From Haloferax mucosum ATCC BAA-1512 (GTDB lineage: Archaea > Halobacteriota > Halobacteria > Halobacteriales > Haloferacaceae): a stretch of DNA of 64,000 nucleotides. The DNA is taken from NCBI RefSeq assembly GCF_000337815.1, contig NZ_AOLN01000013.1, positions 62,001 to 126,000 of the forward strand. The letters are read 5' to 3'. The notes beneath the pieces were generated by a model, which ran no database searches, was not told the origin of the DNA, and worked only from the letters and a program-made list of their open reading frames with translations. A program made the position numbers and the translations under genes. Below are positions 1 to 64,000 of the stretch, piece after piece (positions within the stretch are counted from its first letter, which is position 1; every line of letters begins with the position of its first letter).

Positions 1-288
1 ATGGGACACTTCATGGGCGACGCAGAGGCGTATCGCCCCGAAGCGGACATCGAGCGCGCGAAACAACGCGACTCGATTGACCGACTCGCGGACGACCTGC
101 GCTCGCACGGCGTGACCGACGACGACATTGACGAGATACGCGAGCGCGCGCACGAACGAGTCGAAGACGCGATAACGTGGGCGAAAAAGCAACCCGAACC
201 GGACCCGGAGGAGGCGTACGAAAACGTGTTCACGAATCCGCCGGCGACGGCGGCGACTGACGGCGGTGAGAACGGAGGTGCAAACTAA
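1..288 (+). CDS. 2-oxoacid dehydrogenase E1 alpha subunit, C-terminal part
   Basis: This is the last 95 codons of a thiamine-diphosphate dehydrogenase E1 alpha subunit; the gene begins upstream of the window. It opens at the conserved GHFMGDAEAYRP segment, which corresponds to the GHS.SD...YR motif near the end of acetoin, pyruvate and branched-chain E1 alpha chains. The acidic tail that follows is typical of halophile proteins. Its stop overlaps the ATG of the E1 beta gene by one base (TAATG), so the two are translationally coupled. E1 alpha and beta together decarboxylate a 2-oxoacid and pass the acyl group to a lipoyl carrier. The substrate cannot be told from this fragment. Confidence 0.85.
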   Translation: MGHFMGDAEAYRPEADIERAKQRDSIDRLADDLRSHGVTDDDIDEIRERAHERVEDAITWAKKQPEPDPEEAYENVFTNPPATAATDGGENGGAN

Positions 289-1328
289 TGGCAACTGAAT
301 CACGCGACGTGACGGAAGCGGCGGAGACAGAACGCGAACTGACGATGAGTAGGGCGATGGTCGAAGCCATCGCGTGGGAGATGCGAAACGACGAAGACGT
401 GTTCATCATGGGCGAAGACATCGCCGACTACGGCGGCATCTTCTCCAGTACGACCGGTCTCTTAGACGAGTTCGGCCGCGACCGCGTAATGGACGTTCCC
501 ATCAGCGAGACGGCGTATCTCGGCGCGGCCGTCGGCGCGGCACAGGCCGGAATGCGGCCGATTGCCGAACTCATGTTCGTCGATTTCTTCGGCGTCGCCA
601 TGGACCAAATCTACAACAATATGGCGAAAAACACCTACATGAGCGGCGGGACCATGTCGGTGCCGATGGTGCTGACCACCGCGGTCGGCGGCACCTACAA
701 CGACGCCGGACAACACTCCCAGACGCTCTACGGGACCTTCGCACACCTGCCGGGGATGAAAGTCGTCGTCCCGAGCACCGCCTACGACGCCAAGGGCCTG
801 ATGCACAGCGCCATCCGCGACGACGACCCGGTCGTCTACATGTTCCACAAGCGCCTGATGGGTCTCGGGTGGATGCCGTCGCCGTCGGGACCGAAGACGG
901 CCGTCCCGAAAGACGACTACACGATTCCGTTCGGCGAGGCCGACGTGAAGCGCGTCGGAGACGACGTGACCGTCGTCACGCTCGGCCTGCACGTCCACCG
1001 AGCCATGGAGGCGGCGAGCCAACTCGAAGACGACGGCATCGACGCCGAAGTTATCGACCTGCGGACGCTGGTCCCGCTCGACACCGACACCATCCTCGAT
1101 TCGGTCCGCAAGACCGGCACGCTCCTCGTCGTTGACGAAGACTACCAGTCGTTCGGCGTGACCGGCGAGATTATCGCGCGGGCCGCTGAGGGCGCGCTCG
1201 ACGACCTCTCGGCTGTCGAGCGCCTCGCAATCCCCGACGTGCCGATTCCCTACGCCCGGCCGCTGGAGGACGAAGTCATTCCGGGTACCGACGACATCGC
1301 GGCGGCCGTCCGCGACCTCCACGAATGA
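288..1328 (+). CDS. 2-oxoacid dehydrogenase E1 beta subunit
   Basis: A complete 346-residue E1 beta chain, the usual length for the family. It has the Pyr-domain ISETAYLG segment at residues 72-79, whose Glu74 matches the glutamate that activates thiamine diphosphate. The C-terminal transketolase-like domain covers roughly residues 210-340 and includes VIDLRTLVPLD. It forms the heterotetrameric E1 with the preceding alpha subunit. A lipoyl protein follows 48 bp downstream. Sequence reading does not separate pyruvate, branched-chain and acetoin specificity. Archaeal complexes of this kind are known in haloarchaea, often with no substrate assigned. Confidence 0.93.
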   Translation: MATESRDVTEAAETERELTMSRAMVEAIAWEMRNDEDVFIMGEDIADYGGIFSSTTGLLDEFGRDRVMDVPISETAYLGAAVGAAQAGMRPIAELMFVDFFGVAMDQIYNNMAKNTYMSGGTMSVPMVLTTAVGGTYNDAGQHSQTLYGTFAHLPGMKVVVPSTAYDAKGLMHSAIRDDDPVVYMFHKRLMGLGWMPSPSGPKTAVPKDDYTIPFGEADVKRVGDDVTVVTLGLHVHRAMEAASQLEDDGIDAEVIDLRTLVPLDTDTILDSVRKTGTLLVVDEDYQSFGVTGEIIARAAEGALDDLSAVERLAIPDVPIPYARPLEDEVIPGTDDIAAAVRDLHE

Positions 1329-1376
1329 GAAACGCGAGCGTACCGAGCGGAGGACGAACATGAACGGAGCGATGGC

Positions 1377-1637
1377 ATGACCGACGCCGTCGAAATCGAC
1401 TCAGAAGCCGTCTGGCCCGCGGACGCCGACGACGTGGACGAAGCCTATCTCGCAAACTGGTTCGTCCGCGAAGGCGCGGCCGTCGATGCGGGCGAGACGC
1501 TCTGTGAGATACAAGTCGAGAAAGTGAGCATCGACGTTCCCGCACCGGTCGCGGGCACCGTCACCGAGATAGCCGTCGCCGAAGGGTCTGATTTCGACCG
1601 CGGGGCGGTTTTAGGCCAGATTCAGGCGAGCGCGTAA
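1377..1637 (+). CDS. Free-standing lipoyl (biotinyl/lipoyl-domain) carrier protein
   Basis: An 86-residue protein that is a single lipoyl domain. It has the swinging-arm turn around QVEKVSIDVPAP with Lys49 in the attachment position, followed by a second half-barrel GTVTEIAV. No subunit-binding domain or acyltransferase (E2 core) domain is attached. That contrasts with ordinary E2 proteins, where the lipoyl domain is an N-terminal part of a chain of 400 or more residues. It lies 48 bp after the E1 beta gene on the same strand, so it is probably co-transcribed and would accept the acyl group from this E1. Biotin attachment is less likely because the lysine is not in an MKM-type context. Confidence 0.85.
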   Translation: MTDAVEIDSEAVWPADADDVDEAYLANWFVREGAAVDAGETLCEIQVEKVSIDVPAPVAGTVTEIAVAEGSDFDRGAVLGQIQASA

Positions 1638-1951
1638 CCTCGGTAGCAGGGTGAGACGTCCTCGCCGCTGACTCGCTGGACGCCCGTCTCATTCAGGCGG
1701 TAGACTCCGTTCGACGAGAGGTCTGCCGGAGCGCCGGAAGACGAATTATTCGACGCTCGGTCACCGGATTCGACGTCTCACCGAGCACCCCAAAAACGAC
1801 CTCCGAAGAGGGCTATCGAACCGGCAAGCCGTATGAACTGTCGTCTGGAACCGGTGGTGGGCATCACCGGACACGTGGCGTCCACTCCGGCATGTATTTT
1901 CTGACTACAATTTCTGACCGGGAGAAACGACCGACCTGACGTCCGGCGGCG
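1638..1951. other. 314-bp convergent intergenic region
   Basis: The region separates the lipoyl gene (plus) from the phosphatase (minus), so both reading directions end here. A near-perfect hairpin lies at 1851-1870: CCGGTGGTG pairs with CATCACCGG, with one G-U in RNA. A T-rich patch follows at about 1893-1914, which could act as a terminator in either direction. An open minus-strand frame of about 51 codons (1622-1777) has haloarchaeal-looking codon use but no start codon. I treat it as a possible gene relic only. Confidence 0.5.
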
Positions 1952-2653
1952 TCAGACCAACGCGGGTTGCCGCGGTTCGAGAATCTTCGAGTCCTTCCGC
2001 GACTCGTGGGTTTCATCGACATCGACGGCGACGAGTTCGTCCGCGTGAAGGTCGTACGCGGTGAGTTCGCCGCCGTAGACTGCGCCGGTGTCGAGACCCA
2101 TCGCGTACTGGAAGACCGCCGGGTGAGCCATCACGGTGTGGCCGAAGAAGACTCGGTCCGGTCCCTCGTAGTGTTCGAACCAGAAGGGACCGTCGTAACT
2201 GTCGCCGGGGTTCATCGCGCGGGTGTTTTCGAGTTCGTCCACCGTGTGTTCGGCGAGCGGCTTTTCGGGGTGGATGCCGCCGTGGACGACGATGGCGTCC
2301 GCCCACGAGATGGCGACCGGGAGATTCTCTATCCATTCGAGGTCGTCGTCGGTGAGGGCGTCGATTTCCTTTGTGCCTCGGATGAGTTTCTCCTCGTTGT
2401 TGCCGCGGACGGTCAGGAAGTTGTCGCGCTCCCGAACGTAGTCGATGACGCCCTTACTGTCCGGTCCCTTCCGAACGAGGTCGCCGACGAAGACGACGAG
2501 GTCGTCTTCGGACGGGTCGAGTCGGGACACGAGGCGCTTGAGTGCCGGAAGGCACCCGTGTACGTCGCCAACGACGTACACGTCGTCCCAGTCGTCAATA
2601 TCGACTCGAAGGTGCTGGTCGGCGACGTCGGGATGGAACGTTGGAACACTCAT
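1952..2653 (-). CDS. PPP-family metallophosphatase
   Basis: A 233-residue calcineurin-like phosphoesterase. The metal-binding signature motifs appear in order: GDVHG (29-33), GDLVRKGPDS (57-66), RGNNE (83-87, the GNHE equivalent), then HGG and a late GHT. The usual GDxVDRG is replaced by GDLVRKG, a form I associate with bis(5'-nucleosyl)-tetraphosphatase-like and stand-alone archaeal PPP enzymes. It could therefore be a Ser/Thr protein phosphatase or a diadenosine polyphosphate hydrolase. It is transcribed away from methionine aminopeptidase, and the 180-bp gap between them holds a TATA-like CTATATAG near 2723. Confidence 0.85.
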   Translation of the reverse strand: MSVPTFHPDVADQHLRVDIDDWDDVYVVGDVHGCLPALKRLVSRLDPSEDDLVVFVGDLVRKGPDSKGVIDYVRERDNFLTVRGNNEEKLIRGTKEIDALTDDDLEWIENLPVAISWADAIVVHGGIHPEKPLAEHTVDELENTRAMNPGDSYDGPFWFEHYEGPDRVFFGHTVMAHPAVFQYAMGLDTGAVYGGELTAYDLHADELVAVDVDETHESRKDSKILEPRQPALV

Positions 2654-2833
2654 GAAGGCTGTCTCTTTTCCATTCCTGTACCGGACGCTTAGAAAGGGTT
2701 GCTAGTTGTCGAATCGTGACCTATATAGACACGGGAGAGTGGAACATGGAAGGCCGGAATCACCAGCCGTCGCAGTCACTGTGCCGTCACGCATCCCGCA
2801 ATCGCTTTCCGGGGGGACCGCAAAGTCGTCGGT

Positions 2834-3724
2834 ATGAGCATCGGACCCCTCGACGACGAGACGATCGAAAAGTATCGAAAGGCAGGGGAGGTCCTCCGCA
2901 CGGTGATGGACGAGTCGGCCGAGATGGTCGAACCGGGCGTCACCCATCTCGAAGTGGCCGAACACGCCGAGGAACGAATCCGCGAACTCGCAGACGGCTG
3001 TGCGTTCCCGGCCAACATCAGCATCAACGAGGAGGCGTCACACGCGAGTCCCGGCCGCGACGACGACACCGTCTTCGGTGAGGATATGGTCTGTCTGGAC
3101 CTCGGCGTCCACGTCGATGGCTACATCGCCGACTCCGCGGTCACTATCGACCTCTCGGGGAACACCGAACTCGTCGAATCCGCGGAAGAAGCGCTCGACG
3201 CCGCCCTCGACATGGTCGAGGCGGGCGCGCACACCGGCAAAATCGGGGCCGAAATCGAAGACGTGATTCGCGGCTACGGCTACACGCCGGTTCTCAACCT
3301 CTCGGGGCACGGCGTCGAACAGTGGGATGCCCACACTGACCCGACCATCCCGAACCGCGGCGCAGACCGCGGCGTCGAACTCGAAGTCGGCGACGTCGTC
3401 GCCATCGAACCGTTCGCCACCGACGGAACCGGAAAGGTCACCGAAGGCTCGAAAAACGAGATTTACAGCCTCGTCAACGACCGCTCGGTCCGCGACCGAA
3501 TGTCGCGCCAACTCCTCGACGAAGTGCGCGAGAAGTACAAACTGCTCCCCTTCGCGGCCCGCTGGTTCGACGGCGGGCGCTCCGAGATGGCAATCCGCCG
3601 CCTCGAACAGCAGGGCGTCCTTCGCGGCTACCCCGTGCTGAAAGAAGAAGAAGGTGCGATGGTCGGGCAGGCCGAACACACCGTCATCGTCACCGAAGAC
3701 GGCTACGAGAACCTGACCGAGTAG
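2834..3724 (+). CDS. map: Methionine aminopeptidase, type II
   Basis: A 296-residue pita-bread-fold metallopeptidase that removes initiator methionine from nascent proteins in the cytoplasm. The metal ligands are visible: Asp89 and Asp100 in LDLGVHVDGYIAD, the His of LSGHGVEQWDAH, Glu in AIEPFATDGTG and the final Glu in GQAEHTVIV. The roughly 60-residue insertion before the last motif is the mark of the type II (eukaryotic/archaeal) class. The ATG at 2834 gives a protein of normal archaeal length. It appears monocistronic, with an AT-rich intergenic region after it. Confidence 0.96.
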   Translation: MSIGPLDDETIEKYRKAGEVLRTVMDESAEMVEPGVTHLEVAEHAEERIRELADGCAFPANISINEEASHASPGRDDDTVFGEDMVCLDLGVHVDGYIADSAVTIDLSGNTELVESAEEALDAALDMVEAGAHTGKIGAEIEDVIRGYGYTPVLNLSGHGVEQWDAHTDPTIPNRGADRGVELEVGDVVAIEPFATDGTGKVTEGSKNEIYSLVNDRSVRDRMSRQLLDEVREKYKLLPFAARWFDGGRSEMAIRRLEQQGVLRGYPVLKEEEGAMVGQAEHTVIVTEDGYENLTE

Positions 3725-4096
3725 CTTGGGGCATTTATTGCTATTGGCGCTTTCAACTGATTTTTGAAGTCGTGCTGAGCGCAGAGTACGTGCTATTCTG
3801 GCAAAAATTTGAAACCCGCGTCTCATGTGGTTCTAAAGAGGTACTACAGGCTTCACTCATTAAGTTTTGAACCTGAAATTGGATTTTCATTCCAGTTAAT
3901 CCACTGCTACCTGCGTGCACCGTCTTTTTCTTGAGAATTACTCTTCGTTATTCTCGAAGGATTAATCCACTGAAATACTTGTTTCTGAATTAGATGTATG
4001 TCAATGGGATAGTGGTTATTTAATTTCAATATTATAATTTGTGATATGAATTGATCAAAAAATTATATGTCTATAGAATATCTGCCATCTTGAATT
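3725..4096. other. 372-bp AT-rich intergenic region with repeats
   Basis: No gene is seen. Composition falls sharply compared with the GC-rich flanks. An 11-bp direct repeat TTAATCCACTG occurs at 3896-3906 and 3962-3972, exactly 66 bp apart. Between the copies is an imperfect inverted repeat, CTTGAGAAT (3930-3938) with ATTCTCGAAG (3950-3959). The 3' end carries several TATA-like stretches leading to the next gene. This marks the left edge of an AT-rich islet. Confidence 0.6.
4062..4068 (+). promoter_or_regulatory. Probable TATA box of the Tat-protein islet
   Basis: ATTATAT lies about 30 bp before the ATG at 4097, in the usual range for a haloarchaeal promoter driving a leaderless or short-leader transcript. 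The surrounding sequence is generally AT-rich, so neighbouring matches such as CTATAG at 4071 are possible alternatives. Confidence 0.45.
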
Positions 4097-4777
4097 ATGA
4101 GAGATAATACAACTCGAAGAAAATCGATGAAAATAGCTGCTACATCCCTACTTGGGATGGTCGGTCTTGCAAAAACAGGCTCAGCAAGAGAGAAAAAAAG
4201 TTCTCAAGAATACAATTTCAACCCAGACGACAGTCAGGAAGTAGGCTCATTTATCAAAGAAAATGATCCATTGAACAATCCAGAGATTGCCGACCATTTA
4301 AGTGCAGAACAGGTTTCTGCAGTACTCGATTTTTACGCAGAAAATGTCGAGTGGTCAGTTGAAAAATCAGTGAGAAATGATACTACTGAGTTATCCACAG
4401 GAACGTCTTCTGCAGCAACTTCCTCGGCAGAACCGATACATGCAGAAGTAGTAACCAAAGGAAAAACTCCTATCGCTGGAACGGTGGAATATACCTTTGA
4501 GGCTAATTTTCAATGGTACGCACATGGCGAAGGAAATGGCTACTCTGAGCTGAGCCACAGCAGTTTTGGACAGTCAAACGCATTAGCGGGGCATTATGTG
4601 AGAGGCTCTAGGATGTCTGGTCAAACAGATATCTACTCAGACTATTTCACAGCATGGGAGTCAGGACAGTTCAAATTAGAACTGGGTGCAGATTGGCGCA
4701 CAGTTACTGCAAAAATCGAGATTAGAGGAGACGAGACCGGTGATTGGACCGTTACTGAAGAAACTTCTCCAGTATAA
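4097..4777 (+). CDS. Unrecognised Tat-exported protein
   Basis: 226 residues of no family I recognise. The N-terminus has a twin-arginine motif (TTRRKSMK), a hydrophobic stretch and an Ala-x-Ala-like end near residue 30 (TGSA), so export by the Tat pathway is likely. A linker rich in Ser/Thr (about 100-117) separates an acidic helical-looking N-terminal part from a C-terminal part rich in aromatic and beta-prone residues. There are no cysteines. The gene uses many A/T-ending codons and is clearly less GC-rich and less acidic than its neighbours, which suggests transfer or relaxed evolution. The next gene overlaps its stop by one base. Confidence 0.75.
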   Translation: MRDNTTRRKSMKIAATSLLGMVGLAKTGSAREKKSSQEYNFNPDDSQEVGSFIKENDPLNNPEIADHLSAEQVSAVLDFYAENVEWSVEKSVRNDTTELSTGTSSAATSSAEPIHAEVVTKGKTPIAGTVEYTFEANFQWYAHGEGNGYSELSHSSFGQSNALAGHYVRGSRMSGQTDIYSDYFTAWESGQFKLELGADWRTVTAKIEIRGDETGDWTVTEETSPV

Positions 4778-5253
4778 TGAACGAAAAGATAAACAGTCCA
4801 CGTTCGCGTCGTAGCTTCCTGAAGCGCTCCGCAGTAGCAACAGTCGGCATCAGTGGACTCTCAATAGGCATGATTGGGTCTTCAGCTGCTGCAAGTACAA
4901 ACAAATATTACGTTGTATATAAATCGCAAAAAGGTTCAGGGATCAACAAGATGTCAAAGCTACAGGCAAGAGTGGAATGGGATGTCAAGGATGGAATTCT
5001 CACCTACGCGGGATACTCACTTTCTGGAAATGCTGGTGGAGTAGGTGAAGATTTCTATGGAATTACTTACGAAACAGAATCTGGTGGAGTTGGTGAGGGC
5101 TATTATACAGTCTACGCAGAGGGTGACTACTATGGCTTCCAAGGAAATGCAGGTGATTATAAACATACAATAGAAGTTCAAGTTCAAGATGATGGCAGTT
5201 CCCATGCAAATACTAGCCATCGGACGGTGAAGGTTGATGAAGGTACAAGATAA
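4777..5253 (+). CDS. Unrecognised small Tat-exported protein
   Basis: 158 residues with a textbook Tat signal: RRSFLKR at 11-17, a hydrophobic core and a likely cleavage after SSAAA near residue 39. The mature part is about 119 residues. It is rich in Gly, Tyr and Val, has no cysteine and looks like an all-beta domain; two similar blocks (GGVGEDFYGITYE and GGVGEGYYTVYAE) follow each other at roughly 85-115. Its ATG overlaps the previous stop (TAATG), so the two exported proteins are made together. I cannot assign a function. A secreted bacteriocin-like or surface protein is a guess from the context of a following tiny membrane protein. Confidence 0.75.
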   Translation: MNEKINSPRSRRSFLKRSAVATVGISGLSIGMIGSSAAASTNKYYVVYKSQKGSGINKMSKLQARVEWDVKDGILTYAGYSLSGNAGGVGEDFYGITYETESGGVGEGYYTVYAEGDYYGFQGNAGDYKHTIEVQVQDDGSSHANTSHRTVKVDEGTR

Positions 5254-5331
5254 AACGTAACTCTGGCTTAGCTCTGAATACCAAACATTTTCAATAAAGT
5301 TGGCATGAGAAATATAAACTACAATCAATAA

Positions 5332-5499
5332 ATGAACAGTAGAAAAATGAACCAGACACGAAGTTGGATAGTCATTCTCGTATCCAGCGCGATAATTGGG
5401 TTCTTGTTCTATTTCTATGCGACCAGCATTGAGTACGGAATATTCGGAGTTGTACTCAGCATTATTGTACTTCGATACCTGCTGATAGTCCGGGGGTGA
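5332..5499 (+). CDS. 55-residue two-helix membrane protein
   Basis: An ATG-to-TGA frame of 55 codons (a second ATG is at codon 6) that encodes a short basic N-terminus, a hydrophobic helix around residues 12-30, a turn TSIEYG and a second helix around 38-53 ending in VRG. Two clean transmembrane helices in so short a frame are unlikely by chance, even in AT-rich DNA. It sits 78 bp after the second Tat protein on the same strand and shares its AT-rich composition. It could anchor, export or give immunity to the secreted proteins, but nothing in the sequence decides this. Confidence 0.6.
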   Translation: MNSRKMNQTRSWIVILVSSAIIGFLFYFYATSIEYGIFGVVLSIIVLRYLLIVRG

Positions 5500-5587
5500 G
5501 AGCTTTGAACGGTCCGGTATTTCATCGGATATGAAATCACTCTCAGCCAACCGAAACGCCTTGCATCTCTCGGTTCGTCAACCCGGC

Positions 5588-6148
5588 ATGGACCAACTGT
5601 TCGCCCCGTGGCGCATCGAATGGGTCGCCCGCGACGGCGACCAAGACACCGAAGATGCGGACGACGACCGCTGTCCCTTCTGTGCGCTCCCCGAGCGCGA
5701 CGACGACGCCGAGAGCAAAATCGTCGCCCGCTCCGAGCACTCGTTCGTTCTGCTCAACAACTACCCCTACGCCCCCGGCCACGTCATGGTCATTCCGTAC
5801 CGCCACACCGGCGACTTCGCCGACCTCACAGACGAGGAACTGCTCGACCACGCCCGCCTCAAATCCCGGACGCTCGATGCGCTCGACGCGGCGTTCGACC
5901 CCCACGGCTTCAACGCGGGCGAGAACCTCGGCGGGTCGGCCGCCGGTGGGTCCATCGACGACCACCTCCACACCCACGTCGTCCCGCGGTGGAACGGCGA
6001 CACGAACTTCATGCCGGTCATCTCGGATACGAAGGTGCTCGTACAAGGGCTCGAAGAGAGCTACGGACAGCTCTTCGACGCGTTTGCGGAACTCGACGGA
6101 GCCGTCGCCGACGGCGACGAAGACGCGGTGTTCTTCGAATTAGACTGA
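5588..6148 (+). CDS. HIT-family nucleotide hydrolase
   Basis: A 186-residue histidine-triad protein. The triad HLHTHVV has His126, His128 and His130, and a zinc-type CPFC pair sits at 29-32, as in the Fhit/GalT-like branch that hydrolyses dinucleoside polyphosphates or AMP conjugates. I chose the ATG at 5588 because MDQLFAPWRIEWV matches the usual start of haloarchaeal HIT proteins. An in-frame extension to 5531 reads poorly. It lies just beyond the AT-rich islet and returns to normal GC and acidic composition, so it marks the islet's right edge. Confidence 0.92.
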   Translation: MDQLFAPWRIEWVARDGDQDTEDADDDRCPFCALPERDDDAESKIVARSEHSFVLLNNYPYAPGHVMVIPYRHTGDFADLTDEELLDHARLKSRTLDALDAAFDPHGFNAGENLGGSAAGGSIDDHLHTHVVPRWNGDTNFMPVISDTKVLVQGLEESYGQLFDAFAELDGAVADGDEDAVFFELD

Positions 6149-6229
6149 CTCTAAAACTCTTGTAAAATGCATCTAAAAGGCCGCTGTCGCCCGAAGAGCC
6201 TTTGAACCCGTGACCCGAAAGCCACGGTA

Positions 6230-7159
6230 ATGGAGCGGAAACGGGCCATCCGTCGAGTCGGCGTCGTCGTCCTCGTGGCGAATCTCCTTCTCGCTCTCGG
6301 CAAAGGGGGCGTGTGGTGGACGACGGGGAGTTTAGCCCTCGGGTCGGAGGCCGTCAACAGTCTCGCAGACACCGTCTACAGCGCGATTATCGTCGCCGGA
6401 CTCTATCTCACGACGAAGCCACCGGACTTCGAACACCCGCACGGACACGAGCGAATCGAGCCGTTCGTCTCGCTTTTCGTCGCGGTTGGTATCTTCGCGG
6501 CTGGCGGCGCGATACTCTGGCAGAGTACGAGCAGTATTCTGACCCAAAGCTACGGGGGTTCTGCCGGACTCTTCGGTGCTGGCGTGCTCGTCGCCGCGGC
6601 GGTGTTCAAGTATATTCTTTACCGCTACTGTTCGACAGTCGGACGCGAACAGAACTCGCCCGCGCTCGTTGCCGCCGGACTCGACAATCGAAACGACATT
6701 CTCACGGCCGGTGCGGCGCTCGTCGGTGTCGCCGGCGCACAGTTCGGCTACCCGGTCTTGGACCCGCTCGCCGCGATGGTCGTCTCTATCGGCATCATCT
6801 ACACCGGCTACGAAATCGTCCGCGACAACGTGAACTACCTCGTCGGGGCCGCCCCGCCGGAGCACCTCCGCGCGCTCATCGTCCAAACCGCGCTGTCGCA
6901 CCCCGACGTACAGGGCGCACACGACGTGGTCGCTCACTACGTCGGCCCGGAAGTTGACGTAAGCCTGCACATCGAGGTCGAAGGAGACATGACGGTCACG
7001 GAGGCCCACGACATCGAAACGTGGGTCGTCGGGGCTATCGGCGAAGTCGACGAAGTTGACGACGTGTTCGTCCACGTGGACCCAAAAGAACTCGGCGAGT
7101 GGAAAGACGAAGACGACACCGAACGGTACACCGTGTTTTCGCCCGGCGGCAGAAAATAG
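6230..7159 (+). CDS. Cation diffusion facilitator transporter
   Basis: 309 residues with six predicted membrane helices and a cytoplasmic C-terminal domain, the CDF layout for proton-coupled efflux of Zn, Fe, Mn or similar ions. The HPHGHERIEP segment between the second and third helices is the family loop motif. The helix-2 site reads SEAVNSLAD, where many zinc members have H/D-x3-D, so here Asn replaces the first ligand. The helix-5 site contains NDILTAGAALVG. These changes hint at a metal other than zinc. It seems monocistronic, and the signal peptidase on the other strand converges on it. Confidence 0.9.
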   Translation: MERKRAIRRVGVVVLVANLLLALGKGGVWWTTGSLALGSEAVNSLADTVYSAIIVAGLYLTTKPPDFEHPHGHERIEPFVSLFVAVGIFAAGGAILWQSTSSILTQSYGGSAGLFGAGVLVAAAVFKYILYRYCSTVGREQNSPALVAAGLDNRNDILTAGAALVGVAGAQFGYPVLDPLAAMVVSIGIIYTGYEIVRDNVNYLVGAAPPEHLRALIVQTALSHPDVQGAHDVVAHYVGPEVDVSLHIEVEGDMTVTEAHDIETWVVGAIGEVDEVDDVFVHVDPKELGEWKDEDDTERYTVFSPGGRK

Positions 7160-7246
7160 GAACACCGACGGACGGAGAGCCACACGGCGGAGACGACTGG
7201 CAGTCAGCGAGGACGGTCACTCCCGCAGTCCGGCGAGACAGACGGG

Positions 7247-7846
7247 CTATCGACCGGCGGCTAATTTTTGTAGTTCGAGCCGAACCGACCCGAGATACGG
7301 GATGTGGAACTGCGCTTTCGCTCGAATCCAGTCGGGCTTGACGGGCGGCGCAATCGTGTGCGCTTGGTCGTAGTAGTCGTTGTTGTCGCCGCGGGTGATG
7401 TAGCCAGCGTGCGGGGCGGGACAGTTACGCAACTCCGAACAGGAGTCCGCGCCGAGGACGTAGGACTTGTTCGCCTCGCCGTACCAGTTTTCGCCTTTCT
7501 CGACGTGGAACACCGCCCGGTGGATAATCGGCGAGTCCGTTCTGGAGGGCTGTTTGTACACGATAACGTCGCCGTGTCCGCCGATGCGACCGTATCCCTC
7601 GCTCGCGTTCGCCGTGACGACATCGTTGGTGTCGGCGGCGGGACCGGCAAAGCGGCCCTCGTCGGTGATGAGCACAAGGTCGCTCCGTTCGAGGTGCGGC
7701 TCCATACTCCCGCTCTCGACGGCGACCATCGGGGGCCAGACGCCAGTGACCGTGAAGAGGACAGCGGCGATCACGGCGAGTATAACGAGCGTCTGAGCTA
7801 CGTCGTTGAGGAAGAGACGCGTGGACGACGGGCTGTCTGCTGACAC
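7247..7846 (-). CDS. Signal peptidase I (archaeal Sec11 type)
   Basis: A 199-residue serine protease that removes Sec signal peptides at the outer face of the membrane. It has an N-terminal helix (about 17-36), the nucleophile Ser47 in ESGSMEPH and a later IIHRA in which His replaces the bacterial lysine, as in the ER/archaeal class. ITRGDNNDYYDQ supplies the conserved acidic residues. Two cysteines in SCSELRNC flank a loop between these motifs. It converges with the cation transporter gene. Confidence 0.93.
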   Translation of the reverse strand: MSADSPSSTRLFLNDVAQTLVILAVIAAVLFTVTGVWPPMVAVESGSMEPHLERSDLVLITDEGRFAGPAADTNDVVTANASEGYGRIGGHGDVIVYKQPSRTDSPIIHRAVFHVEKGENWYGEANKSYVLGADSCSELRNCPAPHAGYITRGDNNDYYDQAHTIAPPVKPDWIRAKAQFHIPYLGSVRLELQKLAAGR

Positions 7847-8052
7847 AGATATCCGTCACCGCTCGGGACAACATCAATTTTTTGATGGATTTGGTGGAGC
7901 GGTTGTCCCGCCGGGACGGGGTAATTTTGTCTCTCTCGCGTCGATTTGGCATCTAGCCAACACTCTCCGAGCGCCGGACTGGACGTCTCTATCCGCCTCG
8001 CTGAAGCGTGTCGGCAGTCTCAAGTGCGAGTGATTGAGAATAATGCAGGTAT

Positions 8053-9291
8053 ATGAACAGACAAAAAATAGCTCTGTTCTGTGTTATTTTAGCTCTGAAT
8101 CTGGTGTTGATTACCGGTGCTCTGCTCTCGGAGAGTGCGCTCACGCTCGCGCTTTTGTTTACCCTCGATGCACTACTCGGAATCGCTCGCATACTCTACG
8201 AACGGGTAGCCGCAGGCCGTCCGTCTAGAGATGAACCGGTAATGCATCATCTTCGATATCTCGAACCACTCTACGATGTCGTCTTCGACAAACGAGGAAG
8301 CTTTCAGATTCGAAGTTGGTTGCCGCCGGTCTACCCACGGAACCTCCCGTACGTGATCGACCAGTGGGGGATTTTTTTCTGGCTGGTCCCGATTGCTGGG
8401 ATCACGTGGCTGGGACTGGAGCCATTTGCGGGTGGGTTGGGATTCACTGCGCTACCGGCACTCGTCCTAATCGGGACCAAACACTACTTGATACTCCAAA
8501 CGTGGGAGGCGAACGGAACGTACGCGAACGCGTCGGCACGCACCATCCGTCGAAGTCGTGAACTCTTCTATCTCACGGTCATCACGTGTTTCGCCGTCTG
8601 GGGGTTCTCCACGACCGAGCCATCCCCCGCACACGTGACCGCCAGCACGACAATCTGGTGTCTCCCCAAATTCCTGTTCGAGTGTCGTGAGTCTGGATTC
8701 GGTCCGTGGCCGCTCACTTTCGACCCGGCCATCGACGACGAAGACGACGAACTGTCACTCACGGTCACCGAGCCACGGCGTGTGTTTCGAAACGAATGGC
8801 GCGTCGTCCGTGACTGGGCGATATACGAGGGGCTTTCGTACGCGGTTCTCGTGGTTCCTTATCTCGGTTCGCTCCTCGCACTGGTCGGTCTCTTCGTGTA
8901 CGGCTCGCTACGAACCGCATTCGTCGGTTTCGGAATCGCCACTTTGGTGTCGCCGCTCGCAACCGTTTCGCTGGCACTGCTCGTCTTTTCGTGGGGCTAC
9001 GCGCACGAGGAGTACCGAATCTACGACGACAAACTCGTCGCGTACGACACGCGCCTTGCGGAACCACAGTGGGTCGTCCCAATCGAGGATGTCGAGTCGG
9101 TCGCAGTCGGTGACGACCCGCTCGGGTCGATTTTTGGGTTGTTCAACCCGCTCCCATTCACCAAATACCCAGTTCGAATCGAACCGCGAGACGGCGACGA
9201 GAGACGGCTCAGGGCACTCGTTGACCCGGAGGGATTCGTCCGAGAACTGCGGAGAGTGCGAGAACCGCGAACGCGACCCGAGACCGGATAA
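8053..9291 (+). CDS. Multi-pass membrane protein with C-terminal PH-like domain, function unknown
   Basis: 412 residues. Hydrophobic helices lie near 7-28, 100-150 and 165-185, with a second cluster around 250-320. The last 95 residues are soluble and start EYRIYDDKLVAYD, then WVVPIEDVESV and YPVRIEPRDG, the beta-strand pattern of a small PH-like domain. I do not recognise a named family with certainty; similar haloarchaeal membrane proteins are annotated only as DUFs. The ATG at 8053 follows the AT-rich stretch AGGTATATG. It is alone on its strand after a gap of about 200 bp. Confidence 0.8.
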   Translation: MNRQKIALFCVILALNLVLITGALLSESALTLALLFTLDALLGIARILYERVAAGRPSRDEPVMHHLRYLEPLYDVVFDKRGSFQIRSWLPPVYPRNLPYVIDQWGIFFWLVPIAGITWLGLEPFAGGLGFTALPALVLIGTKHYLILQTWEANGTYANASARTIRRSRELFYLTVITCFAVWGFSTTEPSPAHVTASTTIWCLPKFLFECRESGFGPWPLTFDPAIDDEDDELSLTVTEPRRVFRNEWRVVRDWAIYEGLSYAVLVVPYLGSLLALVGLFVYGSLRTAFVGFGIATLVSPLATVSLALLVFSWGYAHEEYRIYDDKLVAYDTRLAEPQWVVPIEDVESVAVGDDPLGSIFGLFNPLPFTKYPVRIEPRDGDERRLRALVDPEGFVRELRRVREPRTRPETG

Positions 9292-9377
9292 CGCGGCCGT
9301 CAACCGCACACCAGCCGGCGGGCGGCAACCCAACCCCAGCAGAAACGCTACTATAGGACACAGCCCGAATCTGTCGA

Positions 9378-9872
9378 GTGATGACCGCCACGTACACCCT
9401 CGTCCCCGAGTTTCCAGCCCCCGAGACGTACGTCGAACTCCGCGCGGCCGCCGAGATGTCACCTCGTTCGCTCGCCGCCGCGAAACAGGGCGTTCCGAAC
9501 ACGACGTTCGGCGTCAGCGTCGTTCTCGACTCGGCGGCCGACGGAAGCGACGATGCCGCCGACGGCGATGAAGAAGTCGTCGGAATGGGGAGACTCGTCG
9601 GCGACGGCGGAACCGTCTATCAGGTCGTAGACGTAGCCGTCCACCCCGACCACCAAGGGCGGGGTCTCGGAAGCCGAATTATGGACGCGCTCATCGACTA
9701 CCTCGACCGCGAGGCCCCGCCGTCGGCGTTCGTGAACCTCATGGCCGACGTTGACGGCTACTACGAGCGCTGGGGATTCGAACCGACAGCGCCGGCGTCG
9801 AAGGGGATGTTTCTCCGCGTCGGCGATGATGGCGTTCGCGGGCGCGAGGAGTCTCCAGACGCCCAGTCGTGA
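9378..9872 (+). CDS. GNAT-family N-acetyltransferase
   Basis: A 164-residue GCN5-related acetyltransferase. The acetyl-CoA pyrophosphate loop is clear in VAVHPDHQGRGLGSRIMDAL (about residues 92-111), and the C-terminal strand motif GYYERWGFEP follows. The substrate cannot be read from the sequence; small-molecule acetylation is usual for this group. An Asp-rich insertion (about 55-72) is a halophile feature. It is followed 54 bp later by a methyltransferase on the same strand and may be co-transcribed with it. Confidence 0.9.
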   Translation: MMTATYTLVPEFPAPETYVELRAAAEMSPRSLAAAKQGVPNTTFGVSVVLDSAADGSDDAADGDEEVVGMGRLVGDGGTVYQVVDVAVHPDHQGRGLGSRIMDALIDYLDREAPPSAFVNLMADVDGYYERWGFEPTAPASKGMFLRVGDDGVRGREESPDAQS

Positions 9873-9926
9873 GCGACGTCCCCTAACCGAGCGAAGATTT
9901 AAGCGCGTCTCGGCCGCAACACGCCC

Positions 9927-10676
9927 ATGGAATCGGATGGCGTCGTCGATTTCTACGACACGTGGGCACCGTTCTACGACGCAGAAGAGACGCCGACCGA
10001 AGACGTAGCGTACTACCTCGACCGCGCCCGTGAGACCGACGGGCGGGTGCTGGAGGTCGGATGCGGGACCGGTCGCATATATCTCGAACTCCTCCGTTCG
10101 GGAATCGATGCGGTCGGTATCGACCTCTCCGAGGGCATGCTCGGACGACTCCGCGAGAAAGCGGCCGACGCGGGACTATCGCCCGACGTTCGGCGGGCCG
10201 ATATGCGGACCTTCACCGTCGAAGAGCCGTTCGAACTCGTTATCGTCCCGTTCCGGGCGTTTCTCCACAACCTCACCGTCGAGGACCAACTGACCGCGCT
10301 CCGGTCGCTACTCGCCGCGACGACCGACGACGGCGGGGTGGTGCTGAACTTCTATGCGCCCGACTGCGAGTTCGTCGCGGAGAATTACGGCACCGAAGAA
10401 ACGTCGCCGGTCGAAATCGACGGCGAGACGTACCGCGTGCTCCACCGCGCGGACTTCGAAGACGAACTCGAAGGCATCGTCAAAGGCGAAAAAGTGCTGT
10501 TCGATGCCGACGACGACGTCGTCGTCTCCGAAACCTACCGGGTCAAGTCGGTCTCGAAGCGCGAGTTCGAACTCCTGTTGCGACTCGTCGGCGCGTCGTC
10601 GTGGGACCTCACGAACTTCGAGGGCGAGTCGCCGACCGACGTCACAGACGAACTCGTATGGTCGATTCGGCCGTAG
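9927..10676 (+). CDS. Class I SAM-dependent methyltransferase
   Basis: 249 residues with a Rossmann-type AdoMet site: VLEVGCGTGRIYLEL (about 39-53) as motif I, AVGIDLSEGML as motif II and a long beta-rich C-terminal half. The opening FYDTWAPFYDAEE is typical of small-molecule or ubiquinone/sugar-type methyltransferases. The acceptor is unknown. A TATA-like GATTTAAGCG sits about 30 bp before the ATG, so it can also be transcribed separately from the upstream acetyltransferase. Confidence 0.9.
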   Translation: MESDGVVDFYDTWAPFYDAEETPTEDVAYYLDRARETDGRVLEVGCGTGRIYLELLRSGIDAVGIDLSEGMLGRLREKAADAGLSPDVRRADMRTFTVEEPFELVIVPFRAFLHNLTVEDQLTALRSLLAATTDDGGVVLNFYAPDCEFVAENYGTEETSPVEIDGETYRVLHRADFEDELEGIVKGEKVLFDADDDVVVSETYRVKSVSKREFELLLRLVGASSWDLTNFEGESPTDVTDELVWSIRP

Positions 10677-10705
10677 AAGAGGGCGCTCTGTCGGCGACGG
10701 GTAGC

Positions 10706-11998
10706 TTAGGCGCTTACGCGCTCACGGTCGGGTTCGGGGCGCGTTTCGACCGGTTCGCCGAAGGCGTAGACGGTCTGGTGGGCAGTCACCCGAACGCGGG
10801 CGAAATTTCCGGGTTCGAGTCCGTGTTCCGAGGCGTTCTGGACGATAATCTGGCGGTACGCTTCGTCGCGGCACTTCACGGAGTCGCCGGTGCCGTCCTG
10901 TACGACGAGAACGTCGTGTTCGGTGCCGACCATGTCCTCGTAGGCGGCGGCGACGATATCCATCTTCGCTTCGGACATCTCCTTCGAGCGCTCCTTTTTG
11001 ATGGTCCCGCCGAGTCCCTTCAGGTCGGCGGCATCGGTGCCGGGGCGCTTTGAAAAGCGCGTGACGTTGATCTTCTCGGGGCGAATCTCACGGAGGAGAG
11101 CCATCGACCGCTCGTGGTCCTCGTCGGTCTCGGTCGGGTAGCCGACGATGAAGTCCGTCGAGAGCGTCCAGTAGTCGAGCGTCTCGTCGAACGTCTCGAC
11201 GATCTCTTTGAACTTGTCCACGCGGTGTTGCCGACGCATGTGTTCGAGCACCTCGTCCGAGCCGGACTGGACGGGCGCGTGGATGAAGTTGTAGAGTGTG
11301 TCGTGCTTGGCGAACACGTCGGCGAGGTCCTGCCGGATACCGTGGACGCCGCCGGGATTCGCCATCCCGACGCGGACGCGAAACTCACCCTCGATTTCCG
11401 AGCAGATGCGGTCGAGAAGCTCCGGAAGCTTTCGGTCGCCGTTGTCCCAGCCGTAGACGCCGGTGTCTTGGCCGGTGATTCGGAGTTCTTTCGCGCCGGC
11501 GTGGACGAGCGCGCGAGCCTTCTCGACGTTCTCTTGGACCGACGGCGAGTCCACGCGACCGGTTGCGAACTTCGTGATGCAGTACGAGCAGTTCGACATG
11601 CACCCGCGGGCGATGGGAAGGATGCCAACGATACCGTCTAAGACCGGCTCGACGCCGGGACCGGGTGTCGGGCACTCGCCGTTCGTGACGGCGGTCGGGA
11701 CATCGTCCCAGTGGAGAATCTGGGCGTCGATATCCTCGTTTCTGAAGTCGTCGCCCTGTGCGAGCGCCATACAGCCGGTGACGATGAGGTCGGCGGTCTC
11801 CTGTTCGAGTTCTTTGGCCCGACGGAGCATGTTCCGCTCCGTCTTCTCCACGACCGTACAGGTGTTCATGATGGCGACGTCGGCTTCCTCGGGACCATCG
11901 ACGCGGTAGTGTCCCGCGTCACGGAGCGCACTCTCGATGGCGCGGCTCTCGCCGCGGTTCGAGGTACAGCCGTACGTCTCGATGTGGTATCGGGCCAT
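10706..11998 (-). CDS. tRNA t6A37 methylthiotransferase (radical SAM)
   Basis: A 430-residue methylthiotransferase that converts t6A to ms2t6A at position 37 of ANN-decoding tRNAs. The N-terminal UPF0004 domain carries Cys11, Cys47 and Cys76 for the auxiliary 4Fe-4S cluster. The radical-SAM triad is Cys133, Cys137 and Cys140 in RGCMSNCSYC. The C-terminal TRAM domain occupies roughly residues 360-420. The archaeal/eukaryotic CDKAL1-like branch (e-MtaB) is the natural assignment. It converges with the methyltransferase gene, and 274 bp without a gene separates its start from deoC. Confidence 0.94.
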   Translation of the reverse strand: MARYHIETYGCTSNRGESRAIESALRDAGHYRVDGPEEADVAIMNTCTVVEKTERNMLRRAKELEQETADLIVTGCMALAQGDDFRNEDIDAQILHWDDVPTAVTNGECPTPGPGVEPVLDGIVGILPIARGCMSNCSYCITKFATGRVDSPSVQENVEKARALVHAGAKELRITGQDTGVYGWDNGDRKLPELLDRICSEIEGEFRVRVGMANPGGVHGIRQDLADVFAKHDTLYNFIHAPVQSGSDEVLEHMRRQHRVDKFKEIVETFDETLDYWTLSTDFIVGYPTETDEDHERSMALLREIRPEKINVTRFSKRPGTDAADLKGLGGTIKKERSKEMSEAKMDIVAAAYEDMVGTEHDVLVVQDGTGDSVKCRDEAYRQIIVQNASEHGLEPGNFARVRVTAHQTVYAFGEPVETRPEPDRERVSA

Positions 11999-12272
11999 TC
12001 GGTTACTCCACGTATCGGGTCCGCGGGCAAAAGAGGCGCGGTCTCGGACGGTGCGTGCTACAAAACACGTCGAATAATGATTGTAGTGAGCTGACGTTCG
12101 ATTTCGACCGTAGGGCGCTCTCGATTCGACCCGGTGGGGCCATCACGGACGACCGCTCGGAAAGAGAGAGAGAGACGAGTCGGCGAAGCGGGTCTATTTG
12201 CGACCGGGCGGGTTACACGACGAGCGCGGAACGACGAGTCAGTAACGCGAGCGCGACGAGCGGTCGAGACGC

Positions 12273-12911
12273 CTATGCTTCCGGTGCTCCGGAGACGATT
12301 TCGACGCCCGAGGACGCGCCGATTCGTTCCGCACCGGCCTCGAACATCGCCAGCGCCTCGTCGTACGAACCGACGCCGCCAGAGGCCTTGACGGGGAGGT
12401 ACTCGGCCATGAGTTCGACGTCTTCGACCGTCGCGCCACCGTCGGCGAAGCCAGTCGAGGTCTTGACGAACGCGGCGTCCGCTTCGGCGGCCGCTTCGCA
12501 AGCGCGGTGTTTCTCCTCGTCGGTGAGAAGCGCCGTCTCGATGATGACTTTCACCGGGATGGGGACGGCGGCGACGACCTCCGAGATGTCCTCGGTGACG
12601 GCCTCGTCGTCACCGGCTTTGAGGCGACCGACGTTGATGACCATGTCCAGTTCGTCGGCACCGGCTTCCCACGCATCGACGGCCTCCACGCGCTTTGCGA
12701 CCGTCGTGTGCTGGCCGTGCGGGAAGCCGACGACCGTTGCGAGGAGCACGTCGGGGGCGTACTCGCTCGCCTCGGCGACGTAACACGGTGGGATACAGGC
12801 GTTCATCCCCCACTCGTCGGCGTCGTCGAGGACGGCTTCCACGTCGGCCATCGTCGTCTCGGGACCGAGCACGGTGTGGTCGATACGGGCGGCGAGGTCG
12901 TCTCGATTCAT
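12273..12911 (-). CDS. deoC: Deoxyribose-phosphate aldolase
   Basis: A 212-residue class I aldolase that splits 2-deoxyribose 5-phosphate into acetaldehyde and glyceraldehyde 3-phosphate. The Schiff-base lysine is Lys150 in FVKTSTGF; a second conserved lysine follows in PVKASGGV (about 176), and the catalytic aspartate region ELDMVINVG is at 87-95. The start is the ATG ending at 12911 ([15 protein letters not shown]); the much longer open frame upstream is antisense to the next gene. With the PfkB kinase at 14.2 kb and uridine phosphorylase at 17.1 kb it suggests nucleoside salvage, though they are not one operon. Confidence 0.95.
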
Positions 12912-12977
12912 ATCGGGAGGAGGCGACGCGGGCCTAAAGAACGTAAGGCTTTCACGCCGCCCCGTCGCGCCTCCTGC

Positions 12978-13790
12978 ATGGCCATCCTCCCCGAAGGATT
13001 CGCGCTTCCCCCACTGCCGTATCTCGTCGTTCTCGTCGTGGGACTCGTCGGTGTCGGCGTCGGACTCGTCCGCACGCGTCCGACCGTCTCGTCGGCGCAC
13101 GTCATCGCGCTCGTCCCGTGGATGGTGACCGGCTCCGTGTTGCACGTCCTGTACGTGGTCGGACTGCTCCCGCCGGCGGTCGAGCCGCTGGCCGGAACGC
13201 CGTCGGTCTACCTCACGGTTGCACTCGTCGCGGGAGCGACGTGGGTCGCGCTCGATGCGGCCGACGCCGCCTCCCCGCGAGCACTCGCCGGGCCGGGCGT
13301 CGTCGGCGGCGGTGTCCTGCTCGTGTCGGCGATTCGAGCCGGTGTCGCCGCCGGAACACTCGCGCTCTTTTGGCCGGGCGTCGGTCTCGTCGCGTCCGTC
13401 GTCGTCAGCCTGGTCGCGTGGCCAGCCTTGAAGCGGTTCTCGCCGGAGACGGCCGTCGCAGGAACGCTCGGGTGGCTTGCTATCTTCGGGCACACCCTCG
13501 ACGCCGTCTCGACCGCCGTCGGCATCGACGTGCTCGGATTCGGCGAGCGAACGCCGCTTTCGAAGGTTATCCTCGAAGCGGCCGCGGCGCTTCCGACCGC
13601 GGACGTTATCGGCGTCGGCTGGCTGTTCGTCCTCGTAAAACTCGCCGTAGCGGGACTGGTCGTGACGCTTCTCGCCGACTACGTCCGCGAGGAACCGACC
13701 GAGGGATCGCTCCTGTTGGGCTTCGTCGCGGCAGTCGGTCTCGGACCGGGCGTTCACAACCTGCTGTTGTTCGCTATTTCGGGCGCCTGA
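12978..13790 (+). CDS. DUF63-type haloarchaeal integral membrane protein
   Basis: 270 residues with about seven or eight hydrophobic helices and almost no soluble loops. The ATG at 12978 ([13 protein letters not shown]) lies 66 bp from the divergent deoC start. An in-frame extension upstream is antisense to deoC and should not be used. Motifs such as [17 protein letters not shown] and the run of TM helices match the DUF63 family as I remember it. The function is unknown. It may share a promoter region with deoC but is not obviously related to it. Confidence 0.85.
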
Positions 13791-13844
13791 CGGATTCGAC
13801 TATCCTTTCGTTTTGGTGCTGTGCGAGCGGCCTACATCGCCGAG

Positions 13845-13967
13845 ATGCACGAGTGGCCATCGACACTTCTCTGGCGAAAACTCAGCGGTATCGGCCACAT
13901 CCTCGCCGGCGTGTTCATCGCCCTCGCGGGCATCTTGCGCGCGCTGTCGATGATGCCCGACCGATGA
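13845..13967 (+). CDS. Possible 40-residue single-helix membrane protein
   Basis: A short frame starting MHEWPSTLLWRKLSG, then a hydrophobic helix (about residues 16-34), ending MMPDR. An in-frame GTG lies 8 codons upstream (13821). It follows the DUF63 gene by 54 bp on the same strand. One helix with flanking charged residues is plausible for a microprotein, but a frame this short can arise by chance in GC-rich DNA. Confidence 0.35.
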   Translation: MHEWPSTLLWRKLSGIGHILAGVFIALAGILRALSMMPDR

Positions 13968-14162
13968 GGGACCATCGTGACCGCATCGATGGACGTGCCG
14001 ACTGCCGGGGCGGAATCGACGGACGACTAACGGACAGCTACCAACGGACGAACTCCGGTTTTTAGCGACTTTGATAGCTGACAGTCGGCGGGCGACCGAG
14101 GCGTCGAGCGACCAGCCGACCCGGGAAAGTTATCTGACAGGCGACTCGATTCACGAGGACGC

Positions 14163-15083
14163 ATGTCCCGTGTCATCTGCGCCGGCCACGTGAACTGGGA
14201 CGTCACCCTTCGCGTGGACGCGCTTCCCGACCCCGACGGCGAGGCGACCGTCGAATCTCGCGTCGGTGCCGGCGGTGGAAGCGCCGCCAACGTCGCCAGC
14301 GGACTCGTCGGTTTGGGCGTCTCGTCGTCGCTTCTCGGCAGTGTCGGCGACGACGAACACGGTCACGCCGCCGTCGCCGAACTCGCCTCGAAGGGGGTCG
14401 ATTGCCGCTACGTCGTCAACGTCGAACACGGGCCGACGACCGTCAAATACGTCGTCGTCGATGCCGCGGGCGAAGTGTTCGTTCTCGGGTCGCCCGGCGT
14501 GAACGAGGTGTTCGAGGCCGCCGACCTCCCGGAAGAGCCACTGGCCGCCGCCGACCACCTCCACCTGACGAGTCAAGCGCCGGCGACGGCCGCCGCGCTC
14601 GCCCGCCGCGCCGACGCCGTCGGAACGACCGTCAGCTTCGACCCGGGACGGCGCATCGGCGACCGCGGCTACACCGACGCGCTTCCGGCGGTCGATTACG
14701 TCTTCCTCAACGACCGCGAAGCCGCGGCCGCGCTCGGCGAAGCCAGCGCGAACGACAGCGACGCCGCCACCAACGGGAGTGCCGTCGCTACGGCGCTCGA
14801 ACGGACGACGCTCGTACTCAAACACGGGCCGAAAGGCGCGGAAGTTCGAGACGGAGACGAACGACACGTCCACCCGGGCTATCCCATCGACGCCGTGGAT
14901 ACGACCGGCGCGGGCGACGCCTTCGCCTCGGGATTCATCGCCGCCCGGCTCGACGGCGCATCGTACGAACGTGCGCTCGCGGTCGCAAACGCCTGTGGCG
15001 CGTTGACCGCCGCCGAACCCGGCGCGCGGACACAACTCAGTTGGGACCGGTTAGACGACCTCACCGACGGCGAAAACACCTGA
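14163..15083 (+). CDS. PfkB-family sugar kinase (ribokinase-like)
   Basis: 306 residues with both PfkB signatures. The first is GAGGGSAANVASGLVGLG near 37-54; the second is DTTGAGDAFASGFIAARL near 241-258, holding the catalytic Asp of GAGD. The length and the GG-x4-N motif fit ribokinase or a related sugar or nucleoside kinase. The exact substrate cannot be read. Its place near deoC and uridine phosphorylase makes ribose, deoxyribose or a nucleoside plausible. The start ATG follows a TATA-like TTATCTG at about 14130. Confidence 0.9.
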   Translation: MSRVICAGHVNWDVTLRVDALPDPDGEATVESRVGAGGGSAANVASGLVGLGVSSSLLGSVGDDEHGHAAVAELASKGVDCRYVVNVEHGPTTVKYVVVDAAGEVFVLGSPGVNEVFEAADLPEEPLAAADHLHLTSQAPATAAALARRADAVGTTVSFDPGRRIGDRGYTDALPAVDYVFLNDREAAAALGEASANDSDAATNGSAVATALERTTLVLKHGPKGAEVRDGDERHVHPGYPIDAVDTTGAGDAFASGFIAARLDGASYERALAVANACGALTAAEPGARTQLSWDRLDDLTDGENT

Positions 15084-15161
15084 AAGACGGCTACATCTGC
15101 GGGTTCGAAATCGGCAGGAGGACCCGACCAATTTTATCCTCACCGGTCATCGGTGGGTACA

Positions 15162-15686
15162 ATGCTGAGACACGTGTCGGCCGTCGTCGCCGCGCTCGGA
15201 GTCGTTCCGGGTGCTGGCGAGTTCGCCGGGCGAGTGGCACTCGGTGCCGTCGTCGGCGTCGCGGCCGCGATTGTGATGGATATTCCGATGTGGCGGCAAG
15301 ACGAGGGCTTCACCCCGGCCTACATCGCCGCATCGGTGCTTCGTCGGACGAAACCGGGCGAGGTCGGCTTTCTCGACGCCAACGTCGTCCACCACGTCGC
15401 CGGCGCGCTCTCGGGGGTCCTCTACGCGCTCGTCTACCTCGCAACCGACTTCGTGGTCCCGGATATGCCGCTTTTCGGCATCGACGTGCCGTCGCACCTC
15501 GTTGCGACCGGCACGGTCGTGACGAGTATCTACCTCCTGTTTTCGCACGTTGTGCTCCCTCGCGCCGGGCGGACGATTTACGAAGAGCGCGCGACTGCGG
15601 TCCGCGGTCAGTGGCTCCGCTCGTCGCTCGTCTTCGGCGCGACGCTGTTGCTTCTCGGCCCGGCGTTGTTCACCGGGGTCACATGA
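15162..15686 (+). CDS. Membrane protein of unknown function
   Basis: 174 residues from the ATG at 15162; a GTG at 15153 would add three. There are about four hydrophobic helices (for example VALGAVVGVAAAIVMDIPMW, VVHHVAGALSGVLYALVYLA and a last one near the C-terminus) with short loops. A TATA-like TTTTAT at 15133 lies about 28 bp before the ATG, supporting a leaderless start there. No family recognised. Confidence 0.7.
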   Translation: MLRHVSAVVAALGVVPGAGEFAGRVALGAVVGVAAAIVMDIPMWRQDEGFTPAYIAASVLRRTKPGEVGFLDANVVHHVAGALSGVLYALVYLATDFVVPDMPLFGIDVPSHLVATGTVVTSIYLLFSHVVLPRAGRTIYEERATAVRGQWLRSSLVFGATLLLLGPALFTGVT

Positions 15687-15971
15687 TGGAGATGGTGAGC
15701 CGTTGACGGACGCTCCTCATCAGTCTCCTCGCGGGCCGTCGGCGTTGGTCTCGCTTCAGTCGCCGGAAGTGCCGGTGTTTCCCCTCCTACTTACGGTAGC
15801 TCCATCTACGTCATCAGTCTCACCTTCCTCGAAATCGAGGCCGCGACCGCCAAACGTCGAGTCTCTACTAGGTGATTCCCTCGGCGGACTGCTATCGTTG
15901 AGCGTCGAGTCCCCCTCACGATGACTCGGCTGAGCTGAATCTGACGCCAGTTTGACGCCCGACCGCGCGGC

Positions 15972-16406
15972 CTATCGAACCGTCGTCACTGGAATCTCTG
16001 ACTGCCTGACGAGCGACTCGGGGACGCTCCCGAGGACGAACTCCTGTAGGTGCGACCGGCCGTGAGTCCCCACGACGATGTGGTCCGCGCCGTATTCGGC
16101 CGCCGCTTCTAGAATCATCTCGGCGACCCGACCAACCGCGACCCCTGTCTGAAGCGAGACGTCGTGGTCGTCCGCTATCGTCCGTGCACTCGAAAAGAGG
16201 TCTTCTGCATGGTCTCGCCGGTCTTCGAGCCAGTCTTCCCACTCGCTTGGATGGTCCCCCCACCCGCTTGCCGCCGTCTCGTCCGTGTGGCTATCGACGA
16301 CGTACAGCACCGTAATCGTCTGCGACCCGAACACCTCACAGGCGAATTCGAGTGCGTTCTCTGACAGTGGCGACCCGTCGAAGGGGACGAGGACGTGTTC
16401 GACCAT
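15972..16406 (-). CDS. Universal stress protein A family
   Basis: 144 residues, a single UspA domain. It begins HVLVPFDGSPLSENALEFA and ends with the ATP-binding G-2x-G-9x-G-S signature in GTHGRSHLQEFVLGS, followed by IPVTTVR. Proteins of this type bind ATP or are tied to stress responses; the partner is unknown. It is a stand-alone gene on the minus strand, and 285 bp without a supported gene separates it from the previous plus-strand gene. Confidence 0.93.
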   Translation of the reverse strand: MVEHVLVPFDGSPLSENALEFACEVFGSQTITVLYVVDSHTDETAASGWGDHPSEWEDWLEDRRDHAEDLFSSARTIADDHDVSLQTGVAVGRVAEMILEAAAEYGADHIVVGTHGRSHLQEFVLGSVPESLVRQSEIPVTTVR

Positions 16407-16509
16407 AGAGAGACTACGCCCCGGAACTCAATAATCACGTCTGACCGTTTCACAGACAGTCGGGAGTATATGACTTTCAGGACGTCTACCTGCCGACGAA
16501 GAGCGTCAC

Positions 16510-16926
16510 TCAAGCGTCGAGATATCGAACCCAGCGTCGCAGGAGCGTCGCGGCGACCCACCCGGACGTGTTCGAGACGATGTCGCCGGCGGTATCTACG
16601 CGGTCGCCCGCCATGAGCACGAAGTGCGGCGTCGAAGCTTCGACGACTTCCCAGCCGACGCTGACGCCCAAAAGCAGGACGAGCGCGGGGGACGGCGAGT
16701 ACCGAAAGCGGAACGACCACGCGACGAGCACGGCGCTACACGACGAGTGCATGGCGATATCCCACCACCAAATCGACTCGTACAGCGGGAGCAGACCGAG
16801 ACTCACCACGATGAGCGTGACGAATGCGAGCACGCGGGGACTTCTCGCCGCGGCCACGGTCCAAAATCGCAAGTCACCGCTCTGTGTCGCCGGCGCGGAG
16901 ACCGCAGAGCCAGACCGAGTTCCCAT
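16510..16926 (-). CDS. Small VanZ/YjdF-like membrane protein
   Basis: 138 residues with about three helices. Conserved polar residues lie within the membrane part: WWDIAMHSSCSAVL (Asp and His), GVSVGWEVVEA (Trp-Glu-x2-Glu) and DTAGDIVSNTSGWVAA (Asp and Asn). This D-x3-H, WExxE, D-x3-N pattern is that of the VanZ/DUF2238 (YjdF) membrane families, whose reaction is not established. The assignment is by motif memory only. Confidence 0.65.
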   Translation of the reverse strand: MGTRSGSAVSAPATQSGDLRFWTVAAARSPRVLAFVTLIVVSLGLLPLYESIWWWDIAMHSSCSAVLVAWSFRFRYSPSPALVLLLGVSVGWEVVEASTPHFVLMAGDRVDTAGDIVSNTSGWVAATLLRRWVRYLDA

Positions 16927-17143
16927 CGGTTCGTTGGACGCGGCAGTGTGGATTAGTTAGCCGCTCAATTATATTCGATAGACGCCGTCTATGCATGTTT
17001 TAGGCCGTTCAAACACTTCAATTCGAATTCGTTACGAGTCGCCTACTGACCGAGGCGCTCGCGCTGACTCCGAGCGGTCGAGACGTCGAATCGAGGTTTC
17101 TCCGAACCGCGTCGTTTTTGCCCGCGACCCGAGACGTTCGAAT

Positions 17144-17872
17144 ATGGCGAAACAACCGCATCTCCTCGTCGAGGAAGGCGACGTGAACGACATCGCGCTC
17201 ATTCCGGGCGACCCGGGCCGCGTCGATCGCATCGCAAAGCAGTGCGAAAACGTCGAGGAAGTCGCCGCGAACCGCGAGTACAAAATCGTCAACGCGGAGT
17301 ACGACGGCGTTCCGATTACCATCTCTTCGACCGGTATCGGATGCCCCTCGGCCGCTATCGCCGTCGAGGAACTCTCCCGCGTCGGCGTCGAGACGTTCAT
17401 CCGCGTCGGTACCACCGGTGCCCTCCAAGCGGACATCGAAATCGGCGACATGATCGTCGCCACGGGTGCCGCAAAGGAGGAAGGGACCTCCAAGCGCTAC
17501 GAGTCCGAGGTCATCCCGGCCGTGCCGGACTACGACGTACTCACCTCGCTCGTCGATGCCGCGGAAGCGAACGACGAAGACGTTCACGTCGGACCAATCG
17601 TCTCCGACGACGCGTTCTACAACGAGTCTGACGAGTACGTGAAAAACTGGAACGCCGCCGGACTGCTCGCCATCGAGATGGAAGCCGCGACAGTGTTCTC
17701 GCTCGCTCGCCGCAAGGGTCTCCGCGCGGGTGCAATCTGTACGGTTGACGGCAACCTCGTCGCTGGAACACAGAAGGGTGCCGATTCGGACGACGAACTC
17801 CCCGAAAAGGCGAAGAACAACGTCGAGCGCGCAATCAGCATCACGCTCGACGCCGCGACGAACCTCGCGTAG
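17144..17872 (+). CDS. udp: Uridine phosphorylase
   Basis: 242 residues of the nucleoside phosphorylase I family, splitting uridine with phosphate into uracil and ribose 1-phosphate. It has ALIPGDPGRVDRIA (phosphate-binding Gly-Asp), the GTTGAL phosphate loop and AIEMEAATVFSLA, whose Glu-Met-Glu binds the ribose. The ATG at 17144 (MAKQPHLLVEEGDVND) fits the family start; the in-frame extension upstream is Arg-rich and not haloarchaeal in composition. The gene for the HPP/UspA fusion begins 9 bases after its stop, so the two probably form an operon. Confidence 0.92.
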   Translation: MAKQPHLLVEEGDVNDIALIPGDPGRVDRIAKQCENVEEVAANREYKIVNAEYDGVPITISSTGIGCPSAAIAVEELSRVGVETFIRVGTTGALQADIEIGDMIVATGAAKEEGTSKRYESEVIPAVPDYDVLTSLVDAAEANDEDVHVGPIVSDDAFYNESDEYVKNWNAAGLLAIEMEAATVFSLARRKGLRAGAICTVDGNLVAGTQKGADSDDELPEKAKNNVERAISITLDAATNLA

Positions 17873-17880
17873 CGGGACCC

Positions 17881-19416
17881 GTGAACGTTCGCCGCCTGGC
17901 GGCCCGAGTGGCCGCACGCGCCAGCAAACTCTACACGCGCATTCGGCGTATAGAGCGGCGTGAACTGGTGGCGTTCGGGCGCTGGGTCGAAAACACGAAC
18001 AACCTGCTTCACCTCACCGTGTTGCTCGTCATCCCGCTTCTCATCTCGGGTGTGACGTTCGTCTCGAACGCGGTCAACACGCTCTCGTTTCTTCTGTTTC
18101 CGCCGCTCGCGTCCGGGACGTACACGCTGTTTTCGGACCCCGAAGGCCGCTACGCCTCGCCGATGAAGTTCGTCGTCACACTCACTGTCGGCGCGCTCTG
18201 CGGACTCGTCGCGCTCGGGTTTACCGGGTGGGTATACGGCCCGACCGCGACGACAACCGTCCACCCGTCGGCGGCCGCGCTCGCCATCTTTCTCACCGGC
18301 GGCGCGACGTGGCTCTTGGACGTCGAAAGCCCGTCGGCGTTCTCGACGGCGCTCTTGACGCTCGTCACCGGCAACGTCGATCCCGAAGAGTACGTGGTGA
18401 GCATCTTCTTTGCGAGTCTCGTCGTCGCCGCCGCGTTCTTCGTCTGGCGCGAGCAGTTCTACGAACGCCGGGCGGAGTACCTCTACGGGACCGTCCGCGG
18501 CGACGACCACGTTCTCGTCCCGATGCGCGGTGAGACGGCGACCCAGACGGCCTTTTTCGCCGCGCGACTCGCGGCCGCTCACGAGGCGGGAAAAGTCGTG
18601 CTTCTCGACGTGCTTTCTCCGGACGAAGCGGACACCGAGGGAGGTACCACTGCAACGACGACAGACACGGGCGGTGTTAGCGGGAGTGCAACGTCGGCTG
18701 TTGTCGGCAACGATGCTGACGCTGACCGTGTCGGAAAACGCAACGGCGAGTCAGAACAGAGGAACGAAACCGTTGATTCGACCGGGAGTCCCGCCGCCGA
18801 CGCCGCGGTCGAGCGCCTCGAATCGTGCGCACACAAGCTTCGGACGCGACTGGGCGTTCCCGTGGAAATCGCCGTCGCCCGCGGCGACCCCCCGACCGCG
18901 ACCGTCGAAGCCGCGGCGAACACGAACTCTGACCTCATCGTCACGCCCTACGAGGAAGACCGTGGCTACCTCTCTCAGTACGTCCGTCGCCTGTTCGGCG
19001 GTAGTTACGACACCGTCGCGTTCCGCTCGACCGGCGAGGCGGTCTGTTGGCGGCGCGTCCTCGTGCTCGTCTCGCGTCCCGGCGACACCGCCCACGCGAT
19101 GATCGACTTCGCAACCCGACTGGCGGGCCAGACCGGAAACGTGAGCGTCACGACGTGTATCTCGTCGGAAGTCGAGCGCCGCCCGGCGGAGTCGAAGCTC
19201 GCAAATCTCGTCGAAACGGCGGACGGAAACATCGAGACGCGGGTCGCTCGCGCCGACGTGACGGCGTTTATCGCGTCGAACGCCCCCACCTACGACCTCG
19301 TCGTCCTCGGGTCGAGCGGCGAACGATCCGCGGCGTCGCGGTTCATCTCGCCGCCGACGTTTGAACGAATCAAAGAAATCGACTGCGACGTGGCCGTCTT
19401 CGACCGCGGCCACTAG
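17881..19416 (+). CDS. HPP-type membrane domain fused to UspA domains
   Basis: 511 residues starting at a GTG. Residues about 40-185 hold four to five helices in an HPP-like arrangement (LLFPPLASGTYTLFSDPEGR and the following helix), a family linked to nitrite or anion transport in some organisms. The rest is cytoplasmic and looks like two UspA modules. The first (about 205-375) is interrupted by a low-complexity acidic/Thr-rich stretch at about 246-300. The second (about 380-510) ends VVLGSSGERS...VAVFDRG. It starts 8 bases after the uridine phosphorylase stop. The membrane-UspA fusion suggests a transporter or sensor gated by nucleotide. Confidence 0.8.
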   Translation: MNVRRLAARVAARASKLYTRIRRIERRELVAFGRWVENTNNLLHLTVLLVIPLLISGVTFVSNAVNTLSFLLFPPLASGTYTLFSDPEGRYASPMKFVVTLTVGALCGLVALGFTGWVYGPTATTTVHPSAAALAIFLTGGATWLLDVESPSAFSTALLTLVTGNVDPEEYVVSIFFASLVVAAAFFVWREQFYERRAEYLYGTVRGDDHVLVPMRGETATQTAFFAARLAAAHEAGKVVLLDVLSPDEADTEGGTTATTTDTGGVSGSATSAVVGNDADADRVGKRNGESEQRNETVDSTGSPAADAAVERLESCAHKLRTRLGVPVEIAVARGDPPTATVEAAANTNSDLIVTPYEEDRGYLSQYVRRLFGGSYDTVAFRSTGEAVCWRRVLVLVSRPGDTAHAMIDFATRLAGQTGNVSVTTCISSEVERRPAESKLANLVETADGNIETRVARADVTAFIASNAPTYDLVVLGSSGERSAASRFISPPTFERIKEIDCDVAVFDRGH

Positions 19417-19440
19417 CGGTCGAGCGCAGTTGTTGCGGTC

Positions 19441-20643
19441 CTACCGCTCAGAGTCGGTGGTCGAATCCGCGGTCTCGTCGGCGGGCGGCTCGTCGGGGCG
19501 CTCGCTGAGCAGTCGCTCTTCGAGTGACTCCAGTCCACTGCCGCCGATAGCGGACTCCGCGAGGAAGTGTCCGCCGAGTGCGGCCGGACTGATGACCGCG
19601 TTCGCCCCGGCCCGGCGGAGTTTTCGCTCGTTTTCGCGTTGTGTCGCCGCCGCGACGATGTGCACGTCGGGGTTGAGTTGCCGGGCCGTGAGGATGGCAA
19701 GCGCGTCTTCGGCGTCGTTGTTAGTGGCGACGACGACAGAGCGCGCCGCATCGACGCGGGTCCGTTGGAGCGCTTCCTCGTCGCTCGGGTCGTCTGTCAC
19801 CACGTCGTAGCCGCGGTCGGCCAGGCGCTTCGCGCGTGATTCGTCCGGCGTGACGATGACGACGCGAGCGCGGCCACTGAGTTCTTCGAGTATCGGTTCC
19901 GTCAGTTCCCCGTAGCCGAGAACGAGGATGTGATTCTCCAGGATGTCGAGTTGTGATTCGGTCATGCGTCCGAGTGCTTTCGTGAGTCGTGCTTCGATTG
20001 CGGGCGTGAGGAGGACACCGAGTGCCACAGCAAAGCTCGATACGGTGACGAGGAGCGCCGAGAGTGCGAACAGTTTGGCGAAGAACGTGTTGGGCGTCAC
20101 GTCGCCGTAGCCGACGGTGCTGCCGGTGACGAGCGCGAAGTAGAACGCGTCGAAGAGCGTTTCGACACCGTTGAAATCCTCTCTGAGTGCGTACGCGCCG
20201 ACCGTCGCGTAGGTCTGTGCGCCGGCGATTGCGAGCAGGGCCGACAGTTGCGTCACCGTCAGGTCGAGCGCGCGGTCGAACGCGCGCCGATTGAACAGCG
20301 TGAGAGCGAGGCTGACACCGGAGAGTCCGACCAAGATGGCGGCCCGTCCGGGCGATTGGACGAGTCCCTGTGCGGCCGTCACCAGCAGGAGAACGATGGT
20401 CGAGTACCACGCCGCACGGAGACGACTGCGAAGCCCGAAGACGCTTGCGAGAAGCAGGAAGCCGGTGAGTGCGCCGGTGTAACTGGCCGTGGTGCGCGCC
20501 GTCTCGGGGATGTACGGTCCGAGGATGCCGCCGCTCGGCGGTGAACTGATGTTCACGAGACCGACGGCGACCGAGAGGACGGCGACGACGAACACCGTCC
20601 CGACCGTCGTTCGCGCGCCGAGCCACTCGCGTACCGAGACCAT
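19441..20643 (-). CDS. Potassium channel with RCK/TrkA-N domain
   Basis: 400 residues. Several N-terminal helices lead to a pore region with the canonical K+ selectivity filter TVGYGD in YFALVTGSTVGYGDVTP, then an inner helix and a cytoplasmic RCK domain starting HILVLGYGELTEPILEEL, a GxGxxG-type NAD(H)-binding fold. The protein therefore looks like a ligand-gated K+ channel (Kch-like) with an N-terminal membrane extension beyond the basic two-helix pore. I used the ATG ending at 20643 (MVSVREWLG). It is divergent from the TrkA-C protein, and the 108-bp gap can hold both promoters. Confidence 0.92.
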   Translation of the reverse strand: MVSVREWLGARTTVGTVFVVAVLSVAVGLVNISSPPSGGILGPYIPETARTTASYTGALTGFLLLASVFGLRSRLRAAWYSTIVLLLVTAAQGLVQSPGRAAILVGLSGVSLALTLFNRRAFDRALDLTVTQLSALLAIAGAQTYATVGAYALREDFNGVETLFDAFYFALVTGSTVGYGDVTPNTFFAKLFALSALLVTVSSFAVALGVLLTPAIEARLTKALGRMTESQLDILENHILVLGYGELTEPILEELSGRARVVIVTPDESRAKRLADRGYDVVTDDPSDEEALQRTRVDAARSVVVATNNDAEDALAILTARQLNPDVHIVAAATQRENERKLRRAGANAVISPAALGGHFLAESAIGGSGLESLEERLLSERPDEPPADETADSTTDSER

Positions 20644-20751
20644 GTCGCTGACACATCCGCAGTGAGCGGCCAAAAACCGTCGGGTCTCGGAACGGATACC
20701 GCGATGACCACCGGCGGCACGCATTTATCGTGTCGCTGAGTGAACGGAACT

Positions 20752-21969
20752 ATGGCTGCACTCCCCGTCGAAGTCGTCTACGGTCTCTACTTCGGCATTC
20801 TCACGGGACTCGTTCCCGCCGCCGTCGCGTGGCTCTTGGGCTTCGGGTTCAGGTACGTGACCGGCGTTACTGTCCCCGGTCTCGCCGTCGTCGTTCTCAG
20901 CGTCGCTATCGCCGGTGCGAGCGGTGGTCTCATGGCGCTCGCCGACCCGACGATTACGCAGTCGGAAAGTCAGGTCCGCCTGACGGTCGCGCTGCTCGTC
21001 GTTTTGATGGGGTCGTTGTACGCGCACAATCGGGGTGACGCCTTCGCCAACGACATTCCGCGCAAGGTCTCGCTTCGAAAGCTCACGGAACGGACGCTTT
21101 CGACCGACGTGGTCGAACTCGTCGGCGGCCGCGGGCAAGTCCGGGTCGCCGTCTCCGGGGAAGTCGGCGACATCGAGGGCTATCCGCCGGTTCCGCTCGA
21201 CATCCGCACGGCCATTCGAAACGGCGAGTGGACCTTCCCCGCCGACATTCCGCTCGTCGAACTCGAATCGCGCTTCGCAGACCGCCTCCAGACCGAGTTC
21301 GACCTCGCCGCCGTCGAGGTCCAGCTGGACGAGCGCGCTCGCGCGACCGTCGCGGCGGCCGCGCCCGTCGGCGGACTCTCGAAGCGATTGCCGCCCGGCA
21401 AACGCGCCGTTTCGGTCACCGCACTCGTGCCGACCGGACTCGCACAGGGTGACGACGTCGTGGTCGTCGCCGCCGGCGAGACGGTCCCAGCAACCGTCGT
21501 CGGCGTGGAATCGGTCGCCGAGACGCCGGTTACGACCGAATCGAACGACGGTGAGTCGGACGACGACGCGCCAAAGGCCGCACCCCGTGCGCCGACGGCA
21601 GTCGGTGGTGAGGGGCGGGTGACACTCGCAGTCGCTCGAACCACTGTCGAACCGTTGCTTCAGAATGACGTCGAACGGTTCGTCGTCACGTCTCGCGGCG
21701 TGCGCCGCGAGTTCGAACTCGTCTCGTTGCTCCGCCGCGCGGGCAAGCGCTTCGCCCGTCTCTCGGTCGGCGCGGACGGCCCGCTCGACGACGTGACGCT
21801 CGGAGACGCCGGCGTCCGAGACACCTTCGGCGTCGCAGTCCTCGCTGTCCGCCACGGCGGGAGTTGGACGATTGCCCCCCGCGGCGACCAGCGCGTTGCG
21901 GCCGGTGACACGGTCTACGCCGTCGGGTCCCGCAACGACCTCACCGCCTTCGAGGAGGTCGTCGCGTGA
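20752..21969 (+). CDS. Membrane-anchored TrkA-C domain protein, first of a pair
   Basis: 405 residues. Three N-terminal helices (about 8-85) are followed by a long cytoplasmic part ending in a TrkA-C (RCK-C) type domain with GSWTIAPRGDQRVAAGDTVYAVG. The ATG at 20752 sits 24-28 bp after TTTAT (20724-20728), which fits a leaderless transcript; the in-frame GTG at 20740 is less likely. It lacks a pore motif, so it is probably an auxiliary or regulator for K+ transport next to the divergent channel. Its last bases overlap the next gene's start (GTGA). Confidence 0.8.
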   Translation: MAALPVEVVYGLYFGILTGLVPAAVAWLLGFGFRYVTGVTVPGLAVVVLSVAIAGASGGLMALADPTITQSESQVRLTVALLVVLMGSLYAHNRGDAFANDIPRKVSLRKLTERTLSTDVVELVGGRGQVRVAVSGEVGDIEGYPPVPLDIRTAIRNGEWTFPADIPLVELESRFADRLQTEFDLAAVEVQLDERARATVAAAAPVGGLSKRLPPGKRAVSVTALVPTGLAQGDDVVVVAAGETVPATVVGVESVAETPVTTESNDGESDDDAPKAAPRAPTAVGGEGRVTLAVARTTVEPLLQNDVERFVVTSRGVRREFELVSLLRRAGKRFARLSVGADGPLDDVTLGDAGVRDTFGVAVLAVRHGGSWTIAPRGDQRVAAGDTVYAVGSRNDLTAFEEVVA

Positions 21970-23459
21970 CGTCGATAGCCGTCGTTCTCACCGGCGTCGC
22001 CTCCGACCTCGCGCTCGTCGGGCAGGTGACGCTCCCGACCGCAGACGGGTCGCTCGTCAACAGAGCGATTCAGTTCGTCGGTCTCGTCATCGGTGCCTTC
22101 GTCGTCTCGGCAATCGCCTCGCTTCTCTACCGGTGGTACACGCGGGAGATGATTCCCCGGGCGCTCGCCATCCTCTTCGGCGGGGCGCTCGTCGCGCTTT
22201 ATTTGAACACGGTCGGTCTGTTCGGCGACTTCTTGACGGGTGACGAACCGGCGGTGTTCCAACTGGAGACGGTCCTTTTCAACACGGCATCGCTCGTCGG
22301 CGGGGCGCTCGTCTCGCCGGTCGGACGGCTCGTCGGCGACCGACTCACAACTGACGTGTTCGCCGTCGCTGGCGCACGGGAACTCTCCGGCGACGTGAGC
22401 CAACTCGTCCGGTCTGTCGGCCGCGTCAGGTCGGTGACGCTCCCCGAGGACATCAGCGATATCGGGGGCTACGACCCGGTTTCTGACGCGGTGAAAGAGC
22501 AGTTGAGCGGAAAGACGCTCCTGTTCCCGCGCCGACTCACCGAGGCAGAACTCCGCGACCGACTCGTGACGCGGGTCAAAGACGACCACGGCGTCGGTCA
22601 CATGGACGTGGAGTTCGAAGACAGCGACGTGTCGTATCTCGCACTCGGCAGTCGAGCGGCCGGTCTCGGACCGACGCTCGCACCCGGAACCGTCGCGGTC
22701 GCACTCCGCGGAGACCCCGGGTCCGGCGCGGCCGCCGGCGACCCGGTGCAGGTGTGGTTGGTGCCGAACGCGGACGCGGAAACCACAGCGACGGCCGACC
22801 CGGCTCCCGACGGGACCGCCGTCAACAACGGTGGCTCGGCGGCCGACGACGCCCCGTCGGTTCCGACTCGAATCGCGTTCGGCGAACTCCGCGGTGTCGC
22901 GGACGACGTGGCGACCGTCGCTCTCGACGTCGAAGACGCGAACAGGCTGTCGGGAGACGAACAGTATCGTCTCGTCACGCTCCCGGCGGACCCGCACGTT
23001 GACCGCGAGTTCGCGTCGCTTTTGCGGAACGCCGACGAGACGATGGCCGTCACGACAATCGTCGCCGACGCCGACCTCGACGGGATGACCGTCGCCGACG
23101 TGGAGACGACGGTCGTTGCCGTTCGGTCGCCGAACGAGTCGGTCGATGCGATTCCCGGACGCGCCCGCGAACTGAGCGCTGGTGACGAACTCTACGTCGT
23201 CGGTCGACCGGAAGTACTCCGAAAGGTCGAGCGTCGGGCGACGACCGCCGAGAGCCGGACCGACGGCGGTGACGACGAAGACGGAGACAGCACGGGTGTT
23301 CGGGACGGTGATGATGCTGGCGAAACGGATGCTGACGAAACAGATGGCACAGAGAGTGGTACTGAAAAAACGGATGCCGGCGCAACCGACGAACCGAACG
23401 GCACGACCGACGGGCCGGACGACGACTCGTCTCGGCAGTCGGGGACGCAATTCTCATGA
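21966..23459 (+). CDS. Membrane-anchored TrkA-C domain protein, second of a pair
   Basis: 497 residues, a paralogue in layout of the preceding protein. It has N-terminal helices (about 3-25, 35-60, 62-85 and near 95), a soluble middle part, a TrkA-C-like end (IPGRARELSAGDELYVVG) and a long Asp/Glu/Thr-rich disordered tail of about 70 residues. It starts with GTG in a 4-base overlap with the upstream stop, so the two are translationally coupled. No ion-conducting motif is visible. SAMP1 starts 23 bases after its stop. Confidence 0.78.
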   Translation: MTSIAVVLTGVASDLALVGQVTLPTADGSLVNRAIQFVGLVIGAFVVSAIASLLYRWYTREMIPRALAILFGGALVALYLNTVGLFGDFLTGDEPAVFQLETVLFNTASLVGGALVSPVGRLVGDRLTTDVFAVAGARELSGDVSQLVRSVGRVRSVTLPEDISDIGGYDPVSDAVKEQLSGKTLLFPRRLTEAELRDRLVTRVKDDHGVGHMDVEFEDSDVSYLALGSRAAGLGPTLAPGTVAVALRGDPGSGAAAGDPVQVWLVPNADAETTATADPAPDGTAVNNGGSAADDAPSVPTRIAFGELRGVADDVATVALDVEDANRLSGDEQYRLVTLPADPHVDREFASLLRNADETMAVTTIVADADLDGMTVADVETTVVAVRSPNESVDAIPGRARELSAGDELYVVGRPEVLRKVERRATTAESRTDGGDDEDGDSTGVRDGDDAGETDADETDGTESGTEKTDAGATDEPNGTTDGPDDDSSRQSGTQFS

Positions 23460-23482
23460 CCGCTGAGAGAGGAGACGAGAGT

Positions 23483-23743
23483 ATGGAGTGGAAACTGTTC
23501 GCCGACCTCGCCGAGGCCGCTGGCACCCGGACAGTCAGCGTGACCGTCGAAGATGACGCGACCGTCGGCGACGCCCTCGACGCGCTTCTCGGGGCACACC
23601 CGGCTCTCGAATCGCGCGTGTTCACTGACGGGGAACTCTCCGACCACATCAACGTGCTCCGAAACGGCGAGACGGCGACGCTCGAAGACGACGCGGAAGA
23701 CGGTGACGAACTCGCGTTGTTCCCACCAGTCAGCGGGGGATAA
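23483..23743 (+). CDS. samp1: SAMP1, ubiquitin-like small archaeal modifier protein
   Basis: 86 residues of the MoaD/ThiS beta-grasp fold. From the start MEWKLFADLAE to the diglycine end LALFPPVSGG it closely resembles Haloferax volcanii SAMP1, which is conjugated to lysines through an isopeptide bond and also serves sulfur transfer in molybdopterin synthesis. The C-terminal Gly-Gly needed for adenylation by the E1-like UbaA is intact. The start at 23483 gives the normal SAMP1 length; a longer frame begins 27 bases earlier inside the preceding stop. Its close spacing after the TrkA-C gene suggests shared transcription. Confidence 0.95.
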   Translation: MEWKLFADLAEAAGTRTVSVTVEDDATVGDALDALLGAHPALESRVFTDGELSDHINVLRNGETATLEDDAEDGDELALFPPVSGG

Positions 23744-23803
23744 TCGCGGTCGGGCCACGAGTCCCACGCTCACGGCGGGAAGAAAGCGACTCCCCGGCGA
23801 CGT

Positions 23804-25369
23804 TTACGGGACCAGTTCGGTGAGCCGCTTCCAGAGTCGAAGCCCGAGCGTCACGCCGTCGGCCCAGAGTGCTCGCCCGCGCTCCGGCGGCGAAAGCAGG
23901 TCGAATCGTTGTGTTGCGACCGTCTGCGACTCTGTGTACTTCATGAGCCCCTGACGACCGTGACGTCGCCCGATTCCGGAATTTTTCATGCCACCCATCG
24001 GCGCGTCGATAGACCCCCATGCCGCCGCGTACGCTTCGTTCACGTTGACCGTTCCGGTCGCCAGTCGAGCGGCGACCTGCTCGCCGCGTTCGGTGTTCTC
24101 CGTCCAGACGCTCGCGTTGAGTCCGTACTCGGAGTCGTTGGCTCGCTCGATGGCCTCGGAGACGCTTTCGACCTCGTACACCGAAACGACCGGGCCGAAC
24201 GTCTCCTCGTCGGCGAGCGTCATGTTGGACGTGACGTCGGTCAACACCGTCGGTTCGTAGAAATACGGGCCGAGATCTGGGCGAGCGCGGCCACCAGTCA
24301 GGACCGTCGCACCCTTTTCGACGGCGTCTTCGACGTGGGCTTCGACTTTCGCCAGTAACTCGCCGTCCAAGAGCGACCCGACGTCGTGGTCGTAGTCGTA
24401 GCCCGCATCGAGCGTGAGCGCCTTCGTCTCACGGACGAGCGCCTCGCGGAACTCGTCGGCGACCGACTCGTGGACGTAGATTCGCTCGATGGAGATGCAC
24501 AGTTGCCCCGTATTCGCAAAGCACCCGCGGACCGCTCCGCGGGCCGCCGCCGCGACGTCCGCGTCGTCGAGCACTAACAGGGGGTTTTTGCCGCCGAGTT
24601 CGAGCGAACAGTCGGTGAGATGTCTGCCCGCGGTTTCGGCGACGAGACGGCCGACTTCGGTGCTTCCGGTGAAACTCACGTAATCGACGCCTTCGATGAG
24701 CGGGTCGCCGAGCGTCGGTCCCTCGCCGGTGACGACCTGTAAGACGGACTCTGGAAGGCCGCACTCACGGAGGAGGTCGAGTGCCCACAGTGCTGTAAAG
24801 GGTGTCCCTTCGTCGGGTTTTATCACGACCGGGTTGCCCGCCAGTAGGGCGGGAATCGACTCCGAGACCGACAGCGAAAGCGGGTAGTTCCACGGCGAGA
24901 TGATGCCGACGACACCGACGGGGTGGGACCGCTCGACGGTTTTCGTCACGAACGGCACCGCTCCCGACCGGCGCGTCGGCGAGAGCGCGCGCCCCGCGAG
25001 GTTCGCGTAGTATCTGGCTGTCGTCGCGGCGTCGAGCACTTCTTCGAGCGCGTCGGGTCGTGATTTCCCGGTCTCAGTCTGAATCACGTCGAGGATGGAC
25101 TCACGCCGGTCGAGAATCGCATCGTGAAACCGGCGAAAGACGGCGGCGCGGTCCGAGACGGGCCACGAGGCCCATTCGTCGCTTGCCGCTCGGGCCTCGT
25201 CGAGCGTCGAGCGAACGTCTTCGGGCGTACACAGCGGGACGGTTCCAACGACGCTGTCGTCGTAGGGGGCGCGAATCTGACGGTGCGGTCTGGACCCGGC
25301 CGACGAGACGTGGTCCGTGAGTGATTCCAGTTGCGCGAACGTCACTGGAGGGGCAGGGGCGTCGGTCAT
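23804..25369 (-). CDS. NAD(P)-dependent aldehyde dehydrogenase (succinate-semialdehyde type)
   Basis: 521 residues of the ALDH superfamily, oxidising an aldehyde to an acid. Motifs visible are the cofactor segment ISPWNYPLSLSVSESIPALLAGNPV, the general-base glutamate in LELGGKNPLL, the nucleophilic cysteine in GCFANTGQLCISIERIYV and the C-terminal PMGGMKNSGIGRR. The pattern is closest to succinate-semialdehyde dehydrogenases, but substrate assignment by eye is weak. An unusual C-terminal tail (LWADGVTLGLRLWKRLTELVP) extends past the usual end. It stands alone between SAMP1 and the Rieske gene. Confidence 0.9.
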   Translation of the reverse strand: MTDAPAPPVTFAQLESLTDHVSSAGSRPHRQIRAPYDDSVVGTVPLCTPEDVRSTLDEARAASDEWASWPVSDRAAVFRRFHDAILDRRESILDVIQTETGKSRPDALEEVLDAATTARYYANLAGRALSPTRRSGAVPFVTKTVERSHPVGVVGIISPWNYPLSLSVSESIPALLAGNPVVIKPDEGTPFTALWALDLLRECGLPESVLQVVTGEGPTLGDPLIEGVDYVSFTGSTEVGRLVAETAGRHLTDCSLELGGKNPLLVLDDADVAAAARGAVRGCFANTGQLCISIERIYVHESVADEFREALVRETKALTLDAGYDYDHDVGSLLDGELLAKVEAHVEDAVEKGATVLTGGRARPDLGPYFYEPTVLTDVTSNMTLADEETFGPVVSVYEVESVSEAIERANDSEYGLNASVWTENTERGEQVAARLATGTVNVNEAYAAAWGSIDAPMGGMKNSGIGRRHGRQGLMKYTESQTVATQRFDLLSPPERGRALWADGVTLGLRLWKRLTELVP

Positions 25370-25470
25370 ACACCCACCTCACACGCGGGGCTACTAACTG
25401 CCGTGGAATAGCGAAGAGAGTGAACGCGAGTAACTCGGTGTCGCGTGGAAAAAGGTCCGCAGTGAGACGA

Positions 25471-26313
25471 TTACTCGGGGCGCGGAAGTGCCGTAAAGAG
25501 CGTCTGCACGATAGAGAACGGGTCGTAGACGGACTGGTGGCACTGACAGTAAACGCCGTCTTCGGCGTTGAACTTGGCGGCGTCAGACGACTGCTTGTAG
25601 CCGGGGACACAACAGAAGTGCGTACACTTGTTGAGCCATGCGAGGACGCCTTGGTCGGTCGCGGCCGCGAGGAAGTCGTTGTCCTGTGCGGCTTTCTCGA
25701 TGCGCTTCGACCGGAGCACCTGAATCGGAATCACGTTTTCGACGTCCTGCGAGCGCCACGTACCGGTTGCAGGCTTACCGAGACCCGCTTGCCCGATGTC
25801 GTTGCCCCATTCGGCGTAGTCGTCGAAGTCGGCGATGTTCAGTTTGTCTCCAGAGCTGTAGGTTTCCTGTTGCCAATCGTACTTCCCGGCGTCGGAACGG
25901 AAGTAGTTGTCAGAGTCGAAGTCCGGCTGTAGACCCTCGTAGGACTGGACACCGCAGTACTGGAACCAGTCTTGGGAGTAGGTGATTCCAGTTCCTTTGA
26001 AGTCATCGACCTGTGCGAGTTGGACCTCGACACCGCCCTGCGAGAGGGTCTGGGTTTCGGGCCAGATGCCTTTGATGAACCCGTCACCGTCGATTTCTAT
26101 CGGGATGATGGGCATGCCACGCGGGGCGGGACCTGCGGTGTTTTCGATTGCGTACGCCTGCGTCGAACCGCCACCCTTCCCGGAGGAGAAAGTCGCGGTG
26201 TTGACTGCGGCCGCACCTGTCGTTCCCACGCCCGCAAGCGTCGCGCCCCCGACGACGCCTTTGACGAACCGACGGCGACCCGAGTCGGCGGGGTACTTGT
26301 CGCTATCGCTCAT
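25471..26313 (-). CDS. Tat-exported Rieske 2Fe-2S protein
   Basis: 280 residues. The N-terminus has a twin-arginine signal (GRRRFVKG near 12-19) with a hydrophobic helix, so it is exported or membrane-anchored. The cluster-binding boxes are NKCTHFCCVPGY and, about 20 residues later, VYCQCHQSVYDPF: Cys/His in each box bind the 2Fe-2S centre and the other cysteines can form the stabilising disulphide. This is the electron-transfer subunit type of cytochrome bc1-like complexes, but no cytochrome b or halocyanin gene is beside it. It is divergent from PEP carboxylase. Confidence 0.92.
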   Translation of the reverse strand: MSDSDKYPADSGRRRFVKGVVGGATLAGVGTTGAAAVNTATFSSGKGGGSTQAYAIENTAGPAPRGMPIIPIEIDGDGFIKGIWPETQTLSQGGVEVQLAQVDDFKGTGITYSQDWFQYCGVQSYEGLQPDFDSDNYFRSDAGKYDWQQETYSSGDKLNIADFDDYAEWGNDIGQAGLGKPATGTWRSQDVENVIPIQVLRSKRIEKAAQDNDFLAAATDQGVLAWLNKCTHFCCVPGYKQSSDAAKFNAEDGVYCQCHQSVYDPFSIVQTLFTALPRPE

Positions 26314-26352
26314 ACCCTGAACTTCGACCCAGCCAGTAAAAGCGTGACGAAT

Positions 26353-26402
26353 CCCCCACAGTAGTCCACTTCACGAAACGCCAGCCCTCGATACTGTGGG
26401 GG
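26353..26402. repeat. 11-bp perfect inverted repeat with 28-base spacer
   Basis: CCCCCACAGTA at 26353-26363 is the exact reverse complement of TACTGTGGGGG at 26392-26402. It lies 40-90 bp upstream of the Rieske start, in the gap between that gene and PEP carboxylase. It could be a binding site for a dimeric regulator or a transcript hairpin. Confidence 0.6.
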
Positions 26403-26529
26403 GTCGAACGACGCGGTTCTCGGTCTGCGTCGAGAAATCGACCAGTCGGGTGTACAAAGACGAAGTAGATGTCAATAACGTTCGTTCAGAACTGAATTAT
26501 GGGCAATTTTTCGGCGCTACTCGTGCACT

Positions 26530-26557
26530 TTTACAACATGGTACTCGTAATCGAGTA
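26530..26557 (+). promoter_or_regulatory. PEP carboxylase promoter with start-codon palindrome
   Basis: A TATA-like TTTTACA begins 27 bases before the ATG at 26557, which fits a leaderless transcript. An inverted repeat TACTCG-TAAT-CGAGTA spans 26542-26557, its last base being the A of the start codon. It overlaps the predicted transcription start and would be an effective repressor site. Confidence 0.45.
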
Positions 26558-29253
26558 TGATGCAACTGCACACCAGAGACGTCAGACAGGACGTCCGCGA
26601 GCTCGGGACGTTGCTCGGGGACGTCCTGGAGGCACAGACCTCCACGGCGTCGTTCGAGACGGTCGAAGAGCTTCGACAGGCCGCTATCGCCTACCGGAAG
26701 GGCGAATCGGGGTCCCGCGAGGCGCTCTACGAGGTCCTCGGTGACCTCGAACCGGAACGCGAGAGCGTCGTCGCGCGGGCGTTCACCACGTACTTCGAAC
26801 TCATCAACCTCGCCGAAGAGCGCGAGCGGGTTCGCGTCATCCGCGAGGCGTCACAGGAGGGGACACTCGAAGACGGCATCCTCGACACGCTCGACGCGCT
26901 CCGAGACGAGGACGTTGACGAGGCCTTGCTCGGACAGGTGCTCGAAGACGTGCTCATCGAGCCGACGTTTACCGCACACCCGACCGAGGCGCGCCGCAAG
27001 ACGGTGAAAGCGAAGCTTCGCTCCATCGCAAATCGGCTCGAAACGCTCGACGAGCGCCGCCTCACGGACCTCGAACACGACCAAGAGTGGCGACACATCG
27101 TCGCCGAGGTGACGAGCCTCTGGCAGACTTCGCAGGTCAGAAACCGTCGTCCGGAACCGACCGACGAAGCCCGAAACGTCCAGTGGTACCTCGAAAACAT
27201 CCTCTTCGACGTGGTCGGAGAAGTGTACGAGGAACTCGAAGAAGAACTGCATAAGGAGTACCCCGACCTCGACGTGCCGAAACTGTTCGAATTCCGGTCG
27301 TGGGCCGGTTCGGACCGCGACGGCAACCCCTTCGTTACGCCCGAAGTCACAGAAGACACGCTTGCCCGCCAGCGCAGTGTCGCCCTCGAACAGTACAGTA
27401 GCGCCCTCAAACGTCTCTCCGGTGTGCTGAGTCAGGACGCGACACGAACCGACCCCGGTCACGAACTCGAACGGTCGCTGAAGGCCGACCGCGAACTCCT
27501 CCCCGTCGTAGCCGAGGAGGCGGACGAGCGGTACCCCGACGAGCCGTACCGCCAGAAGTTGAAACTGATGCGCGAGCGTCTGCGCCGCATCGAGGACGTT
27601 CGTCCCAACGGCTACGCCGAAGCGGACGAACTCATGGCGGACTTGGAGGTCATCGACACCAGCCTCCGCGGCATCGGCGCACAACAGGTCGCGGACGTCT
27701 ACGTCGAACCCCTGATGCGACAGGTCGATACTTTCGGGTTCACGCTCGCCAGCCTCGACCTGCGCGACCACCAGGAGAACCACACCGAGGCCGTCCACGA
27801 GGCCCTCGCACACGAGGGACTCGACTACTACGGGAGTTCCGAGGACGAGCGCGTCGAACTCCTTACCGACGCAATTCTGCAAGAAGAGCCGGTCGTTGAC
27901 CTCGAAGACCCCGGTGGCGTGTCCGAGACGGCCGAGCGCGTCCTCAGACGCTTCCGCAAACTCGGTGAATGGCAACGCGAGTACGGCGTCAGCGCCATCG
28001 ACACCTACTGTATCTCGATGACCGAAGAGCCGTCGCACGTTCTCGAAGTACTCTTTCTCGCAGACCAAGCGGGCGTCGTCTCGCTTCCGGATCACTGCGG
28101 TCTCGACGTGGTGCCGCTTCTCGAAACCGAGTCGGCGCTGAACGGCGCGCGCCGAATCATGGGCACGCTGTTCGAAAACGAGGCGTACGGGAATGCTCTT
28201 ACCGCCCGGAACAACGTCCAGGAGATTATGCTGGGCTACTCCGATTCGAACAAGGAAAACGGCTTCCTCGCGGCCAACTGGGACCTCTACAAGAACCAGC
28301 GCCGCCTCGCCGACATCTGCGACGACTTCGACGTGACGATGCGGTTGTTCCACGGTCGCGGCGGGTCGATTTCCCGCGGTGGCGGCCCGATGAACGAGGC
28401 GATGCTGGCGCTCCCGAACGAGACCATCACCGGTCAAATCAAGTTCACGGAACAGGGCGAAGCAATCGCCGAGAAGTACGCCAACCCGCGCGTCGCGGAG
28501 CGGAACCTCGAACAGATGCTCAACGCCCAGATTCGCGCCCGGTTGCAGGCGATTCGACAGCCCGAAGAGGAGGTTCCCGACCGCTGGGTTGACGCCATGG
28601 ACACGATGGCGGCGGCCGCCCGCTCGGAGTACCGCAACCTCCTCGAATCCGACGGCTTCGTCTCCTACTTCGAGCAGGCGACGCCAATCACGGTCATCGA
28701 GGAACTCAACCTCGGCTCTCGTCCGGCCTCGCGGTCGGACGAGCGCAGTGTCGAAGACCTGCGAGCAATCCCGTGGGTGTTCTCGTGGACGCAGTCGCGG
28801 TGTATCCTCCCCGGCTGGTACTCGCTGGCCGCCGGCGTCAACGCCTTCCTCGAAGACGGCGGCGACATGGACGACCTCCGAGAGATGTACGACGAGTGGG
28901 CGTTCTTCCGGAGCACTTTCGACAACGCCGCGATGGCGCTGGCGCGTACGGACCTCGAAATCGCGTCCGAGTACGCGGGTCTCGCGGACGAAGACCTCCG
29001 CGAGGAGTTCTTCACGCGGCTCACCGACGAGTACGAAGACGCCGCGAACCTCATGCTCGACATCAGCGAGCGCAGTAGCCTGCTCAAGCGCGACTGGCTC
29101 GAAGAGAGTCTACGTCGCCGGAACCCCTACGTTGACCCGCTGAACCTGCTTCAGACGCACCTACTCTCGCAGACCCACCGAACCGATGAAGAAGAACGAA
29201 CCCTGCGGCTCACCGTCAAAGGAATCGCCGCCGGGATGAAAAATACGGGATAA
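26557..29253 (+). CDS. ppc: Phosphoenolpyruvate carboxylase (bacterial type)
   Basis: 898 residues, full length for the bacterial/plant-type enzyme that adds bicarbonate to PEP to give oxaloacetate and so refills the TCA cycle. The active-site signatures are TAHPTEARRKT (near 137-147), GYSDSNKENGFLAANW and FHGRGGSISRGGGPMNEAML. The C-terminus ends in the typical LRLTVKGIAAGMKNTG. The N-terminus (MMQLHTRDVRQDVRELG) starts with two ATGs; the first is used here. It is divergent from the Rieske gene, and a small zinc-finger gene converges on it. Confidence 0.97.
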   Translation: MMQLHTRDVRQDVRELGTLLGDVLEAQTSTASFETVEELRQAAIAYRKGESGSREALYEVLGDLEPERESVVARAFTTYFELINLAEERERVRVIREASQEGTLEDGILDTLDALRDEDVDEALLGQVLEDVLIEPTFTAHPTEARRKTVKAKLRSIANRLETLDERRLTDLEHDQEWRHIVAEVTSLWQTSQVRNRRPEPTDEARNVQWYLENILFDVVGEVYEELEEELHKEYPDLDVPKLFEFRSWAGSDRDGNPFVTPEVTEDTLARQRSVALEQYSSALKRLSGVLSQDATRTDPGHELERSLKADRELLPVVAEEADERYPDEPYRQKLKLMRERLRRIEDVRPNGYAEADELMADLEVIDTSLRGIGAQQVADVYVEPLMRQVDTFGFTLASLDLRDHQENHTEAVHEALAHEGLDYYGSSEDERVELLTDAILQEEPVVDLEDPGGVSETAERVLRRFRKLGEWQREYGVSAIDTYCISMTEEPSHVLEVLFLADQAGVVSLPDHCGLDVVPLLETESALNGARRIMGTLFENEAYGNALTARNNVQEIMLGYSDSNKENGFLAANWDLYKNQRRLADICDDFDVTMRLFHGRGGSISRGGGPMNEAMLALPNETITGQIKFTEQGEAIAEKYANPRVAERNLEQMLNAQIRARLQAIRQPEEEVPDRWVDAMDTMAAAARSEYRNLLESDGFVSYFEQATPITVIEELNLGSRPASRSDERSVEDLRAIPWVFSWTQSRCILPGWYSLAAGVNAFLEDGGDMDDLREMYDEWAFFRSTFDNAAMALARTDLEIASEYAGLADEDLREEFFTRLTDEYEDAANLMLDISERSSLLKRDWLEESLRRRNPYVDPLNLLQTHLLSQTHRTDEEERTLRLTVKGIAAGMKNTG

Positions 29254-29297
29254 CGCGACGCTCTCGGCCACCCGCCGAGACCGGCGCACACCGTCTG

Positions 29298-29465
29298 TCA
29301 GGCCCGCCGGAGGTCGTACGCGTTCGAACAGACCGGACAGGTCTCCCGCGCCACGCGATATTCGCTTTTGAGTCGATGGCGAACACCGTCGAACTCGGCG
29401 TTCCCTTCGTACCCCGATTCCACCCGCTGTCCACAGTGTGGGCACACTACCACCACCGTTACCAT
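29298..29465 (-). CDS. Small CPxCG zinc-finger protein
   Basis: 55 residues from the ATG ending at 29465 (MVTVVVVCPHCGQ). Two zinc knuckles, CPHCG at 8-12 and CPVCS near 45-49, make one four-cysteine site. Haloarchaea encode many such mini zinc-finger proteins, some of which alter motility, biofilm or metabolism when deleted, but most have no known partner. The frame can be opened nine codons further upstream, which I consider unlikely. It converges with ppc, 44 bp between the stops. Confidence 0.78.
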   Translation of the reverse strand: MVTVVVVCPHCGQRVESGYEGNAEFDGVRHRLKSEYRVARETCPVCSNAYDLRRA

Positions 29466-29684
29466 ACGCAGAACTACGGGTGTATCGCGCATATATGTTC
29501 ACTCGGGGTGCGGTCGGACGCCTCGGGGTGGCCGGACGCAACGCCGTAGTTCGGAGCGTCGAAAATAGCGTCGAATCGGTATCGAAGGCCGGAGGGTCAA
29601 AAATCGGCCCACCCACGGGTCGAAAGACGACGTGTTACATCGGTCTTCGTTCAGCGTGGTCTCTCGTCTCGTCGTCCGTCCCGC

Positions 29685-30485
29685 TCAGCCGTGGTTCCAC
29701 GGGGCCTCGTCGAAATCGACGATACGATGGGATTCGTCGATGGCGTCGATAGCCGCCACGTCGTCGTCGGTTAGTTCGAGGTCTTGGGCGGCGAAGTTGT
29801 CGCGGATGTGTTCGGGCGAGGCGGCCTTGGGAATCGGCGTTGCGCCCTTCGCCATCAGCCACGCGAGCGCGACCTGTGCGGGCGACACGTCGTGTTCGGA
29901 CGCGATGTCGGCGATGGTGTCGTTGTCGGCGACCTCGTTGCGCGCGATTGGCGAGTACGCGACGAGGTGGTGGTCGTGTTCGTCGGCGACCGCGAGGAGG
30001 TCGTCTTGCTGGAGGAACGGGTGCATCTCGACTTGGTGGGCGAACACCGGCGCGGCGAGACCGTCGATAGCCGCTTCGAGTTGGTCGGGCCGGAAGTTGC
30101 TCAGGCCGATGTTGGCGACGAGTCCGTCCTCGTATACTTCGTCGAGCGCGCGAAGCGTCTCGTCTTCGTCGTAGGTTTCGAGCGGCCAGTGAACGTACAA
30201 GAGGTCGATGATCTCGACGCCGAGTTTGTCGGCCGACTCGTGGGCCGTCTCCAGCACGTCGTCGTAACCGAGGTTGTCGGTGTCGAGTTTCGTCGCCACG
30301 AAGATGTCGTCTCTGTCAACGTCGGATTCGGCGAGCGCGTCGCCGATGAACTCCTCGTTGTCGTACATCTGGGCCGTGTCGATGTGGCGGTACCCGACAT
30401 CGAGCGTCGTCGTGACGGCCTCGACGCACTCGTCTCTGTCTTCGAGTTTGTACGTCCCGAAGCCGAGTTGCGGGAACTCCTGCAT
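29685..30485 (-). CDS. Aldo/keto reductase
   Basis: 266 residues of the AKR TIM-barrel family, reducing aldehydes or ketones with NAD(P)H. The catalytic tetrad is visible: Asp and Tyr in DTAQMYDNEEFIGDAL, Lys in VATKLD and His in LLYVHWPLE. The late cofactor-binding segment IPKAASPEHIRDNF is also present. The start MQEFPQLGFGTYKLED is standard. Substrate unknown. Confidence 0.94.
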   Translation of the reverse strand: MQEFPQLGFGTYKLEDRDECVEAVTTTLDVGYRHIDTAQMYDNEEFIGDALAESDVDRDDIFVATKLDTDNLGYDDVLETAHESADKLGVEIIDLLYVHWPLETYDEDETLRALDEVYEDGLVANIGLSNFRPDQLEAAIDGLAAPVFAHQVEMHPFLQQDDLLAVADEHDHHLVAYSPIARNEVADNDTIADIASEHDVSPAQVALAWLMAKGATPIPKAASPEHIRDNFAAQDLELTDDDVAAIDAIDESHRIVDFDEAPWNHG

Positions 30486-30670
30486 AGACGAGTAAATTCG
30501 TGGGACTGGTTCAAAGCCTGCGATTGCGGAACCCGGTGTGGGGTTCGTCTCCGTGCTCTCGTCGAAGGCTTGTCAGAGACTACGCGGGTCCAATTCAGTT
30601 GGGGAGCGAATACTGTTCGAATGACCCGTCTCTGTCTGATGCATCGTCGTGGGCAGAACGACAGTCTCGA

Positions 30671-31072
30671 CTACGTACTCGGTTCGACGGTGAGGTAGCC
30701 GTCTTCGACATCTTTCAGGAGCGCCCCGTAAAATAAAAACGCGAGGGTAGTACCGTAGACGGTGATACAGAAGACGAACGATGGAAGCTGAGAGAGCGGA
30801 GCCGTCCGGAGGAAAAATATCCCGAGGAACGTCCCGAAAACCGTGAGTAAGGCACTCGCCGCACCGGCCCAGTAGTTGGGTTGGTCCCGCCGCATCAACA
30901 GCGGAGCGTCGAACCGCCGTTCGAACCGACGGACGACGATGGGCAGAACGAATACTCCCGGAAACGTGGCGAGTCCGTACCAGTAGCCACTTCCGAAGAC
31001 CTCCGGCGTGAGCACCGTCACACAGAAGAGAAGCACGAACATGCCGACGGCGTTTCGTCGCTTCTGAAACAT
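30671..31072 (-). CDS. Four-helix membrane protein of unknown function
   Basis: 133 residues with hydrophobic helices near 9-27, 30-48, 68-90 and 95-118 and a basic first loop (VVRRFERRFDAPLLMRRDQP). The codon use is slightly less GC-rich than the neighbours. No family recognised. It ends 185 bp before the aldo/keto reductase start on the same strand and has its own AT-rich upstream region (near 31078-31110). Confidence 0.65.
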   Translation of the reverse strand: MFQKRRNAVGMFVLLFCVTVLTPEVFGSGYWYGLATFPGVFVLPIVVRRFERRFDAPLLMRRDQPNYWAGAASALLTVFGTFLGIFFLRTAPLSQLPSFVFCITVYGTTLAFLFYGALLKDVEDGYLTVEPST

Positions 31073-31189
31073 ATTCGTTGGTCAATCACGTAAATATATT
31101 AATCATTGTGCTGGTGGCACACGGGGTCACGCCGAACAGCCACCTTCACGCGAAAACATACATGGTACAGCCACGTGAACTTCTCACCG

Positions 31190-31747
31190 ATGCCCTCCGA
31201 GAAAGAAAAGATGCTCGCGGGCGAGTTGTACGACGCGAACGACCCGAAACTCGTCGCCGAGCGGAAGCGTGCGCGCGGACTCACGCGCCGGTTCAACGAG
31301 ACGGACGAAACCGAGACCGAGCGGCGCGAAGAACTCGTCCGCGACCTCTTTGGTGAAGTCGGTGATTCGTTCGAAATCGAACCGCCGTTTCGGTGTGATT
31401 ACGGCTCCAACATCCGCGCTGGCGAGGAGTTCTTCGCCAACTTCGATTGCGTCTTCCTCGACGTGTGTCCCATCACCATCGGCGACAACGCTCAACTCGG
31501 TCCCGGCGTCCACATCTACACCGCGACGCATCCACTTGACGCCGCAGAGCGCATCAAAGGCCCCGAGTCGGGCGAACCGGTGGCGATTGGCGACAACGCG
31601 TGGCTCGGCGGTCGTGCAGTCATCAATCCCGGCGTCACGCTCGGCGACGACGTGGTGGTTGCCTCCGGGGCCGTCGTGACGGAGGACGTGCCTGACTCGG
31701 TGGTCGTCGGTGGGAATCCGGCGCGCGTCATTAAGCGATTAGATTGA
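31190..31747 (+). CDS. Maltose O-acetyltransferase-like hexapeptide-repeat enzyme
   Basis: 185 residues from the ATG at 31190 ([19 protein letters not shown]), which matches the N-terminal maltose-acetyltransferase domain. It is followed by a left-handed beta-helix of hexapeptide repeats ([34 protein letters not shown]). The catalytic histidine is in YTATHPLDA. Enzymes of this group acetylate sugars with acetyl-CoA; the acceptor here is unknown. The ORF extends upstream to 31106 but the added part is Trp/His/Arg-rich and not likely translated. Confidence 0.92.
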
Positions 31748-32018
31748 ACCCGGAGCGTAGACTGTCGATTGTAATCAGAGTGCAAACTGAAATCGGAGCG
31801 ACGTGAGTCGATATCGGTTGAGTGGGGCGTGACTGGTGGCGGCGCGACCGCGGAGTTGAATCGGAGTGAACCGAACGAGTAGTGAACGAGTAGCTCGTCT
31901 CGGTGGTGAGCGCACCAGCGTCGCGTCCGTCGATTCTCGGGAATTCAGGCGTGTGCGGTCATCTGGCACACAGTGTTCCCTCCGAAATGGTTTTGAAGTA
32001 CGCTCGCACACGGTCAGT

Positions 32019-33668
32019 ATGCCGACGGACGAATACGACCCAGAGATGGGGCGCAAGTTCATTTTCGTAACCGGGGGTGTCATGTCCGGCCTCGGGAAGG
32101 GTATCACGGCCGCGAGCACCGGCCGGCTCCTGAAGAACGCCGGGTTCGACGTCACCGCGGTCAAAATCGACCCGTATCTGAACGTCGATGCCGGGACGAT
32201 GAACCCCTACGAGCACGGTGAAGTGTACGTGCTGAAAGACGGCGCGGAAGTCGATTTGGACCTCGGGAACTACGAGCGGTTCCTGGGTATCGACATGACC
32301 GCCGACCACAACATCACGACGGGGAAGACCTACCAGCACGTCATCCAGAAGGAACGCGACGGCGACTACCTCGGGAAGACGGTCCAAATCATCCCGCACG
32401 TCACAGAAGACATCAAGCGTCGCATCCGCGAGGCGGCCGAGGGAACCGACGTGTGTATCGTCGAAGTCGGCGGCACGGTCGGGGACATCGAGTCCATGCC
32501 GTTCCTCGAAGCCCTCCGTCAGTTCGCCTCCGAAGAAGACGACGAGGACGTGCTCTTTACCCACGTCACGCTCGTCCCGTACTCGAAAAACGGCGAACAG
32601 AAGACGAAGCCCACACAGCACTCCGTCAAGGAGCTTCGAAGCATCGGTCTCCAGCCGGATATTCTCGTCGGCCGCGCCGACAACAAACTCGACCCGGAGA
32701 CCAAGACCAAGATTGCGCAGTTCTGTGACGTGCCGGACGCCGCCGTGTTCTCGAACCCCGACGTGCCGGACATCTACCACGTCCCGCTGATGGTCGAAGA
32801 AGAGGGACTGGACGAGTACGTGATGGAACGGCTCGAAATCGACGACGAGTCGCTTCCGAAGGCCGACCGCGACAACCGCTGGCGCGAACTCGTCACCGCC
32901 GAGCGGACCGGCTCGGTCGATATCGCGCTCGTGGGCAAGTACGCCCTCGAAGACGCGTACATGTCCATCCACGAGGCGCTCAAGCATGCGGGCATCGAGT
33001 GCGGCGTCGATGTGAACACCCTCTGGGTCGATGCCGACGAGATGTGCGACAAACACGAGGCGCGCTTGAAGAACGCCGACGGTATCGTCGTTCCCGGCGG
33101 CTTCGGCTCCCGCGGCACCGACGGGAAAATCGAGGCAATTCGTTACGCCCGCGAGAACGACGTTCCGTTCCTCGGACTCTGTCTCGGCTTCCAGATGGCC
33201 GTCGTCGAGCAGGCCCGAAACGTCCTCGGCTACGAAGACGCTCACTCGACCGAGCTCGACGCGGACACGTCGTACCGCGCTATCGACCTGCTCCCAGAGC
33301 AGTACGACGTCGAAGCGATGGGCGGGACGATGCGTCTCGGCGCGCACGAGACCGACATCACGGCCGGGACGCTCGCCGAGACCGTCTACGGCGACACGTC
33401 CTGTACGGAGCGCCACCGTCACCGCTACGAGGTGAACCCTGAACTCATCGACGAACTCGAATCTGAGGGGCTTTGTTTCTCCGGCCGCGCCGACAACCGC
33501 ATGGAAATTCTCGAACTAACAGACCACCCGTTCTTCCTCGGAACGCAGTTCCACCCCGAGTTCCGCTCTCGACCCGACCGCGCGAGTCCGCCGTTCCTCG
33601 GCTTCCTCCGCGGCGTCCTCGGTGAACTCGACGCACGCGAACTGGACAACGAAGAGGTAACCGCATAA
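32019..33668 (+). CDS. pyrG: CTP synthase
   Basis: 549 residues, full length. The N-terminal synthetase domain begins [18 protein letters not shown] (UTP/ATP-binding P-loop). The C-terminal class I glutamine amidotransferase domain has the nucleophile in [13 protein letters not shown] and the His-Glu pair in FHPEFRSRP. It makes CTP from UTP, ATP and glutamine. The ATG at 32019 is supported by [13 protein letters not shown]; in-frame sequence upstream is not protein-like. The guaAb ATG overlaps its stop by one base, so the genes are coupled. Confidence 0.97.
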
Positions 33669-34585
33669 TGGTAGACGTAGACGAATTCATCGAAGACGCG
33701 AAAGCATCGATTCGTGACCAAATCGGCGACGAGCACGCCATCATCGCCCTCTCGGGCGGTGTTGACTCTTCTGTCGCCGCGACACTCGCCTACGAGGCCG
33801 TCGGTGAGCAACTCACCCCGGTCTATGTCGATACCGGCTTGATGCGCAAAGGCGAGACCGAACAGATTGCGGACACCTTCTCTTTCATGGAGAGTCTCCG
33901 CGTCGTCGATGCCGAAGCGCGCTTTTTCGACGCCCTCGAAGGCGTTATCGACCCCGAAGAAAAGCGCAAGGTCATCGGCGAGCAGTTCATTCGAGAGTTC
34001 GAACGCGAGGCGAAAGACACCGACGCGAAGTACCTCGTACAGGGGACCATCTACCCCGACCGCATCGAGTCCGAAGGGAACATCAAATCCCACCACAACG
34101 TCGGCGGCCTGCCGGACGTCGTTGACTTCGACGGCATCGTCGAACCCGTCCGCGACCTCTACAAAGACGAGGTCCGCGAAGTCGCCCGCGCGCTCGGTCT
34201 CGAATCCATCATCGCAGAGCGCATGCCGTTCCCCGGCCCGGGACTCGCAGTCCGCGTGCTCGGCGAAGTGACGCCCGAGAAGGTCGAAGTAGCCCGCGAA
34301 GCGTGCCATATCGTCGAAGACGAGACCGAAAAGCACGACCCGTGGCAGGCGTTCGCCGCCGTCATCGGCAAGGGGACCGGCGTCAAAGGTGACAACCGCG
34401 TCCACGGCTGGATTGTCTCTGTCCGCTCCGTGGAGTCGCGCGACGGCATGACCGCACGCGCACAGGAACTCCCGTGGGACACCCTCCAGCGCATCCAATC
34501 TCGCATCACCGGAACGAACGACAACGTCGCCCGCGTCGTCTACGACGTGACCCACAAACCGCCGGCGACCATCGAGTACGAATGA
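33668..34585 (+). CDS. guaAb: GMP synthase ATP-pyrophosphatase subunit B
   Basis: 305 residues. The PP-loop [18 protein letters not shown] (near 36-53) adenylates XMP, and the C-terminal dimerisation domain contains [20 protein letters not shown]. In many archaea GMP synthase is split: this subunit needs a separate glutaminase subunit A, which is not in the window. The tail KPPATIEYE is the normal end. It overlaps pyrG upstream (TAATG) and the small gene downstream (ATGA), an arrangement that ties CTP and GMP synthesis together. Confidence 0.96.
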
Positions 34586-34902
34586 CGACAGCAATCGTCG
34601 CGGGGACCGACCCCGACGGACTCGGTGAAGCCCTCGAATCCGAAGGCGTGACCGTCGCTCGTATCGTCGGCGTCGCCTCCGCCGACTCGCTCGACGAGGC
34701 CGGCATCGACGGTGCCGACCTGTTCGTCCTCACCGATATGGACGACGCGACGGCCATCTCGGTGGCGAAGGAACTGAACCCAGACGTGCGCATCGTGACC
34801 TACGCGCACGACTCGCTCCCCGAATTCGCAAAGGGTCAGGCCGACCTCGCGGTTGACCCCGACCTGCTCGCGGCCGACGTGGTCGCCGAAGAACTCGTCT
34901 GA
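34582..34902 (+). CDS. Small Rossmann-like haloarchaeal protein of unknown function
   Basis: 106 residues starting in a 4-base overlap with guaAb. The sequence [18 protein letters not shown], then [26 protein letters not shown] and [19 protein letters not shown] looks like a minimal TrkA-N/CheY-like alpha/beta fold: a dinucleotide-like glycine loop, then alternating helices and strands. Homologues are often mislabelled as CTP synthetase because they follow pyrG. The conserved coupling to pyrG-guaAb suggests a role near nucleotide synthesis, but no activity is known to me. Confidence 0.8.
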
Positions 34903-34957
34903 GACGCTCGGGGCCGAATCGAACTCACGGTTTCTCACCAGTAAGCCGTATCCGTCC

Positions 34958-34981
34958 GGCGGTTACCTCGTCGTAACCGCC
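34958..34981. terminator. Perfect 9-bp hairpin after the pyrG operon
   Basis: GGCGGTTAC (34958-34966) pairs exactly with GTAACCGCC (34973-34981) around a six-base loop. It lies 56 bases after the last stop of the pyrG operon. There is no long T-run directly after it (ATTTTG comes about 24 bases later), so it may instead be an operator or RNA-processing element. Confidence 0.4.
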
Positions 34982-35009
34982 CCGGGTTATCCACACGTTA
35001 CTGGATTTT

Positions 35010-35057
35010 GATATACACCGGACACCACTGACTGAGTGTGGCCAACGACGTGGCCAC
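35010..35057 (+). ncRNA. Candidate small RNA start: TATA box followed by hairpin
   Basis: GATATACA at 35010-35017 is a good haloarchaeal TATA-like box. The expected start, about 25 bases later, falls at the first base of GTGGCCA-ACGACG-TGGCCAC (35038-35057), a perfect 7-bp hairpin that can be extended by two pairs. A transcript from this promoter would carry a 5' stem-loop and run towards the GHMP gene at 35267. The 3' end is not visible, so only the 5' part is marked. Confidence 0.3.
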
Positions 35058-35266
35058 GCAGTCGGTGCGGGGGATTCCGTCTGCTCGACTCAGAGGCATC
35101 CGCTACCGAAAGGGGGGACACTGCGCACGACGTCCTCGCACCGACCTGTTCGCCACTCCCCGCTCACTTTTCCGGCAACCCATATCGCACGACAGCGTCG
35201 GGGAATGGCGGCCTTCGTTGCCATGGTCGCAACTGCCTTTATCAGCGCCGACTGAGGTCCGGTAGC

Positions 35267-36229
35267 ATGGTACGGGTCTCGACCGGCGCTCGCATTCACT
35301 TTGGGTTTCTCAACCTGAGCCTCGCTCGGAGTCGCCTCTACGGCGGCTTGGGCGTCGGTCTCGACGAGCCCCGAGTAGTCGTTACCGCCGAGTCCGACAG
35401 CGAAGTCCGGTGCCGACACCCCGACGCCCGCGAGTACGCCGAGCGAGCGGTCGAACTACTCGGCGTCCCTGGGGCCGACGTTGTGGTCGAACGCACCCTC
35501 CCACGACACGCCGGACTCGGAAGCGGAACGCAACTCGCACTCGCAGTGTTGCGCGCGGTCGCCACCGCGAACGGACGCGAGGCCGACGTTCGAAAACTCG
35601 CGCCGGAGATGGGTCGCGGCGGCCGCTCGGGCATCGGTGTCGCCACGTTCGAAGACGGCGGAGCCGTCGTCGATGCGGGCCATCCGACCGCCCGGTTCAC
35701 CATCGACCGTCCCGAAGACGGGTCGTGGACCGTTCCGGCGGTCGCCGCACGACACTCCGTCCCGGACCACTGGCGGTTTCTCTTGGTCGTCCCCGACGCG
35801 GACCCCGGTCGAAACGGCGCGGCGGAAGAATCAAGTATGCGCGCTGTCGTCGAACGCGCCGACCCACAGACGAGCGACCGCATCGCGGGCATCGTCACTC
35901 GCCGACTGCTTCCGGCGCTCGCAGAAGGCTCGGCGGAGCGCTTCGGCGAGGCGGTCGAGTCCGTCGGTCGCCTCAACGGGACGTGGTACGCGGACGCACA
36001 AGGCGGCGTCTACCGGCCGCCGGTCGGCGCGCTCGTGTCGGTCCTCGCGGAATCGCCGGCCGTCTACGGTGCCGGGCAGTCGTCGTGGGGGCCGACCGTG
36101 TACGGCGTGACCGACGCCGACCACGTCGATGCGGCGGTCGAAGCGGGTCGCACAGCGCTCTCCGAGGCCGACATCGGCGGGAGCGTCACGGTCGCTCGCG
36201 GTCGGAACCACGGTTCGCAATTGGATTGA
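35267..36229 (+). CDS. Beta-RFAP synthase-like GHMP protein
   Basis: 320 residues of the GHMP kinase superfamily, resembling archaeal beta-ribofuranosylaminobenzene 5'-phosphate synthase. It opens VRVSTGARIHFGFLNLS and has the family loop PRHAGLGSGTQLALAVL (about 81-97) and GRGGRSGIGVATFEDGG. In methanogens this enzyme condenses p-hydroxybenzoate or p-aminobenzoate with PRPP in methanopterin synthesis. The ATG at 35267 follows a TATA-like CTTTAT by about 30 bp. Haloarchaea are thought to use folates, so the actual role here is uncertain. A RecA-like gene follows 60 bp later. Confidence 0.82.
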   Translation: MVRVSTGARIHFGFLNLSLARSRLYGGLGVGLDEPRVVVTAESDSEVRCRHPDAREYAERAVELLGVPGADVVVERTLPRHAGLGSGTQLALAVLRAVATANGREADVRKLAPEMGRGGRSGIGVATFEDGGAVVDAGHPTARFTIDRPEDGSWTVPAVAARHSVPDHWRFLLVVPDADPGRNGAAEESSMRAVVERADPQTSDRIAGIVTRRLLPALAEGSAERFGEAVESVGRLNGTWYADAQGGVYRPPVGALVSVLAESPAVYGAGQSSWGPTVYGVTDADHVDAAVEAGRTALSEADIGGSVTVARGRNHGSQLD

Positions 36230-36289
36230 GGCGGCTCGGCCCGACGACCCCCCGAAACGCCTAACCGCCACGGTCGAGTCGAATCTGAC

Positions 36290-37126
36290 ATGGACTACAT
36301 CCCCTTCGGGGTTCCCCGCCTCGACGGCATCATCGGCGGCGGTGCACCGCCGGGAAACGTCGTTCTCCTCGCGGGAGAGTCCGGGGCGGGCGCTCGGGAG
36401 TTCCTCTACACGAGTGCGACGATGAACGCCCTCTCGCACGCCGACGAAGAGCTATTTAACCTCCACTACGGGTCGCTCGACGACGACGCCACCCCGCCGC
36501 CGGAGATACACTACATCTCCTTTACCGGCGGCGAGGAGTACCTTCGCCGGGAGATGGGGTACACGATGGACAACGAGGTCATCGATGCCGCTGGCACCCA
36601 CATCGAGTTTCACGACCTCTCACCCGAATACTTCCAACTCAGCCCGATTCCGCGCGAGTGGTACCTCGGCCAGCCGACGCAACTAGAAGACCTCGGACAC
36701 CGCCACAACCGCGAGTCCGTCTTGGGCGCGTTGGGGAGTACGCTGAGCGAGCACGCACCGGGGAACCTCGTCGTCATCGACTCGCTGACCGACCTCGTGG
36801 CGAGTCAGTCCGACGAGATGACGTGGGCCGACATCGCGATGGTCATCAAGGGACTCGAAAAGGCGTCGTACCAGTGGGGGGGCTTGATTCTCCTGCTCGT
36901 GAGCACCGAAGCGCTCACCGAGACCGAACTCGGCGTTCTCAAGGGTGCAACCGGCGGTACGCTCCTCTTCCAGTGGGAGTCCGGCGGGTCGAAGCGGGCG
37001 CGAACGATGGTCGTCCAAGAGTTCCGCGGCGTTCTCTCGCGGCTCGAAAGCGAGAATATCGTCCAGTTCGAGACGGATATCAACGAGAGCGGACTCGACG
37101 TGAGCGACGTTCGGAAGATTCGGTAG
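36290..37126 (+). CDS. RecA/KaiC-superfamily protein with degenerate Walker A
   Basis: 278 residues. The opening MDYIPFGVPRLDGIIGGGAPPGNVVLL is the KaiC/RadA-type start, but the P-loop at 29-37 reads GESGAGARE where GxxGxGKT/S is expected, so the ATP-coordinating Lys-Thr is missing. A Walker-B-like NLVVIDSLTDLV remains. It ends LDVSDVRKIR. Such proteins are known in haloarchaea as HTR-like or KaiC-like and may act as non-hydrolysing regulators. It follows the GHMP gene in the same direction. Confidence 0.85.
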   Translation: MDYIPFGVPRLDGIIGGGAPPGNVVLLAGESGAGAREFLYTSATMNALSHADEELFNLHYGSLDDDATPPPEIHYISFTGGEEYLRREMGYTMDNEVIDAAGTHIEFHDLSPEYFQLSPIPREWYLGQPTQLEDLGHRHNRESVLGALGSTLSEHAPGNLVVIDSLTDLVASQSDEMTWADIAMVIKGLEKASYQWGGLILLLVSTEALTETELGVLKGATGGTLLFQWESGGSKRARTMVVQEFRGVLSRLESENIVQFETDINESGLDVSDVRKIR

Positions 37127-37141
37127 CCGACGCTCGTCTTC

Positions 37142-37252
37142 GCGTTCAGTTTCGTGGGTCCCTGCTGACTTTACCTATGCGTTCAATTTCACTGGTATCT
37201 GCAGTCTTTACTTGTGCCTTCAGCTTCGCCGGCACCCGCATTTTCGTGTCAA
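37142..37252 (+). repeat. Three degenerate 37-bp tandem repeats
   Basis: The repeat core GCGTTCAGTTTC recurs at exact 37-bp intervals: 37142 (GCGTTCAGTTTC), 37179 (GCGTTCAATTTC) and 37216 (GCCTTCAGCTTC). By hand alignment units 1 and 2 agree at about 27 of 37 positions and units 2 and 3 at about 21 of 37; many of the differences are transitions. They fill most of the 204-bp gap between the RecA-like and coiled-coil genes. The period is not a multiple of three. Confidence 0.6.
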
Positions 37253-37330
37253 CCGGAGGGATTCAACCATCGTCCAGAGCGTCTACGGCGGCGATAGTTC
37301 TTAAGGCACAGTAGACGAACGACAAATGAG

Positions 37331-38227
37331 ATGGAAGGGGATGACGCAGGGACGCTCCCGGAGGGTCTCCGCGAGTGGATCGACAACCACGCCGAAGAGG
37401 AGGGTGTCGATTCCGAGACGGTACTCGCACGGGCGGTCGGGACCTACAGGCTCGCGGTGACCGACGCGGGCGAATCACTCGACGACGCGGCGTCGGTTCC
37501 GAATCGTATCGACACCGTCGAAGGTCGCGTTGACGACCTCGAAGACGACCTCGACGAGAAGATTTCCGACGTCCGAACGCGGGTCATACAGGTCAAACGC
37601 GAGACCGACGAGAAGGCGTTCAAGGACCACGCGCACCCGGATTTAGCGGCGCAAATCGACCGGGGAATCGAAGAGCTAGAGACGGTTCGAGAGTACGTCA
37701 GGGAGTTGGACGACCGGATGGGCGCGGGCTTCGAAAACTTCGAAGAGATACTCTCGTACCTCGACGAGACGACGCACTCGCTCGACAAGAACCTCCGGAC
37801 GGTCGCACAGGTGCTCTTAGACCTCCGGTCCAGAGCGACCGACATCGAGTCCGCGGAACTCGAACGCAAGACGCTTTCTGACCTGCTCCGGGTTGCAAAC
37901 GGCGCGAACGAACGAAAAGCGAAGTGCGAAGAGTGCGGCGAGACGGTTCATCTCGACCTGCTCGCGGAACCCCGGTGTCCCGCGTGTCGGACGGCGTTCC
38001 GCGAACTTTCGCCGTCTCCCGGCTTCTTCGGGTCGGCGACGCTTCACACCGGCCGACCGCCCGCGCTCGAAGCCGCCGAAACGACCGATGGCGACGACGG
38101 AGACGTGGCCGACCGCTTAGACGAGGCGGTGACGGGCGCGACGAATAGCGACGAAGACCGACCAACTCCGAGACGCGAATCGCCCCAACAAGAGGCCACC
38201 GCCAGCGGTGACCGCGGCGACGACTGA
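37331..38227 (+). CDS. Coiled-coil protein with a zinc ribbon, function unknown
   Basis: 298 residues. A short helical N-terminus resembling a ribbon-helix-helix or CopG-type start (SETVLARAVGTYRLAV) is followed by a long heptad-rich coiled coil (about 55-175), then a zinc knuckle pair CEECGE (198-203) and CPACRT about 20 residues later, and an acidic, disordered tail. Such a plan suggests a scaffold or DNA-associated protein. I do not recognise a named family. The next gene starts 14 bases after its stop, so they are probably one operon. Confidence 0.75.
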   Translation: MEGDDAGTLPEGLREWIDNHAEEEGVDSETVLARAVGTYRLAVTDAGESLDDAASVPNRIDTVEGRVDDLEDDLDEKISDVRTRVIQVKRETDEKAFKDHAHPDLAAQIDRGIEELETVREYVRELDDRMGAGFENFEEILSYLDETTHSLDKNLRTVAQVLLDLRSRATDIESAELERKTLSDLLRVANGANERKAKCEECGETVHLDLLAEPRCPACRTAFRELSPSPGFFGSATLHTGRPPALEAAETTDGDDGDVADRLDEAVTGATNSDEDRPTPRRESPQQEATASGDRGDD

Positions 38228-38241
38228 CGACTCTACCGACG

Positions 38242-38802
38242 ATGACCGACGATACAGGCAAAAACGATACACCAGACGACCCCGACGCGATGGACGGACG
38301 ACAGCCCGAACGCGAACCTGCGTCCTACGACGCGAGCGACTGGGCCGCGTCCGACAGCGCCGACGAAGCCGACGCCACCGACTCCGACCGCGACGGACCC
38401 GAACGGGACGGCGAGGAGTCGAAGTCCGCCCCCCTTTCGGACCTCGCCGGACGCGTCGCAGAACGGCGCTCCCAATCGAACGTCACCAGCGAGGCGGACG
38501 AAGACGACCTCTTCGAGTCTATCGAAGTCGGCGAACTCGACGACAAAGACGTGTGGACGGCGCTCATCGAGGACGGAGACGAGACCGAGACTGTCGGTCT
38601 CGGTGCCGAAGCGGAACCCGTCGAGGACGTCTCGGGTGCTCCGGACCACGTCGTCCCCAAAACCGAGTTCTGCCAGCGCTGTGAGTTCTTCGGTGAACCG
38701 CCGGTGCTCGCGTGCACCCACGAAGGAACGACCATCGTCGAAGTGACAGACAAAGATCACTTCAGAGTGCGGAACTGCCCGGTTGTCGAAGACATGGACT
38801 AA
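38242..38802 (+). CDS. Acidic haloarchaeal protein with C-terminal Cys motif
   Basis: 186 residues. The first 95 or so are highly acidic and low in complexity. The C-terminal part has FCQRCEFFGEPPVLACTHEGTTI and RVRNCPVV, a Cys-x2-Cys ... Cys ... Cys arrangement that can bind one zinc. No named family is certain. It starts 14 bases after the coiled-coil gene and ends 87 bp before transcription factor S, all in the same direction. Confidence 0.75.
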   Translation: MTDDTGKNDTPDDPDAMDGRQPEREPASYDASDWAASDSADEADATDSDRDGPERDGEESKSAPLSDLAGRVAERRSQSNVTSEADEDDLFESIEVGELDDKDVWTALIEDGDETETVGLGAEAEPVEDVSGAPDHVVPKTEFCQRCEFFGEPPVLACTHEGTTIVEVTDKDHFRVRNCPVVEDMD

Positions 38803-38889
38803 CGGCGAGAATCGCGGACCGCGAACGCGACCGCCCGCCGGCGGGACAGAGTGACAGTTTCATGGTGCCACGTACCGCTAGCCACGAGT

Positions 38890-39219
38890 ATGCAGTTCTG
38901 CGACGAGTGCGGTTCGATGATGGTGTCACAGGACGGGGTGATGACCTGCACGAACGACGAGTGCGGCACGACTGCCGCGCGCGACGAGGAGCGCGCGAAA
39001 GAATTCGTCTCGACGGAAGCCCAGTCCGATGACGAACTCATCGAGACCGAAGAAGGAGCAGAGTTCGAGGGCAAACCCACCGCGAAAGACGTTCACTGCG
39101 ACGAATGCGGCCATACGGAAGCGTGGTACACCATCAAGCAGACGGCGTCGGCCGACGAGCCACCGACGCGGTTCTTTAAATGTAAGGAATGTGGGTATCG
39201 GTGGCGCGAATACAACTGA
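38890..39219 (+). CDS. tfs: Transcription factor S (TFIIS-like)
   Basis: 109 residues with two zinc ribbons: CDECG...CTNDECG at the N-terminus (RPB9-like) and CDECGHTEAWYTI...CKECGYRW at the C-terminus (TFIIS-like). The Asp-Glu pair at the tip of the C-terminal hairpin (SADEPPTRFF) is the catalytic dipeptide that lets RNA polymerase cut backtracked transcripts. The ATG at 38890 gives exactly the usual length. It ends the GC-rich block before the restriction-modification module. Confidence 0.96.
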   Translation: MQFCDECGSMMVSQDGVMTCTNDECGTTAARDEERAKEFVSTEAQSDDELIETEEGAEFEGKPTAKDVHCDECGHTEAWYTIKQTASADEPPTRFFKCKECGYRWREYN

Positions 39220-39323
39220 TACAGCCCCTGAAAAGGCTGTTATCGCCGGAATCTGGTTGTCGGAATCCGTGGATTTGCTGGCAGGATTGCATCGGTGAAC
39301 TATACAACTCCTAAAACGTAGAT

Positions 39324-39440
39324 ATGGGCCTTAATTATCTCGAATACTGCAATGATACCGAAGTTGTTCCTCTCGAATCAGGCGAGATTGAGGTTCGACA
39401 ACCGGAAACCGGGTTGAGTAGACTCAACCCCTTGTCGTAG
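39324..39440 (+). pseudogene. Possible 3' relic of an IS200/IS605 tnpB gene
   Basis: A 38-codon frame (MGLNYLEYCNDTEVVPLESGE...LNPLS) preceded in frame by a stop at 39312. The style resembles C-termini of haloarchaeal TnpB proteins, which often carry NDTEVAP- and ETGL-type segments, but I recall this only loosely. Within it is the inverted repeat GGGTTGAGT-AG-ACTCAACCC (39411-39430), and directly after its stop is a hairpin. No catalytic part of a transposase remains. Confidence 0.35.
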
Positions 39441-39458
39441 TCCCCGTTTTCAGGGGGA
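39411..39458 (+). repeat. Palindrome plus hairpin, IS200/IS605-type end candidate
   Basis: GGGTTGAGT (39411-39419) and ACTCAACCC (39422-39430) are perfect 9-bp arms separated by two bases. Eleven bases later TCCCC (39441-39445) pairs with GGGGA (39454-39458) around GTTTTCA. Structured ends of this kind close haloarchaeal IS200/IS605 elements and form the 3' scaffold of their guide RNAs. Alternatively the pair may simply be the terminator of the transcription factor S region. Confidence 0.4.
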
Positions 39459-39466
39459 AGTGAATC

Positions 39467-39474
39467 CTTATAAG
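39467..39474 (+). promoter_or_regulatory. TATA box of the DNA methylase gene
   Basis: CTTATAAG lies 27-34 bases before the ATG at 39501, at the distance expected for a leaderless transcript. It begins eight bases after the second hairpin of the putative element end, so methylase transcription appears to start right beside it. Confidence 0.55.
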
Positions 39475-39500
39475 CGATAGCGAACCACTTTACACCACGT

Positions 39501-40385
39501 ATGGGTAAGGCGCTTCCATTTCGATGGTACGGTGGCAAATACAGCCATCTTGATTTCATTCTCGCACAGCTCCCGAAGACTCACCGATACATAGAGCCAT
39601 TTGGGGGAAGTGCCGCAGTTCTAATCAACCGAGAACCAAGCCCCGTTGAGACGTACAACGATTTGGATGGGGACGTGGTGACGTTCTTCAAGGTTCTCCG
39701 CGAGAATAGGGATGAACTTCTCGAAAAGATAGCACTAACACCGTTTAGCCGTGAAGAACTCGCTCACGCTGTTGAGCAGAAGAACAACGATGAACTGAGC
39801 GATATGGAGCAGGCCCGATTGTTCTTCGTCAGGGCTGGTCAGACGCGCTCTGGGTTGGCCCAAGAAGCCACACCCGGACGGTGGGCGTACTGCAAATCAA
39901 CTTCGCGTCGAGATATGTCCGGTGCAGTTTCACGGTGGCACGGGAGACTCGAACAACTATACGACGTTGCAGACCGACTCCGTCGAGTTCAAATCGAGAA
40001 CAAACCTGCCACCGAGGTTATCGAGCGTCACGATGATGAAGACGCCTTGTTCTACTGCGACCCACCATATCCGCACGGAACAAGAGGGGACACTAACTCA
40101 TATGGTCACGAGATGAGCGACGAGGAACATCGTGAATTAGCCGAGGTTCTTCGGAGTGCAGAGGGGAAAGTTGCTGTCTCTGGCTACAAGTGTGACCTGT
40201 ATGAAGAAATCTTCGAGGATTATGGTTGGAACCGTGTTGACGCCGAGGAAAAGACGATGCACACAACGAAAGACAAGCGGCAGGAGAGTCTTTGGTTGAA
40301 TTACGAGCCTCCGAACCGTGACGTGAATCCCGGCATCGACAAAGACGCGAATCAACAGACTCTCTTCGAGGCCTCAGACGGTTGA
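39501..40385 (+). CDS. D12-class DNA adenine N6-methyltransferase
   Basis: 294 residues of the Dam/D12 family. The opening FRWYGGKYSHLDFI and motif I EPFGGSAAVLINREPS (32-47) bind AdoMet, and the catalytic motif IV is DPPY at 187-190. It methylates an adenine in a short target; GATC is the classic site of this class but the specificity here is unknown. It is the first gene of a module of lower GC than the flanks, followed by an endonuclease and a winged-helix gene, and its job is presumably to protect host DNA from that endonuclease. Confidence 0.92.
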   Translation: MGKALPFRWYGGKYSHLDFILAQLPKTHRYIEPFGGSAAVLINREPSPVETYNDLDGDVVTFFKVLRENRDELLEKIALTPFSREELAHAVEQKNNDELSDMEQARLFFVRAGQTRSGLAQEATPGRWAYCKSTSRRDMSGAVSRWHGRLEQLYDVADRLRRVQIENKPATEVIERHDDEDALFYCDPPYPHGTRGDTNSYGHEMSDEEHRELAEVLRSAEGKVAVSGYKCDLYEEIFEDYGWNRVDAEEKTMHTTKDKRQESLWLNYEPPNRDVNPGIDKDANQQTLFEASDG

Positions 40386-40388
40386 CGT

Positions 40389-40424
40389 ATCGGTTTTAGC
40401 CTTCATATCGCATTTTTGCGATAT
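40389..40424 (+). promoter_or_regulatory. Candidate operator upstream of the endonuclease gene
   Basis: TATCGGTTTTAGCC (40389-40402) matches 12 of 14 bases of TGTCGGCTTTAGCC found before the winged-helix gene. Beside it is a perfect inverted repeat ATATCGCA-TTTT-TGCGATAT at 40405-40424, which overlaps or abuts the likely promoter of the GTG start at 40460. It could serve as the operator of the module's own regulator, as the methylase terminator, or as both. Confidence 0.5.
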
Positions 40425-40459
40425 ATGACATTTATGAGCCATATTAGAAGTACGTCTCG

Positions 40460-41554
40460 GTGTCTAATTTGGCAGAAGAGAATGTCAGTTCTGAGGAAGC
40501 TTCGAAGGTTCTGAATCGGGAATGGAAACACGTTCAATCGGATGGCCAAACCGAATATATAGATGATAATCTTGTTCGGACAAAAACCAAGGAAGTTCTC
40601 ACCGACTCGAACAAGACGTATCGCTACATCTTGGTGAATGCCGCGCTCTCGAAGGCGGTGAATCCTAACATCCACTATCGGGCTTTGCAGGCAGGCTCTT
40701 CACTCGGTGGGGCATACGATGCACGTTCTGTCGCACACGGTGCTCTGGTTCCTTGGGAAAAGGGGCACGGTGAACGTCTTGGGGGAAGCCCTGAACCCTT
40801 CGTGAACAATCCTGCTCGTCATCCCGAGGTTGATACCAGCAATCGCGCCCGCTCAAGTCAGAAGCAGGAACGGCTCTACAATTTGTTACAACGAATGCAA
40901 GAGCAAGTCGAAAAGAGGGAACTTGACCCAACCGACATTCTTCGGCAGACCCTGCAAGCAGTCTCGGAATTGGAATCGAAGACGGTTGAGTTTGAGTCGC
41001 CTTCTGCCGCGCCATACGACGTCATCGCTCTCAACATCAGGGAGTATCTGAGGGACTCGGGGAACGGTGAGCGTTTACCTGCCGTCGTTGCAGGCATTAT
41101 GCAGACCTACTACGAACACGCTGGCGAAGGTGATTGGCGAGTAGACTGCGAACACGCTAATGTCTCTGACGAGTTCTCGAAGGCGGCAGGTGACGTTGAA
41201 ATCTTCTGCGATGGCGAGCTGCACAAGGCGATGGAAATTAAGGACAAACCAGCTACACAGAGTTCAGTTCAACACTCTATCGAGAAAGGTCGTAGAAACA
41301 AACTCGGAGAATATCTGTATGTCCTTGGTTCGGGATTCAAACCGGGAGAGGAAGGTGATGCACGTCAAGAAGCGGAAGATGCACCTATCGAACTCATATT
41401 CATCACTCCCGATGAACTCATTAGCACCCTGAAACTCGTTGACGACGTTGAGCGAGTCTTCTTCCTCGAAGCCGTAGGCGAGTTCCTGAACGATATGCGG
41501 GCTAATCAGTCGAATAAGAACGCGTTCACAGAGATGGTTGAATCTATCAAGTGA
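40460..41554 (+). CDS. Type II restriction endonuclease, PD-(D/E)xK, SacI-like
   Basis: 364 residues starting at a GTG; TTTATGAG at 40431-40438 is about 22-29 bases upstream, so the start is likely leaderless. The N-terminal half has IHYRALQAGSSLGGAYDARS, a pattern I associate with the SacI endonuclease family. The nuclease core is Asp245 in AAGDVEIFCDGE and Glu259-x-Lys261 in AMEIKDKP, a clean PD-(D/E)xK site. It would cut unmethylated copies of the site protected by the upstream methylase. A methylase directly beside it supports the assignment even if the SacI link is wrong. The target sequence is unknown. Confidence 0.82.
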   Translation: MSNLAEENVSSEEASKVLNREWKHVQSDGQTEYIDDNLVRTKTKEVLTDSNKTYRYILVNAALSKAVNPNIHYRALQAGSSLGGAYDARSVAHGALVPWEKGHGERLGGSPEPFVNNPARHPEVDTSNRARSSQKQERLYNLLQRMQEQVEKRELDPTDILRQTLQAVSELESKTVEFESPSAAPYDVIALNIREYLRDSGNGERLPAVVAGIMQTYYEHAGEGDWRVDCEHANVSDEFSKAAGDVEIFCDGELHKAMEIKDKPATQSSVQHSIEKGRRNKLGEYLYVLGSGFKPGEEGDARQEAEDAPIELIFITPDELISTLKLVDDVERVFFLEAVGEFLNDMRANQSNKNAFTEMVESIK

Positions 41555-41559
41555 GCATA

Positions 41560-41582
41560 TGTCGGCTTTAGCCGATATAATG
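41560..41582 (+). promoter_or_regulatory. Candidate operator overlapping the winged-helix promoter
   Basis: TCGGCT-TT-AGCCGA (41562-41575) is a perfect inverted repeat that runs straight into the TATA-like GATATAAT (41574-41581). The GTG start follows at 41617. A protein bound here would block the basal transcription factors, so autorepression is a natural reading. The left part repeats the motif found before the endonuclease gene. Confidence 0.55.
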
Positions 41583-41616
41583 CAAATATGGGATACGCCT
41601 GAACCGTGTAGATAGC

Positions 41617-41862
41617 GTGTCTCTCATTGGTGAAACTAAGATGCAGGTTCTCCGTCTTCTTGACGAGTCTGCATCTCACGGATACAAGATGCACAAAGAG
41701 ATTGGTGTTACTACCTCAACCATTTATCAGCATCTTGACGAACTTGAAGAAGCGGGTATGGTTCAATCCAATCCAGTCGAAGGCGATACTCGCAATCGGA
41801 CGGAATATCACATCACCGAGAAAGGTCGTGAATTGCTTGAGATACTTTCGGAAGAGGAATAA
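41617..41862 (+). CDS. PadR-like winged-helix regulator of the R-M module
   Basis: 81 residues starting at a GTG, essentially one winged-helix domain. GETKMQVLRLLDESASHGY is the PadR-type first helix, TTSTIYQHLDELEEAGMVQ the recognition helix and RTEYHITEKGRELLEIL the wing and last helix. It has no effector domain. The position after the endonuclease, the shared base composition and the palindromes upstream suggest it acts as a controller of endonuclease expression, the role C proteins play in bacterial systems, although bacterial C proteins have a different helix-turn-helix fold. Confidence 0.8.
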   Translation: MSLIGETKMQVLRLLDESASHGYKMHKEIGVTTSTIYQHLDELEEAGMVQSNPVEGDTRNRTEYHITEKGRELLEILSEEE

Positions 41863-41969
41863 GGTAGATTCTGGAACATCCGCAACCCGTGCCCAAGGAA
41901 TCAAGAACGGTCTGTCACCAGAAGACCAACACCAGTATTCTGATGAACGTATGAGAACACAAGGATATT

Positions 41970-42827
41970 TCAATCGCGTCTAAACACGTCTACGTTGTCT
42001 TCGACGAACTCTCGCATCGTTCTCGGGGGACGGCCGAGTACGCGTTCGGCGTCGGTGGTGACTCGCTTCGCCAGCCCAAGCCGTGCCGTGGTATAGATAC
42101 CGAGCATCACGACGACGAGTGGCATCGGAACTCGTCGTCGCATCCGGATGGCGAATTCGATAGCCCCCGGTCGAACGTATTCGATGTCGCGGTCGAGCGC
42201 CGCCGAAAAGATGTTCGCCACCTCGTGATACGAGAGCGCTTCCGGGCCGGTGACGTCGTACGCGCGGTTTTCGTGCCCCGACTCGACGAGCGCCGCCACG
42301 CCGACGGCGGCGATGTCTCTGGCATCGACGAAGCTCGTCTGTCCGTCGCCCGCAGGGACGAATAGTTCGTCGCGCTCGACGATGTCCGCGCGGTGGACGC
42401 CGGCGAGGTTCTGCATGAAAAACGATGCCCGCAGGAACGTGTACGCCACGTCCGCGGTCCGAAGGTGGTCTTCGACGCGGTGGTGTGGGAGAAGTGGGTT
42501 TTTCTCCGCTCCGAGGACCGACAGGTAGACCACGTGGGCGACGCCGACCCGCGCCGCGGCGTCGATAGCTGGAGCGAGATGGCGACCGACTCGGCTCATC
42601 GACGGCGGCCGAACGAGAAAGAGGGCGTCAACGTCCTCGAACGCTCGCCCCCACGTCTCAGGTTTGTAGAAATCGAAGTGAACGCATTCGATGTCGTGTT
42701 CGAACCGGTCGCGGGCGCGACTGACATCTCGGACGCCCGCCCGAACGTGTACGGCTTCCTCGTGGAGCTGACTGACGACGTGATTCCCAACAGTCCCCGT
42801 AGCGCCGGTGACGAGCACGCGTCTCAT
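41970..42827 (-). CDS. NmrA-like NAD(P)-binding oxidoreductase
   Basis: 285 residues from MRRVLVTGATGTVGNHVVSQL, a Rossmann GxxGxxG fold of the NmrA/azoreductase-like atypical SDR group. VDALFLVRPPSMSRV, VGVAHVVYLSVLGAEKNP and FLRASFFMQNLAG are characteristic. Members reduce quinones or azo compounds or act as NAD(P) sensors; which applies here is unknown. The longer frame upstream reads through the neighbouring gene. Its start overlaps the stop of the upstream gene by four bases, so the two are coupled. Confidence 0.9.
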   Translation of the reverse strand: MRRVLVTGATGTVGNHVVSQLHEEAVHVRAGVRDVSRARDRFEHDIECVHFDFYKPETWGRAFEDVDALFLVRPPSMSRVGRHLAPAIDAAARVGVAHVVYLSVLGAEKNPLLPHHRVEDHLRTADVAYTFLRASFFMQNLAGVHRADIVERDELFVPAGDGQTSFVDARDIAAVGVAALVESGHENRAYDVTGPEALSYHEVANIFSAALDRDIEYVRPGAIEFAIRMRRRVPMPLVVVMLGIYTTARLGLAKRVTTDAERVLGRPPRTMREFVEDNVDVFRRD

Positions 42828-43486
42828 CTGTCTGTGACTTTCGGCATCGCTTCGACGTACAGGTCGTCTTCGAGACACTCGATGATGAACTGAGCAACAG
42901 TGCCGCGACTGGCCGAGTCGCGGACTCCAAGTTTGAGTTCCGTCCCGTGGCTGAACTGGCGTGGGTCGTCGCCGTCTGTCAGTCTGGGGGCGCGGACGAC
43001 AGTCCACCGAGTATCACTCGCTCGAACGTCATCGACGTGCCGCTTCGCGTCGTCGAGGACTGACCCGGCAAGAACCTTCAACAGCGACCCCATCACCTTC
43101 CCGCCGAGACTCACCGACTCACCGTCTTCGCGGACGCCAGCACCGACGAGCGTCACGATTCGGGTGACGCCAGCGTCGTCCATCGAATCGAGGATATGCC
43201 GCCCGGCGACGGTCAACAAATCGTCAGGCCCGTCTGATGTCTGCCCGAGAACGCTGACGACGGCACCGACCGCGTCACCGGTGTCGCCGCCGGAGACGGC
43301 AACTGCTACGCCGTCGCCGGAGTACGCATCTCCCTCGACGACGGTTACCGCGTCGTGCGTGCGGAGCGTCGCCGGGATGTCGTCGGCGTTGCGAGCGAAT
43401 GCGACGACTTCGTGTCCGCGTTCGAGCGCCTGTTCGATCAGCGGACGGCCGGTTCGACCGGTTGCACCGAAAACGGCGAGTTTCAT
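42824..43486 (-). CDS. NAD(P)-dependent epimerase/SDR-like protein
   Basis: 220 residues from MKLAVFGATGRTGRPLIEQALERG, the NAD(P)H-binding start of the atypical SDR (NmrA/flavin-reductase-like) group. Later segments include VVEGDAYSGDGVAVAVSGGD, VTLVGAGVREDG and WTVVRAPRLTDGD. No catalytic Tyr-x3-Lys is obvious, as is common in this branch. It is the first gene of a two-gene operon with the NmrA-like protein, joined by a 4-base overlap. Confidence 0.9.
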   Translation of the reverse strand: MKLAVFGATGRTGRPLIEQALERGHEVVAFARNADDIPATLRTHDAVTVVEGDAYSGDGVAVAVSGGDTGDAVGAVVSVLGQTSDGPDDLLTVAGRHILDSMDDAGVTRIVTLVGAGVREDGESVSLGGKVMGSLLKVLAGSVLDDAKRHVDDVRASDTRWTVVRAPRLTDGDDPRQFSHGTELKLGVRDSASRGTVAQFIIECLEDDLYVEAMPKVTDR

Positions 43487-43550
43487 GCTCTCAGTACGTC
43501 GGCAGGGAATATATTCGTGGCTGGGGGGTCGGCTCGGAGGCGGCCGAGTC

Positions 43551-44588
43551 TCAGACAGGTGTCTCGTCCGGCTCGGTAGCGAATACGTACCCGTAGAGCA
43601 CGAGCGGGAGGCTCCCGAACCAACCGATGAAGAGACCGAACAGGACCGAAAATATCGCGCCGAAGACACCGAGGAGGAGCGTGTTCACCCCGATGACGAC
43701 AATTGGAAGGATGACGCTTCCCGCAACCAGCGGCTTCCACGCTCGTCTACGAAGACAAAAGCCTGCAAACAGTCCGAAGGCGGCAACCACGCCGGAAGCG
43801 GGCGTAAGCACGTATCGCATCGAAAGCGATCCGCTTCCGGCGAAGGTCGTTTCCAACCACAGAGCGAGGAGCGTTCCCGGAATTACTGCAAGTGCCATTT
43901 TTCTATCGAGAGGGCGGACAGTACTGCGGTTTCGGAATGCGATGAGAAGGCCGAGTCCAGTGATAACGTACGCCCATCCAACCGGGTTAAAGAGGAACGC
44001 GCCGATAGCTGAGAAGAGCTTCCCGTAGGCCGCACCGATGTTCTCCGGATACACGAGATAGTAGGTCCCGCCACGACTGAACAATCCTTGGTCCACGAAC
44101 GACCCGACATCAACCGAATCCTCGTCGATTGTCTCTTGTACGTCGGTACTCGCGTTCGCGGCGGGTTCTGCGGCGGCTTGGGAGACAGTTTCCCAGTCGG
44201 TCGGCGAGAGTCGAATCGTCGCGCTAACAGGGTCACCAGAGACGTTCAGCGACAGACGGTAGTATTGCCCGTCGTAGACAGCGAATTCGGCGCCTTCGTC
44301 TATATCATCGAGAGCCATGTAGGCCTCGGATTCAATCTGACCGTCAAATATTCCGGTCTCGGCGGCGGTCTCGACTGGCGCTTCGAGTTTCGATGTTCCG
44401 TTGACGTATCTGGAGAGACTGACGATATCGGAGTCGTGTGCTGCGACGAGTTCGGGCGAGGTTTCGGCTGACACTTCCTCGGAGACGTACGTCGTCTGTA
44501 GTTCACCAGCGACCGAGATTGACTGGGTTATCAACACGCCAACGAGGAGGAGAGCGACGACGGCGGCGAGTCGTTTCAGTGGGACCAT
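43551..44588 (-). CDS. Membrane protein with external N-terminal domain, function unknown
   Basis: 345 residues. A signal-anchor (VVALLLVGVLITQSISVAG, about 9-27) precedes an acidic extracellular domain of about 150 residues with N-glycosylation-type Asn-x-Ser/Thr sites (NGTS, NVSG, NAST). About five closely packed helices follow from residue 185 on, with a short cytoplasmic tail. No family recognised. It lies 64 bp upstream of the SDR pair on the same strand but has its own AT-rich promoter area (44589-44707). Confidence 0.75.
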   Translation of the reverse strand: MVPLKRLAAVVALLLVGVLITQSISVAGELQTTYVSEEVSAETSPELVAAHDSDIVSLSRYVNGTSKLEAPVETAAETGIFDGQIESEAYMALDDIDEGAEFAVYDGQYYRLSLNVSGDPVSATIRLSPTDWETVSQAAAEPAANASTDVQETIDEDSVDVGSFVDQGLFSRGGTYYLVYPENIGAAYGKLFSAIGAFLFNPVGWAYVITGLGLLIAFRNRSTVRPLDRKMALAVIPGTLLALWLETTFAGSGSLSMRYVLTPASGVVAAFGLFAGFCLRRRAWKPLVAGSVILPIVVIGVNTLLLGVFGAIFSVLFGLFIGWFGSLPLVLYGYVFATEPDETPV

Positions 44589-44707
44589 GCAGTCTCGTTC
44601 TGTTCAGGTGCAAATATGACATTCGGTTAAGTAGTTTTTGGGAGACAGCCGTCACCGAATCTGGTCGTCCCCGAACTCACTTATCAGTCGGCCGTGATTA
44701 TCGACCG

Positions 44708-45115
44708 ATGTCCCTCCAAAATCGACTTCGAGAGCGTATTCGTCCGTGGCACGCCGTGATTTTCACCGTGTTCGTAGTTGGAACGGTGTGGTCTCTGCGT
44801 GGGGAGCCGATCGAATCACTTTCGGTACTCATGGCCGTCGCCAGTGGCCTACTCGGTGCTATCGTCTTCCAGTTCACCGTCGGAAGTATTTGGGGCTACG
44901 TCGTCGAATATCACAACGCAGGAGGTCGGTGGACCGACACACCTCTCCTCACACCGTTCGCCGTCGCCGTTGCTGTCGGTGCGGTCGTATACACGACACT
45001 CACCGCCGAACTCGCCGTCGCGGCGTGGGGCGCGTTCTGGGCGTTCGCTATCGCCGCAGGTCTGGTCGCCGTCGTAACCCAGTTCTACGCCGGCTATCGT
45101 TCGCCTCAGGACTGA
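44708..45115 (+). CDS. Four-helix membrane protein of unknown function
   Basis: 135 residues from MSLQNRLRERIRPWHAVIF. Hydrophobic helices lie near 15-30, 38-62, 82-100 and 107-128, with a His/Gly-rich loop (VVEYHNAGGRWTD) between the second and third. The in-frame extension upstream to 44438 is Arg-rich and should be ignored. It is divergent from the preceding membrane protein, and its last ten bases overlap the 3' end of the hydrolase gene on the other strand. Confidence 0.75.
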   Translation: MSLQNRLRERIRPWHAVIFTVFVVGTVWSLRGEPIESLSVLMAVASGLLGAIVFQFTVGSIWGYVVEYHNAGGRWTDTPLLTPFAVAVAVGAVVYTTLTAELAVAAWGAFWAFAIAAGLVAVVTQFYAGYRSPQD

Positions 45116-45741
45116 AGCCACGGGACGAGGAAGTCGGCGACCGCGGCCGCGACTTTGCCGTGCTGGCCGACGAAGAAGTGGTCCGCCGCAAACTCGACGA
45201 CCGATTGGTGATACTCGCGCGCGCACTCGACGACGGGTTCCCAGTCGGCAATGTCGTCGCGGGTCCCGTAGACGACCTGCACGGGCACCGGAATTCGGTC
45301 GAAGACGGCCGTCACGTCCAGGTCGTCTGCGAGTCGCCCGGCGGGACCGAGCGTCGAAACGGCTTCGACGTCCGCACCCTCCGCGGCCGCGAGAAGCGCC
45401 ATCGCGCCGCCAAAACTGAATCCGAAGAGTGCAACGCGGTCGTAGCGCTCTCCGGCCCACTCGACCGCCCGGAGAGTGTCGGCGCGCTCACCGTAGCCGT
45501 CGTCCCACGCGCCGTAGTCGAATCGCAGGCAGTCGATGCCGCGAGCGGTTAGCTCGTCGCTGACGGCGACGAGTCGGGAGTCGCCGCGGTGGCCGGTGTG
45601 TTGTGGATGCGGGGGGCAGGCGACGACCACGTGCGCCGCGCGCATGTCGTCGGCGTCCGACTCGTCACCCGAGACGCCAGCGGCGGTATCGAGCGTCGCG
45701 CGCACGTCGCGGCCGCCGGGTACCAGAATCGCGTCGGTCAT
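45106..45741 (-). CDS. Alpha/beta hydrolase (dienelactone-hydrolase-like)
   Basis: 211 residues. The nucleophile elbow is VALFGFSFGGAMALLAAAEG (Gly-Phe-Ser-Phe-Gly), the acid lies in YGTRDDIADWEPV and the base in AADHFFVGQHGK, a complete Ser-Asp-His triad. The early HVVVACPPHPQHTGHRGDSR is the oxyanion region of the small Tex30/KANL3-like group. The substrate is unknown. It is convergent with the four-helix membrane protein and divergent from the PspA gene. Confidence 0.88.
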   Translation of the reverse strand: MTDAILVPGGRDVRATLDTAAGVSGDESDADDMRAAHVVVACPPHPQHTGHRGDSRLVAVSDELTARGIDCLRFDYGAWDDGYGERADTLRAVEWAGERYDRVALFGFSFGGAMALLAAAEGADVEAVSTLGPAGRLADDLDVTAVFDRIPVPVQVVYGTRDDIADWEPVVECAREYHQSVVEFAADHFFVGQHGKVAAAVADFLVPWLQS

Positions 45742-45789
45742 ACCGGCCGATTACACTGGTGAGGTTTTAAGCCGAACGTCACGTAGGTA

Positions 45790-46623
45790 ATGGATATGGG
45801 AATCCTCTCTCGCACGTCGTACGTCATTCGGTCGAAGATAAACTCCCTCCTCAACCGTGCGGAGGACCCGACCGAGACACTCGACTACTCGTACGAGAAG
45901 ATGCGTGACGAACTCCAGCAAGTCAAACAGGGTATCGCCGACCTGACGACCCAAAAGAAGCGACTGGAGATACAGAAACGCCGCCTCGAAGAGAACGTCG
46001 AAAAACACAACGACCAGGCCCGCGAGGCCGTCCGACAGGACCGCGAAGACCTCGCCCGGCAGGCCCTCGAAAAAAAGCAGGCCAAGATGAACCAAATCGA
46101 GGAACTCGACGCGCAGATTGCGGGCCTGCAGGACACACAAGACTCGCTCGTCGAGAAGAAAAACGACCTGCAGAACCGCATCGAAGAGTTCCGCACGAAA
46201 AAGGAGACGATGAAGGCTCGGTACGAGGCCGCCGAAGCGTCGAGTCGCGTCTCCGAGGCCATGTCCGGCGTCGGCGACGAGATGGCCGACGTGGGTCGCG
46301 CGCTCGAACGCGCCGAAGAACAGACTGACGATATGGAAGCGCGCTCCGCCGCGATGGACGAACTCATGGATTCGGGCGCGTTTGAGGACCAACTGTCGGA
46401 CAAAGACGCCATCGAGCGCGAACTCGAAGCCGGTCGCTCCGGCGCCGAGGTAGACACCGAGCTAGAGACGCTGAAAGCCGAGATGGGGAAGTCCTCCGCA
46501 CCGGCCGACGAGTCGGACGCTGACGCCGACCTCGAATCCGACGTTGACGCCGATATCGACGTTGCCGACGAAGAGGTCGAAGCCGAACTCGAAGAACTGA
46601 AAAACGAAGACGAGTCGCCCTAA
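45790..46623 (+). CDS. pspA: PspA/IM30-family membrane-stress protein
   Basis: 277 residues, almost wholly helical and highly charged. It opens MDMGILSRTSYVIRSKINSLLNRAEDP (a second ATG is two codons in), the amphipathic N-terminal helix that binds lipid. Long coiled coils cover about 28-190, and an acidic tail ends LEELKNEDESP. PspA-type ESCRT-III-like proteins coat and stabilise the cytoplasmic membrane under stress. It is divergent from the alpha/beta hydrolase; a membrane protein gene follows 69 bp later and may share its transcript. Confidence 0.9.
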   Translation: MDMGILSRTSYVIRSKINSLLNRAEDPTETLDYSYEKMRDELQQVKQGIADLTTQKKRLEIQKRRLEENVEKHNDQAREAVRQDREDLARQALEKKQAKMNQIEELDAQIAGLQDTQDSLVEKKNDLQNRIEEFRTKKETMKARYEAAEASSRVSEAMSGVGDEMADVGRALERAEEQTDDMEARSAAMDELMDSGAFEDQLSDKDAIERELEAGRSGAEVDTELETLKAEMGKSSAPADESDADADLESDVDADIDVADEEVEAELEELKNEDESP

Positions 46624-46692
46624 CTCGTCACACCGCGCCCCGTCGTGGGCGACCGCCGTCACTACTTTTGTCGCGCCGCGTGACGTCGCGGT

Positions 46693-47763
46693 ATGTCGGA
46701 CCACGACGGGCCGTCCCCGGGCGAGCCTGACGACGCGATGCGAAAACGCGGGACGGCGAGTCGCGCGAAACTCCGCGTCTACCTCGGCGCGGACCGCCGA
46801 CTCGTCGCGGTCGCCCCGCTCGTCGTCGTCTTTCTCAGTATTGTCGGTCTCGGCGTGCTCGACCCGCGCCCGCTCGAATCAGCCGTCGAAGCCTCCGACC
46901 CGGTCGAAACGCTCGCACAGGCGCTTCTCACGGCGATCATCACCGGCGTCACACTCGTCGTCAGTATCAACCAACTCGTCCTCTCACGGGAATTGGGGCC
47001 GCTCGGCGACCAGCGCGAGCGAATCGAGGGGTCGCTGTCGTTCCGCGAGGACGTCGCCGACTTGCTCGACGCGCCGGTCGCGCCCCCGGAGCCATCTGCG
47101 TTCTTGCGCGCACTCGCCGAGAGCATCGCCGCCCGCGCGCGAAGGCTTGAATCGACCGTCACCGACGAACACCGTGTGAGTGGTGCCGACGACGACCCCG
47201 CCGCGCGCGTCCACGAGTTCGCGTCGGAGGTCGAAGGCAACGCCGCGGCGGTTGCAGACCGCTTGGAGGGACAACAGTTCGGCACGTTCGACGTGTTGTC
47301 CGCGGCGCTCGACCTCAACTACTCGTGGAAGCTCTATCAGGCGGCGCGACTCCGCCGCGTCCACGACGACGCTCTCCCGGCGGAGACGACAGCGGCGCTT
47401 TCGGACCTCCGCGACGCGCTCGAACTGTTTGGTCCCGCCCGCGAACACGTCAAGACGCTCTACTTTCGGTGGGAACTCGTCAATCTCTCGCGGTCGATGT
47501 TCTACGCCGCCGTCCCCGCGCTCGTGGTGAGCATCGGCGCGATTCTCTTTCTCAACGACCTCGGTACCGTCACCGGAAGTACCGTCGGCGTCTCGAATCT
47601 CCTGTTGGTCGTCGCCGCCGTGACCGCCGTCTCGTTGGCTCCGTTTTCGGTCCTCGCCGCCGCTGTCCTCCGAATCTCGACGGTCGCAAAGCGAACGCTC
47701 TCGATTGGTCCGTTCGTGTTACGCTCGGAGACGAGAACAGACGACATCGAGTGGGAGTCCTGA
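46693..47763 (+). CDS. Four-helix membrane protein with soluble middle domain, function unknown
   Basis: 356 residues. Two helices near 36-58 and 72-92 and two more near 270-290 and 300-330 bracket a helical cytoplasmic domain of about 170 residues. That layout recalls bestrophin-like or two-pair channel proteins, but I see no diagnostic motif. It follows pspA by 69 bp on the same strand, which hints at a membrane-stress role. It converges with dgcA. Confidence 0.75.
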   Translation: MSDHDGPSPGEPDDAMRKRGTASRAKLRVYLGADRRLVAVAPLVVVFLSIVGLGVLDPRPLESAVEASDPVETLAQALLTAIITGVTLVVSINQLVLSRELGPLGDQRERIEGSLSFREDVADLLDAPVAPPEPSAFLRALAESIAARARRLESTVTDEHRVSGADDDPAARVHEFASEVEGNAAAVADRLEGQQFGTFDVLSAALDLNYSWKLYQAARLRRVHDDALPAETTAALSDLRDALELFGPAREHVKTLYFRWELVNLSRSMFYAAVPALVVSIGAILFLNDLGTVTGSTVGVSNLLLVVAAVTAVSLAPFSVLAAAVLRISTVAKRTLSIGPFVLRSETRTDDIEWES

Positions 47764-47778
47764 CGACAGGACTCGGGG

Positions 47779-48816
47779 CTACTTCTGTTGGACGCCGATT
47801 CCCGGGCGGTCGAGTCCCGCGAGGTCGATGTTGCCGTTCGGCATCGGCACGCCCTCGTAGGGGTCGTTCGCAAGGAGGAGTGACCCGTCGAGGTCAGCGT
47901 AATCGAGGAGCGGCGCGAGATGACAGCCGGCGGCGATGGCGGCGTTCGTCTCTATCATGCACCCGAGCATGACCTCTAACCCGTGGGCGCGGGCGGTGTG
48001 GATGGCGCGTTTTGCTTCCACGAGACCGCCGCACTTCATGAGCTTCAAGTTCGCAATATCGACGCGGTCTGCTATCTTGGGGATATCGCCGGCCGTGACG
48101 CAGGACTCGTCGGCCGCGATGGGGAGCGCGCCGTGGTCGTAGACGAACTGTAGTCCCTCGTAGTCCTCGGCGGGGACGGGCTGTTCGACGAATTCGACGC
48201 CGTGATCGGCGAGGAATCCGGACATCTCGACGGCCTCGCGGGGCGTCCACGCCTCGTTCGCATCGACACGAATCCGAACGCCGGGCGCTTCGTCGCGGAC
48301 GGCCTCGATGACGGCCTCGTCGCGGTCGGTTCCGAGTTTGACTTTGAGCACGTCGTAGCCCGCCTCGTAGGCGTCTTTCGTCTTTTCGCGCATCGTATCG
48401 AGGTCGTCGAGTCCGATGGTGAAAGAGGAGGTCGGCGTCCGCTCGGCGTCGAGACCCCACAACCGGTAGAGTGGGACGCCGAGTCGCTTCGACGCGAGGT
48501 CGTGAAGCGCGATGCTCACGGCGGTTCTGGCGGCCGGATTTCGACGAACGGTCTCCGCCATCCGACGCTCGATGCGCTCGATTGCGTGCGGGTCGCCGAT
48601 GTCCTCGACGACCGCGAGCAGGTCGGGAAGGACGGCTTCGACCGTGTCTGCGGTCTCGCCGTAATGCGACGATGGGGCGGCCGCGCCGATGCCCGTCATG
48701 CCGCCTTCGTCTTCGATTCGGACGACGACGTTTTCGGCTTCGGTCTGGACGCCGCGGGAGATGCCGAACGGGTCGGCGAGCGGCATGGAAAGCCGCTCGA
48801 ACTCGGTCGAGAGCAT
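47779..48816 (-). CDS. dgcA: Enolase-superfamily epimerase, probable DgcA
   Basis: 345 residues of the muconate-lactonising/dipeptide-epimerase branch. The acid-base lysines are in VLKVKLGTDRD, the metal ligands in RVDANEAW, EFVEQPVPAED and ADESC, and the C-terminal base lysine region is LKLMKCGG. On sequence alone it could be an L-Ala-D/L-Glu epimerase. Its partner immediately upstream is a DUF1611 protein, and this pair has been described in marine bacteria and halophilic archaea as DgcN-DgcA, in which DgcA turns N-acetyl-D-glutamate into the L-form. The start directly abuts the upstream stop. Confidence 0.88.
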   Translation of the reverse strand: MLSTEFERLSMPLADPFGISRGVQTEAENVVVRIEDEGGMTGIGAAAPSSHYGETADTVEAVLPDLLAVVEDIGDPHAIERIERRMAETVRRNPAARTAVSIALHDLASKRLGVPLYRLWGLDAERTPTSSFTIGLDDLDTMREKTKDAYEAGYDVLKVKLGTDRDEAVIEAVRDEAPGVRIRVDANEAWTPREAVEMSGFLADHGVEFVEQPVPAEDYEGLQFVYDHGALPIAADESCVTAGDIPKIADRVDIANLKLMKCGGLVEAKRAIHTARAHGLEVMLGCMIETNAAIAAGCHLAPLLDYADLDGSLLLANDPYEGVPMPNGNIDLAGLDRPGIGVQQK

Positions 48817-49842
48817 TCAGAACACCTCGTCGATGAGGTCGGCGGCGTCGAACCGAACTGGGTCCACCGCGGGCGCGCCGAGTTCGTCGGCGAACGATTC
48901 GACCGCGTCGGCCGCGGCGTCGTCGTCATCGACGTGCGACGTGTTGAGCGCGCCGCCGACGATGTCGGCCTCGTGGACCGGGTCGGCGAGGCGTTCGTAC
49001 AAGGAGACGTACTCCGAGATGGCGGGGAGTTCGAACGATTCGTAGCCGTGGACGACCTCGCGGGTGGCTTCGTGACAGAGGACGAGTTTGTCGGCCATCG
49101 ACCCGTGGAGGATGCCGCAGGTGACCGCGGAGTACGCCGGATGGACGATACTCCCTTGGCCTTCGACGAAGAGCACGTCGTGTTCGTCGCCTTTCTCCAG
49201 AATCATCTCTTCGACCGAGCCGGCGGTGAAGTCGCTGACGACGCGGTCTACCGGGTTGCCCCAGCCGGCAATCATGATGCCGGTCTGGCCCGTCGGGATA
49301 AAGCCGGCGTCGATGCCCCGCTCGCGGGCGGCCTCGACGAGTTCGAGCGTCGCGGTCATCTTGCCGACAGAACAGTCTGTTCCGACGGTGAGGACGACCT
49401 CGGCGGCAACGTCGGCGGCGGTTCCCTGCGCGACGCCGATTTCGTCGTGTGGCTTGCGAACGTCGTTGATTTCACAGCCGTGTTCGGCGGCGAGCGCGGC
49501 GAACTCGTCGTCGTCTTCGAGGAAGTAGTGAAGCCCGGCGATAACGTCACAACCGCGTTCGAGCGCGGTGCGAACGTCCTCGCGCCACGTCTCGTCGAAG
49601 CCGCCGCCGATGGGGGCGATTCCGACGAGGAGGGCGTCGGTCTCGGGTGCTTCGGACATCGCGGAGATAATCGGTACGTCGGGCAGGTCGCGGCGGTGGT
49701 CAGCCGCCGACGTGCCGGGATTGTCGCGGTCGAGGACGGCGACGACATCGTAATCGGCGTACTTCAGAACGCCCGTGGCGGTTTTCGCGCGGTCGGGGAA
49801 CTTCTCGTGGGCGAGAACAACGACTCGCTGTGGGTCGCTCAT
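48817..49842 (-). CDS. dgcN: DUF1611 N-acetyltransferase, probable DgcN
   Basis: 341 residues from MSDPQRVVVLAHEKFPDRAK. The second half carries the P-loop-like VLTVGTDCSVGKMTATLELV and later FVEGQGSIVHPAYSAVT, hallmarks of DUF1611. In the D-glutamate catabolic pathway DgcN acetylates D-Glu so that DgcA can racemise it, after which deacetylation gives L-glutamate. The in-frame sequence before the chosen ATG is not protein-like. dgcA begins at the very next base after its stop. Confidence 0.87.
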   Translation of the reverse strand: MSDPQRVVVLAHEKFPDRAKTATGVLKYADYDVVAVLDRDNPGTSAADHRRDLPDVPIISAMSEAPETDALLVGIAPIGGGFDETWREDVRTALERGCDVIAGLHYFLEDDDEFAALAAEHGCEINDVRKPHDEIGVAQGTAADVAAEVVLTVGTDCSVGKMTATLELVEAARERGIDAGFIPTGQTGIMIAGWGNPVDRVVSDFTAGSVEEMILEKGDEHDVLFVEGQGSIVHPAYSAVTCGILHGSMADKLVLCHEATREVVHGYESFELPAISEYVSLYERLADPVHEADIVGGALNTSHVDDDDAAADAVESFADELGAPAVDPVRFDAADLIDEVF

Positions 49843-49949
49843 ACTGGATGCCACGTAATGACACCCTAAAAGGACAGTCGATTCGGCAGTGACTGTTGGG
49901 AACCGGACCAGCAACGTGGGGGCACACGGCAGTCGGTCTTGGAGCCAAT

Positions 49950-50903
49950 TTAAAGACGGTAGAGACGGGTCGTCCAGAACTCCCGCGAGGCCTCCGCGAG
50001 CGCCGCTTCGGGGTCGCCACTGGCATCGACCGTCGCAGTCAGCCCTGCTCGGTCGCGGAACTCGCCGAGAACGGTTCGTTCGCCGAGAACGACGAGGTCG
50101 GAATCGGCGTCGGCGTCGGTGTTAGTGTCGTATCCGGCGTTGGCGTCGCGTTCGGCGATATCGCCCGCGTACTCGTCGAGCGCCTCGTGACACCGGTCGA
50201 TGTGGTCGGCGATTTGGTCGTCGCGGATGCGCTCGAAGCGCGCCTGCGAGAAGCCGCCTTTCGAGTGCGCCGACTTCACGTCGCTTTCGAATCCAGTCAC
50301 GTACTGTAACCCGCCGTCTTCGTACCGGCCGAGTGCGAACAGGTCGGCGCGGACGAGCGCGACGACGGTTGCGTCGGTCGGGTGGAACCACGCCGAATCG
50401 AGGTCGAAGCTGTCGGCCCACGCATCGAAGGGTTCGGGGAGACGCGGCGGTGAGAGCGCGACGCTCACGAGTCCGGCGTCGTCGGTGAGGGCGATACAAG
50501 GCGTGGCCCGGCGAACGAGCGAGGCCCGGTCGCCGAAGGCCGATTCGACCGACGAGGGGACAGAGCGGTCGTCGTCGATGACGGCGGTCAGCGCGCCTTC
50601 GGGGGCGGTCGAGACGGATTCGAGACGGGCGAGCACCTCGCGGAGGCGGTCGCCGCGGAGGTCGTCGGTCCCGCGGAAGTCGAGCGAGTCGTCGTCGCCC
50701 GAGAGCCGTTCGACGCGGTCTTCGAGTTCGGTGACCCTGTCTTCGAGGCGGTTGATTTCGGCTTCTGCGTCCTGTCGCGCACGAACTGCGTCCTTTCGTC
50801 GGTCCGACTCGCCTTCCAGACGGCCCGCGAGCGCATCGCGTTCGTCTTCCAACTCTGCGATGCGTGCTTTGAGTTCGGCCCGACCCAACAACTCGTCCAG
50901 CAT
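49950..50903 (-). CDS. Vms1/Ankzf1-like peptidyl-tRNA hydrolase domain protein
   Basis: 317 residues. A coiled coil (about 1-70) precedes an eRF1-like VLRF1 domain. The key loop reads HSKGGFSQARFERIRDDQ, with GGFSQ at 216-220 taking the place of the release-factor GGQ; the shifted glutamine is the one thought to cut peptidyl-tRNA in Vms1. Proteins of this kind free stalled nascent chains from the large ribosomal subunit. A low-complexity Asp/Thr stretch (near 258-270) lies before the last strands. It is monocistronic in this window. Confidence 0.82.
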   Translation of the reverse strand: MLDELLGRAELKARIAELEDERDALAGRLEGESDRRKDAVRARQDAEAEINRLEDRVTELEDRVERLSGDDDSLDFRGTDDLRGDRLREVLARLESVSTAPEGALTAVIDDDRSVPSSVESAFGDRASLVRRATPCIALTDDAGLVSVALSPPRLPEPFDAWADSFDLDSAWFHPTDATVVALVRADLFALGRYEDGGLQYVTGFESDVKSAHSKGGFSQARFERIRDDQIADHIDRCHEALDEYAGDIAERDANAGYDTNTDADADSDLVVLGERTVLGEFRDRAGLTATVDASGDPEAALAEASREFWTTRLYRL

Positions 50904-51142
50904 ACGCGGAAGCGTGCGGGCCGACCACTTGAGGGTTCGGACGTGGGTCGAAGCGTCGAGTAATGCGGCGAAGTATCTGTTGTGTTGCGAGGCGGGTCTC
51001 TGCTCTGTTGGGCGACGGTTCTCTTCCGTGCTGACGGTGTTTCTACTGTTGTGACGAGCGATGCCTCTACCGACGCGACTGACGACGCTTCGACTACAGT
51101 GTCGAAGGCGCGATAGCGGGGAAGAAAAACGTTCGACGGCGA

Positions 51143-51505
51143 CTATGCCGGGATGAGGTCGTCGATGCCGTCGAGGTCGTAGCCAGCGTATCGGAGCAGT
51201 TCCGCCGCGCGGGGAGCGTCAGCGAGGAGCACCGGACGGTCGTCAGGGAGGGCGTGGGAGTCCACCACGTCACGGGGAAGTGCGAGTGTACCAGACGGGA
51301 TTCCCTCGTCGCCGACGACCGGGAAGTGCGCGCTGTCGAGTTTCATTACGAGCGGGAAGTCGGTTCGCTCGACACCGCGTCCCGTCGCGTAGACACACTC
51401 GTTGAGTTCCTCGTGTTCCGTGTGGTGGATCGCCGCCTCAGTGCCGTCGTACGGTTCGACGTACATCCGGCCGAGGTAGTACCCACTGGAAAATCGTTCG
51501 AACAT
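51143..51505 (-). CDS. Haloarchaeal conserved protein (DUF5802-like)
   Basis: 120 residues beginning MFERFSSGYYLGRMYVEPYDG, with TEAAIHHTEHEELNECVYATGRG and FPLVMKLDSAHFPVVGDEG, then LALPRDVVDSHALPDDRPVLLADAPRAAELLRYAGYDLD split by short loops. It matches my memory of a haloarchaea-specific family with no known function. No membrane segment or signal. A palindrome sits between its start and a TATA-like CTTATC at about 51536-51541. Confidence 0.8.
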   Translation of the reverse strand: MFERFSSGYYLGRMYVEPYDGTEAAIHHTEHEELNECVYATGRGVERTDFPLVMKLDSAHFPVVGDEGIPSGTLALPRDVVDSHALPDDRPVLLADAPRAAELLRYAGYDLDGIDDLIPA

Positions 51506-51508
51506 CAG

Positions 51509-51527
51509 TGCATGTGAATACCATGCA
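51509..51527 (-). promoter_or_regulatory. Palindrome at the DUF5802-like promoter
   Basis: TGCATG (51509-51514) and CATGCA (51522-51527) form a perfect inverted repeat around seven bases. With one gap it extends to ATCAGTGCATG / CATGCATGAT. It lies just upstream of the start at 51505, about where transcription should begin, and is a candidate repressor site. Confidence 0.45.
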
Positions 51528-51727
51528 TGATAGTAGATAAGCCTTGTCGGAATCGTTTATATGGGACCGCAATTCGACCGCTCGGCGGCGGAGAACATAC
51601 GCTTCCGTCAGCGAATTTCGTGTTGGAAAACCAGACTTTCGTTTCGTTCGAATCTGTCGTCGGCGCGCATCGTCCGGGTCGGTCGTCGCCGCGGCCCACC
51701 GGAGCGACTCGCCTCCGTCGCTTCTGG

Positions 51728-52042
51728 TTAGTCCCCGCCGCGCGTCGCCGCGGTCATCGACCAGACGGCGACGAGACCGAGGAGCACCGCCGGGAGCATC
51801 GGCAACGCCAGCATCGCCGCGAGGTACGGAACTCCGAACTCCGCGGGGAGCGAGGGAACGAGATACACCGCGCCCGGAACGACGAGGAAACAGAGCGCGA
51901 CGACGGCGACGAGTATCCACCCGCGGTTGCCGAACCCCTTCGGCTCCGGTTCGTCCCTGCCGATGTCGGTCTCACCCGGTCGGTGAACGTAGGCATCGGA
52001 CCGAGTCCCGGTCTCGCCCCCGGACGTGGTATCAGAGCTCAC
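51728..52042 (-). CDS. Small membrane protein of unknown function
   Basis: 104 residues. An acidic, polar N-terminal 38 residues (with PGETDIGRDEPEPKG) precede two helices (about 42-64 and 72-95). No family recognised. Its start overlaps the 3' end of the quinone-oxidoreductase gene by 11 bases on the same strand, so it is probably the distal gene of a two-gene operon. Confidence 0.7.
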   Translation of the reverse strand: MSSDTTSGGETGTRSDAYVHRPGETDIGRDEPEPKGFGNRGWILVAVVALCFLVVPGAVYLVPSLPAEFGVPYLAAMLALPMLPAVLLGLVAVWSMTAATRGGD

Positions 52043-53072
52043 TATCTGGGATTACGACCACTTTGCCAAAGCCCTGTCGCTCCTCGATGAGTTCGTGTGC
52101 GCGGCTGATTTCGCTCATCGGAAGCGTCTCCCGAATTCGCGGTTCGAACGTCCCGTCCCACACCAATTCGAGCACTTCGTCGGCCTGCCCCGGCGTCGCC
52201 ATCGTCGAGCCGATGACGGACAGTTGGTTCCAGAAGATGTAGTTGAGACCGGCACCCGGGTCGGGTCCCGTCGTCGCGCCGCAGGTGACGATGCGGCCGC
52301 CCTTGGTGAGGCTTCGGAGGGAGTCTTTGTACGTCTCCTCGCCGATGTGGTCTACGACCATATCGACGCCGCGGCCGTCGGTCATCTCGTACACTTTCTT
52401 CGAGAAACTCTCCGCTTCGTAGTTGATGACGTGGTCCGCGCCGCATTCGCGGGCGTATTCGAGTTTCTCCTCTGTCGAGGCTGTGGCGTAGACTTCCGCA
52501 CCCGCGTAGTCTGCGATTTGGACGGCCGCGTGGCCGACACCGCCGGACGCACCGAGAACGAGTACTTTCTCGCCGGGACGGAGTTCGCCGCGGTGGATGA
52601 GCATACGCCACGCCGTCTGCAAGACGAGCGGAGCGGACCCGGCAACTTCCCACGGAACGTCCTCGGGGACGGGAACCAGGTTCGCCTCGGGGACGGCCGC
52701 GAACTCCGCGTGAACGCCGCGCATGTGCTCGCCGATAACGCGGTAGTCGGGGGCGAGCGTCGGGTCGCCCTTCCGCGAGAACTCGTCGCCTCCGTCGGCG
52801 ACTCCCGCGAGGAGCGCGACGCGGTCGCCCGCCTCGAACCGCGTGACGCGGTCGCCGACTTCGGTGACGACGCCGGCCATGTCGCTACCGGGAATGTGCG
52901 GCATCTCCAGGTCGAGACCCGGAAGCCCGCGTCGCGTCCAGATGTCGAGGTGGTTAAGCGACGCCGCCTTCACGTCAACGAGCACTTCGTCAGGGCCGAT
53001 GTCGGGGTCGGGAAACTCGCCGTATTCGAGCACGTCTCGCCCGCCATGGTCGCTGAATTGGACCGCTTTCAT
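52032..53072 (-). CDS. Medium-chain dehydrogenase/quinone oxidoreductase (ADH superfamily)
   Basis: 346 residues. The GroES-like N-terminal half (AASLNHLDIWTRRGLPG, MPHIPGSDMAGVV) and the NAD(P)-binding GASGGVGHAAVQIADYAG motif are clear, and YATASTEEKLEYARECGADHVINY follows. The usual catalytic zinc cysteine near residue 40 is replaced in ASLNHLDIW, so it belongs to the zinc-free quinone-oxidoreductase side or has altered metal binding. It is divergent from an HTH regulator; the 238-bp gap is AT-rich and may carry shared control sites. Confidence 0.9.
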   Translation of the reverse strand: MKAVQFSDHGGRDVLEYGEFPDPDIGPDEVLVDVKAASLNHLDIWTRRGLPGLDLEMPHIPGSDMAGVVTEVGDRVTRFEAGDRVALLAGVADGGDEFSRKGDPTLAPDYRVIGEHMRGVHAEFAAVPEANLVPVPEDVPWEVAGSAPLVLQTAWRMLIHRGELRPGEKVLVLGASGGVGHAAVQIADYAGAEVYATASTEEKLEYARECGADHVINYEAESFSKKVYEMTDGRGVDMVVDHIGEETYKDSLRSLTKGGRIVTCGATTGPDPGAGLNYIFWNQLSVIGSTMATPGQADEVLELVWDGTFEPRIRETLPMSEISRAHELIEERQGFGKVVVIPDSEL

Positions 53073-53310
53073 CTCGACCCGACCGACGGAGAGGAACGAC
53101 TAAAGTGTAAGTTTACGCTAAACAACTTTCCGAATCTTCCGCAGTTGTCGAAGTCGGTTCGGCCGTGAGAAGACAAATAAAAAACATATATCTCATGCGC
53201 CCCCGGACCAAATAATACGGTGCAAAGACAGCTCGCGTTCCGAGACGCGGCGAACGAATATCCGGCCAACTAAGTGGTTGATTCGGTCCCAACAGAGGTG
53301 CGCTGTACAC

Positions 53311-54105
53311 GTGAACCAAAATCGCGGTGCCGAAGCGCTACTACAGTGTCTCGTGAGTCGTTCAACCATCGTGGCGGAACTCAGAGACTGCCCCCGTGAC
53401 AAGCGGGCGTTGGCCGACGACCTCGACGTCTCACGGTCAACCGTCAACCGTGCTCTCCGAAACCTCGTCGATGCGGGGGTCGTCAAACGGCGCGGGAACG
53501 TCTACGAGACGACTCTCACGGGGCGTGCCGCGCTCGACGCATTCAACCAGTGCGTTCGCTCGCTTCGCGGTATCGTGACGGCACGAGACCTCCTTTCGAT
53601 GCTTCCGCCGGACGCGCCGCTCGACCCGGTGTTTTTCAGCGGCGCGACGGTGCACACGTCCACGCCACAGATACCCGACAGCGTCATGCAACGGCTGTTC
53701 GGGAGCATCGAAGACGCAGACTGCCTCTACGGCGTCGCCCCGGTCGCGCTCGCCGGGCAACTCCGGCCGTTCTACGAGACGGCGACCGCGGGCGGAACCA
53801 CAGTCGAGATGATTCTCTCGAACGAGTTGTTCGAGAAACTCGTGGACACGCCGGACTCGCGGGCCGTCATCGCCGAACAACTCCGTCGGGAGACGGTGAC
53901 CATCTACCGCACCGACGTCCCGTTCGGATTCGGTCTCTGGACGGTCGGCGACGAAGCCGGTATCGTCGTCTACACCGACACCGGCGTCGGCGGAATCGCC
54001 CGCAACGACGAGGACGACGCCGTCTCGTGGGCGAAAGCCCAATTCGACTCGCTCCGCGAGGAAGCGACGCTCGTGACCGACGCCGCACTCGACGGCGACG
54101 AGTGA
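53311..54105 (+). CDS. Winged-helix transcription regulator (haloarchaeal type)
   Basis: 264 residues from the GTG at 53311 (a TTG at 53278 is an alternative). The N-terminal winged helix has DKRALADDLDVSRSTVNRALRNLVDAGVVKR (broken here after about 20 residues: recognition helix SRSTVNRALRNLV). The C-terminal part, from about residue 100 on, is the large alpha/beta domain usual in haloarchaeal regulators of this kind, with AVALAGQLRPFYE-like and GFGLWTVGDEAGIVVY segments; a small-molecule or phosphate ligand is possible. It is divergent from the oxidoreductase and is a natural candidate to control it. Confidence 0.8.
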   Translation: MNQNRGAEALLQCLVSRSTIVAELRDCPRDKRALADDLDVSRSTVNRALRNLVDAGVVKRRGNVYETTLTGRAALDAFNQCVRSLRGIVTARDLLSMLPPDAPLDPVFFSGATVHTSTPQIPDSVMQRLFGSIEDADCLYGVAPVALAGQLRPFYETATAGGTTVEMILSNELFEKLVDTPDSRAVIAEQLRRETVTIYRTDVPFGFGLWTVGDEAGIVVYTDTGVGGIARNDEDDAVSWAKAQFDSLREEATLVTDAALDGDE

Positions 54106-54159
54106 CCGACGCCTGCGGGTGTCACGGGAACTTTGTCGCCCGACGACGAAGCGGAATTC

Positions 54160-54822
54160 GTGAGCGACCACGAGGACCACGGCAATCACGACGCCCACGG
54201 CGACCGCGACACACACGACGATGACGGCGACAACGGCGACCACGATGACAACAACGACGACAGCGACCGCAACCACCGTCATAGCCACGATGACCACATC
54301 CACGGCCATGATGACCACCACCAGCACCACGAACACGACGTCGAAGCACTCGACATCGCGGTTTTGACGGTCTCATCGACCCGTGACGTCGAAGACGACC
54401 CCGCGGGCGACGCCATCAAGACGACTCTCACCGAGGCGGGCCACTCGGTCTCGGTCCGGCGCGTCGTAGACGACGATTACGACGAGCTACAGACCGTAAT
54501 CTCGCGGATGGCCGACCGTGGCGACGTCGATGTAACCGTCACGACCGGCGGCACCGGAGTCACGCCGGACGACGAGACGGTCGAAGCCGCCACGCAACTG
54601 TTCGATAAGACGCTTCCCGGCTTCGGCGAGTTGTTCCGGCACCTCTCGTTCGACGAAATCGGAACGCGCGTCGTCGGCACGCGCGCGACCGCAGGAATCG
54701 TCGACGACACGCCGACGTTCTGCCTGCCGGGAAGCGAGAACGCCGCGCGACTCGGAACCGCCGAGATAATCGTCGCCGAAGCGCCCCACCTCGCGGGACT
54801 CGCCAGACGCGACGACCCATAA
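54160..54822 (+). CDS. moaB: MoaB/Mog molybdopterin-binding protein with His-rich N-terminus
   Basis: 220 residues from the GTG at 54160; a TTG nine codons upstream is an alternative start. Residues 1-60 are almost wholly His, Asp, Asn and Gly (for example HDDHIHGHDDHHQHHEHD), an arrangement that binds divalent metals. The rest is a standard MoaB/MogA domain: DIAVLTVSSTRDVEDDPAGD, VTVTTGGTGVTPDDETVEA and LPGFGELFRHLSFDEIGTR. It would adenylate molybdopterin before metal insertion. The His-rich extension may store or deliver a metal. It follows the HTH gene by about 55 bp. Confidence 0.87.
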   Translation: MSDHEDHGNHDAHGDRDTHDDDGDNGDHDDNNDDSDRNHRHSHDDHIHGHDDHHQHHEHDVEALDIAVLTVSSTRDVEDDPAGDAIKTTLTEAGHSVSVRRVVDDDYDELQTVISRMADRGDVDVTVTTGGTGVTPDDETVEAATQLFDKTLPGFGELFRHLSFDEIGTRVVGTRATAGIVDDTPTFCLPGSENAARLGTAEIIVAEAPHLAGLARRDDP

Positions 54823-54969
54823 CCGGCGTTCCGCGAGCGTTCGTCGTGAGAGCGGGCCGCCGTGAGCGACTGATATGTACCCGCAATACGACGGTCCCGT
54901 CGGTCGAATCCGACTGCAACGTCTGCCCGGTCGCGTCCATTTAAGTTTGCAGACCCGCTCCGGAGAGGT

Positions 54970-56724
54970 ATGAGCCAGCAGTCCCCACACGAGGAGGACG
55001 CAGACGACGTGTTCTCCAGCGGGAAGGACCCGAGCCTCCGGAGTACGGAGGTCACAGAAGGTCCTGACAAAGCCCCGCACCGAGCGATGTTCCGCGCGAT
55101 GGGATTCGACGACGAGGACCTCTCGTCGCCGATGGTCGGCGTGCCGAACCCCGCCGCCGACATCACGCCCTGTAACGTCCACCTCGACGACGTGGCCGAC
55201 GCGGCCATCGACGGCATCGAAGACGCCGGTGGGATGCCAATCGAGTTCGGGACCGTCACCATCTCGGACGCCATCTCGATGGGAACAGAGGGGATGAAAG
55301 CCTCGCTCATCTCCCGCGAGGTCATCGCCGACTCGGTCGAACTCGTCTCTTTCGGCGAGCGAATGGACGCCCTCGTCACTATCGCAGGATGTGACAAGAA
55401 TCTCCCCGGAATGATGATGGCATCCATCCGGACCGACCTCCCGTCGGTCTTTCTCTACGGCGGCTCTATCATGCCCGGCCAACACGATGGCCGCGAAGTG
55501 ACCGTCCAGAACGTCTTCGAGGGCGTTGGCACCTACGCCGAAGGCGACATGAGCGCCGACGAACTCGACGACCTCGAACGCCACGCCTGTCCCGGTGCAG
55601 GCTCTTGTGGCGGGATGTTCACCGCGAACACGATGGCCTCCATCTCGGAAGCGCTCGGAATGGCCCCGCTCGGCTCTGCTTCCGCACCCGCGGAGTCCGA
55701 CGAGCGATACGATGTCGCCCGCCGCGCCGGTGCGGCCGTCCTCGACTGTGTGGCAAACGACCGCCGTCCCTCCGACATCCTCACGAAGCAGTCTTTCGAG
55801 AACGCTATCGCCCTCCAAGTCGCTATCGGCGGTTCGACGAACGCCGTCCTCCACCTGCTGGCACTCGCCGCCGAGGCGGGCGTCGAACTCGATATCGAGG
55901 AGTTCGACGAAATATCCCGGCGCACTCCGAAGATTGCCAACCTCCAACCCGGCGGCACGCGCGTCATGAAAGACCTCCACGAGGTCGGCGGTATCCCGAT
56001 TGTCGTGCGCCGACTCGTCGAAGCGGGCCTGTTCCACGGCGACGCGATGACCGTCACGGGCCGCACCATCGAAGCGGAACTCGACCGCCTCGACCTGCCG
56101 GCCGACGAGGACATCGACGAGGACTACCTCTACACGGTCGAAGAACCCTACCAGTCCGAAGGCGCAATCAAGATTCTCACCGGCAACCTCGCACCCGACG
56201 GCGCGGTGCTCAAAGTGACCGGCGACGACAAGTTCCACCACACCGGTCCCGTCCGCGTGTTCGAAAACGAAGAAGACGCGATGCGCTACGTGCAGGACGG
56301 CCACATCGAGTCCGGCGACGTTATCGCTATCCGAAACGAGGGGCCGAGCGGCGGTCCCGGAATGCGCGAAATGCTCGGCGTCACCGCCGCCGTCGTCGGA
56401 CAGGGTCACGAAGACGACGTGGCGCTTCTCACCGACGGGCGATTCTCCGGCGCGACGCGCGGGCCGATGGTCGGGCACGTCGCTCCCGAGGCCGCCGCGG
56501 GCGGCCCAATCGGGCTTCTCGAAGACGGCGACGAAGTGACCGTCGATATTCCGAACCGCGAACTCTCCGTGGCTCTCTCCGACGAGGAACTCGACGCCCG
56601 GAAGGAGGACTGGGAACCAAAGCCGCCGGCGTACACCGCTGGCGTGCTGGCGAAGTACGCGCGAGACTTCGGCTCTGCGGCGAACGGCGCGGTGACGAAC
56701 CCGGCGCTCACGCGCGACGAGTAG
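54970..56724 (+). CDS. ilvD: Dihydroxy-acid dehydratase
   Basis: 584 residues, full length, catalysing the third common step of valine and isoleucine synthesis. The iron-sulfur cluster cysteines are in [12 protein letters not shown] and [18 protein letters not shown], and the C-terminal [20 protein letters not shown] is present. The ATG at 54970 follows a GGAGAGG ribosome-binding-like stretch and a TATA-like TTTAAG about 28 bases upstream. No other branched-chain gene is next to it in the window. Confidence 0.97.
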
Positions 56725-56766
56725 GGACGAGTCGCCGCGGCGTCTCCCGCGACCCGAACGCCGTCG

Positions 56767-57027
56767 TCAAAACAGGAGCACACCGGACGCCCGGTACAGG
56801 GCGAGTATCCCGATTCCGAGTACCGTCCCGACCGGAACCTGTACAATCACTTTTCGCGGCTGTTCGGTGAACCCGTAGATGCACAATCCGAATGGCACGG
56901 ACAACAACACGTCTATCGTCCACTCCGGGAGGGCGGGCGAGAGACCGGTCCACGGGGCGAAAAAGAGGAGTCCAACGCCGCCGAAGAACGCAAGTATTCG
57001 ATTCCACCGCCACGTTGAGAACTGCAC
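56767..57027 (-). CDS. Small three-helix membrane protein
   Basis: 86 residues with hydrophobic segments near 11-28, 36-52 and 62-80 and basic turns (TEQPRKVIV). Composition is less acidic, as expected for a membrane protein. No family recognised. It converges on ilvD, and its upstream region at 57028-57123 separates it from the dehydrogenase gene on the same strand. Confidence 0.55.
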   Translation of the reverse strand: MQFSTWRWNRILAFFGGVGLLFFAPWTGLSPALPEWTIDVLLSVPFGLCIYGFTEQPRKVIVQVPVGTVLGIGILALYRASGVLLF

Positions 57028-57123
57028 GTCTCAACCGAGAGTGTTTGACAAATTGTTAGTTTCGGTGCGGAACCCGGTCGTCGTCTCACCAACGTCGCAG
57101 TGGCAGGGACGATTCGACTCGGA

Positions 57124-58083
57124 TTAGACGACCCGATTCCGTAGGTCGTCGTCGCCTTCGTCCAATCTATCGAGGTTTTCGGCGATGATGTCGGCCATGC
57201 GGTCCCAATACTTCGGCGTGTGGCCCGCGTTGTGGGGCGTGATGAGTACGTTCTCGAAGTCCCAGAGGTCGTGGCCCGACGGGAGCGGTTCGGGGTCGGT
57301 CACGTCGAGCGCCGCACCGCGGATACCGCCGCTTCTAAGCGCCGAGACGAGGGCGTCGGTCTTGACGACCGGCCCACGACCGATGTTGACGAGGACGGTC
57401 TCGGGAGCCATCGACTTGAACGCGTCTCCGTCTACGAGACCGCGCGTGGCTTCGGTCAGCGGGCACGCGATGACGACGTACTCGGAGCGGGCGAACGCCG
57501 TGTGGAGACCGCGCTCGTCGTCGAAGCCGACGACTTCGTCGGTCGGACCGCCTTTTTCGGGCGAGTAGCGGACGCCGACGGTCTCCACGCCGAAGGGTTC
57601 GAGACGGTCCACGACGGCTTGCCCGATGGCACCGAGACCGACGACGGTGACCGTCGAACCCTGTAGTTCGTGGGTCGGATAGGACTGCCAGCGGTTGTGT
57701 TGTTTCTGGCGTTCCGCGACGTGGAACCGGCGGGTGAAATAGAGGATGCTCCCGAGCACCTGCTCGGCGATATTGGGTCCGTGAACGCCCGAGGCGTTGG
57801 TGACGGCCACCTCGTTCGCTTCCAGTTCCTCGATTGGAAGGTGACCGGTTCCGGCGAAGACGCAGGCGAACAAGTCGAGATTCGCGGCGGAGTCGAGTGC
57901 GTCTACATCGACGGTGAAGCCGGTTGCGACGCGAGCGCGAGTGAGCAACTCCCGTTCTTCGCTCGGTGTGCGGGCAACGGCGATAGCTCGGTCTGGGAGG
58001 CGTTTACGGAGCGTTTCGGCGTACGATTCGGCGGAGAGACCGTGTATCTTCTGTCGGAGGACCGCGACGTCGGGTTCGCTCAT
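57124..58083 (-). CDS. D-2-hydroxyacid dehydrogenase
   Basis: 319 residues from MSEPDVAVLRQKIHG. The NAD-binding VVGLGAIGQAVVDRL motif is at about 150. The catalytic Arg is in NIGRGPVVKTDAL, Glu in LDVTDPEPLPSGHDL and His in ITPHNAGHTPKY, the standard Arg-Glu-His set. It interconverts a 2-oxoacid and a D-2-hydroxyacid; whether phosphoglycerate, lactate or glyoxylate is the substrate cannot be read. The longer in-frame start upstream is not used by the family. Confidence 0.93.
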   Translation of the reverse strand: MSEPDVAVLRQKIHGLSAESYAETLRKRLPDRAIAVARTPSEERELLTRARVATGFTVDVDALDSAANLDLFACVFAGTGHLPIEELEANEVAVTNASGVHGPNIAEQVLGSILYFTRRFHVAERQKQHNRWQSYPTHELQGSTVTVVGLGAIGQAVVDRLEPFGVETVGVRYSPEKGGPTDEVVGFDDERGLHTAFARSEYVVIACPLTEATRGLVDGDAFKSMAPETVLVNIGRGPVVKTDALVSALRSGGIRGAALDVTDPEPLPSGHDLWDFENVLITPHNAGHTPKYWDRMADIIAENLDRLDEGDDDLRNRVV

Positions 58084-58156
58084 GGTCGATAACTCTCGAA
58101 GCGAGTGATGAATCTGTCCGAATCGGCACACTCGGGGGCGCTGGAAACGCGGGGTA

Positions 58157-58384
58157 TCAGCCGATTGGTTCTCGACTTCGAGGCCGTCGCTTCGAAATCG
58201 TTCGGGTGACGGCTACCGCGTCAACAGTCGGGTCAACGACGAACCGTGTCCCATCTTCACCGAGTTTCCACGCGACGGGAGCGTAGCCCTTGGGTGCGGG
58301 ACCGCCGTCAACGAAGACAAGGTCGCCTGTTTCGTCGCGGAAAACCACTGGCTCACGCTCGTCGCCCGACTCGTCACCGGTCAT
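58157..58384 (-). CDS. Small conserved-looking haloarchaeal protein
   Basis: 75 residues, MTGDESGDEREPVVFRDETGD then LVFVDGGPAPKGYAPVAWKLG and VVDPTVDAVAVTRTISK in successive short strands. It is soluble, acidic at the N-terminus and basic at the C-terminus. I do not recognise a family. It lies between two well-supported genes on its own transcript, 203 bp from the divergent geranylgeranyl reductase. Confidence 0.55.
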   Translation of the reverse strand: MTGDESGDEREPVVFRDETGDLVFVDGGPAPKGYAPVAWKLGEDGTRFVVDPTVDAVAVTRTISKRRPRSREPIG

Positions 58385-58587
58385 TAGTCCGCACGTAACG
58401 CGGTTGTCTGCATAAATCTCCGTCTCTGGTTATCAGACGCGGTATTTTGAGATGGTACACGAGCCGAAGACGACGGCGGTTCGAATCGCGTAACGCCGAA
58501 ACCGAGCGTCGAAGCGCACGACACCGCCGGGTCGTTCCATCGCGGCGGTTCAGGGGGTTTAATACCCGAGCGAAGCGCTGTTGCGAT

Positions 58588-59979
58588 ATGGAACGCGTAG
58601 ACGTCGCCATCGTCGGCGGCGGCCCGGCCGGCACGTCGGCGGCACACGCCGCGGCCTCGGTCGGTGCCTCCGCTTTGGTCCTCGAAAAAGGCGTCCCCCG
58701 TGCGGACCGAGAGGGTCTCGGCCCGGATTCGACGGACGCGGCTGGCATCCTCGACTACTGGGTGGACATCATGGACATCCATCCGGACGAACTGCCGGAG
58801 GGTATCATTCTCGATGTCCTCGACCGCGCCGAATTCATCGGCCCGAACGAATCGGTGGTTCTCCGAAGTACCGGCATCGACGCCTCGTACGACGAGTTCG
58901 GGTACACGTTTCACCGAGCGAAGTTCGACAACTGGCTTCGCAGTCGCGCCGAGGACGCTGGCGCTGAATACCGTCTCAAAGCCTCGGTCCGCGACGTAGA
59001 GACGGACCTCGACGCGACGGGGACCGAAGACGACCCGCGCCACGTCGTCCGCCTCGCAAACGGTGACGACGTGGGTGCGGACTTCCTCATCCTCGCCGAC
59101 GGCCCACAACGGACGGTCACGAACAAGGTCCTCGACGACCTCCTGCCGTTCGAAATTACCGACAGACTCGCCTCGCCCGAAGTCAACCACATCGCGTATC
59201 AAGAACACCGCGAGTTCCCACCGGAACTGTTCGACGAGGTTGACGGCGCTATCAAATTCTGGTGGGGCTACATGCCCGGCCACACGGCGTACCCGTGGGT
59301 GTTCCCGAACGACAACAACGTCTGCCGCGTCGGCCTCACGATGCCCATCGGAATGGACATCGACGAGGTCGAAGACCGCAACGACTACAAACTGCTCCGC
59401 GAGGACGACGAGCGCATTCCGCAGGGCCGCGAGTACGTCCGCCGCCTACTCGAACAGGAGTACGGCGACGAATACGACATCGACGAGGACTTCCCGCTCG
59501 TCGAAGACCGCGGAAAGACGAAGGGAACGGAGACCTACTCTATCTCCTCGACGCGACCCATCGACTCGCCGACTGCGGCGGGAATCGCCGTCACCGGCGG
59601 TGCCATGGGCGCGACTTCCGCGTTCCACGAGGGAGGCGACCACGTGGCTGTTCGCACGGGTGCCATCGCTGGCGAACTCGCCGCGAGCGGCGACCTAAGC
59701 GAGTACAACGCCCGCTGGAAGGACGCCATAGGCGACGAGGTTCTACGAAACGTCGCGATGGCCGACATCGTCCACGAGTACGGCCCGGGCGACTGGGACA
59801 AATCGTTCAAGGCGGCTCGAAAGCTCCTCGAAAAGGACGAAGGCTACAAGGCGTTCAGCGCGACGAAGCTCAGCGCCGGGTTCAGCGCCGCGAAACTCGC
59901 CACGCAGTACAAGCGGACGAAGCTCAAATTCCGGAACGGTAAGTACGTCCAGTTGCGCGAATCGGAATATTCACTGTAA
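58588..59979 (+). CDS. Geranylgeranyl reductase-family FAD enzyme
   Basis: 463 residues from MERVDVAIVGGGPAGTSAAH, the GxGxxG FAD site. The family-specific substrate motif appears in GYMPGHTAYPWVFPNDNN (YxWxFP), and a second FAD contact is in VTGGAMGATSAFHEGGDH. Archaeal members saturate the geranylgeranyl chains of ether lipids or isoprenoid quinones. It is longer than the usual digeranylgeranylglycerophospholipid reductase, with about 60 extra C-terminal residues rich in Lys and Ala, so a different isoprenoid substrate is possible. Confidence 0.9.
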   Translation: MERVDVAIVGGGPAGTSAAHAAASVGASALVLEKGVPRADREGLGPDSTDAAGILDYWVDIMDIHPDELPEGIILDVLDRAEFIGPNESVVLRSTGIDASYDEFGYTFHRAKFDNWLRSRAEDAGAEYRLKASVRDVETDLDATGTEDDPRHVVRLANGDDVGADFLILADGPQRTVTNKVLDDLLPFEITDRLASPEVNHIAYQEHREFPPELFDEVDGAIKFWWGYMPGHTAYPWVFPNDNNVCRVGLTMPIGMDIDEVEDRNDYKLLREDDERIPQGREYVRRLLEQEYGDEYDIDEDFPLVEDRGKTKGTETYSISSTRPIDSPTAAGIAVTGGAMGATSAFHEGGDHVAVRTGAIAGELAASGDLSEYNARWKDAIGDEVLRNVAMADIVHEYGPGDWDKSFKAARKLLEKDEGYKAFSATKLSAGFSAAKLATQYKRTKLKFRNGKYVQLRESEYSL

Positions 59980-60021
59980 CTGACAGAAGCTTTATCTGTT
60001 TTTCTGAATTCCTGTCATTCG

Positions 60022-60456
60022 ATGACCCCGAATCAACCTCGACGTCGATTTCTCCGCCGTAGCCTCATCACGGCGAGTGTCGGCCTTTCGGGGTCGCTCG
60101 CGGGGTGTTCCTCGTTTCGTGGCTGTTCGTCCGCTGAGATTTTCCTCCAAGGGGAGTTAGTCGGACACGTTCCCGAAAACGCTACTGTCGTGGACATCTC
60201 CGACCCGCGCGTCGAAGAGAGTCCGTGGGTGAAGAAGGTCGTCGAAGCGTCTTCAGGCGGCCACCCACGAGAGATGACCATCTCGGACTGCTTGAGCGAT
60301 TACGACGACCTCCGAGAGGACCTCAACGCACTTCCGGCGGTCCATCGGGCCGAGGACCGCCTGTACTACGTTCGGGCCGAGGGACAGATCGTTCGCGTCC
60401 GGGCGGTCTTCTTTACCGACGACGAGACGGGGCGACCGGGTCGGAAGGCGTTTTAG
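60022..60456 (+). CDS. Tat-exported lipoprotein, function unknown
   Basis: 144 residues. The signal holds twin arginines (RRRFLRR, 7-13), a hydrophobic run and a lipobox LAGC with the lipidated cysteine at 29, the typical haloarchaeal Tat lipoprotein. The mature part is small and acidic (HVPENATVVDISDPRVEES and EDRLYYVRAEGQIVRVRAV lie in it) with a second Cys near residue 34. It has no recognised domain. A TATA-like CTTTATC lies 26-32 bases upstream of the ATG. Confidence 0.8.
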   Translation: MTPNQPRRRFLRRSLITASVGLSGSLAGCSSFRGCSSAEIFLQGELVGHVPENATVVDISDPRVEESPWVKKVVEASSGGHPREMTISDCLSDYDDLREDLNALPAVHRAEDRLYYVRAEGQIVRVRAVFFTDDETGRPGRKAF

Positions 60457-60834
60457 CACGCGTGAATTAGAGTCGAGTGCGTACCTCAAGTCCCCGTCCG
60501 AGTTGTCCCACATCGGGAGCGATGACAGCACGGCGAACCCGGGTACGTAACACCTACTGGCCGGCATTCGCCGGCGTACTTCGGAGCGTCCGCGCCCGAA
60601 AGACGGACCGCCTGGCACGAGGGTTTCCCGGTTGACGCGGCACGCCGCCTCGGGATGATACCGGCCGTTAGTGTCCCGGGCGATATCTTCGAGACACACC
60701 GAAGAGCGCTCGGTATCCGAATTGGTCGCTTCGTTAGGTCACCACGCGCGGCTTCCGGTAGCTCACTCAGTTCCCGAGTGGCCGGGGTTGGACACCAGTC
60801 GGACAGAAGCGACGAGCGACTGCCGACCCACGAG
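60457..60834. other. 378-bp convergent intergenic region
   Basis: No supported gene. Minus- and plus-strand frames here are Arg-rich or Pro/Ser-rich and not halophile-like. A GC hairpin GCCGGC-ATTC-GCCGGC lies at 60560-60575. A stretch near 60775 resembles a tRNA D-arm (CCGAGTGGCC), but no acceptor or T-arm accompanies it. The region lies between the stops of the lipoprotein and the Bat-type regulator and may hold their terminators. Confidence 0.5.
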
Positions 60835-61479
60835 TTAGTCACGCTCGACGTACGCTTCGATCACCGCGGCCTCGGCTTTTCGTATCAGTTCCCCCGCCGT
60901 GCTCGTCGCACATCCCAGCGCGTCCGCGACATCCGCGACCGAGCCATCGCGGGGGCGTTCGTAGTACCCCACCGAGACCGCAGTCTCCAGTGCCGCTCGC
61001 TGGCGAGAAGAGAGCCGAGACGGCGAGTGCCGTCGCTCGAAATCACACACCCGTTCGATGCTCACCGACCCGAGTTCGGAAAGCGCCTCGTAAAACGCGC
61101 TGAGCGCCGCCGCTTCCCCGACGGTCTCGCACCGAACGCTCCCGTCGTCGAAAAACGTCACCGGGGGGAGGAATATCACCCGAGAGTCCGCGATGACGTC
61201 CAGTACCGCTGTCGGGAACTCGTAGCCGTCCTGCCGAAGGAAGGCGTACGTGCCGTCGGTCTCCGGAACGAACTGGCACGACACGAGCGAGTCGATGCCG
61301 GAGACGACCCGCTCTGTAGCCGCTCGGTCGCCGTCACACCAAAGCAACGTCGTCGCGTCCTCGGTGGGACTCCACATTAGTAGCTCGGCTCGCTCCACCG
61401 ACGATTCAGCCACGAGCCGTCGATGAAGCGGGTGGACGAGCCGGTCTGGGTAGGTGATCGAAAAGAGAATGCGTTTCAT
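60835..61479 (-). CDS. Bat-type HTH-10 transcription regulator
   Basis: 214 residues from MKRILFSITYPDRLVHPLHRR. The C-terminal HTH-10 domain is typical of haloarchaeal bacterio-opsin-activator proteins: LSSRQRAALETAVSVGYYERPRDGS is cut here after the first helix region, and ALGCATSTAGELIRKAEAAV is the recognition part. The N-terminal portion is an unassigned alpha/beta sensor half. An in-frame ATG lies 11 codons upstream (MRLGRTVANRG) and cannot be excluded. The likely target is unknown. Confidence 0.85.
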   Translation of the reverse strand: MKRILFSITYPDRLVHPLHRRLVAESSVERAELLMWSPTEDATTLLWCDGDRAATERVVSGIDSLVSCQFVPETDGTYAFLRQDGYEFPTAVLDVIADSRVIFLPPVTFFDDGSVRCETVGEAAALSAFYEALSELGSVSIERVCDFERRHSPSRLSSRQRAALETAVSVGYYERPRDGSVADVADALGCATSTAGELIRKAEAAVIEAYVERD

Positions 61480-61605
61480 GCCGCGATTGGCGACCGTTCG
61501 GCCGAGTCGCATATCAAACGTCGTGGTCTCGGTCGGCTCGAGACCAGTCAACGTCGTCCCGGTCGTCCCGGACGTGAGTCAACGCTAGCCCAGTTATCAT
61601 CGGCG

Positions 61606-62556
61606 TCAATCGCCGCGTTCGTGAGCGTCCAAGACCGCAGGGATACTTCGCACGAGCGTCTGAAGGTGGTCTGCGTCGTCGAAGACGTGCATTCGTGCGT
61701 TCGGTATCTTCGCGTTCAACCGCCGAGCGCCGTCTACGGGGACGTTCGTATCGCGCTCGCCGTGCCACACACGCACCTCCCTGTCGATGTCGTCGAGCGA
61801 GAGGTCCCACGCAGACGTCGTCTCGCGGAACTCCGAAACGACGCCCCGGCCGCCCCCCGCGATGGCCTCGACGAAATCGTCCTTCACGACGGCGGCAACG
61901 TGGTCGGACACCGCTTCTGCCGGGGTGTCTGTCGTGTACTGCGAGACGACGAACGATGGGGAGGCGCGGTCTGCAAGCCACGCCTGTCCGCGAAAGAGAC
62001 CGCGGAGGATTCGGGGTGTGTTGGCCGCCAACGCGCCGAGAAGACGCTGTGTTGCGGGCGTCGCGTCCGAACACGCAGGCGGCGTCGCTCCGGCGACGAT
62101 ATCGACGCTGGTGACTAACTCCGGTCGGGTCGCGGTGGTTGCGAGCGCATACGGCGCACCGCCGGAGAAGGCGACCAAGCCGGCGGGGGCGACACCGACA
62201 TCGTCGAGGACGGCTTCGACGACCGCGCCCGTGTCGCGCATCGAGTACTCGTCCCAGTGGGTCGAGCGTCCGTATCCCGGCCGGTCGGGAGCGAGCACGC
62301 GTATCGAGCGTTCTCGCGCGGCGGTGTCGAACACTGCACCGAGCCGCCGGGAGCCGGGCGTTCCGTGGAGAAACACGACTGGTTTGCAGTCAGGGTCTCC
62401 GTAGGTGGCGTATGCGACCTGTCGGTCACCGTCGAGCGAGACGAGAGCAGTCGATTCCGATTCAGTGTCGCCGGCCGACCGTTGGCTGTCCCGTTTCTGC
62501 CTCTCGTCATCTCCTCTCTGGCTCTCGCGCGGTGACCGAGGCGTCTGTGATGCCAT
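61606..62556 (-). CDS. Alpha/beta hydrolase
   Basis: 316 residues from MASQTPRSPRESQ, with an acidic, low-complexity N-terminal 40 residues. The oxyanion HGTPGSRR, the nucleophile in LVAFSGGAPYALA (Ser-Gly-Gly elbow), the acid in WHGERDTNVPVDG and the base in DDADHLQTLV form a full triad. The HGTPGS start fits the epoxide-hydrolase/haloperoxidase-like and proline-iminopeptidase-like group. Substrate unknown. The ORF could start further upstream but the added residues are not protein-like. Confidence 0.9.
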   Translation of the reverse strand: MASQTPRSPRESQRGDDERQKRDSQRSAGDTESESTALVSLDGDRQVAYATYGDPDCKPVVFLHGTPGSRRLGAVFDTAARERSIRVLAPDRPGYGRSTHWDEYSMRDTGAVVEAVLDDVGVAPAGLVAFSGGAPYALATTATRPELVTSVDIVAGATPPACSDATPATQRLLGALAANTPRILRGLFRGQAWLADRASPSFVVSQYTTDTPAEAVSDHVAAVVKDDFVEAIAGGGRGVVSEFRETTSAWDLSLDDIDREVRVWHGERDTNVPVDGARRLNAKIPNARMHVFDDADHLQTLVRSIPAVLDAHERGD

Positions 62557-62669
62557 CGACTGTTGGTTCCCGTCGGAACGGTGAGTGACTGGTGCCGGAC
62601 TGGTCCGGGAGTATATACGTCTCTCGGAGCGCAACTGCCGCGGCAGGGTGACTGCCACAACGAGTTACG

Positions 62670-63659
62670 TTAGTCGTCTGCCTCGGCTGACTCGGCCGAC
62701 GGTATCGTCACGTCGGTCAGTCCCGCTTCGATTTGCTCGCGCCGGGCTTCGAACTCGCCGGGAAGCACGAGTCGGCCGCCGAGGTCAGAGAGCGGTTCGT
62801 CGCTGGTGTAACCCGGGTCTTTCGTGGCGAGTTCGAACAGGACGCCGTTCGACGCTCGGAAGTAGACGGAGCGGAACCAGTGGCGGTCGATTTGGTTCGT
62901 CGGGCGAAGACCGTGTGACTGGACGGCCTCGCGCATCGCGTGTTGGTCCTCGTCGGTCGGCGTCTGGAACGCGACGTGGTGGACCGTCCCGTGGCCCTGT
63001 CGGCTACTCTCGATTGTCGGGACGATATCGACGTACGCACCGACCGGGCCGGCGGCGGCGAACCGTGTCCGCTCGTCTCCCGGCGTGTCGCCCTGTGACT
63101 GTTCGGTACCGGCTTCCGTCAGCCCCATCGTCCGCAGAAGGTCTTCGGTCGGCTTCTGGTCCGCCACCCACAACGTCACCGAGTGGAAGCCTCGAATTGC
63201 CACCGACTCGGGGACGAACTCGGTCCACGGAACGGTCGGGTCGTCCGCGGGAATCTCGACTTCGACCAGTTCGACAGGGAGTCCGTCGGGGTCGCGGAAC
63301 GGCAACACGGTCTCGCCGAATCGCTCGATTCGGTCGTCGTACTCGACGCCGTAGTCGTCGAACCGGGATTCCCAGTAGTCGAGGCTCCCTTCGGGAACTC
63401 GGAACGCGGTTCGAGAGACTTGCCCCGTTCCGACCGTTCCACGCGAGAGCGTCTCCCACGGGAAGAACGTCATGCTCGTTCCGGGCGTCCCCTCGGTGTC
63501 GGCGAAGAAAAAGTGGTACGCGCTTGGGTCGTCTTGGTTGATAGAGCGCTTGACGAGACGAAGCCCGAGTGTTTCGACCCAAAAGTCGATGTTTCGCTGT
63601 GGGTCGCCGGCGATGCACGTGACGTGGTGAATACCCGGTGTCGGGGTGTGGTCTGCCAT
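62670..63659 (-). CDS. VOC-family ring-cleaving dioxygenase-like protein
   Basis: 329 residues made of two vicinal-oxygen-chelate modules. The first begins GIHHVTCIAGDPQRNIDFWVETLG with metal-ligand His11, the second near IRGFHSVTLWVADQKPTEDLL. HHVAFQTPTDEDQH and FELATKDPGYTSDE provide the remaining His and Glu. Proteins like this are annotated as ring-cleaving dioxygenases (MhqO/MhqA-like) involved in quinone or aromatic detoxification, often with no proven substrate. Confidence 0.9.
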   Translation of the reverse strand: MADHTPTPGIHHVTCIAGDPQRNIDFWVETLGLRLVKRSINQDDPSAYHFFFADTEGTPGTSMTFFPWETLSRGTVGTGQVSRTAFRVPEGSLDYWESRFDDYGVEYDDRIERFGETVLPFRDPDGLPVELVEVEIPADDPTVPWTEFVPESVAIRGFHSVTLWVADQKPTEDLLRTMGLTEAGTEQSQGDTPGDERTRFAAAGPVGAYVDIVPTIESSRQGHGTVHHVAFQTPTDEDQHAMREAVQSHGLRPTNQIDRHWFRSVYFRASNGVLFELATKDPGYTSDEPLSDLGGRLVLPGEFEARREQIEAGLTDVTIPSAESAEADD

Positions 63660-63773
63660 CGTCTCGGAGTATGGGCCGAGACGACTTGAGTCTCTGCTGA
63701 CGTGAGTGTTACCGGGTCTCCGGAAGGGAATCGGTCGTTTTCTCGCGCCGACCAGTGACGAGTGTCGCTTCTA

Positions 63774-64000
63774 TCAGACCGGGAGCAGACGGTCGAACAC
63801 GCGACTCGCCGCGAAGACGAGGATGGACAGCACGCCGGCAGTCACCGCGACGCCGAATACCGGAACCGGAATCGGCGTTCCGGCGAACGGGTTGTTCCCG
63901 CCCGCGGCGAGAAACATCGACATGGCCGGTTTGCCGCCGTGGCCGAGGAGGAAAAAACCGTTGACGGCGACGACGGCGAACAAGCCGGTCACGAGGCTTA
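63774..64000 (-). CDS. Membrane protein, 5' end outside the window
   Basis: At least 73 residues; the frame stays open to the window edge, so the true start may lie beyond it (an internal GTG is at 63992). Two hydrophobic segments are visible (LFAVVAVNGFFLLGHGG and FGVAVTAGVLSILVFAA) and the protein ends RVFDRLLPV. The loop SMFLAAGGNNPFAGTPIP between the helices has no motif I recognise. Confidence 0.55.
   Translation of the reverse strand, partial: SLVTGLFAVVAVNGFFLLGHGGKPAMSMFLAAGGNNPFAGTPIPVPVFGVAVTAGVLSILVFAASRVFDRLLPV

Follow-up and report, generated by a model that had tools for sequence, protein, structure and literature searches.

What is the function of the small AT-rich islet that lies between map and the gene of a HIT-domain protein in the window (the whole 64-kb stretch of DNA analysed here)? 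An earlier reading made from the sequence alone, hereafter the sequence-only reading, had described it as two Tat-exported proteins followed by a tiny membrane protein, with the layout of a bacteriocin/immunity system. Our favoured answer, to which we give a probability of about 0.4, is a halocin-like system in which the first two proteins (p1 and p2) would be exported effectors and the third (p3), or else an ABC exporter, would provide self-protection. The locus and its neighbours are as follows.

2834-3724: map (Peptidase_M24), left neighbour of the islet.
3725..4096, no strand: AT-rich non-coding left part of the islet, immediately right of map, with 76% identity to the corresponding interval of Haloferax marisrubri.
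4097..4777, + strand: p1, an open reading frame of 226 aa, predicted to be Tat-exported, with a dN/dS of ~0.18, profile relatives and a confident structural model.
4777..5253, + strand: p2, an open reading frame of 158 aa, predicted to be Tat-exported (TIGR01409), with a dN/dS of ~0.08.
5332..5499, + strand: p3, an open reading frame of 55 aa, predicted from hydropathy to be a basic membrane protein, and kept in the genome G013.
From 5588 (probable start, by comparison with relatives): HIT-domain protein, right neighbour of the islet.

The composition of the islet is as unusual as had been claimed. Its GC content is 41.3% at 3725-5500, against 62.4% for the 64-kb window (with an SD of 4.4% among stretches of the same size), and no other stretch of the window is lower. 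A second, milder AT-rich stretch is found at 39250-42250, with a GC of about 0.48-0.52. Codon use also departs from that of the flanks: GC3 is 34% in p1, 35% in p2 and 55% in p3, compared with values of 77-86% for map, HIT and CDF. The reduced acidity ascribed to the products holds for p2 and p3 (13% and 2% of D+E), but p1 is only moderately less acidic (17%, with a pI of 4.5) than the map and HIT proteins (21-22%). The three genes are co-directional and, as the coordinates of the open reading frames confirm, the stop codon of p1 and the start codon of p2 overlap in TAATG (4775-4779). A TATA-like run precedes p3, at a spacing too short for judging whether this gene has a separate promoter.

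These are genuine genes. The orthologs in H. marisrubri SB3 (G009) are 87%, 93% and 87% identical to p1, p2 and p3, with dN/dS values of ~0.18, ~0.08 and ~0.16, respectively. Because of these low values, and of the homologs of p1 and p2 found in other genera, the open reading frames are beyond what is expected by chance, and all three evolve under purifying selection. They are also about as old as their surroundings. In the comparison with H. marisrubri, the islet genes have a dS of ~0.37-0.39, near the values of the surrounding core genes map (0.33), HIT (0.40) and CDF (0.56), and their low GC3 is common to both species, which argues against a recent import. We thus rejected recent horizontal transfer, at which the composition might hint.

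We compared the map-HIT interval across 15 Haloferax species, which showed that the islet is accessory rather than core in the genus, as anticipated. It is intact in two species (the window strain and H. marisrubri) and a remnant in one (G013), and the two flanking genes are separated by only about 80-120 bp in 11 of the 15. The interval of G005 (L009) carries two unrelated open reading frames instead, one of which resembles a small hydrolase, so the gap seems to accept different inserts. In H. marisrubri the islet directly adjoins map, a junction established by the overlap of two contig ends; its left non-coding part (L098) includes, right of map, a MITE-like insert with inverted GGCTCTGTTGAAATC-type ends, and a long run of AT dinucleotides lies 5' of p1. 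In G013, p1 and nearly all of p2 were deleted, while p3 is intact (96% identity) and the first ~90 bases of the left non-coding part remain; an insertion sequence left of the islet (L097/L019), with a 12-bp duplication GTTATTGGCACT, splits the contig. The tree of map, HIT and CDF places the window strain as sister to a clade that includes H. marisrubri and G013. Ancestral presence followed by several losses fits these data best; exchange between species is a possible explanation for the distribution.

We then searched for relatives. Apart from the Tat signals of p1 and p2, none of the three proteins matched a family in Pfam, NCBIfam, PHROGs or PADLOC, in agreement with the initial impression that they belong to no known family. 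With PDB sequence profiles, most matches of p1 were to signal peptides, and p2 had a single match at chance level. None of the proteins resembled in sequence, nor p1 in fold, known toxin, halocin-type or immunity families in the libraries searched. The p1 profile matched 37 of the 391 sampled genomes of Halobacteria at E < 0.001, in 21 of 86 genera; the weakest of these matches are short and near the Tat signal, and about 18 genomes are secure. Judged from these profile matches, p1 is a member of an undescribed family present in about 5-10% of sampled haloarchaea. Contig C10 of the window genome carries a second p1 copy, and a third match in this genome is weak. Two relatives are on named plasmids, namely pSTJ001 of Halobacterium hubeiense and one plasmid of Natribaculum breve. 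Searches of viral contigs and phages yielded no relatives, and a viral origin was rejected. Relatives of p2 are much rarer (5/391 genomes: the window strain, H. marisrubri, G222, G277 and G377), and the protein of G377 matches that of the window with a BLAST E-value of 3e-5. Weak matches of p3 elsewhere, to a hairpin of two membrane helices in an archaeal Lon-like protease (G336, L106) and to another large membrane protein, are probably hydrophobic look-alikes.

The export signals stand. The Tat motif of p2 is clear (SRRSFLK, with a TIGR01409 score above the cut-off); p1 itself has a weaker one (TRRKSMK), although strong motifs such as SRRRFIK are present in the relatives of p1. Hence, the p1 family and p2 are, like halocins, predicted to be exported proteins of haloarchaea. 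Both p1 and p2 are predicted to be soluble; neither has a cysteine, and therefore neither has a lipobox, and p1 lacks a C-terminal anchor. The third protein, with two hydrophobic segments and a pI of 10.2, is the tiny membrane protein that had been proposed.

The partners of the family also bear on function. We examined the neighbours of p1-family genes in 23 loci, 18 of which lack p2 and 5 of which have it, adjoining p1 in every case (5/5 genomes). A DrrA-like ABC ATPase is encoded within about 2.1 kb of p1 in 14 of the 18 loci lacking p2, and in none of the five that have it (Fisher p of about 0.004, with loci counted regardless of kinship). It is mostly accompanied by an ABC-2 permease. In the one pair checked against the libraries, that of G248, the ATPase scores 202 bits with the drrA model and 156 bits with that of lantibiotic-protection ATPases, both below the curated cut-offs, and is next to an ABC-2 permease. 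Open reading frames resembling HTH regulators, and related among themselves, are near five p1 loci. A small membrane gene is present in two of the three p2-bearing lineages: in Haloferax it is p3, placed after p2, and in G222 and G277 it encodes a protein of 109 aa between p1 and p2 and overlaps the start of the latter. These two membrane proteins have no detectable homology, and G377 has no membrane gene beside p1 and p2. Two other exported proteins were observed near p1 relatives. In G248 (L068 5355-6479), a Tat-exported protein of 374 aa is encoded ~180 bp upstream and has a weak serine-protease match (E of 4e-5, far below the family cut-off); in pSTJ001 of H. hubeiense (L038 3452-4510), a large Tat-exported protein matching no family is near a p1 relative and ABC genes.

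The frequency of ABC-2 exporters next to p1 relatives, the resemblance of their ATPase to those of DrrA and lantibiotic-protection systems, and the nearby HTH regulator-like genes could all be explained if p1 were the extracellular partner of a resistance-type exporter, binding either a toxic compound or the halocin of another strain, with p2 and p3 replacing the pump in some lineages. However, the locus of the window and the other p2 loci lack ABC genes, and p1 has neither the lipobox nor the C-terminal anchor that would tether it at a pump. We regard this explanation as possible but doubtful. In the halocin-like system, the same exporters would protect the producer (or export the effector).

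The model of p1, built from an alignment of 19 sequences, has after the signal a helical hairpin or region (46-82) and a beta domain (85-219), with a pLDDT of 82-94 over most of the folded part. The model of p2 is poor (pLDDT of 43), though all-strand. Foldseek found no match for the p1 fold at E < 0.001 in the PDB or in viral models. The VIA-align Z-scores of p1 are at most 6.8 (4k15, followed by leukocidin caps), which is at background level, and were therefore not used as evidence. Comparing the profile of p2 with that of the beta domain in p1 gave P = 6.6e-5, a score reached by none of 150 column shuffles, and hints that the two are paralogous; with single sequences, the scores were no higher than those of a few controls.

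Two exported and predicted beta-rich proteins, possibly akin and translationally coupled, might alternatively assemble on the cell's own surface as part of a surface or matrix module, in which the small p3 would serve for anchoring or assembly. Yet most relatives lack the locus, G013 keeps p3 after losing p1 and p2, and the anchor motif is missing, making such a role unlikely. Very improbable is a cargo of mobile elements or viruses, such as an anti-virus or superinfection gene set: the composition is unlike that of the chromosome, some p1 relatives are plasmid-borne, and insertion sequences adjoin the locus in G013 and G222, but the islet has no integrase or replication gene, has diverged as much as the flanking genes, and has no relatives in viral contigs and phages, and PADLOC (anti-phage defence) has no match for p1, p2, p3 or their relatives.

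The decayed loci fit the halocin-like system. In G222, an insertion sequence (L074; ends GAGGGTGTCATAGAA, duplication GGACTATCAATT) splits p2 within the signal peptide, and p1 and the membrane gene are still open. Hence, both decayed loci (G013 and G222) have a missing or disrupted p2 and an open membrane gene. This is the pattern expected of toxin and immunity genes, even if, with only two such loci, the retention may be due to chance. A comparable situation is common among the lactococcin-972-like loci of pneumococci, where only scbBC is kept in 157 of 571 genomes (PMC11796350). Insertion sequences of one kind (ends GAGGGTGTCATAGAA, 12-bp target duplications) have entered p1/p2-type loci in two genera (G222 and G013).

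We favour the halocin-like system because of the patchy retention of the locus, the exported pair with a membrane partner, the self-protection-type exporter near relatives and the two decayed loci. The islet would then be an old accessory locus of haloarchaea, patchily retained and working like a halocin (archaeal bacteriocin) system. A single coupled message would encode p1 and p2, which would leave the cell in folded form through the Tat pathway and be set free in soluble form. Both jointly, or a processed p1 alone, would target the cell envelopes of related haloarchaea, and the two-helix membrane protein p3 would shield the producer. In the relatives lacking p2, the DrrA-like ATPase and the ABC-2 permease beside the p1 homolog would be the protector (or the exporter). 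Release, antagonism, self-protection and the physical pairing of p1 and p2 are steps that we infer. A narrower version, where p1 and p2 are a paralogous pair of beta domains assembling on the envelopes of rival haloarchaea and the 55-residue membrane protein confers immunity, is quite unlikely as a whole. Several observations speak against a halocin-like system: the searches linked none of the proteins to known toxins, halocins or immunity proteins, p3 shares no detectable homology with the 109-aa membrane protein, G377 has p1 and p2 without an adjacent membrane gene, and p2 has a low dN/dS, without the sign of arms-race divergence seen in some toxins. Overall, the ABC and small-membrane partners and the two decayed loci raise the likelihood of the bacteriocin/immunity layout proposed at the outset.

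How close is this locus to known systems? HmHapP (HFX_0892) is a secreted haloarchaeal precursor that kills relatives after cleavage by a protease, which releases an active N-terminal two-helix region; in HalC8 and HalH4 the released active part is C-terminal (PMC12893001). All three, like p1 and p2 under our proposed mode of action, are exported haloarchaeal proteins acting on related haloarchaea. The predicted helical region just after the signal of p1 resembles that of HmHapP, in a comparison of outline and description. In the sources consulted, neither a p2-like partner nor a separate membrane immunity protein is described for these halocins. The lactococcin-972-like systems (scbABC of pneumococci) may be compared with our loci in that their small exported effector is accompanied by membrane and ABC-type proteins (PMC11796350), but they have a single exported peptide instead of a Tat-exported pair in an archaeal host, and the corresponding Pfam and NCBIfam profiles matched none of p1, p2 and p3 with E-values up to 1-5. 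Partners of these two kinds are found here in separate settings, since the ABC genes are beside 14 p1 relatives and at none of the p2 loci, where the small membrane gene is found. The ABC-2 exporters of the DrrA and lantibiotic-protection types are matched by the ATPase beside the p1 relative of G248 and the permease next to it, but the scores are below cut-offs and the window's own locus lacks such genes. Finally, when the Foldseek rows of p1 were re-examined with VIA-align, several proved to be cap domains of leukocidin-type two-component toxins (Z of 4-6, at most 5.8). We take this as a lead on the fold only: the values are at the background of unmatched models, the Foldseek E-values are insignificant and a sequence relation is absent.

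In summary, the islet is confirmed and the sequence-only reading is supported in part. Both the family and the type of locus are undescribed, and they most likely represent a novel variant among the systems for secreted antagonism in archaea. To our knowledge, the known halocin genes are few, and immunity genes dedicated to halocins have hardly been described. If p1 and p2 are a two-component secreted antagonist, they would represent a new class of halocins with two folded subunits, and the loci with ABC exporters would be a sister class with one subunit. If the halocin-like reading is wrong, this would still be an undescribed family of exported proteins tied to a resistance-type ABC exporter. 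A family present in about 5-10% of the sampled haloarchaea, with two alternative sets of partners and natural toxin-less remnants, provides a genetically testable set that bears on how archaea attack their relatives and protect themselves.
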